From positions 1 through 23,417 of IMG/VR virus record IMGVR_UViG_3300009285_000692: DNA of 23,417 nucleotides; one strand, 5' to 3'. The notes below the pieces were generated by a model. The model worked only from the letters and a program-made list of their open reading frames with translations, ran no database searches and was not told the DNA's origin. The DNA comes from a virus. Below, in pieces: positions 1-23,417 of this stretch (its first letter is position 1; each line of letters starts with the position of its first letter). Position numbers and translations under genes: made by a program.

Positions 1-45
1 ACACTGGACCCGAACTCACGGGGTTTTAAACTGAGGTTATTTTAA
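1..45 (+). CDS. C-terminal end of an unidentified upstream gene (partial)
   Basis: Frame 1 is open from the window edge to a TAA at 43-45, giving a 14-residue tail that ends KLRLF. The stop overlaps the terminase start as TAATG, the same coupling seen elsewhere in this operon, so this is probably the 3' end of a real gene. A small terminase or an HNH nuclease would be usual here, but the fragment is too short to say. Another frame closes earlier, at 27-29, so the frame choice rests only on the overlap. Confidence 0.35.
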   Translation, partial: TLDPNSRGFKLRLF

Positions 46-1793
46 TGGGTAAGCGTGGGCCACAACCTACTGATAATGAAACGCTGGAAAATCGTGGTTC
101 TTGGCGTGCATCAGCTCGAAAAAAAGCCGACAGAGCCAAAACTCTACCTATACAGCCTAAAATCAAACCTATAAAGTGTAAAGTTGATTATTCTACGCTA
201 TTAACGATATTGCCCAAATACAATCCTGAGATAGACAAGGGTGATTGTTATTTTGATAAAGAAGCTGCGGACAAAGTAATAAACTTTTTCCACAATGAAT
301 TAAGGTTTATAGAGGGTGAGCGTGCTGGCCAGGCATTTGCGTTGGAGTTGTGGCAAGTCGCCATTGTTGCCAATTTGTTTGGATGGAAGCGTCCGGATGG
401 CTCACGTCGGTATCGGGAGGCATTTATTTTTTGCGGACGCAAGAATGGCAAAACTCCATATATTGCAGGTATTTTATCTTATATGGCTTTTGAGGATGGC
501 GAGGCTGGCGCGCAGCTCTACTCGGCAGCAGCAGACCAGCCGCAAGCCGCATTGATTTACCGACATGCCAAAGGGATGATTTGCAAGAATGAAAAGCTAC
601 TTGAGAAATCAAAAATCTATACTTCATACAAGTCGATTGAGTTTCCCGCTACGGATAGTATCTATCGGGCGTTATCGGCGGAGGCGTACACAAAAGACGG
701 CTTAAATAGTTCATTTGTGGTAATAGATGAGCTTCATGCCCAGCCGAACAGGGACTTAGTGGATGTATTGATAACATCGACTGGCACACGTTCTCAGCCT
801 CTTGTCATTCACATAACCACGGCAGGATATGATAAGAATTCGATTTGTTATGAAAAGTACGATTACGCTTGCAAAGTCAGGGACGGAATTATTCACGACC
901 CGTCTTTTTTGCCGGTGATTTATGAAGTTCCTCAAGATGCTAAATGGGATGATGAAAGCGTTTGGCCGCTGGCTAACCCAAATCTTGGTGTATCTATCGG
1001 GGTGGATTATTTAAGACGGGAATGTGAGCGGGCAAAGAACAGCGCCGCTTATGAGAATACGTTTCGAAGATTACACTTGAATCAATGGACTGATACTGAT
1101 GTTAAGTTTATTACTCAGGACAAGTGGAATCTATGCGGCGGGCGGTGGCGTGAAGACATGACGGCCACAGGGAGCGTGGCTTATGCAGGTCTTGATCTAT
1201 CAACGACCACTGACTTGGCTGCATTTGTCCTTGCCGTGCCTCAGTCTGATGGCGGTATCGCAATCAGGCCATATTGTTGGCTGCCGAGGGAAAATGCCCG
1301 AAAGCGTGAAATAAAGGATCGCGTTCCCTATGAGGCTTGGGCGCGGCAGGGGTTCATTGAATTAACCGAAGGCGATGTAATTGATTATGATGTTATTCGC
1401 CGCAGGATTAACGAAATCGGGAAGGAATATAACATCAAAGAAATTGCCGCAGACCGGTGGAATGCGACGCAGATTATTACTCAGCTTGGTGGTGACGGTT
1501 TTGAGATTGTTGCGTTCGGGCAGGGTTTCCATGATATGTCCGCTCCGACGAAAGAGCTTGAAAAGTTAGTTATAGGTGGTAAACTATATCATCCGAACCA
1601 TCCGGTGCTTAATTGGTGTTGTTCCAATTTGTCAGTTGAGATTGATGCTGCGGGCAATATGAAGCCGTCGAAAAAGAAAAGCACGGAGAAAATAGACTTG
1701 ATGGTAGCGTTGATAATGGCGATTGGTAGAATTAATGCTCAGCCGATTGCAAGTGAAAGTGTGTATGAGAGTCGAGGCGTTTTGACGATTTAG
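45..1793 (+). CDS. terL: Terminase large subunit (HK97-type TerL)
   Basis: This is the DNA-packaging motor: an ATPase plus a headful or cos nuclease that works at the portal of the procapsid. In the 582-aa protein the ATPase domain shows a Walker A-like GRKNGKT (about 131-137), a Walker B VVIDEL (225-230) and a coupling motif ITTAG (257-261). The RNase H-like nuclease has plausible metal-binding acids in AGLDLS (D384), AADRW (D470) and KIDLM (D551). Length and motif order fit the Terminase_1 family. The first residues, MGKRGPQP, followed by a basic stretch look like the start of P27-family small terminases, which is odd for a large subunit. The start is coupled to an upstream stop (TAATG), with GAGG a few bases before. 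No separate small subunit is visible in the window. The family call is very secure. Confidence 0.96.
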   Translation: MGKRGPQPTDNETLENRGSWRASARKKADRAKTLPIQPKIKPIKCKVDYSTLLTILPKYNPEIDKGDCYFDKEAADKVINFFHNELRFIEGERAGQAFALELWQVAIVANLFGWKRPDGSRRYREAFIFCGRKNGKTPYIAGILSYMAFEDGEAGAQLYSAAADQPQAALIYRHAKGMICKNEKLLEKSKIYTSYKSIEFPATDSIYRALSAEAYTKDGLNSSFVVIDELHAQPNRDLVDVLITSTGTRSQPLVIHITTAGYDKNSICYEKYDYACKVRDGIIHDPSFLPVIYEVPQDAKWDDESVWPLANPNLGVSIGVDYLRRECERAKNSAAYENTFRRLHLNQWTDTDVKFITQDKWNLCGGRWREDMTATGSVAYAGLDLSTTTDLAAFVLAVPQSDGGIAIRPYCWLPRENARKREIKDRVPYEAWARQGFIELTEGDVIDYDVIRRRINEIGKEYNIKEIAADRWNATQIITQLGGDGFEIVAFGQGFHDMSAPTKELEKLVIGGKLYHPNHPVLNWCCSNLSVEIDAAGNMKPSKKKSTEKIDLMVALIMAIGRINAQPIASESVYESRGVLTI

Positions 1794-1810
1794 GAAAAAA
1801 GGAAAAGGAA

Positions 1811-1981
1811 ATAGAAAATGATGCGATTTGTTGTAATTGCTTGTATTGGAAAAAATATGCGATAGTTGAAAATTTTATAACTGGACAGTGCAAACGATAT
1901 CCTCCGCGATATAGTGCTGGAGATACAGATTGGCCATCAACTGATTCGCGGGAATGGTGTGGAGAATTTAAGAAAAAATAA
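1811..1981 (+). CDS. Cys-rich small Zn-binding-type protein, start codon abnormal
   Basis: The frame codes for ENDAICCNCLYW, then GQCKRYPP, WPSTDS and REWCGEF before a TAA at 1979-1981. The pattern CxxC-x-Y/W ... CxRYPP ... WPxT ... WCGEF is typical of small phage and bacterial Zn-type proteins, so the amino-acid signal is strong. The frame is open back to a stop at 1766-1768 but holds no ATG, GTG or TTG. The only near-start is ATA at 1811. A good ribosome site (GGAAAAGGAA, 1801-1810) instead serves ATGATG at 1818, which is in another frame and ends after 15 residues. One missing base just after ATGATG would join the two frames into a normal gene. It is therefore a gene with a rare start, a frameshifted gene, or an assembly error. 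Function is unknown. Confidence 0.5.
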   Translation: MENDAICCNCLYWKKYAIVENFITGQCKRYPPRYSAGDTDWPSTDSREWCGEFKKK

Positions 1982-2028
1982 ATAAACCAAAAAATAGGGC
2001 ATAGGGCGGATAGCTCCCGTCTGAGTTG

Positions 2029-2050
2029 CTGTATCAACGAGCCTATACAG
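2029..2050 (+). other. Small stem-loop just upstream of a terminator
   Basis: CTGTAT (2029-2034) and ATACAG (2045-2050) form a perfect 6-bp inverted repeat around a 10-nt loop. GTTG (2025-2028) can instead pair with CAAC (2035-2038). The right arm also shares its last two bases with the terminator stem that follows, so the structures partly compete. It may be an attenuator-like arrangement or the body of a short RNA. Confidence 0.35.
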
Positions 2051-2092
2051 AGGCGCGGTTGTTAGAAATAACGACTTGCGCCTCTTTTTTTT
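2049..2092 (+). terminator. Strong Rho-independent terminator
   Basis: The outer stem AGAGGCGC (2049-2056) pairs perfectly with GCGCCTCT (2078-2085). An inner stem, GTTGTTA (2058-2064) with TAACGAC (2069-2075), has one G-U pair and closes on a GAAA tetraloop. A run of T follows to 2092. It separates the packaging gene(s) from the capsid gene, so capsid expression needs either its own promoter in 2093-2160 or antitermination. I could not pick a convincing promoter there. Confidence 0.88.
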
Positions 2093-2175
2093 GGTTCTTA
2101 CAAGTCCTAAAAGGCAGTAGCCAATAGGCAAATAGTATTCGAAAAGTAAATTATTTTAACGAAAAGGATTCAAAA

Positions 2176-3558
2176 ATGGATCAATTAAAGAAACTTCGCG
2201 AGAAGAAAGAGGCAGTAGTGGCCGAAATGGACGCACTCTGTCAGGCCGCGACTGACGGCATAATGTCAGAAGAGGCTCAGAAAAAGTTCGATAGTTTGAA
2301 AGCTGAAAGCGACCTGATTGCCAAGAATATAGCCAATTTAGAGCGCGTTCTTGACGAAAAGGCCTCTGCGGAGCGTATCCCGCAAGCACCGCCCGCCGCT
2401 ATTATAGCAGGCCAGCCTACCGCAAAGAGTACTCGGTTTACCGTTCCTGCCGAGGCTAAGAAGTGGTCAACTGGTTTGCGGGCATTTAAGGGTACTGATG
2501 GAGCAGAGCGTGCTTATGCTTCGGGCCAGTGGCTTGCCGCTGCGTTTGGCAGTGATAGTGCTAAGCAGTGGTGTAGGGATCACGGCTTGCAAATTCAATC
2601 AGTACATCAAGGCGGCGTAAATACGACCGGTGGGTACTTAGTTCCAGAGCCGTTGTCAACGGCGATTATCGAGCTGGTTATGCAGTATGGCGTATTTCGT
2701 CGTAATGCAGGCCGTGTACCGATGACAAGCGATACCATGATTATACCGCGGCGTAGCGGTGGTCTTACCGGCTACTTTGTCGGCGAGGGCGATGCAATCA
2801 CATCGAGCACCAAGTCTTGGGATAACGTAAAACTTATCACAAAAGATTATGGTGTTACTACTCGTATTAGTAACCAGCTTGCCTCCGATGCGATAATCAG
2901 CGTAATGGACGACCTTGCCACTGAAATAGCACGAGTTTTCGCACAAAACGAAGACGAATGCGGTTTTAATGGTTCTGGCACAAGCACTTATGGCGGCATT
3001 ACTGGTTTGCAAACAAGATTGAAGACGGTGGCATGGACAGCGCCTTCGGTCAATACTGGTGCTGGCGCGGTCGAGTGGGGCACAGGTACAGATCACAGCA
3101 ATATCACCTCAGCAAATCTTACATCGTTAATGGCGTTATTGCCGACGTATGCCCGATTTGGTGCGAAGTGGTTCTGTTCGCCTGCGTTCTATGATGCCGT
3201 TATGACAAGGCTCGCATTGGCGCAAGGTGGTTCGACTGCGACCGAAATGGTTAATGGAATTTTGCAATATAAATTCCTTGGCTATCCGGTCGAACTGGTC
3301 GAGGTAATGCCGACGACCGGCACAGACCAGTTGTTTAGTTGCTATTTTGGCAATTTGCAAATGGCAGCTAAATTCGGCGACCGGCAGCAGCTTGCAATCG
3401 CCTCAAGCGACAGCGCGACTATCGGCGGCTATTCCGTTTTTGAACGGAATGAAATCGCTCTCCGTGGCACAGAGAGATTCGATATAAACGTTCACGATGT
3501 AGGTACGTCATCTGCACCCGGCCCAATAGTTGGCCTGATGTGTTATGACGCCGCGTAA
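2176..3558 (+). CDS. HK97-fold major capsid protein
   Basis: This subunit forms the phage head. The first ~65 of 460 residues are a charged helical coiled-coil (DQLKKLREKKEAVVAEMDAL onward) that matches the scaffold-like delta domain of HK97-family capsid precursors. A low-complexity linker follows (about 68-95). The fold itself begins around GGYLVPEP and continues through GYFVGEGDAI, VTTRISNQL and a C-terminal RGTERFDINVHD. The delta domain is probably removed by the S49 protease encoded at 9163. An AAAAGGA site precedes the ATG. The gene lies right after terL and before the portal, whereas most HK97-like phages use the order terL-portal-protease-capsid. The family assignment is strong; the cleavage position is not visible. 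Confidence 0.93.
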   Translation: MDQLKKLREKKEAVVAEMDALCQAATDGIMSEEAQKKFDSLKAESDLIAKNIANLERVLDEKASAERIPQAPPAAIIAGQPTAKSTRFTVPAEAKKWSTGLRAFKGTDGAERAYASGQWLAAAFGSDSAKQWCRDHGLQIQSVHQGGVNTTGGYLVPEPLSTAIIELVMQYGVFRRNAGRVPMTSDTMIIPRRSGGLTGYFVGEGDAITSSTKSWDNVKLITKDYGVTTRISNQLASDAIISVMDDLATEIARVFAQNEDECGFNGSGTSTYGGITGLQTRLKTVAWTAPSVNTGAGAVEWGTGTDHSNITSANLTSLMALLPTYARFGAKWFCSPAFYDAVMTRLALAQGGSTATEMVNGILQYKFLGYPVELVEVMPTTGTDQLFSCYFGNLQMAAKFGDRQQLAIASSDSATIGGYSVFERNEIALRGTERFDINVHDVGTSSAPGPIVGLMCYDAA

Positions 3559-3595
3559 GTGAATTAAATTAAACTTTTTTGCAAGGAGCAAAAAT

Positions 3596-4135
3596 ATGAT
3601 TCCACAGAATGATCATGGTATAGTTGTAATGACGCCGATTCTTCAAACGGCGGCATCAACACACAATTTCAGTTTTTCTAAGCTGGACGCAAACGGCCAA
3701 CCGTATGCGCAGGCGAATATCCTTTTTAATATGGGCACGGTTTCGACTAATGCCGACGACCTTTCAAATATAAAGGTCTATGAGAGTGATACGGTAACAA
3801 CTCCGACAAGTATGACGCAGATCGTAGCCTTTTCCATTACAAATGGAACGGCCACTGATGCGACTCATGCTAACGCTTGGACATTTGGCGCGTCTGGTGC
3901 TGCACTCGGCGGTGTTGTCGAGTTGCAAATGGATTTGCGAAAACGCAAGAAGTATATCGGCGTGTATGTTCTCGCACCCGCTGCTTCTAACGTTGTAACA
4001 TTCAGTGCAATGGCGATTCTTAGCCGTGGTGCTGAGTCGAGAGATTCGCAATCGCAGGCTAACCAGTATGGTTCTGTTTATGGCAACCTTGCTGCTACGA
4101 ATGCACGGGGCAACATAATGAGAGTTATTGGGTAA
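3596..4135 (+). CDS. Beta-rich protein, candidate capsid accessory/decoration protein
   Basis: I do not recognise a family. The 179-aa product is rich in Thr, Ser, Ala and short hydrophobic strands, and has no signal peptide, membrane segment or Cys cluster. It ends in a polar Ser/Gln/Asn-rich stretch (ESRDSQSQANQYGS) followed by RGNIMRVIG. It starts 37 nt after the capsid stop, with a clear AAGGAGC ribosome site, so it is likely co-expressed with the capsid protein. Position and composition suggest a capsid-binding or decoration protein. That is inference from context only. Confidence 0.75.
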   Translation: MIPQNDHGIVVMTPILQTAASTHNFSFSKLDANGQPYAQANILFNMGTVSTNADDLSNIKVYESDTVTTPTSMTQIVAFSITNGTATDATHANAWTFGASGAALGGVVELQMDLRKRKKYIGVYVLAPAASNVVTFSAMAILSRGAESRDSQSQANQYGSVYGNLAATNARGNIMRVIG

Positions 4136-4148
4136 GTTGTTTTCATTT

Positions 4149-4188
4149 CCTCCCCTTGGCGGTGGTTTTTGTGGCCGTCAGGGGGAGG
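4149..4188 (+). repeat. Long GC-rich stem-loop between capsid-block genes
   Basis: The arm at 4149-4162 pairs with the arm at 4175-4188 over 14 bp, including two G-U pairs in the + RNA, around a 12-nt T-rich loop. No T-run follows, so this is not a classic terminator. It may act as an mRNA processing or stability element that separates capsid expression from the downstream enzyme gene. It also covers a TTG (4169) that could be mistaken for the next gene's start. Confidence 0.6.
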
Positions 4189-4228
4189 GGTGAAAGTTTA
4201 TAAAAAGGAAATGAAAGGAAAAAATGAA

Positions 4229-6055
4229 ATGAGGCTTAATTTAGGAAGCGGCGAGTTTCCGCTCGATGGTTACGAAAATTTAGACAAAAGTAATGGCAAG
4301 GAAGTTTATCCGTTGGTTGCATACGCCGATAATTCGGTCGATGAGATCAGAGCGTCGCACATTCTTGAGCATTTTCCGCAGGCGCAGGTAATGGAAGTGC
4401 TTAGCCATTGGATTTCAAAACTTAAACAGGGCGGCATTTTAAAACTCGCCGTGCCTGATTTCGGTAGGATTTGTCAAGGGTATGTAAAAGGCGAAAATTT
4501 AAATTATGGCGGGTACATTGTCGGCGGTCAATCGAATGAAGATGATTTTCATAAATCTATTTTTGACAGATCATGCCTTATAAGAGTATTTGAGACGCTT
4601 GGCCTTGGCGATGTAAAAGACTGGGTATCAGAAGTAAAAGATTGTGCCAGTTATCCGATAAGTCTCAATTTGCAGGGTACTAAGCTCGGTATCCCCTCGT
4701 TGGTTAAAAATATAGGATACATAGATAAGGCATATATTCCAGCACTTACTGAATTCTCAAAAAGAGCGAAAACATATTATTCGCAAAATGGCGAAGATGG
4801 TATTTTGGAAGCAATTTTTGAAAAAATTGGTATTGAAAATAAATGGTGTCTTGAGGTCGGCGCGGCTGATGGTATTTTATTTTCAAACACCCGTCATTTT
4901 GTTGAGCAAGGATGGAATGCCTTGCTTATTGAAAGAGACGATGAACAATTCGATAGGCTCGTAAATAATATTTTGCCATACAAGAAAAAGGTATTTGTTT
5001 CAAAAGAGAATGTCGGTAATGAAAAAGGACTTGATTCATTGCTTGCCGAATTTAATGTCCCTAAAGATATCGACCTCGTGTGCATTGATGTTGATGGTCA
5101 GGACTGGCATATCTGGAATCAAATGCTTGAGTATAAGCCGAGAGTTATTGTTTGTGAATACGATCCGAAGCGTAAGGATGATGATTTTATTCCGATTATT
5201 GGCGGCGAGGGTCAGGCAGGAATGAGAACGACTGGCTGGCTTGCATCTGGAAAGAATTATCATAACTTAATAGTTACCGAATACAATATTATTGCAATTC
5301 GAGACGATGTAGCACTAAAACTACTTCCAGTAGTACCTAAAAAAGACATTAAAATTGCTGCGGTAATGTCAATGCCTCGTGTTGCGTTTACTGATAATAT
5401 GTTTTCGTCAATGTCGGCGTTATTGCCGTTAGGAATTTCACTCGAAAGAGGTAGTGGCGTATTTTGGGGTCAGATTTTAACTCGGCTAATGGAAAGTCAT
5501 CTTAATGATGGTACTGAGTTTATTATTACGCTTGACTATGATACGTATTTTACAAAAAACCAAGTTGTTAGATTGCTTCAAATGATGCAGGAGCATCCAG
5601 AGGCGGATGCAATTATCCCGATGCAAATGAAGCGTGAGTGTGATTATCCGCTTATTGGTAAGTTAAATGAGGAGCAAAAACCTATTATATCGCTTCCTGT
5701 AACTGCCTTTCAGTGCGATTTAATGCCGATGACTACAGGACACTTTGGACTTACTATTTTCAGGGTTTCAGCATTAAATAAAATGAAAAAGCCTTGGTTT
5801 TTGCCACACCCAGATCCGGTTGGTGGATGGGACGAAGGTAGAATGGATGAGGATATTCATTTTTGGCATACCTTTGCAGACAGCGGTCTTCAATCGTTTC
5901 TTGCTCCAAAAATCAGATTGCCGCATTTACAAATGATGGCAACGATTCCAGGCCGACTTGAAGAAGCGTTTAAGCCTCAGCATTATTACATTACTGATTT
6001 GATAAAGAATGGTTTGCCGGAATGGTGTGAGCCGAAGGTGGAGTTTTTAAAATGA
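4229..6055 (+). CDS. Three-domain protein: SAM methyltransferase + FkbM-like methyltransferase + GT-A-like glycosyltransferase
   Basis: The 608-aa product reads as three enzyme-like units. Residues 1-165 form a class I methyltransferase: LNLGSGEFPLDGYENLD at the SAM site, SHILEHF, and KQGGILKLAVPDF. Residues ~183-365 resemble the FkbM family: YYSQNGEDGILEAIF, LEVGAADG, ALLIERD, DLVCIDVDGQDW. Residues ~373-600 look like a GT-A glycosyltransferase: TLDYDTYF as a DxD-type metal site near 435-441, and WDEGRMDEDIHFWH near 534-546. The start at 4229 is chosen for its AAAGGAA site; ATG 4211 is a possible alternative. Its stop overlaps the next ATG. Such enzymes usually build or methylate surface sugars. 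Inside a head gene block it might glycosylate virion proteins or alter the host envelope. Domain calls are good; the substrate is unknown. Confidence 0.85.
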   Translation: MRLNLGSGEFPLDGYENLDKSNGKEVYPLVAYADNSVDEIRASHILEHFPQAQVMEVLSHWISKLKQGGILKLAVPDFGRICQGYVKGENLNYGGYIVGGQSNEDDFHKSIFDRSCLIRVFETLGLGDVKDWVSEVKDCASYPISLNLQGTKLGIPSLVKNIGYIDKAYIPALTEFSKRAKTYYSQNGEDGILEAIFEKIGIENKWCLEVGAADGILFSNTRHFVEQGWNALLIERDDEQFDRLVNNILPYKKKVFVSKENVGNEKGLDSLLAEFNVPKDIDLVCIDVDGQDWHIWNQMLEYKPRVIVCEYDPKRKDDDFIPIIGGEGQAGMRTTGWLASGKNYHNLIVTEYNIIAIRDDVALKLLPVVPKKDIKIAAVMSMPRVAFTDNMFSSMSALLPLGISLERGSGVFWGQILTRLMESHLNDGTEFIITLDYDTYFTKNQVVRLLQMMQEHPEADAIIPMQMKRECDYPLIGKLNEEQKPIISLPVTAFQCDLMPMTTGHFGLTIFRVSALNKMKKPWFLPHPDPVGGWDEGRMDEDIHFWHTFADSGLQSFLAPKIRLPHLQMMATIPGRLEEAFKPQHYYITDLIKNGLPEWCEPKVEFLK

Positions 6056-6204
6056 AAATAAGATTATTAAAACCTTATTGTGCTTTTGCTAAAAACCAGA
6101 TTTGGGATTGTCCGCATGTTATTGCTCCGATTCTGATAGCACGAGGAATTGCTGAAAAAGTTATAGAAGAAATAAAAATAGTAAAAAAGAAAAGGAATAA
6201 ATAA
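6052..6204 (+). CDS. Small phage protein (50 aa)
   Basis: This 50-residue ORF overlaps its upstream neighbour by ATGA and its downstream neighbour by TAATG, so it is almost certainly translated. It begins MKIRLLKPYCAF and contains DCPHVIAPILIARGIAEKV, ending in a Lys-rich tail. The central pattern, hydrophobic with LIxRGIAE, is what I recall from tiny proteins near phage capsid and connector genes, whose role is not established. No membrane segment is evident. Confidence 0.7.
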   Translation: MKIRLLKPYCAFAKNQIWDCPHVIAPILIARGIAEKVIEEIKIVKKKRNK

Positions 6205-6725
6205 TGGCTTCTCAATCAAGAATGGAAAGTGATTTTTTTGTAGCGGGTAATATTTCCGCAAATACATTTACGCTACCCGCCGGAACGGTAACTGATAATG
6301 CCGTACTTGCGGCTACTAATATTGCCGCAACAAAACTTGAGCATCAGCACGAGATAATATTTGCTCAAGCTAATACTGCATCGGCAAGCCAAACCCAGAT
6401 TGTTCACAGAGTACATGGTGCGACTGGCGAGGTAATAGCCGTTAAGGCCGGTTCTATTGTAAAGTGCGTAAGCGACGCCAGTATTACTATTGATATGGTC
6501 AAGTGTAATTCTGGCGGAACTACCTCTGTGCTGACGGGAGTAATTACACTTAATAGTAGTAGTACAAACTATGTTCCTGTTGCTGGCACAGTTGTTTCGA
6601 GCGGTGTTGAAGATTTGGTGGCTGAGGATTTATTAAAAGTTGTACTTACCGCAAGCGCAGGCACTGGCGGGACTGTTGCAACTGGCGTCTTTGCCTCTTT
6701 AATAGTTAGAGAAAAGGCAAGTTAA
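6204..6725 (+). CDS. Beta-rich structural protein, possible head fibre or decoration protein
   Basis: The family is unknown. The 173 residues are small, Ala/Thr/Ser/Val-rich and look all-beta, with an N-terminal stretch (FFVAGNISANTFTLPAGTVTDNAVLAATNIAATKLEHQH) of the kind seen where capsid-attached or trimeric fibre proteins anchor. It has no Cys-rich site or signal peptide (one Cys pair lies near 93-106). The ATG at 6204 overlaps the previous TAA, with AAAGGAA just upstream. Placement between capsid and connector genes suggests a virion component. That is inference. Confidence 0.72.
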   Translation: MASQSRMESDFFVAGNISANTFTLPAGTVTDNAVLAATNIAATKLEHQHEIIFAQANTASASQTQIVHRVHGATGEVIAVKAGSIVKCVSDASITIDMVKCNSGGTTSVLTGVITLNSSSTNYVPVAGTVVSSGVEDLVAEDLLKVVLTASAGTGGTVATGVFASLIVREKAS

Positions 6726-6726
6726 T

Positions 6727-7524
6727 ATGGATTATCGAATTACTACAACAAGTCCACCGCAGAGTGAGCCGATAAGTTTGACTGAGGCCAAACTGCATCT
6801 TCGTGTTGATGGTTCTACAGACGATACGCTTATTACTTCATTGATTAAGGCCGCAAGAGAATATTGCGAATCATTTCAGGGCAGAACGTATATAGCGACT
6901 ACGTTTCAAATGAAGATGGATTCGTGGCCGGACGAATTAAAGATGCCGAATGCGCCGTTGTGGTCTGTCGATAGTATTACCTATGTTGATACCGGCGGAA
7001 CTACTCAAACGTGTACGAGTTCTATTTATACGATTGATACGGTAGCCGATCCAGGCATTTTATATTTAGACTATCAGCAGGTTTGGCCGAGCATACGCGG
7101 TACACATAACGATATTACTATAAATTTTAACGCCGGATATTCAGCGTCATTTACTGCCGCCGATACCGATATATGTACTTGTTCTGCGAGAACATTTACG
7201 GATGCTACAAGAGTTAGATTATATAATTCAGGCGGTGCGTTGCCTGCCGGATTATCGACAGATACCGATTATTATACAAGAGATATCTCAGGTTCGACTT
7301 TCAAATTTTACACGGCAGCAACCGGCGGCACAGCGGTAAATATTACCGATACCGGTACTGGTACGCATTATATCGGGTGTGTTCCTGCGCCGATAATTGC
7401 GGCGATGAAAATGCTTATCGGCCATTTGTACGAACATCGAGAGGCTGTAACAGAAGTTGCATTACAAGAAGTACCCTTGGCTATCAAACATCTTTTATGG
7501 ATGGATAGATTAACGGGATTTTAA
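6727..7524 (+). CDS. Head-tail connector, gp6/phiE125 gp8-like, with inserted domain
   Basis: This protein forms the ring under the portal that links head to tail. Residues 15-52 (PISLTEAKLHLRVDGSTDD ... LIKAAREYCESFQGRT) and the C-terminal part (VPAPIIAAMKMLIGHLYEHREAV ... IKHLLWMDRL, 219-262) are classic for the family. About 75 residues (~143-217) are inserted between the usual FNAGYSA and VPAPI segments. The insert contains VRLYNSGGALPAGLSTDTDYY and a Gly/Thr-rich end, a beta-type unit that recurs in phage tail and structural proteins. The usual family length is near 190 aa, and this one is 265. It starts one base after the previous stop. The family call is strong. Confidence 0.88.
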   Translation: MDYRITTTSPPQSEPISLTEAKLHLRVDGSTDDTLITSLIKAAREYCESFQGRTYIATTFQMKMDSWPDELKMPNAPLWSVDSITYVDTGGTTQTCTSSIYTIDTVADPGILYLDYQQVWPSIRGTHNDITINFNAGYSASFTAADTDICTCSARTFTDATRVRLYNSGGALPAGLSTDTDYYTRDISGSTFKFYTAATGGTAVNITDTGTGTHYIGCVPAPIIAAMKMLIGHLYEHREAVTEVALQEVPLAIKHLLWMDRLTGF

Positions 7525-7526
7525 AG

Positions 7527-9179
7527 ATGAAAATAATTGATTCTTTTGCAAACTGGATTATTCGCAGAGCATCGACTAATACTAATCCTGAGCAGTGGTT
7601 CATAGATTATTTTAAAGGTGGTCAGCCGACCAAAGCTGGTGTTACTGTCAATAATGATACAGCCTTGCAACTATCGACTTATTTTGCCTGTGTGAGAAAT
7701 ATTTCCGAGGATATTGCGAAACTTCCACTTAAAACATATAAACCGCAAAAACCGCAAGGTAAAGAACTACTTACAGATCATCCTCTTTATAAGATTCTGC
7801 ATGATGAAGCAAATTCTGAAATGTCGGCTATGACTTTCAGGGAGGTTCTTACCGCGCACTGCTTAAATTGGGGTAATGGTTATGCGTATATTGAGCGCGG
7901 GAGATATAATGATATTAAGGCATTATGGCCCCTTTTGCCTGATAAGGTCAAGCCGTATCGGGATGAAAAAACAAGGGCGATAGTTTACGAACTGTCTGAC
8001 GATAAGGGCAATAAAGAAGATTTTCCGGCTTTTGAGATTCTGCATATTCCCGGACTTGGTTACGATGGTATTATGGGTTATAACGTTGCACGTTATGCTC
8101 GTGAATCGTTAGGGAGTATTACAGCCGCTGAGCAGCATGGCGCGTTTTTCTTTTCTAACGGCTCAAACGCAAACGGTATTCTTGAAATACCGGCGGCAAT
8201 GAATGAGAAGGCAAGAAATAATCTTAAAGAATCATTCCATAAAGAATATGCAGGGGTAAGGAATAGTGGGAAGACAATAGTTCTTGAGGAAGGATGCAAA
8301 TTTAATAAAACATCTATTCCACCAGAAGAAGCACAGTTTCTTGAAACTCGGCAATTTGCCGTGCCTGAAATATGCCGCTGGTTCAGGATGCCGCCGAATA
8401 AAGTAGCCGATATGACGCGAGCGCAAGGGTGGTCAACGCTCGAACAGACAAATACCGATTATGTTACTGATACATTAATGCCTTGGTTTGTTCGATGGGA
8501 GCAGGAAATTTACCGTAAGCTCTTAACAAAAGACGAAAAGAAACAGGGTATATTTGTACGGCATTTGGCAAATGCTTTATTGCGGGGAGATATCGCAGCA
8601 AGGACTACATCATATACGGCGGGTCGTAATGGTGGATGGTTCTGTGCTGATGATATCCGCGAGATGGAAGACCTAAACCCATTGCCTGATGGTAAGGGTC
8701 AAATATATTTGCAGCCGTTAAATATGGTAGAGGCTGGCACTGAGCCTGAGCCGCAGCAATCATTTGAACCAATCCCGCAAGAGCCTGAACAGAAAAAAGA
8801 AGATGATACCGCATCTAAAGCGGTAATGTTTAATGTTATTATGCCGAAGACTGAAATTGAAAAAACCGTTGATGCTAAGACGATTGCTTTTGCCGATGAT
8901 TGTGCCGAACGAATCTCAAGCGCCGAGATAAGAGAAATCGAAAAGCATATCAGTAAATCCGAAGATAAAGAGGGATTCAATAAATGGCTGAATGAATTTT
9001 ACGAAAAGCATGAGAGATATTGTATAAGAACTCTTATGCCGCTTGTCGGCCTAAAAGACGCTTCTATTCTTGCGATGTCTTTAATTGCCGACTATAGATT
9101 TGAAGGCGCAGATTTTGAGCAGTTCAAAAAAGAGGTAGTATTAAAGCACAAGGAATTTCTCCATGATATCCTTAAATAA
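7527..9179 (+). CDS. Portal protein (HK97 family)
   Basis: The portal is the dodecameric DNA gate at the head vertex; it binds terminase and connector. Diagnostic stretches in the 550-aa protein are LSTYFACVRNISEDIAKLPL (about 49-68), FREVLTAHCLNWGNGYAYIERG (104-125) and the later VPEICRWFRMPPNKVADMT. After the conserved core, a Pro/Glu/Gln linker (about 410-430) leads to a charged, helical C-terminal extension of ~120 residues of unknown role. Only a weak ribosome site precedes the ATG, so coupling to the connector gene (2 nt upstream) is likely. The last 17 nt overlap the protease gene. Confidence 0.95.
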   Translation: MKIIDSFANWIIRRASTNTNPEQWFIDYFKGGQPTKAGVTVNNDTALQLSTYFACVRNISEDIAKLPLKTYKPQKPQGKELLTDHPLYKILHDEANSEMSAMTFREVLTAHCLNWGNGYAYIERGRYNDIKALWPLLPDKVKPYRDEKTRAIVYELSDDKGNKEDFPAFEILHIPGLGYDGIMGYNVARYARESLGSITAAEQHGAFFFSNGSNANGILEIPAAMNEKARNNLKESFHKEYAGVRNSGKTIVLEEGCKFNKTSIPPEEAQFLETRQFAVPEICRWFRMPPNKVADMTRAQGWSTLEQTNTDYVTDTLMPWFVRWEQEIYRKLLTKDEKKQGIFVRHLANALLRGDIAARTTSYTAGRNGGWFCADDIREMEDLNPLPDGKGQIYLQPLNMVEAGTEPEPQQSFEPIPQEPEQKKEDDTASKAVMFNVIMPKTEIEKTVDAKTIAFADDCAERISSAEIREIEKHISKSEDKEGFNKWLNEFYEKHERYCIRTLMPLVGLKDASILAMSLIADYRFEGADFEQFKKEVVLKHKEFLHDILK

Positions 9180-10038
9180 TTTAATGTCAATGTTTGCATG
9201 TCATCCGTGGGCGATTCGAGCCGAGAAATTACAGGCGATGATTGATATGTCAACTTCAAATATTGTTGCGGCCATTGAACGTCCCAAAGCTAATCAATCA
9301 ACAGTGCAATCTGTAGCGTATCTACCGATTCGCGGGATAATTGACCAGCACGACAGTTGGTTTTTGCAGGCGTTTGGCGGAACATCTACAGAAGAGTTTG
9401 GCATGATGTTTGATAAATTTATTGCAGACCCGTCTATCGGAGCGATTGTATTTGATATAGACAGTCCAGGCGGATCGGTGTACGGCGTGCAGGAATTATC
9501 CGATAAGATTTATAATGCAAGAGGCAAAAAGCCTATCATTGCGATTTCTAATTCTCTTATGGCCTCTGCTGCTTATTGGATAGGTTCTGCTGCCGATGAA
9601 ATTTATATTACCCCGTCAGGTGAGGCAGGTTCTATTGGCGTTATAGCAGTTCATGCTGATTATTCTCAATTTGAAAAAGGCATGGGCGTCAAGACTACTA
9701 TTATAAAGGCTGGTAAATATAAGGGTGAAGGCAATCCGCATGAGCCTTTGTCTGATTCCGCTCATGCTGATATTCAAAAAAGAATTGATGAATATTACGA
9801 TGCTTTTGTTGGTGCGGTTGCTCGCAATCGCAGAGTGAGTAGGAGCAAGGTTCTCTCGGATTTCGGGCAAGGCAGAGTGTTTGGTGCTAACGAAGCAAAG
9901 ATGTCGGGTATGGCCGACGGCGTTATGACGGCAGAGCATTTGTTTAGAACGGTTCAAAGTCGTAAACAGTTGCCTAAAAAGGCCGCTGAGGAATTTAATA
10001 GGAACAAAATGGCCGTTGAAATGGCAAGGGTTAAATAA
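9163..10038 (+). CDS. S49-family (SppA/ClpP-fold) prohead protease
   Basis: Probably the maturation protease that trims the capsid delta domain inside the procapsid. The 291-aa protein has the S49 features VFDIDSPGGSVYGV (about 96-109), the nucleophile motif NSLMASAAYW with Ser135, SGEAGSIGV (152-160) and a Lys-rich IKAGKYKGEG (181-190) expected to supply the general base. There is no signal peptide, in line with a phage rather than a cell-envelope role. It starts inside the portal gene with AAGGAA upstream. The placement is normal relative to the portal, but the capsid gene that would usually follow is 6 kb upstream. Confidence 0.92.
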   Translation: MISLNNLMSMFACHPWAIRAEKLQAMIDMSTSNIVAAIERPKANQSTVQSVAYLPIRGIIDQHDSWFLQAFGGTSTEEFGMMFDKFIADPSIGAIVFDIDSPGGSVYGVQELSDKIYNARGKKPIIAISNSLMASAAYWIGSAADEIYITPSGEAGSIGVIAVHADYSQFEKGMGVKTTIIKAGKYKGEGNPHEPLSDSAHADIQKRIDEYYDAFVGAVARNRRVSRSKVLSDFGQGRVFGANEAKMSGMADGVMTAEHLFRTVQSRKQLPKKAAEEFNRNKMAVEMARVK

Positions 10039-10355
10039 TGCAGGCTGGTAAATTACAGCATAGGATAGCATTACAATCGTCGTCGGTTGCCGCCGATACG
10101 TTTGGCGAGCCGATACAAACGTGGACTACGTATGGCACGGTATGGGCGGACGTTCAGCCGTTTAGCGGTCGCGAGCGTCTTTATGCCCAGCAAGCCGGAG
10201 CAGAGACAAATTATCGTGTTATTATCCGATACAATAGTTCTGTATTGCCGACGCACAGGGTTTACTGGGGCACTAAGTATCTTGAGATAAATGCTGTTAT
10301 TAATACCGGTGCAAATAATGAACAAATGGAATTGATGTGTAAGGAAATTCTTTAA
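10038..10355 (+). CDS. Head-tail joining/closure protein (Phage_H_T_join-like)
   Basis: This small protein plugs or seals the connector after packaging. The 105 residues begin MQAGKLQHRIALQSSS and continue with DTFGEPIQTWTTYGTVWADVQPFSGRERL and a beta-rich end, the standard layout for the family. The length is typical. The start overlaps the protease stop as TAATG, and the order connector-portal-protease-closure places it correctly. The family call is strong. Confidence 0.9.
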   Translation: MQAGKLQHRIALQSSSVAADTFGEPIQTWTTYGTVWADVQPFSGRERLYAQQAGAETNYRVIIRYNSSVLPTHRVYWGTKYLEINAVINTGANNEQMELMCKEIL

Positions 10356-10367
10356 GAAAGGTGATTT

Positions 10368-10970
10368 ATGAAAAGGTTTATTTCGATTGTAGTTTTGGTT
10401 TCAATGTTGTTTGGCACGTATATTATTACTTTGCCCGCAGCGTATACTCCTGCCGGTACATTGGCTGCGTATAAGGTTTTCAGGGCAACGTCAGCAACGG
10501 ATGATACAGGTCTTGCTGCCGGTGGTGCGGTATGGTCGTCGATATCAAGCATTGCGTATCCTGTTAGAAGTACAGAATCACGAGAGCAAAAAGGACTTGT
10601 GGCGATTCGCTTTAAGGGAACGGGGGCAACGGCAACTACAATGAATTGGGTTCTTTATGCTGTTAAAGAAAGTGGTGAACCCGCTCAGTTTGTTGCTTAT
10701 GGCACGGCGGCAATAGGTGCGACAGAAACCGGCGAGACCGATGAGTATTATGCCAATACAATAACGATAACAGTTGAGCATTGGCTATCCTCGCTAACTA
10801 ATGTGGCTGGTTATCAATATAACCTTGGCACTGGCGCGGTATCGAGCGGCGGAATAGCCTTGATTGCTTTTGATACTTTTGAGCATACCTATCTTATTTT
10901 GAAGATGTCAAGAGGAACGTGTACGACATGTGGTGCTGATTTTACAACTATACCGACGTTTAATAATTGA
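10368..10970 (+). CDS. Beta-rich protein with N-terminal signal-like segment
   Basis: Unrecognised 200-aa protein. Residues 1-27 (MKRFISIVVLVSMLFGTYIITLPAA) look like a Sec signal peptide or membrane anchor, which is unusual amid head-tail genes. The rest is Ala/Gly/Thr-rich and beta-like. A CxxC (RGTCTTCGADF) occurs near the C-terminus. GAAAGGTGAT precedes the ATG. The gene ends 8 nt before the next signal-peptide gene, so the two secreted-looking proteins probably belong together. They could be envelope-exposed or lipid-associated accessory proteins, or virion proteins with accidental hydrophobic starts. Function cannot be assigned. Confidence 0.72.
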   Translation: MKRFISIVVLVSMLFGTYIITLPAAYTPAGTLAAYKVFRATSATDDTGLAAGGAVWSSISSIAYPVRSTESREQKGLVAIRFKGTGATATTMNWVLYAVKESGEPAQFVAYGTAAIGATETGETDEYYANTITITVEHWLSSLTNVAGYQYNLGTGAVSSGGIALIAFDTFEHTYLILKMSRGTCTTCGADFTTIPTFNN

Positions 10971-10978
10971 GAGATATT

Positions 10979-12256
10979 ATGCGATGGCTAATAATTTTAA
11001 TAATAGCTTGTTCATGTTTCGGCTCGCTTCGCAGCGATTTGAACGGCGATGGAATAGTAAATTTTCAGGATTATGCTATCGCTTCACAAAATGGATGGAA
11101 CGTACAGGTACGCTCAGTAATAAGTCAATGGTTGGAGACAGATATGGCGAATAATTATCTTTCATTTAATGGAGCATCATCGTATGTGACATTGGCGGAT
11201 TCTTCCGCTCTCAATGTTGGAACGGGCGATTTCAGCGTTAGCATAGCCGTCTATCCTGTCTCGCTGGCCGGTGCGGTTACTTATACTGTTGTTGATTTTT
11301 TCGATGAGGATACAAACAGAGGATGGAAAATAACGCTTGACGGATTAACTCAAAAGGCGACATTGCTTGTGTACGATACGGCGGTAACTAAATCGGTGGT
11401 GTCGGCTGCACTTACAACGGATACATGGAATTTTATAGCATTTACAATAGACCGCGATGGCAATGGCATACCGTATCTTGCAAGCGCGGCAGGAACTCCC
11501 ATAAGTGTGGCAACGGCATCTGGGACACTGTCAAATCCGGCCTTACCAAAACAATTTGGCGCTTTACGGAATGACAACACTGGCCTTTATAGTGATTATC
11601 ATAATGGGTATATAGACGACTTTCGTTTGTATGCCTCGGTATTAACTACTGGCGAAATTGCCGAGATTTATAATCTTGGGGTTGGCAGAAAGTATGCCGC
11701 GCTATCTACTGGCAAAGTGGCAGCAGCTGCGTTCCAGTTTGATGAAGGAGTGGGTTCTTATACGCTTGATAGTATTGGCGGGTTGCTTGGGACTTTAACA
11801 GGTTGCACGTGGGCAAGCGGCGGCGTGCAGTTTGCAACAACAACCAGTATTGAACAATCAATTTATAGCCTGTTGACAAACGATGCTTCGGTTACGGCAT
11901 TAACATCAACAAGGATTTATCCGGCCATTGTGCCGGAGCAGGCAGCAATGCCCGCGATAACGTATCAGCAGATTAGCGGTGATAGGGAGCATGACTTTGA
12001 CGACGCTATAGGTTATGCGACAGGGAGGTTTCAGATAAATTGCTGGGATGATAGTTATGGTGGGGCAAGAGTACTGGCAAATGCTGTACGGCAGGTATTA
12101 GATGGCTTCACTGGCACATCTTATGGTTTGTATGTTCATCATATATTTTTAATGGATGAGGGCGATATGCCGGAGATAGAGCCGGAATTAAATAGTACAA
12201 GAATCCGCTATGGTAAGCGGCTTGATTTTGAAATTACATGGGCAGAGTCAATTTAA
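10979..12256 (+). CDS. Signal peptide + dockerin-like + LamG-like + DUF3168 (tail terminator) fusion
   Basis: Four parts are visible in 425 aa. Residues 1-16 form a hydrophobic signal-like segment. Residues 19-40 are a dockerin-type EF-hand loop (DLNGDGIVNFQDY). Residues ~56-235 are a LamG/concanavalin-like beta sandwich (YLSFNGASSYVTLADSS, WNFIAFTIDRDG, GYIDDFRLYASVLTTGEIAEIYNLG). Residues 290-423 are a DUF3168 tail-completion domain (IEQSIYSLLTNDASVTAL, TRIYPAIVPEQAAMPAITYQ, GRFQINCWDDSYGGARVLANAV). DUF3168 alone is usually ~130 aa and closes the tail tube end at the head. The fusion to a glycan-binding-like sandwich and a secretion signal is odd. ATG 10979 has GAGAG upstream, and a TTG at 10967 is less likely. 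An internal start at 11144 may make a shorter form. Confidence 0.88.
   Translation: MRWLIILIIACSCFGSLRSDLNGDGIVNFQDYAIASQNGWNVQVRSVISQWLETDMANNYLSFNGASSYVTLADSSALNVGTGDFSVSIAVYPVSLAGAVTYTVVDFFDEDTNRGWKITLDGLTQKATLLVYDTAVTKSVVSAALTTDTWNFIAFTIDRDGNGIPYLASAAGTPISVATASGTLSNPALPKQFGALRNDNTGLYSDYHNGYIDDFRLYASVLTTGEIAEIYNLGVGRKYAALSTGKVAAAAFQFDEGVGSYTLDSIGGLLGTLTGCTWASGGVQFATTTSIEQSIYSLLTNDASVTALTSTRIYPAIVPEQAAMPAITYQQISGDREHDFDDAIGYATGRFQINCWDDSYGGARVLANAVRQVLDGFTGTSYGLYVHHIFLMDEGDMPEIEPELNSTRIRYGKRLDFEITWAESI
11134..11146 (+). promoter_or_regulatory. Internal Shine-Dalgarno and ATG within the DUF3168 fusion gene
   Basis: GGAG at 11134-11137 lies 6 nt before an in-frame ATG at 11144, exactly where the LamG-like domain begins (MANNYLSFNG). 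Initiation here would give a 370-aa LamG-DUF3168 protein without the signal peptide and dockerin. A cytoplasmic tail protein needs such a form. The match is seen in the sequence; its use is inference. Confidence 0.5.
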
Positions 12257-12271
12257 CGAAAGGAGTTATAT

Positions 12272-12703
12272 ATGGCTGGCAAAGGTGCGTTTGGAATTAA
12301 ACTTTATTATTGCGGGTCTGGCACGGCAGTTACCAGTGGTACTGCTGTCGGCCAGATAACGGCGTGTGGCGGGCCGGAGTTTTCGAAAGATTCAATTGAT
12401 GTTAGTGATATGGATTCGGCGACACGGGCCAAGGAATTTATTGGTGGCATGATTGACGCCGGTTCGCTTACAGTTGAGTTAAACTATTCGCCGACAATTA
12501 CAACGAATCTGATTAGTTATGCCACGGCGACGGCAAATGCTAATTGGGGTGTATTGTTACCCGCTCAGGGCGGTACTACATCGACATGGCTGATAACCGG
12601 TTTCGTAGATAAACTTGGTCAGCCATCCGCAGATACTGGCGGCAAGTTGTCTCAGTCAATGTCGATAAAAATTAGTGGTATGCCCACTCATGCAACATCT
12701 TAA
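12272..12703 (+). CDS. Major tail (tube) protein
   Basis: This subunit stacks into the tail tube. The 143-aa protein shows the usual major-tail-protein layout: GQITACGGPEFSKDSIDVSDMDS (about 26-48), then KEFIGGMIDAGSLTVELNYSP, and a C-terminal SQSMSIKISGMP. Typical siphovirus tube proteins share the 'is a difference in domain/diagonal' pattern of DVSDMDS followed by GxxDAGSLTVEL. A strong AAAGGAG site lies 7-13 nt before the ATG, fitting a highly expressed gene. It sits directly before the tail chaperones, as expected. Confidence 0.88.
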   Translation: MAGKGAFGIKLYYCGSGTAVTSGTAVGQITACGGPEFSKDSIDVSDMDSATRAKEFIGGMIDAGSLTVELNYSPTITTNLISYATATANANWGVLLPAQGGTTSTWLITGFVDKLGQPSADTGGKLSQSMSIKISGMPTHATS

Positions 12704-12722
12704 TTTTTAGAAAGGAAATGAA

Positions 12723-13112
12723 ATGCTTACAAGAGATCAGATACTCAAAGCCTCTGATATTGTTTATCAGCAGGTTGATGTTCCCGAATGGAATGACTTT
12801 GTTATAGTAAAGAGTTTATCCGGCACTGAAAAGGATATTTACGAACAGGGATTATTCGAAGGCTATGGTGAAGACAAGAAAATAAATATGGTTAACGCCC
12901 GATCTCGACTGTGTGTGCTGGGTATTGTTGATGCTAACCATAACCGACTATTGACTGATGACGATGTGGCGGCATTGGGTGCACATAACGGTGCGATTCT
13001 TGAGCGGATTGCAACAGTTATCCGGAAATTATCTGGTATGGATAATGAGACACCGGAGACGATGCAAAAAAACTCCGGCGGCGGCCTGAACGAAAATTCT
13101 ATTTCCGTTTAG
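12723..13112 (+). CDS. Tail assembly chaperone, short form (gpG-like)
   Basis: The 129-aa short chaperone binds the tape measure and tail tube during tail assembly. Landmarks are LTRDQILKASDIVYQQVDVPEWND (2-25), LLTDDDVAALGAHNGAILERI (76-96) and a polar end at GGGLNENSISV. The layout resembles lambda gpG analogues in many siphophages. The AGAAAGGAAATGAAATG context gives a ribosome site. About 12 codons before the stop lies the frameshift heptamer described separately, which makes the longer gpGT-like form. Confidence 0.88.
   Translation: MLTRDQILKASDIVYQQVDVPEWNDFVIVKSLSGTEKDIYEQGLFEGYGEDKKINMVNARSRLCVLGIVDANHNRLLTDDDVAALGAHNGAILERIATVIRKLSGMDNETPETMQKNSGGGLNENSISV
13067..13073 (+). promoter_or_regulatory. 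Programmed -1 frameshift site A AAA AAC
   Basis: In the gpG reading frame the heptamer reads A AAA AAC, the classic X XXY YYZ slippery form. After slipping back one base, translation resumes at CTC (13073) and runs without a stop to 13393. Seven consecutive A's (13066-13072) precede the C. I did not find an obvious simple stem-loop just downstream, although the GGCGGCGG run could take part in one. Confidence 0.9.
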
Positions 13113-13393
13113 CCGCACATCTTGGCTGTACCGTTGCAGAGCTATTGAGTCGTATAAGTGCTAAGGAGCTTACTGAATGGCTGGCGTATTATTCAATCGA
13201 GCCTTTCGGCGAGGACCGGCAGGATTTACGAACGGCTATGATATGTCATATTATAGCGGTTGCTCAGGGTGTAAAGATAAACAGTAGAGAGCCGAGAATG
13301 GATGATTTTATTTTGAAATTCGATAGGCCGAAACAAACGGATGAAGAAATTGCTCGAAATATTAATATGTGGATGCAGGCGTTAAGTGGATGA
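13073..13393 (+). CDS. Tail assembly chaperone, frameshift extension (gpT-like)
   Basis: This frame has no good start at its beginning and is reached from gpG by the -1 slip. The fusion has 117 residues of gpG plus 106 here, 223 aa in total. The junction reads QKN-LRRRPERKFYFRLAAHLGCTVAELLSRIS, then AKELTEWLAYYSIEPFGEDRQDLRTA, matching the gpT-type extension (EWLAYYxIEPFGxxRxDLR). The end is MWMQALSG. The stop overlaps the next ATG (ATGA at 13390). An ORF-finder that requires a start codon would begin the frame at about 13145 and miss the link. Confidence 0.9.
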   Translation, partial: LRRRPERKFYFRLAAHLGCTVAELLSRISAKELTEWLAYYSIEPFGEDRQDLRTAMICHIIAVAQGVKINSREPRMDDFILKFDRPKQTDEEIARNINMWMQALSG

Positions 13394-13914
13394 GTTTCGT
13401 TGAAATAAAAATTGATGGTGGAGAAAAATTATCTGCCCAGCTTAAAAAGATTCAAAAAGGTCTTAGTGGAGAAATTGTTTTTTCGGCTATTAAGAAAGCG
13501 TTGCAGCCAACATTAAGTCAATCGAAACAAAATGCTATATCAATGGTTGGTGGAAAAATGGGTGCGTGGCTTTCTCAATCGTTATATATAAAACCGTTCA
13601 GACGCAAACGCAGAGGCAGTTCTGGAATGAATGTTGGGATTCATAAATCGTATAATTCATTTTTCGTATATCTTACGCGAATGGGATTAAGGCATTATAT
13701 ACCGTCTGCTATTGAATATGGCCATGCTAAAAGTGGAAAATCAATAGAGCATCGGGCGGCAAAGCTGGCAAGTATTGATACTCAAATAGAATATGGTAAT
13801 GCTAAAGTTCCTGCCATTCCTTTTATGCGGAAAGCTACGGACAATACATTCCCATCAATACCTAAAATTTTTGAAGACGAACTAATAAGAAAAATAAATG
13901 AGGTTTCAAAATGA
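13390..13914 (+). CDS. HK97 gp10-like tail-connector protein
   Basis: This small protein belongs to the neck or tail-completion set of siphophages. The 174-aa product contains VEIKIDGGEKLSAQLKKIQKGL, an early helix, NAISMVGGKMGAWLSQSLYIK, EYGHAK and VPAIPFMRKATDN near the end, all typical of the HK97 gp10 family. The ATG at 13390 overlaps the gpT stop (ATGA); an upstream in-frame ATG at 13369 is less likely because it lies inside gpT. This gene normally sits between head-tail joining and DUF3168; here it follows the chaperones, an unusual order. Confidence 0.85.
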   Translation: MSFVEIKIDGGEKLSAQLKKIQKGLSGEIVFSAIKKALQPTLSQSKQNAISMVGGKMGAWLSQSLYIKPFRRKRRGSSGMNVGIHKSYNSFFVYLTRMGLRHYIPSAIEYGHAKSGKSIEHRAAKLASIDTQIEYGNAKVPAIPFMRKATDNTFPSIPKIFEDELIRKINEVSK

Positions 13915-14984
13915 GTCTTGCCTCTTTAGTTATAAATTTAGTTGCGAGGACAGAAAATCTTGAGCAGGGTTTTGGTCGAGCGAATAATGAGATTACCAAA
14001 TTGCAGCACACGGCTCGAATGTTTGGCGGTGACTTGGGACGGGTGATAGGGAGCGCAAGCAGAGTAGGAGGAATTGGTGCTGCGTTGTATTTAGTTAATC
14101 GGTCAATGAATGAAGTAGCAATGAATAGTGAAAAATTTAAAGGTCTCATGACTGATACTGAAATTAATCGTATCAAAGAATATGCCTCTTGGTGGCAGGA
14201 TGTAAAACTTAGTATAACTGCTGCCGCCGCTTATTATGGCCAATTATTAGTTGCATTGGTCAATCCTACCTCTGGAATCACGGCAGGGATGCCGTCCATT
14301 GATTGGGCTAATATTGACAAAAACAGAGCAAAAACTGGCCAACTGGCTGAGGGAGCAATGGCTGCTGTTGATCCTGCTTATGCTGCAAAAAAACAATACG
14401 ACTCTCAAGTTAAGCTATTTAAGTGGATGAGGGATAACAATAAATTCGCTGCCGGAGATTTTGAAATGTGGGCAGCAAAAGCAAAGGCAAGATACGATAA
14501 GTCAATCGCCCCAAGTAAAACTGAATCAGTAGAGATGAGTAAGGAAGAACTTGAATTTACCAGTAAATATGCTTCGACAATGGAAAGGGTAAATCAGCTT
14601 AGGGAACAATTTACGGATCAGCTTAAACTTGACGCCGGGATATCGAGAGAATTGCTCGCAATAGAAAAAGCACAAATATATGTCGAAGAAAATTTTAAGG
14701 GAGCATATCGCGACGAACTATTAAATCGTCTTCGTGTTACCGAAGAACTCCAAAGACAATATGATTTGGAAAATAAAAAGGCTGACAAAACAAAAGATGC
14801 TAAAGATGCTATTGACGAACAAAGAATTTCTTCGAGTATGGATACTTTTGGGCAATTAAGCAAGGATATGTCTATAAGCGGTCTCAAAATTGGCAGCGAT
14901 AGCACTATGACGATATTGAATAGAATTGCAAAGGCAGTGGAAAGTACAGATAGAAAAACAGTTCCTGATGTTGTTACAAAATAG
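13911..14984 (+). CDS. Short tape measure protein
   Basis: The 357-aa protein follows the chaperones and gp10 gene in the tape-measure position. It begins SLASLVINLVARTENLEQGFGRANNEITKLQHTA, a pattern common at tape-measure N-termini, followed by Gly/Ala-rich hydrophobic stretches (about 46-60 and 100-122) and a long charged coiled-coil region (about 200-310). Tape measures usually run 600-2000 aa. At about 1.5 A per residue, 357 aa would set a tail near 50 nm, unusually short for a siphophage. That figure is a rule-of-thumb inference. It overlaps the previous stop by ATGA. Confidence 0.78.
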   Translation: MSLASLVINLVARTENLEQGFGRANNEITKLQHTARMFGGDLGRVIGSASRVGGIGAALYLVNRSMNEVAMNSEKFKGLMTDTEINRIKEYASWWQDVKLSITAAAAYYGQLLVALVNPTSGITAGMPSIDWANIDKNRAKTGQLAEGAMAAVDPAYAAKKQYDSQVKLFKWMRDNNKFAAGDFEMWAAKAKARYDKSIAPSKTESVEMSKEELEFTSKYASTMERVNQLREQFTDQLKLDAGISRELLAIEKAQIYVEENFKGAYRDELLNRLRVTEELQRQYDLENKKADKTKDAKDAIDEQRISSSMDTFGQLSKDMSISGLKIGSDSTMTILNRIAKAVESTDRKTVPDVVTK

Positions 14985-14993
14985 AAAGAAGAT

Positions 14994-15785
14994 ATGGCGA
15001 TAAGCGTAGAGCTTGACAAGATGCAGGGGCATAATGTTGTGCAGTCTGAGAACGGATGGGAACTGACAAGAATGGCGATTGTCAAGGGTGTTACCGGCGA
15101 TGGCGATGAACGGCTTGTAAATGCTATCGTTTCAGCCGAGGTTAGAACTGCCGGTATGCCGACAATATACGATGAACATCCGGCAGTTCCAGCAGCAATA
15201 CTTAGGGAATTACGCCCGCGCCCGATAGATAGTGAAACGGTGGAAGTTACATTGGTTTATCGGAGTAATGGCTTTGTGTCATTTCCTAAAAATGCCGCGC
15301 AAATTACTGTCGGAGCGTCAGTCCAGCAAGTATCGACAAATAGAGATAAGAACAATGCAGATTTAAGCGTAAGTCATACATGGACTACTGCCGAAAAAGA
15401 TAAACATGGCGTAAGTCCTACTACGAGTCCAGATACTCAGGGCGGCGAGATAACAGTATTCAAGCCGCAAACTACTTTTGATTATGCCATTCGGCAGAAC
15501 TACGCCCCTGACGCTTTTTCTTTGTCGTATGTCGGTAAGGTAAATAGTTCAACATGGAAGGGTGGGTCGGCGGGTACATGGCTATGTACCAGTATTAATG
15601 GACGGAGTAGTGATAACGGTTCGACATATGATGTTACGTATTCATTTCAATATCAGGCGGCTGGGTGGAATCCGTTCTATTTCTATCGAATGCCCGACGG
15701 CAGGCCGCCTGCTGTTACAGACGCCAATAGTCTAAAGCAAGTAAGTTACTATGAAACCGCAGATTTTACCGGAATGCCTGTATGA
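14994..15785 (+). CDS. Putative tail-tip/baseplate protein
   Basis: Unrecognised family of 263 aa. It has no Cys, signal or membrane segment and is rich in beta-type stretches, such as ETVEVTLVYRSNGFVSFP in the first half, and Tyr/Ser/Gly-rich segments like TYDVTYSFQYQAAGWNPFYFYRMPDG near the C-terminus. It follows the tape measure by 9 nt with an AGAAAGAAG ribosome site, so it is probably a tail-tip component in the place of a Dit or Tal protein. No clear match to those families is visible. Confidence 0.7.
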   Translation: MAISVELDKMQGHNVVQSENGWELTRMAIVKGVTGDGDERLVNAIVSAEVRTAGMPTIYDEHPAVPAAILRELRPRPIDSETVEVTLVYRSNGFVSFPKNAAQITVGASVQQVSTNRDKNNADLSVSHTWTTAEKDKHGVSPTTSPDTQGGEITVFKPQTTFDYAIRQNYAPDAFSLSYVGKVNSSTWKGGSAGTWLCTSINGRSSDNGSTYDVTYSFQYQAAGWNPFYFYRMPDGRPPAVTDANSLKQVSYYETADFTGMPV

Positions 15786-16246
15786 TAAATAAATTTACAC
15801 AGGGTAATGCTTATACGGTTGCAAGGCTTAATGAGCTTGTCAATGCTATAAATAGTCTTAACAGCTTTAGCGGTGATGCTTGCATACGTGTAACACGTTC
15901 AGTCAGCGGCTATACTTTTACACTTGACCTCGACCAGTTAAACGCAAGGATTATAAAAGGCGGATCATCAGCCAATAGCACTATTAAACGTGCTATTACC
16001 ACAGAGGCCGCAGGCGCTTCAACAAGTATCACGTGTAATTTATATGACGGTAATGGAGCAGAGATAACCAGTGGCGAGGGTTCGGCTATAGAGGTTTATT
16101 GTTCTGTTATCGGCGGCGGCAATTTAAACGCCGCTGTTCCGAGACTTGAAGATAACGATGATTTATTTGTAGTCCAACTGCCGTATAGTTCAACGGCAAC
16201 GCGATACTATTGTGTAAGTTTATTCCAGGCTTCGCAGGAGTGCTGA
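15782..16246 (+). CDS. Small putative tail fibre/adhesin component
   Basis: The 154-aa protein begins MINKFTQGNAYTVARLNELVNAINSLNSFSG, a short helix of the type seen where phage fibres start, followed by a beta-rich body (CIRVTRSVSGYTFTLDLDQL, SIEVYCSVIGGGNL) and ends in QASQEC. It overlaps the preceding gene (ATGA) and leads into a Cys-rich adhesin-like gene. It is likely part of a receptor-binding tail tip, inferred from position and composition only. Confidence 0.68.
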   Translation: MINKFTQGNAYTVARLNELVNAINSLNSFSGDACIRVTRSVSGYTFTLDLDQLNARIIKGGSSANSTIKRAITTEAAGASTSITCNLYDGNGAEITSGEGSAIEVYCSVIGGGNLNAAVPRLEDNDDLFVVQLPYSSTATRYYCVSLFQASQEC

Positions 16247-16249
16247 AAA

Positions 16250-16990
16250 ATGGTACTGGTTGGCTGGGATGTTGATAATCTTAAATTACTTACAACCGGT
16301 GCAAAGGTCTGTGAGAGCTGTTGCGGTGCGCCTACTTACGATTGCCCGATAACGTGCAGTATCCCAGACTGGAATACTAATTTTGTATACGCTATTAGCG
16401 ATTATGTATGCTACGGCGGAGTGACATGGGTATCAGAAAGTGCTGCAAATCAAGGGAATGTCCCATCAGGGCCATCCGAGTATTGGACGCAAACAAGTGA
16501 AGATTGTTTATACAATGTTTTCTGCACGGCGGAATATGTTACCAGTGCATGCCCGTTATTTCCTGCCGGACAAGTGCCGAAGTACATTAGAATCGCTTTT
16601 GCCGATATTACTGTATCGACCGGAGATGACCCTTATGGGGCACCGTGGGATGAGATATTCACCTATAGTCTTAACGGATGTTATTGCCTTACCTACATGG
16701 GTTATACAAGCCCTTGGTATTTGTGGCAAGCGACGTTACCAAGAGGTATTTGGAACGGAGTCACTTTTTATCCAGACCAGATTCGGGTAGGATTCCATGC
16801 CGTAAATGCCTATCTCGCCACGATGGGCAATTCATATTACAGCGCAATTGGTTCACGGGATTATGCCATGTTCGATGTTGATGGAATAGGTGCGGATGTA
16901 TCGTATCTCCATAGCGATAACCACGATGATTCAATCGGGCTAAATGGTCATGCCTGTCTTTGGAATCCATGCACGGAGACGTGGATATGA
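16250..16990 (+). CDS. Cys-rich putative adhesin with CBM5/12-like module
   Basis: This 246-aa protein has a run of Cys (CESCC, CPITC, later CYC) and a segment near 39-80 (SIPDWNTNFVYAISDYVCYGGVTWVSES, ending EYW) that resembles the CBM5/12-type carbohydrate-binding fold: spaced W41, W60 and W79 with Y and G between. The remainder is aromatic-rich and beta-like. AGGAG lies about 9 nt before the ATG. The gene lies at the end of the tail block, so it is a good candidate for the receptor-binding or host-glycan-binding tip. The fold resemblance is by eye. Confidence 0.72.
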   Translation: MVLVGWDVDNLKLLTTGAKVCESCCGAPTYDCPITCSIPDWNTNFVYAISDYVCYGGVTWVSESAANQGNVPSGPSEYWTQTSEDCLYNVFCTAEYVTSACPLFPAGQVPKYIRIAFADITVSTGDDPYGAPWDEIFTYSLNGCYCLTYMGYTSPWYLWQATLPRGIWNGVTFYPDQIRVGFHAVNAYLATMGNSYYSAIGSRDYAMFDVDGIGADVSYLHSDNHDDSIGLNGHACLWNPCTETWI

Positions 16991-17340
16991 CCTGCTGCGG
17001 AAAGGTAAAGGCTATGACAAATATCGCACAAGGCAATATTAACCTGCTGGCTGAAAAGATATTCCACCTTGCCACTTTGCGGCATGAGCAGGGCGAGGCA
17101 CGGCAGCGAATATGTATGGCCTGCCATAACCAGACTTGGCTCACTAAAACATTCTATCTTCAATGGCTTGCCAAGAATATGCTGGTAATAACAACGCACA
17201 TTGAGGATTTGACGCAGTTGCCCGATCTACCGAAAGAAGAAAACAGTAAAGGGAAAAAGCTGTTTTGTATAAAGTGTAAGTGCTGGGTAGTTGCAAAGAC
17301 AAGGGCAAAAGATTCTGTCTGTCCGATAGGTAAATGGTAA
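16987..17340 (+). CDS. Small Zn-ribbon-type protein
   Basis: The 117-aa product overlaps the adhesin stop by ATGA, so 16987 is preferred over an ATG at 16960. It starts MTCCGKVKAM and carries two Cys pairs, CMAC (near 51-54) and CIKC (near 96-99), plus CPIGKW at the end, so it probably binds zinc. The final CPxGKW motif is familiar from small phage proteins near tail genes. The role is unknown, perhaps tail-tip assembly or lysis-region accessory. Confidence 0.72.
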   Translation: MTCCGKVKAMTNIAQGNINLLAEKIFHLATLRHEQGEARQRICMACHNQTWLTKTFYLQWLAKNMLVITTHIEDLTQLPDLPKEENSKGKKLFCIKCKCWVVAKTRAKDSVCPIGKW

Positions 17341-17373
17341 ATAACAAACTTAGATAACTGAATAAAGGTAACA

Positions 17374-17433
17374 ATGTTACTGATGAAATGGATAAAAAAT
17401 AGTAATGGGAAAACATCGTTGCATTCAAGATGA
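17374..17433 (+). CDS. Tiny upstream ORF overlapping the holin-region start
   Basis: A 19-codon ORF begins at ATG 17374 with AAAGGT just upstream (spacing ~5) and ends at TGA 17431-17433, across the start of the 131-aa gene at 17405. The latter has no clear ribosome site of its own. This layout could make translation of the lysis-region gene depend on the short ORF. It may also be accidental. Confidence 0.25.
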   Translation: MLLMKWIKNSNGKTSLHSR

Positions 17434-17800
17434 TAGACTTAAAGAAATTGACCAAGCAATCAAAGAATTTTATCGTAAGGCAGAAGCGATAAATATGTCT
17501 CATGTTGAAATAAAAAAAGACTTGGAGACCATAAATAAGAAGCTCGATAACGGTATTACGGGCGGCCTTAATCATATTACCAAATTACTCGAAGGAACTG
17601 GCGAAAATGACAGGGGTTTGTGTTTGCAATTTGCAATCCTTCAGAATGAACATAAAAATCACATGCAAACGGTTGGCACTGTTAAGAAGGCGTTCTGGTC
17701 AAAACTTGGTGCACTTGCTGCCACGGCAATCATTGTCGGCGCTGTTGTCGGCATGATGCTTTTTGTTTTCTTATGGGTACTTAAAGTTATTAAGATATAA
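17405..17800 (+). CDS. Coiled-coil membrane protein, XhlA/holin-accessory-like
   Basis: The 131-aa protein has a charged helical N-terminal half (RLKEIDQAIKEFYRKAEAIN, LETINKKLDN) and one strong C-terminal transmembrane segment (~100-128, ALAATAIIVGAVVGMMLFVFLWVL). That layout matches XhlA-type proteins found with holins in lysis cassettes, where they sit in the inner membrane. A small holin-like gene follows 18 nt later. The ATG lacks a clear ribosome site; an in-frame stop lies at 17393-17395 and no other start exists between. The family call is by topology, not a firm motif. Confidence 0.68.
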   Translation: MGKHRCIQDDRLKEIDQAIKEFYRKAEAINMSHVEIKKDLETINKKLDNGITGGLNHITKLLEGTGENDRGLCLQFAILQNEHKNHMQTVGTVKKAFWSKLGALAATAIIVGAVVGMMLFVFLWVLKVIKI

Positions 17801-17818
17801 ACTTAGAAAGGATATTTT

Positions 17819-17980
17819 ATGGAATGGTTACAGGAACATTGGAAGGACATTGTGGACGTTATTACTTATGTGATTGCGGCATCGTCGATTATTGTCAGAT
17901 TGACACCAACAGAAGCCGACAATAAAGCTCTTGACAAGACAATTAAGGTGCTTCAATTAGTCTCATTGAATAAAAAATAA
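17819..17980 (+). CDS. Small holin-like membrane protein (53 aa)
   Basis: The sequence MEWLQEHWKDIVDVITYVIAASSIIVRL, then TPTEADNKALDKTIKVLQLVSLNKK, is typical of tiny phage holin-like proteins: an amphipathic start, one membrane segment (~12-28), then TPTxxD and a basic end. It has an AGAAAGGAT ribosome site. It is the last + strand gene before the convergent hairpin and follows the XhlA-like gene, so the pair may form a lysis unit. No endolysin is visible in the window. Confidence 0.72.
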   Translation: MEWLQEHWKDIVDVITYVIAASSIIVRLTPTEADNKALDKTIKVLQLVSLNKK

Positions 17981-18004
17981 GGTTTCAGGTCATTCTCTCC
18001 CTCC

Positions 18005-18034
18005 AATGGCGGTGCTTCGACAGGCCGCCATTTT
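18005..18034 (+). terminator. Hairpin at the convergent gene junction, likely terminator
   Basis: AATGGCGG (18005-18012) and CCGCCATT (18025-18032) form a perfect 8-bp stem around a 12-nt loop, followed by TTTTA on the + strand. It sits right after the last + gene and abuts the stop (18033-18035) of the first - strand gene. It most likely ends the + transcript. The T-run is short, so strength is uncertain; no T-run is seen for the - strand transcript. Confidence 0.68.
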
Positions 18035-18494
18035 ATATTGCGTTTGCCAAGTCTTTATGTTTGTTAAGTTCTTTTGCATCAATAAAATCATATAGATTTT
18101 TGTCATAGCCACGAATCATTGTATCGAGTGAAACATTTCTTTCGTTTTTACGAATCATGTTCTCGCAGAACAATAATAGGGTATTGTTTATAAAAGGATG
18201 ATTGTTTATGAAGCGATAGATATGTTCGATTTGTTTTTGTCTGCGATGTGGAAGTGAGTTATAAATTCTGTAATATTCCAAACCTCGTTTTCCAGCAAGC
18301 ATCCAATATTTTCTATTGCGCAGGCTTTTATCTTGGCCTCTTTTTCCGGTAGGAATTGGCGATATGATTGTAATTCCAGCAAGCCGCCGCCGTGCGCCTC
18401 GAATAGCCGTTCTTCTTCGTGTGTATGTTTGAGAAACAAAATCGCCAGCTATGTATTTGTATCTGTTACCAATACTGACTATTTTACAATCCAT
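18033..18494 (-). CDS. Hypothetical basic protein (153 aa)
   Basis: I do not recognise this protein. It is rich in Arg, Tyr, Asn and Ile (RRRTAIRGARRRLAG near 25-40; PTGKRGQDKSLRNRKYWMLAGKRG), with a helical C-terminal half. The basic patch suggests nucleic-acid binding, a composition-based guess. An AAGGAATAAA site precedes its ATG (18494), and it starts 8 nt after the upstream gene ends. It is the last gene of the - strand cassette, ending next to the hairpin. Confidence 0.65.
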   Translation of the reverse strand: MDCKIVSIGNRYKYIAGDFVSQTYTRRRTAIRGARRRLAGITIISPIPTGKRGQDKSLRNRKYWMLAGKRGLEYYRIYNSLPHRRQKQIEHIYRFINNHPFINNTLLLFCENMIRKNERNVSLDTMIRGYDKNLYDFIDAKELNKHKDLANAI

Positions 18495-18502
18495 TTTATT
18501 CC

Positions 18503-18706
18503 TTATGCTATATATTCCGGCAGACGCTTTTCAATTTCAGCTTCTAAGGCCGTTAATGCTTCGTGTCGAGTTCTGCCCTTACATTCTACGGTATCACAGC
18601 CGACCGATAAGGCATCGTACATACCATCGCCATAATAGTTATAACGAATAACGATAGAGGTGTGTCTGTGTAGTGGTGGGCGTTTCAGGCCAAAGGGTCG
18701 AGTCAT
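18503..18706 (-). CDS. Short HicB-like protein
   Basis: The 67-aa product has SIVIRYNYYGDGMYDALSVGCDTVECKGRTRHEALTALEAEIEKRLPEYI, which resembles the partial RNase H-like fold of HicB antitoxins (beta strands, then GRTRxEALxxLExxI). No HicA-like partner lies next to it, so it may be an orphan regulator or simply a small alpha/beta protein. Its ATG overlaps the previous gene's stop (ATGA). Confidence 0.6.
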   Translation of the reverse strand: MTRPFGLKRPPLHRHTSIVIRYNYYGDGMYDALSVGCDTVECKGRTRHEALTALEAEIEKRLPEYIA

Positions 18707-18864
18707 TTAGTCCGTTTCTGAAAATAAATCCCTACTGAAAACAATTTAAGATTTGCGCCAATATGCCACTCTCCATTACGGCAACGAACTTTGTATAGGT
18801 CAAATGATAGTTTCCACTGAAACCAAAACCAATAGAATTGAAATCGTCGTGTTGTAATTATCAT
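18703..18864 (-). CDS. Small Trp/Arg-rich protein (53 aa)
   Basis: This ORF runs from ATG (18864) to a TGA (18703-18705) that overlaps the next gene's ATG. The sequence begins MIITTRRFQFYWFWFQWKLSFDLYKVRC and ends QKRTK; it is unusually rich in aromatic and basic residues. There is no recognisable family. The overlap with its neighbour supports translation. Confidence 0.55.
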   Translation of the reverse strand: MIITTRRFQFYWFWFQWKLSFDLYKVRCRNGEWHIGANLKLFSVGIYFQKRTK

Positions 18865-18892
18865 TCACTTACTCCATTTACCCATGTTTTTT

Positions 18893-19231
18893 TCAATATT
18901 CTGCTTCATAAGTCCGTTCAAATATATCTGGTTTACAGGGATAGAACTCGCCTTTAATACCCTTAACAATCCAATCGCCCGGACAAACAATATGCCCGCC
19001 TTCAAGGGTATCAATCCATCCATGAACGTGCATTACATTTTTACAATATTGACAAAATTCGTTGCCATCACCTATAGGGTTGCGATAATAGCGAACAACT
19101 TTACCTTCTGACATAAAAATTTCTTTGTCACCTTCGTTTGGTTGTATTGGAATACAATTATCTTCTGGATGGTCGCCATTTTTAAACCATTGTACCGCTT
19201 CAACCACTATAGGTTTTTTTCTGTATTTCAT
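18893..19231 (-). CDS. Conserved phage protein with PGDWIVKG motif
   Basis: The 112-aa protein contains RKKPIVVEAVQWFKNG (4-19), a Cys pair FCQYCKN, HVHGWIDTLEGGHIVCPGDWIVKGIKGEFYPCKPDIFERTYE (about 69-110). The GxIVCPGDWIVKGxxGEFYPCKPDIFExTYE tail is a well-known signature of small phage proteins whose role is unknown. AGGTGAAAGA precedes the ATG, which overlaps the preceding gene's stop. Confidence 0.85.
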   Translation of the reverse strand: MKYRKKPIVVEAVQWFKNGDHPEDNCIPIQPNEGDKEIFMSEGKVVRYYRNPIGDGNEFCQYCKNVMHVHGWIDTLEGGHIVCPGDWIVKGIKGEFYPCKPDIFERTYEAEY

Positions 19232-19497
19232 TCTTTCACCTCATTTACCCATGTTTCCGCTATTACATTCGCATCGGCTATTGTCGGGATATAGACATGG
19301 CAAAAGTCCGAGTTTGCCACTATTGACCATAATTTAAAATTTACGTGTTGCAAAGTCCTTGGAGTTCCATCGCACCGAAGCCAGTCAAAAATGGCTTGCA
19401 TTTGGCAAGGTGTTAAAGTTTGCGCCCTTATGTTGCATGAAAAGCAAAATATGACACACAAAATAGTTAATGTTGCATGGGTGAGTAGGTATTTCAT
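19228..19497 (-). CDS. Hypothetical protein with signal peptide (89 aa)
   Basis: The first ~25 residues (MKYLLTHATLTILCVIFCFSCNIRA) form a hydrophobic signal, with a Cys at 20-21 that does not fit a clean lipobox. The rest contains several Trp and Cys residues and ends WVNEVKE. Its stop overlaps the start of the gene at 19231 (ATGA). No family is recognised; it is probably an exported or membrane protein. Confidence 0.6.
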   Translation of the reverse strand: MKYLLTHATLTILCVIFCFSCNIRAQTLTPCQMQAIFDWLRCDGTPRTLQHVNFKLWSIVANSDFCHVYIPTIADANVIAETWVNEVKE

Positions 19498-19500
19498 TTT

Positions 19501-19965
19501 TTATTTTCCTTCTCCAATTTCAAATTTTAGTTTTCCCTGTAGGGGATGCTTATCCACTCGTGGCCTGCTCGGTACGCTCCAGGAGCCGCCGCGACATTCG
19601 CCCACACATGTCCAGCCAGCCGCCGTAATTGATGTTCCGCTTTCACTATTGAGAATATAAGTAACGCATTTTCGATAACCCAATTCTCTGGCTATGCGCC
19701 AACTTGCGGCATAGAGTTTTGAGCAAGCATTTTTCGTGCCATCTGTACAAAGTCGTGTAACTTCAAGAGTCCAGCCATCATCTATCCGTCTTGATACCGG
19801 CCTGCCAACAATAGCCACACCTACAATTTTTTCGCCATCGGCAAGCCCGATAGAAAACTTATGTCCAACAACTTTGCCATGATGCCTGTGATGCTGTGCC
19901 ACAAAGGCATTGGCTTCATCAAGGGCAATCGGAACTATTTCAAGTTTTCTTTTATCTGTGTCCAT
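19501..19965 (-). CDS. XF1762-family GNAT-like phage protein
   Basis: The 154-aa protein carries LEIVPIALDEANAFVAQHHRHHGKVVGHKFSIGL, GVAIVGRPVSRRIDDGWTLEVTRLCTDGTKNACSKLY, and YILNSESGTSITAAGWTCVGE, the conserved layout of the XF1762 family, which is thought to have a GNAT-type acetyltransferase fold. The HHRHHG motif near the N-terminus is characteristic. It starts 5 nt after its upstream neighbour's stop with no clear ribosome site, so coupling is likely. Its substrate is unknown. Confidence 0.85.
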   Translation of the reverse strand: MDTDKRKLEIVPIALDEANAFVAQHHRHHGKVVGHKFSIGLADGEKIVGVAIVGRPVSRRIDDGWTLEVTRLCTDGTKNACSKLYAASWRIARELGYRKCVTYILNSESGTSITAAGWTCVGECRGGSWSVPSRPRVDKHPLQGKLKFEIGEGK

Positions 19966-19970
19966 CTGTG

Positions 19971-20189
19971 TTAATCTGTGGCCCTCACAATCCTGTCAAG
20001 TTCTTCCATTGTTTCGCAAGCCTTACACCAGCCGAACGTAACGCCTGCGCCTTCCTCTGCCGCATCACATCTGCAACAATAGGACGCTAACGCCTTGTTC
20101 TGTAGCCGTACCATTGAGTTGTCGCACTCGTAACAGTCATCCTGCGAATCATCTTCGCACTCCTTCAGGAACTTTTCAAGGTCGGTCAT
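19971..20189 (-). CDS. Small Cys-rich protein (72 aa)
   Basis: The protein has about six Cys in pairs (CYEC, CCRCD, WCKAC), a Zn-binding pattern, and an acidic N-terminus (MTDLEKFLKECEDDSQDD). The start overlaps the upstream stop (ATGA). There is no firm family match; the Cys pairs suggest a zinc-stabilised fold. Confidence 0.65.
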   Translation of the reverse strand: MTDLEKFLKECEDDSQDDCYECDNSMVRLQNKALASYCCRCDAAEEGAGVTFGWCKACETMEELDRIVRATD

Positions 20190-20491
20190 TTTTCATTCTC
20201 CTTCATATAACATGGAGCATTAATCCTATGCACTACGGTTTCGTCATCTGGTTGGCCACAACATCTCTTCTTTCGATGCGATTGGCGGTCGATGTTTTGC
20301 AATTTACAGACACATTGGTCTAATTGATGCTTACATAATGGACATTTGCCACCAAAATCCTTGTTGGTTGCAGTTTCAAGTCCAGTCGAGAGTATTGGAA
20401 GTAACCGGCTCTCCAACTCTTCCACTCGCTTTTTCAGGGAGGCGTTTTCTCGGTATAATTCTGAGCATAACTCTTTTTCTGCTTTATTCAT
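20186..20491 (-). CDS. Coiled-coil plus Zn-type protein (101 aa)
   Basis: Residues ~1-35 (AEKELCSELYRENASLKKRVEELESRL) form a coiled coil, and later CPLCKHQLDQCVCK and KKRCCGQPDDE supply Cys clusters likely to bind zinc. It looks like a small DNA- or protein-binding adaptor of a kind common in phage accessory regions. A GAGAATGAAAA sequence sits before the ATG. No family is identified. Confidence 0.68.
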   Translation of the reverse strand: MNKAEKELCSELYRENASLKKRVEELESRLLPILSTGLETATNKDFGGKCPLCKHQLDQCVCKLQNIDRQSHRKKRCCGQPDDETVVHRINAPCYMKENEK

Positions 20492-20494
20492 TTT

Positions 20495-20563
20495 TCATTC
20501 TCCTTTCAAAAGCACCTTGGCCGCCATTTGGCTAACGGCCAAGGCTATAATTATTAGTAGCAT
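20495..20563 (-). CDS. Tiny hydrophobic peptide (22 aa)
   Basis: The peptide MLLIIIALAVSQMAAKVLLKGE is one hydrophobic helix. AAGGAGACA precedes its ATG, a very good ribosome site. It fills the gap between the 59-aa gene upstream and the 101-aa gene downstream. Possible roles include a membrane peptide or leader; length alone gives little confidence. Confidence 0.42.
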   Translation of the reverse strand: MLLIIIALAVSQMAAKVLLKGE

Positions 20564-20575
20564 TGTCTCCTTGTA

Positions 20576-20755
20576 CTAAACTGGGTCAACGCTCCCATTA
20601 TTTTTTGCCGCTTCGTCCCATTTGGCAGCAGATAGTTTTACCGCCTCTGCCAAGAAGTCCTTTTCGGCTTGGGTTATTGGTACGCCCGTTCCAAGCCGAG
20701 TAGCAATATCCGACAACTGTGAAATTGCTTTTAAAATCAATAGCATGTCTTCCAT
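20576..20755 (-). CDS. Small helical protein (59 aa)
   Basis: The frame reads MEDMLLILKAISQLSDIATRLGTGVPITQAEKDFLAEAVKLSAAKWDEA, then ends NGSVDPV. It is alpha-helical with a PITQAEKDFLAEAVKL segment. AAGGATAAAAA precedes the ATG. A longer ORF on the same strand in another frame (20598-20807) lacks the normal composition and is rejected. Function is unknown. Confidence 0.65.
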   Translation of the reverse strand: MEDMLLILKAISQLSDIATRLGTGVPITQAEKDFLAEAVKLSAAKWDEAAKNNGSVDPV

Positions 20756-20775
20756 TTTTTATCCTTTCTTGAAAA

Positions 20776-21075
20776 TTACAAAACGTGGAATCCTGAGGGT
20801 AAAACATCCTCTCCGATATTTATGGCTTGACCGAAACCGTTGCCGCCGATAACAAGACTCATTTTACGAGCGATTGACCATACGACAGGCCACCCGTCTT
20901 TGTCCCGCAAATCCTTATCTGCGCAAACAAAATGAAACGGCGATCTTGGGTTATCATAGCCAATCCAAGTTCCAACTTGCAGTTTCTCCGTAAATGGAAT
21001 TCTTGGGTCTCTGACGGAAATTGCCACCGCCCCATAACCAGCTTCTTTCATCTTTGTTAGAAACTCATTTAACAT
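20776..21075 (-). CDS. Hypothetical protein (99 aa)
   Basis: I do not recognise this protein. It starts MLNEFLTKMKEAGYGAVAISVRDPRIPF and has an alternating alpha/beta look, with several Gly/Pro-rich turns and no Cys cluster. A clear AGAAAGGAC ribosome site precedes the ATG, and the gene fits the compact - strand cassette. Confidence 0.65.
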   Translation of the reverse strand: MLNEFLTKMKEAGYGAVAISVRDPRIPFTEKLQVGTWIGYDNPRSPFHFVCADKDLRDKDGWPVVWSIARKMSLVIGGNGFGQAINIGEDVLPSGFHVL

Positions 21076-21090
21076 TTTAAACCGTCCTTT

Positions 21091-21240
21091 CTAAAGTTTT
21101 TCCCATTCAAAACCTAATAACAAATACTGCCACATACGCCACCACCAGTTGGGCATGGGTGCGGGGCTTTCTATTACTATCGTTGTGTTTTCGCTTTGCC
21201 TGTTAATACATAACTGACACTGTGGTTTTTCAATATTCAT
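21091..21240 (-). CDS. Small Trp-rich protein (49 aa)
   Basis: The ORF reads MNIEKPQCQLCINRQSENTTIV, then PMPNWWWRMWQYLLLGFEWEKL. It has a CxxC and a Trp-rich amphipathic C-terminal region that may touch membranes. The ATG overlaps the upstream lipoprotein stop (ATGA), and it ends 16 nt before the next gene. No family is known. Confidence 0.55.
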   Translation of the reverse strand: MNIEKPQCQLCINRQSENTTIVIESPAPMPNWWWRMWQYLLLGFEWEKL

Positions 21241-21542
21241 TTTTTACTCGCCTGATACCGTATCAGTTCGTCGAGAATTTTATTGAACGCTTCAATCACA
21301 TCCGGCGGAGTATTGCCCATCTTGTCAGCCTCATACCAGATATCAAGATAGGTTGCGCCTTCGTGGACGGCAATGCTAATCTGCTGTGTCTCCTGAGGCG
21401 AAAACTTACCCAACTCCTGCAATAGAGTAAGGTCGTCTACAATGGCAATAAATGACTTCTGAGCCACATAAAGTCGATTTTGGGTGGTACATCCTGCCAA
21501 TGGAACGACCATTAGCATGCAAAGAATACCTGCTGTTTTCAT
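21237..21542 (-). CDS. Small lipoprotein (101 aa)
   Basis: The N-terminus MKTAGILCMLMVVPLAGCTTQ has a signal peptide with the lipobox LAGC, so the mature protein should start at Cys18 with a lipid anchor. The mature part is helical (YVAQKSFIAIVDDLTLLQELG, PPDVIEAFNKILDELIRY). A TTAGGAGAT ribosome site overlaps the HNH gene's stop. It could be an outer-membrane lysis component (spanin-like) or an exclusion lipoprotein; this is not resolvable by sequence alone. Confidence 0.75.
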   Translation of the reverse strand: MKTAGILCMLMVVPLAGCTTQNRLYVAQKSFIAIVDDLTLLQELGKFSPQETQQISIAVHEGATYLDIWYEADKMGNTPPDVIEAFNKILDELIRYQASKK

Positions 21543-21551
21543 ACAAATCTC

Positions 21552-22061
21552 CTAAATTAAGTTCAATCTGGCGAAGTCTCCGAACAATTCGGTCGCTTTC
21601 GCGTTATAGGCAAGTCCTGCTTCTTTTTCTATTTTAAAAGTTCCCATTCGGTAACAAACTCCATCCTTACGCAGACAGACAGACCAACCCTTATTATTCC
21701 AATAAACGCCCTTGTATAATGATTTACTTCTTGCTCTTTTTGGACGGTTATAGCTGTTCTGCAATCTTGTACAGTTTCTTAAATTGCACTTTCTATTGTC
21801 TAATCCATGCCCGTTTTTGTGGTCAACTTGGTCTTTGCTTTTAGTTTTGGCAATCTCTCTGCCCATCTGAACCGTAACCTGCCTTCCTTTTGTTCGTCCG
21901 GCACGGCGGGCGTAGAAAGTTCTCACTCCAACCATAGTCTGCCATTTCCATTGACTCAGCCATTCGTAATCTTCGGTATCAACAATGGCGTGTTTCCCCT
22001 TGGTCAGCGGAATTAAACTAATCGACAATAATGGACATTTAGTGTGTTTGCAGGGATACAT
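21552..22061 (-). CDS. HNH endonuclease with AP2-like DNA-binding domain
   Basis: This is a probable free-standing homing endonuclease. In the 169-aa protein the first part (LIPLTKGKHAIVDTEDYEWLSQWKW) is the usual N-terminus of phage HNH-AP2 proteins. The HNH core is QVDHKNGHGLDNRKCNLRNCT (about 78-98), with D80-H81, N89 and NLR. The AP2-like end is YKGVYWNNKGWSV and LAYNAKATELFGDFARLN (116-167). I chose ATG 22061 for its GGAG site, 6 nt upstream. A longer start at 22187 would fall at the predicted transcription start. It has its own consensus promoter and a structured leader, unlike its neighbours, as expected of a mobile gene. Confidence 0.88.
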   Translation of the reverse strand: MYPCKHTKCPLLSISLIPLTKGKHAIVDTEDYEWLSQWKWQTMVGVRTFYARRAGRTKGRQVTVQMGREIAKTKSKDQVDHKNGHGLDNRKCNLRNCTRLQNSYNRPKRARSKSLYKGVYWNNKGWSVCLRKDGVCYRMGTFKIEKEAGLAYNAKATELFGDFARLNLI

Positions 22062-22079
22062 AAGTTCTCCAAAATAAAA

Positions 22080-22185
22080 GCTGTTCGGGATGAAGTGAAA
22101 CGACATGGCCGTATTATTACGGTTTGAGGTTTGCGCCCGAACAGCCAATTTTTGTATTATTTTTTCCATGTCATTCACTTCGTCC
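22080..22185 (-). ncRNA. Interleaved inverted repeats in the HNH leader: candidate RNA pseudoknot
   Basis: In the - strand RNA, arm A (22185-22166) can pair with A' (22108-22088) over ~18 bp with one mismatch and one small internal loop. Arm B (22145-22136, CCCGAACAGC on the + strand) pairs perfectly with B' (22089-22080, GCTGTTCGGG) over 10 bp. The order is A-B-A'-B', so the two helices cross. A third small hairpin (CCGTA/TACGG, 22109-22122) lies between B and A'. A' and B' adjoin (sharing ~2 nt), so they could stack. The leader ends just upstream of the GGAG and ATG. It may be a pseudoknot or a two-state switch. Confidence 0.5.
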
Positions 22186-22188
22186 ATT

Positions 22189-22216
22189 ATTATATCATAT
22201 TAAAAACTATTGTCAA
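22189..22216 (-). promoter_or_regulatory. Near-consensus sigma70 promoter for the HNH gene
   Basis: On the - strand TTGACA (22211-22216) and TATAAT (22189-22194) are both perfect, separated by 16 nt. Transcription would begin around 22182-22185, giving a leader of about 120 nt to the HNH ATG. This is the strongest promoter I see in the window. Confidence 0.82.
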
Positions 22217-22221
22217 ATCTT

Positions 22222-22278
22222 TTATTTTGCTATGCCCACAAGGCACAGCAACAACATGATACTACATACTTTTTTCAT
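22222..22278 (-). CDS. Tiny signal-like peptide (18 aa)
   Basis: The peptide MKKVCSIMLLLCLVGIAK looks like a lone signal peptide or lipoprotein leader. AGAAAGGAAATC precedes the ATG, which overlaps the upstream gene's stop (ATGA). It ends just before the HNH promoter. It may be a real micropeptide, or the start of an exported protein cut off when the HNH cassette arrived. Confidence 0.45.
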   Translation of the reverse strand: MKKVCSIMLLLCLVGIAK

Positions 22279-22454
22279 ACTGATTTCCTTTCTGAATATA
22301 AATAACGAATAGTAATTTTTTTGTGATACAAGTGGCCATCAGTAACTAAGGCATCAGCCTGTTTGTATAGCCAATTCCTGATTTGTCGCCTGCCTTTTGG
22401 CGTCATGTTTGCCGCATCTTTAATTGTTAGAATTGCCGCACTTTTTGTTTTCAT
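22275..22454 (-). CDS. Small basic helical phage protein (59 aa)
   Basis: The ORF reads MKTKSAAILTIKDAANMTPKGRRQIRNWLYKQADALVTDGHLYHKKITIRYLYSERKSV. The LTIKDAANMTPKGRRxIRxWLYKQADxL ... RYLY pattern is one I associate with small phage proteins of uncertain role, perhaps DNA-binding. It overlaps the end of the upstream Cys-rich gene and the start of the 18-aa peptide. Confidence 0.62.
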   Translation of the reverse strand: MKTKSAAILTIKDAANMTPKGRRQIRNWLYKQADALVTDGHLYHKKITIRYLYSERKSV

Positions 22455-22653
22455 GTTTTTCTTGCTTTCTCTGATTTCTATGTTTTACATATTCCTGAAT
22501 TGCTTCAAAACATTTATCGCATATATCTTGTTTGTTCCAGATTCCACCTTGGGAATCCCAAAAGAATTTCCACATTTTAAATTTCTTTTTGATTGCTAAA
22601 CAATAACTTACATTTTCTGTTTGTTTGCAAATATCACATTGGATAATTTCCAT
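22420..22653 (-). CDS. Small Zn-finger-type protein (77 aa)
   Basis: The protein starts MEIIQCDICKQTENVSYCLAI and has a second Cys pair near DICDKCFEAIQEYVKH, a likely zinc site (CxxC ... CxxC), then a Lys/Asn/Gln-rich tail. AAAAAGGAAAAG precedes the ATG. The fold resembles small zinc-ribbon proteins in phage accessory regions; no specific family. Confidence 0.66.
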   Translation of the reverse strand: MEIIQCDICKQTENVSYCLAIKKKFKMWKFFWDSQGGIWNKQDICDKCFEAIQEYVKHRNQRKQEKHENKKCGNSNN

Positions 22654-22679
22654 GACTTTTCCTTTTTAAAATAAAGTTT

Positions 22680-23303
22680 TTACTTAAATAAAACATTGCC
22701 CGCTTCGCTGTGTTGTGGCTGGTTCTCATCGGGACGGCGGCAGCCACCAGCGAAGCCCGTATCCGTCCTGAACATCTCCAACGTAGTTACCACAGGCAAT
22801 GTTAGTCCAAGCCCAGACTTGTATAATGCCTGAGCATTTTCTTTTCCGTAAGCAATAAGTATCGAGGCTGCACCGCACCCGCCGCCAGTGGGACTTATAA
22901 GGCCATCTGCATAATATGAGGCTTGCTCAGCAGGTATAAACTGAATACGCCCTTTGATAAAACAGATAGCATCTGCGGCAGGAACATAATCGTGAAACCA
23001 TCGCGTATCAGTTCGTGCGAAAACAAGGGCTATTCCGCCGCCATGATGCCGTGAAAGTTTGTCCAACCAGCATGGCGTATCTTTTCCATAAGGGGGATTT
23101 AGCCAAATATTGCCAAGCCATTCTTTGAAAAAACCATCATCTTCAACTGTGTAATGATGCTTTGCCGGAATCCACCTTGCAATATCTGCGCCCGGACTGC
23201 ACGGGTCTAAATCAAATTCAATTGCCAACGCTTTGAAGATTTCTCGTGGCGTGTACCATTCCTTTGATTCGTTATAAGTGCTTTCGTGTGCAAAACCTCT
23301 CAT
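22680..23303 (-). CDS. Phage DNA N6-adenine methyltransferase (Dam family)
   Basis: The 207-aa enzyme has the phage Dam-type layout: EWYTPREIFKAL (15-26), FDLDPCSPGADIAR (30-43), the catalytic NPPY motif in IWLNPPYGKDTPCWL (67-80), then ALVFARTDTRWFHD and the C-terminal ICFIKGRIQFIP. It transfers a methyl group from SAM to the N6 of adenine, probably shielding phage DNA from host restriction. It has an AGGA ribosome site and is the most upstream well-supported gene of the - strand cassette in view. Confidence 0.93.
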   Translation of the reverse strand: MRGFAHESTYNESKEWYTPREIFKALAIEFDLDPCSPGADIARWIPAKHHYTVEDDGFFKEWLGNIWLNPPYGKDTPCWLDKLSRHHGGGIALVFARTDTRWFHDYVPAADAICFIKGRIQFIPAEQASYYADGLISPTGGGCGAASILIAYGKENAQALYKSGLGLTLPVVTTLEMFRTDTGFAGGCRRPDENQPQHSEAGNVLFK

Positions 23304-23316
23304 TTTGTTATCCTAC

Positions 23317-23415
23317 TTAATAATAACTACAAATCCATATTGAAATAGCTACAATAGCTAAAATCACTAATGTTAGAATTGCACACGGCCAGCGAGAATA
23401 TTTTTCGTCAGGCAT
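23317..23415 (-). CDS. Small single-membrane-segment peptide (32 aa) near the window edge
   Basis: The ORF MPDEKYSRWPCAILTLVILAIVAISIWICSYY has one clear transmembrane helix (~11-29). Its ATG (23415) lies 2 nt from the window edge, so its ribosome site and any upstream extension are out of view. It precedes the methyltransferase gene by 13 nt. Confidence 0.5.
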   Translation of the reverse strand: MPDEKYSRWPCAILTLVILAIVAISIWICSYY

Positions 23416-23417
23416 TT

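Follow-up and report, generated by a model that had tools for sequence, protein, structure and literature searches.

A three-domain methyltransferase–glycosyltransferase gene in the head module of an uncultivated HK97-type phage lineage, and its probable role in virion glycosylation

The locus and its neighbourhood

The stretch of DNA analysed here (23,417 nucleotides, referred to below as the window) carries among its head genes an intact open reading frame whose product appears to combine two methyltransferase (MT) domains, D1 and D2, the second being FkbM-like, with a glycosyltransferase (GT) domain, D3. The features of the locus are collected in Table 1. The gene order is TerL, capsid, decoration-like protein, fusion gene, 50-residue ORF, 173-residue protein, connector, portal (profile match 9e-99) and S49 protease. 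The initial annotation had described a 608-residue ORF at 4229-6055, lying between capsid-accessory and connector genes and overlapping the next gene by ATGA, and in all of this it proved correct: the frame is intact, profile matches of the neighbours establish the position, and the overlapping gene is the 50-residue ORF. A comparable small ORF follows the enzyme in locus L001 as well (related loci are cited here by L numbers). Three in-frame starts lie upstream of 4229 (ATG at 4211, GTG at 4190 and TTG at 4169), the use of which would add at most 20 residues.

Table 1 Features of the fusion gene and of the genes around it in the window; domain limits and functions are predicted from sequence and models.
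Feature	Position	Strand	Remarks
HK97-type major capsid protein	2176..3558	+	PF05065 Phage_capsid 2e-36, phrog_10 1e-55; possible acceptor
Decoration-like protein, 179 aa, predicted beta-sandwich	3596..4135	+	Possible acceptor; AlphaFold pLDDT 83
AAAGGA, ribosome-binding-like	4214..4219	+	9 bases 5' of ATG 4229; read from sequence
MT-FkbM-GT fusion gene	4229..6055	+	Intact 608-codon ORF, start possibly up to 20 codons further upstream
Domain 1 (D1), class I SAM methyltransferase, residues 1-165	4229..4723	+	LNLGSG, SHILEHF motifs; PHROG 6636 methyltransferase 1.9e-8
Domain 2 (D2), FkbM-like SAM methyltransferase, residues 183-365	4775..5323	+	LEVGAADG, DVDGQDW; PF05050 E 0.008, TIGR01444 E 0.009, both sub-threshold
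Domain 3 (D3), GT-A glycosyltransferase, residues 373-608	5345..6052	+	DYD 436-438, HFG 505-507, DED 540-542; PF13632 E 2e-4, sub-threshold
50-aa ORF	6052..6204	+	Its ATG overlaps the fusion-gene TGA (ATGA)
173-aa head-slot protein, no assigned function	6204..6725	+	Homologues immediately 3' of the enzyme in many relatives
gp6-like head-tail connector	6727..7524	+	PF05135 2e-9, phrog_40 9e-27; downstream boundary of the slot

A full-length homologue of the fusion protein (61% identity) was found with an identical gene order around it; given this, the invariance of the catalytic positions among 44 aligned relatives and a model with pLDDT 91 (see below), the reading frame is not a chance one. 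In the window (7527-10038, plus strand), as in L001, portal and protease lie 3' of the connector; in most relatives both are found 5' of the capsid. Further along the same strand (10967-12256) is a protein with a tail-completion gp17 domain behind a laminin-G/ConA-like lectin domain, carrying a dockerin-like DLNGDGIVNFQDYAIASQNG near its N-terminus, while a sub-threshold match to an HNH_3-like endonuclease occurs on the minus strand (21552-22187). Scans of the whole window for tRNAs and Rfam families found nothing.

Domain assignment and predicted structure

Scanned against Pfam one by one, as had been suggested at the outset, the three segments each point to a named family (Methyltransf_11, E 0.03; Methyltransf_21/FkbM, E 0.008; Glyco_trans_2_3, E 2e-4), but all of these matches fall under the curated cut-offs. 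For D2 the scores reach 16.7 of the required 22.7 bits for PF05050 and 16.4 of 37.7 bits for TIGR01444, for which reason the domain is termed only “FkbM-like” here; for D3 they reach 21.7 of 27 bits for PF13632 and 14.9 of 23.3 bits for PF00535, so that it is filed by fold and motif and placed in neither family. The fusion protein has one further PHROG match (phrog_1574, 2e-6). D2 also attracts matches to SDR-family proteins, which are read as cross-matches between Rossmann folds, since the scores stay far short of the SDR cut-offs and D2 retains its SAM motif unbroken.

An AlphaFold2 model, computed from a 49-row alignment, has a mean pLDDT of 91.1 and a pTM of 0.57, i.e. three domains are confidently modelled, while at this pTM their mutual arrangement is uncertain. 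Searching the PDB with the whole model, Foldseek returned STIV A197 (TMt 0.73), LH3, B4GALNT1 and SpsA together with many O-methyltransferases; among the 50 BFVD matches listed there was no full-length counterpart (TMq no higher than 0.29). D3 has a GT-A fold (both in the AlphaFold model and by Foldseek) and carries a DxD motif together with conserved acidic positions, and the class I SAM methyltransferase assignment is borne out by a Rossmann-type fold with a glycine-rich SAM motif, methyl transfer being the predicted activity. The fusion protein contains no strongly hydrophobic stretch.

In D3, residues D436, D438, H505, D540, D542 and H566, and in D1 residues G6, H44, E47 and H48, are identical in 44 of 44 aligned sequences, and in D2 the same is true of E209, G211, D214, G215, E235, D287 and D289 (14 of 14). 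These positions are unchanged although overall identity to the window protein drops to about 37-45%, which speaks for a functional enzyme in each of the three domains. Taken together, the confident model, the Foldseek matches and the invariant motifs support the assignment made in the initial annotation (SAM methyltransferase, FkbM-like domain, GT-A domain), where the profiles by themselves are weak.

Relatives and domain architectures

A scan of viral contigs with the single protein as query yielded one related locus, while a scan with a two-row alignment yielded 246 relatives; the 80 highest-ranking ones were examined. Among these 80 and the window, 64 ORFs have just D1 and D3, 11 have the D1-D2-D3 order of the window and 6 have D2-D1-D3; in 5 loci D2 is a separate neighbouring ORF, and in L015 it is D1 that stands apart, from a D2-D3 protein. 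Going by these architectures, the core enzyme is an MT-GT protein, of which the window protein is an extended form with the FkbM-like domain as an add-on. On a tree of D3, the D2 labels need 13 changes; for the label “no D2”, well supported branches make 6 changes unavoidable. This implies repeated gain, loss or rearrangement of the FkbM-like unit, with the gene itself staying in the same place. Moreover, separate D2 ORFs are accompanied by a GT domain in 28 of 28 cases in the capsid-anchored set (see below); that D2 may be fused in either order, or be a separate neighbour, yet always occurs with a GT domain is a sign of linked function. Five of the enzyme-anchored loci (L006, L045 and L057-L059) have two enzyme copies each.

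Outside uncultivated viruses the picture is quite different. Three different tblastn queries against 50,697 annotated phage records recovered no complete fusion, only partial, single-domain matches; D3 had no match there at E 0.01, in a collection that may not include each named mycobacteriophage. The initial annotation was aware of no described phage protein with this combination of units in this place, and had recommended looking for it in other phage head operons. As regards described phages it was right, while for uncultivated viruses the supposed rarity was wrong: the fusion is present in many contigs. The 84,980 cellular genomes yielded a single complete MT-GT fusion (L157), whose contig also bears terminase, portal and tail genes; L158 and L159, in phage head modules inside a genome bin of Phycisphaerales, each have a copy of the GT alone, and the remaining matches were stand-alone methyltransferases, among them a D1 relative (L162) surrounded by apparent surface-sugar genes. 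These figures come from a pattern scan built on a nine-row alignment and two short peptide patterns, which would miss divergent copies. The placement of L158 and L159 is a hint that Phycisphaerales (Planctomycetota) are hosts of the lineage. The open-access literature contains, as far as could be found, no description of the MT-GT head-slot fusion family, nor of FkbM enzymes or sulfotransferases in phage heads, which is not proof of absence; the family of fused enzymes, which extends across an uncultivated lineage, is apparently undescribed, virion glycosylation itself being already known.

Position in the head module and co-inheritance with the capsid

The association with the head genes was also approached from the capsid, in scans that are independent of the enzyme as query. 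In a first capsid-anchored set the enzyme was present in 42 of 59 loci, and in an enlarged set it was present in 132 of 189 informative loci and absent from 57; the capsids in the query alignments came mostly from enzyme-bearing loci and each scan was limited to its 80 best hits, for which reasons this fraction is not a census. The GT domain is visible in 129 of the 132 enzyme-bearing loci, the other three showing D1 only. Wherever capsid, GT and connector could all be placed, the GT lay between the other two (94/94), so that in these loci, as in the window, the GT gene is inside the structural operon. Exceptions are seen in the enzyme-anchored set, where L079 and L081 have the enzyme just 3' of the connector. 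In L010/L011 and L052 the terminase, portal or capsid belongs to other PHROG families, and the gene is again near the major head protein. One enzyme-free locus (L115, 3562-4308) has a MptE-like protein in the slot, by a sub-threshold match.

Presence of the enzyme requires 9 changes on the capsid tree, compared with 48 in shuffles: the enzyme follows the capsid tree and is co-inherited with the capsid.

Candidate acceptors and companion genes

The decoration protein and the capsid are the first candidates for the acceptor of a transferred sugar. Of 189 informative loci, 187 have a homologue of the decoration protein directly 3' of the capsid, whether the enzyme is present or absent; compared with the PDB, the model of the window's protein gave only weak matches. 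Its Ser/Thr content is higher in enzyme-bearing loci before kinship is controlled for, but as proof of an acceptor this enrichment had to be discarded, since it disappears once phylogeny is controlled for (7 independent pairs, sign test median p 0.25), and the window's own decoration protein has no such enrichment.

In relatives, other genes of glycan type occur in the head module. Sulfotransferases are found there (PF00685 in L007, L016, L023 and L057, others by similarity), as are cytidylyltransferases (PF01467 in L016, L042, L048 and L049, the last with a sub-threshold GHMP-kinase match at its C-terminus; PF02348 in L216), an additional methyltransferase (L043), a GDP-mannose 4,6-dehydratase between portal and capsid (L038) and a cytidylyltransferase between terminase and portal (L157). 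Sulfotransferases accompany 12 of 132 enzyme-bearing loci and none of 57 others (p 0.019, a value that ignores kinship and is of supporting use only). The PF02348 kind of cytidylyltransferase, to which CMP-sugar synthetases belong, occupies the head slot in L216 (7072-8379), L222 and L241, and suggests another donor sugar in those phages. The slot of the window has none of these companions and no sugar-activation gene, so that its donor sugar must come from the host or from an unseen gene.

Proposed function and alternatives

The near-fixed position of the enzyme in the head module makes it probable that these phages put modified sugars on their own particles, and the fusion protein is probably a soluble enzyme of virion glycosylation, attaching a sugar to a virion protein and methylating that sugar. 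The GT-A domain would take a sugar from a nucleotide-sugar donor and attach it to a head protein, either at a residue or on a growing glycan; the two SAM-dependent domains would methylate the transferred sugar, and the fusion would hold successive steps together. Catalytic activity in this sense, along with the nature of the sugar, donor and acceptor, is something we infer from motifs, fold and genomic setting, as are the order of the steps and methylation of the sugar instead of a protein side chain; by analogy with chlorovirus A064R, sugar transfer followed by methylation of that sugar is most likely. Of the two possibilities raised in the initial annotation, modification of virion proteins is thus the one favoured by the head slot (94/94 testable loci), with the acceptor a candidate only.

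The other, namely that the enzyme alters the surface polysaccharide of the host during infection (e.g. to block superinfection or change serotype), draws on the fact that surface polysaccharide clusters are the usual setting of FkbM and GT2-like enzymes, and the L162 relative of D1 does sit among apparent surface-sugar genes. It is nevertheless unlikely, in view of a head-module place that is near-fixed in diverse phages and recurs in unrelated head modules, and of a protein lacking any strongly hydrophobic stretch; nor did the slots show a recognisable membrane-anchored partner of gtrABC type. A passenger (moron) that is dispensable, or a decayed enzyme, in either case without a role in the particle, would account for the 57 of 189 informative loci that lack the gene, in most of which capsid, decoration and connector genes are directly consecutive. 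Against this, the enzyme tracks the capsid tree and its catalytic residues are invariant. Nor is the protein common in host polysaccharide clusters, from which it might only have been captured here, the single full copy that the pattern scan of 84,980 cellular genomes picked up being on the phage-like contig; this explanation is accordingly given very little credence.

Lower still is the probability attached to the idea that the GT glycosylates modified phage DNA, in the manner of phage DNA glycosyltransferases. The window does encode a Dam-like adenine methyltransferase (22680-23303, minus strand, 3e-18) and a Mom-like protein by a sub-threshold match (19501-19965, minus strand), which make DNA modification plausible in this phage, but these genes are on the other strand and the fusion gene sits in the late head block. 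In addition, the sulfotransferases and GDP-mannose dehydratase of relatives better fit a protein glycan, and among the fold matches listed there is no DNA glycosyltransferase.

It may be, though the odds are put somewhat below even, that a widespread uncultivated HK97-type lineage inherits in its head module a dedicated cassette whose enzymes activate, transfer and methylate sugars and in certain members also sulfate them, so that the particle carries a coat of methylated or sulfated glycans; this would be the phage counterpart of the machinery that glycosylates chlorovirus capsids. One gene slot, in well over 100 uncultivated viral contigs, connects glycosyl transfer, methylation and sulfotransfer with the capsid. 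Were the proposal true, glycosylated phages could be recognised in metagenomes by a sequence marker, and the natural series of fusions, with domains in both orders, would help in studying the assembly of glycan pathways.

Comparison with known systems

With the FkbM-family and Methyltransf_11 methyltransferases of sugar clusters, the MT domains of the window share SAM-binding motifs and sub-threshold profile matches; they differ in lying under the family cut-offs and in being fused to a GT in phages. The GT-A enzyme A197 (PDB 2c0n) is essential to STIV, the major coat protein of which is glycosylated (PMC10551542). Its GT-A fold is similar to that in the window model, but it is a single-domain protein from an archaeal virus with another capsid fold, and the identity is 13%.

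In tailed phages virion glycosylation is documented for few groups, chiefly mycobacteriophages. Mycobacteriophage Corndog has an O-methyltransferase and glycosyltransferases between portal and protease, for which capsid modification was proposed (PMC4351075), and Freeman et al. (2023), as represented in papers that cite them (PMC12619734, PMC12691614), described glycans on mycobacteriophage capsid and tail tube. Common to these phages and the window is the presence of GT and methyltransferase genes within the structural operon of a tailed phage, whereas in mycobacteriophages the genes are separate and elsewhere in the operon, and D3 of the window has no detectable similarity in the collection of 50,697 records.

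A further comparable system is A064R of chlorovirus PBCV-1, a three-domain polypeptide biochemically verified to carry out GT and methyltransferase steps in making the capsid-protein glycan (PMC7019647). In sequence, its PDB chains gave no match to the window protein at E 1, and the two differ in that A064R has the order GT-GT-methyltransferase and belongs to a eukaryotic algal virus, while the window protein has the order MT-MT-GT and is encoded in an HK97-type phage head operon. What they have in common is that each is one viral polypeptide of three domains, uniting glycosyltransferase with methyltransferase.
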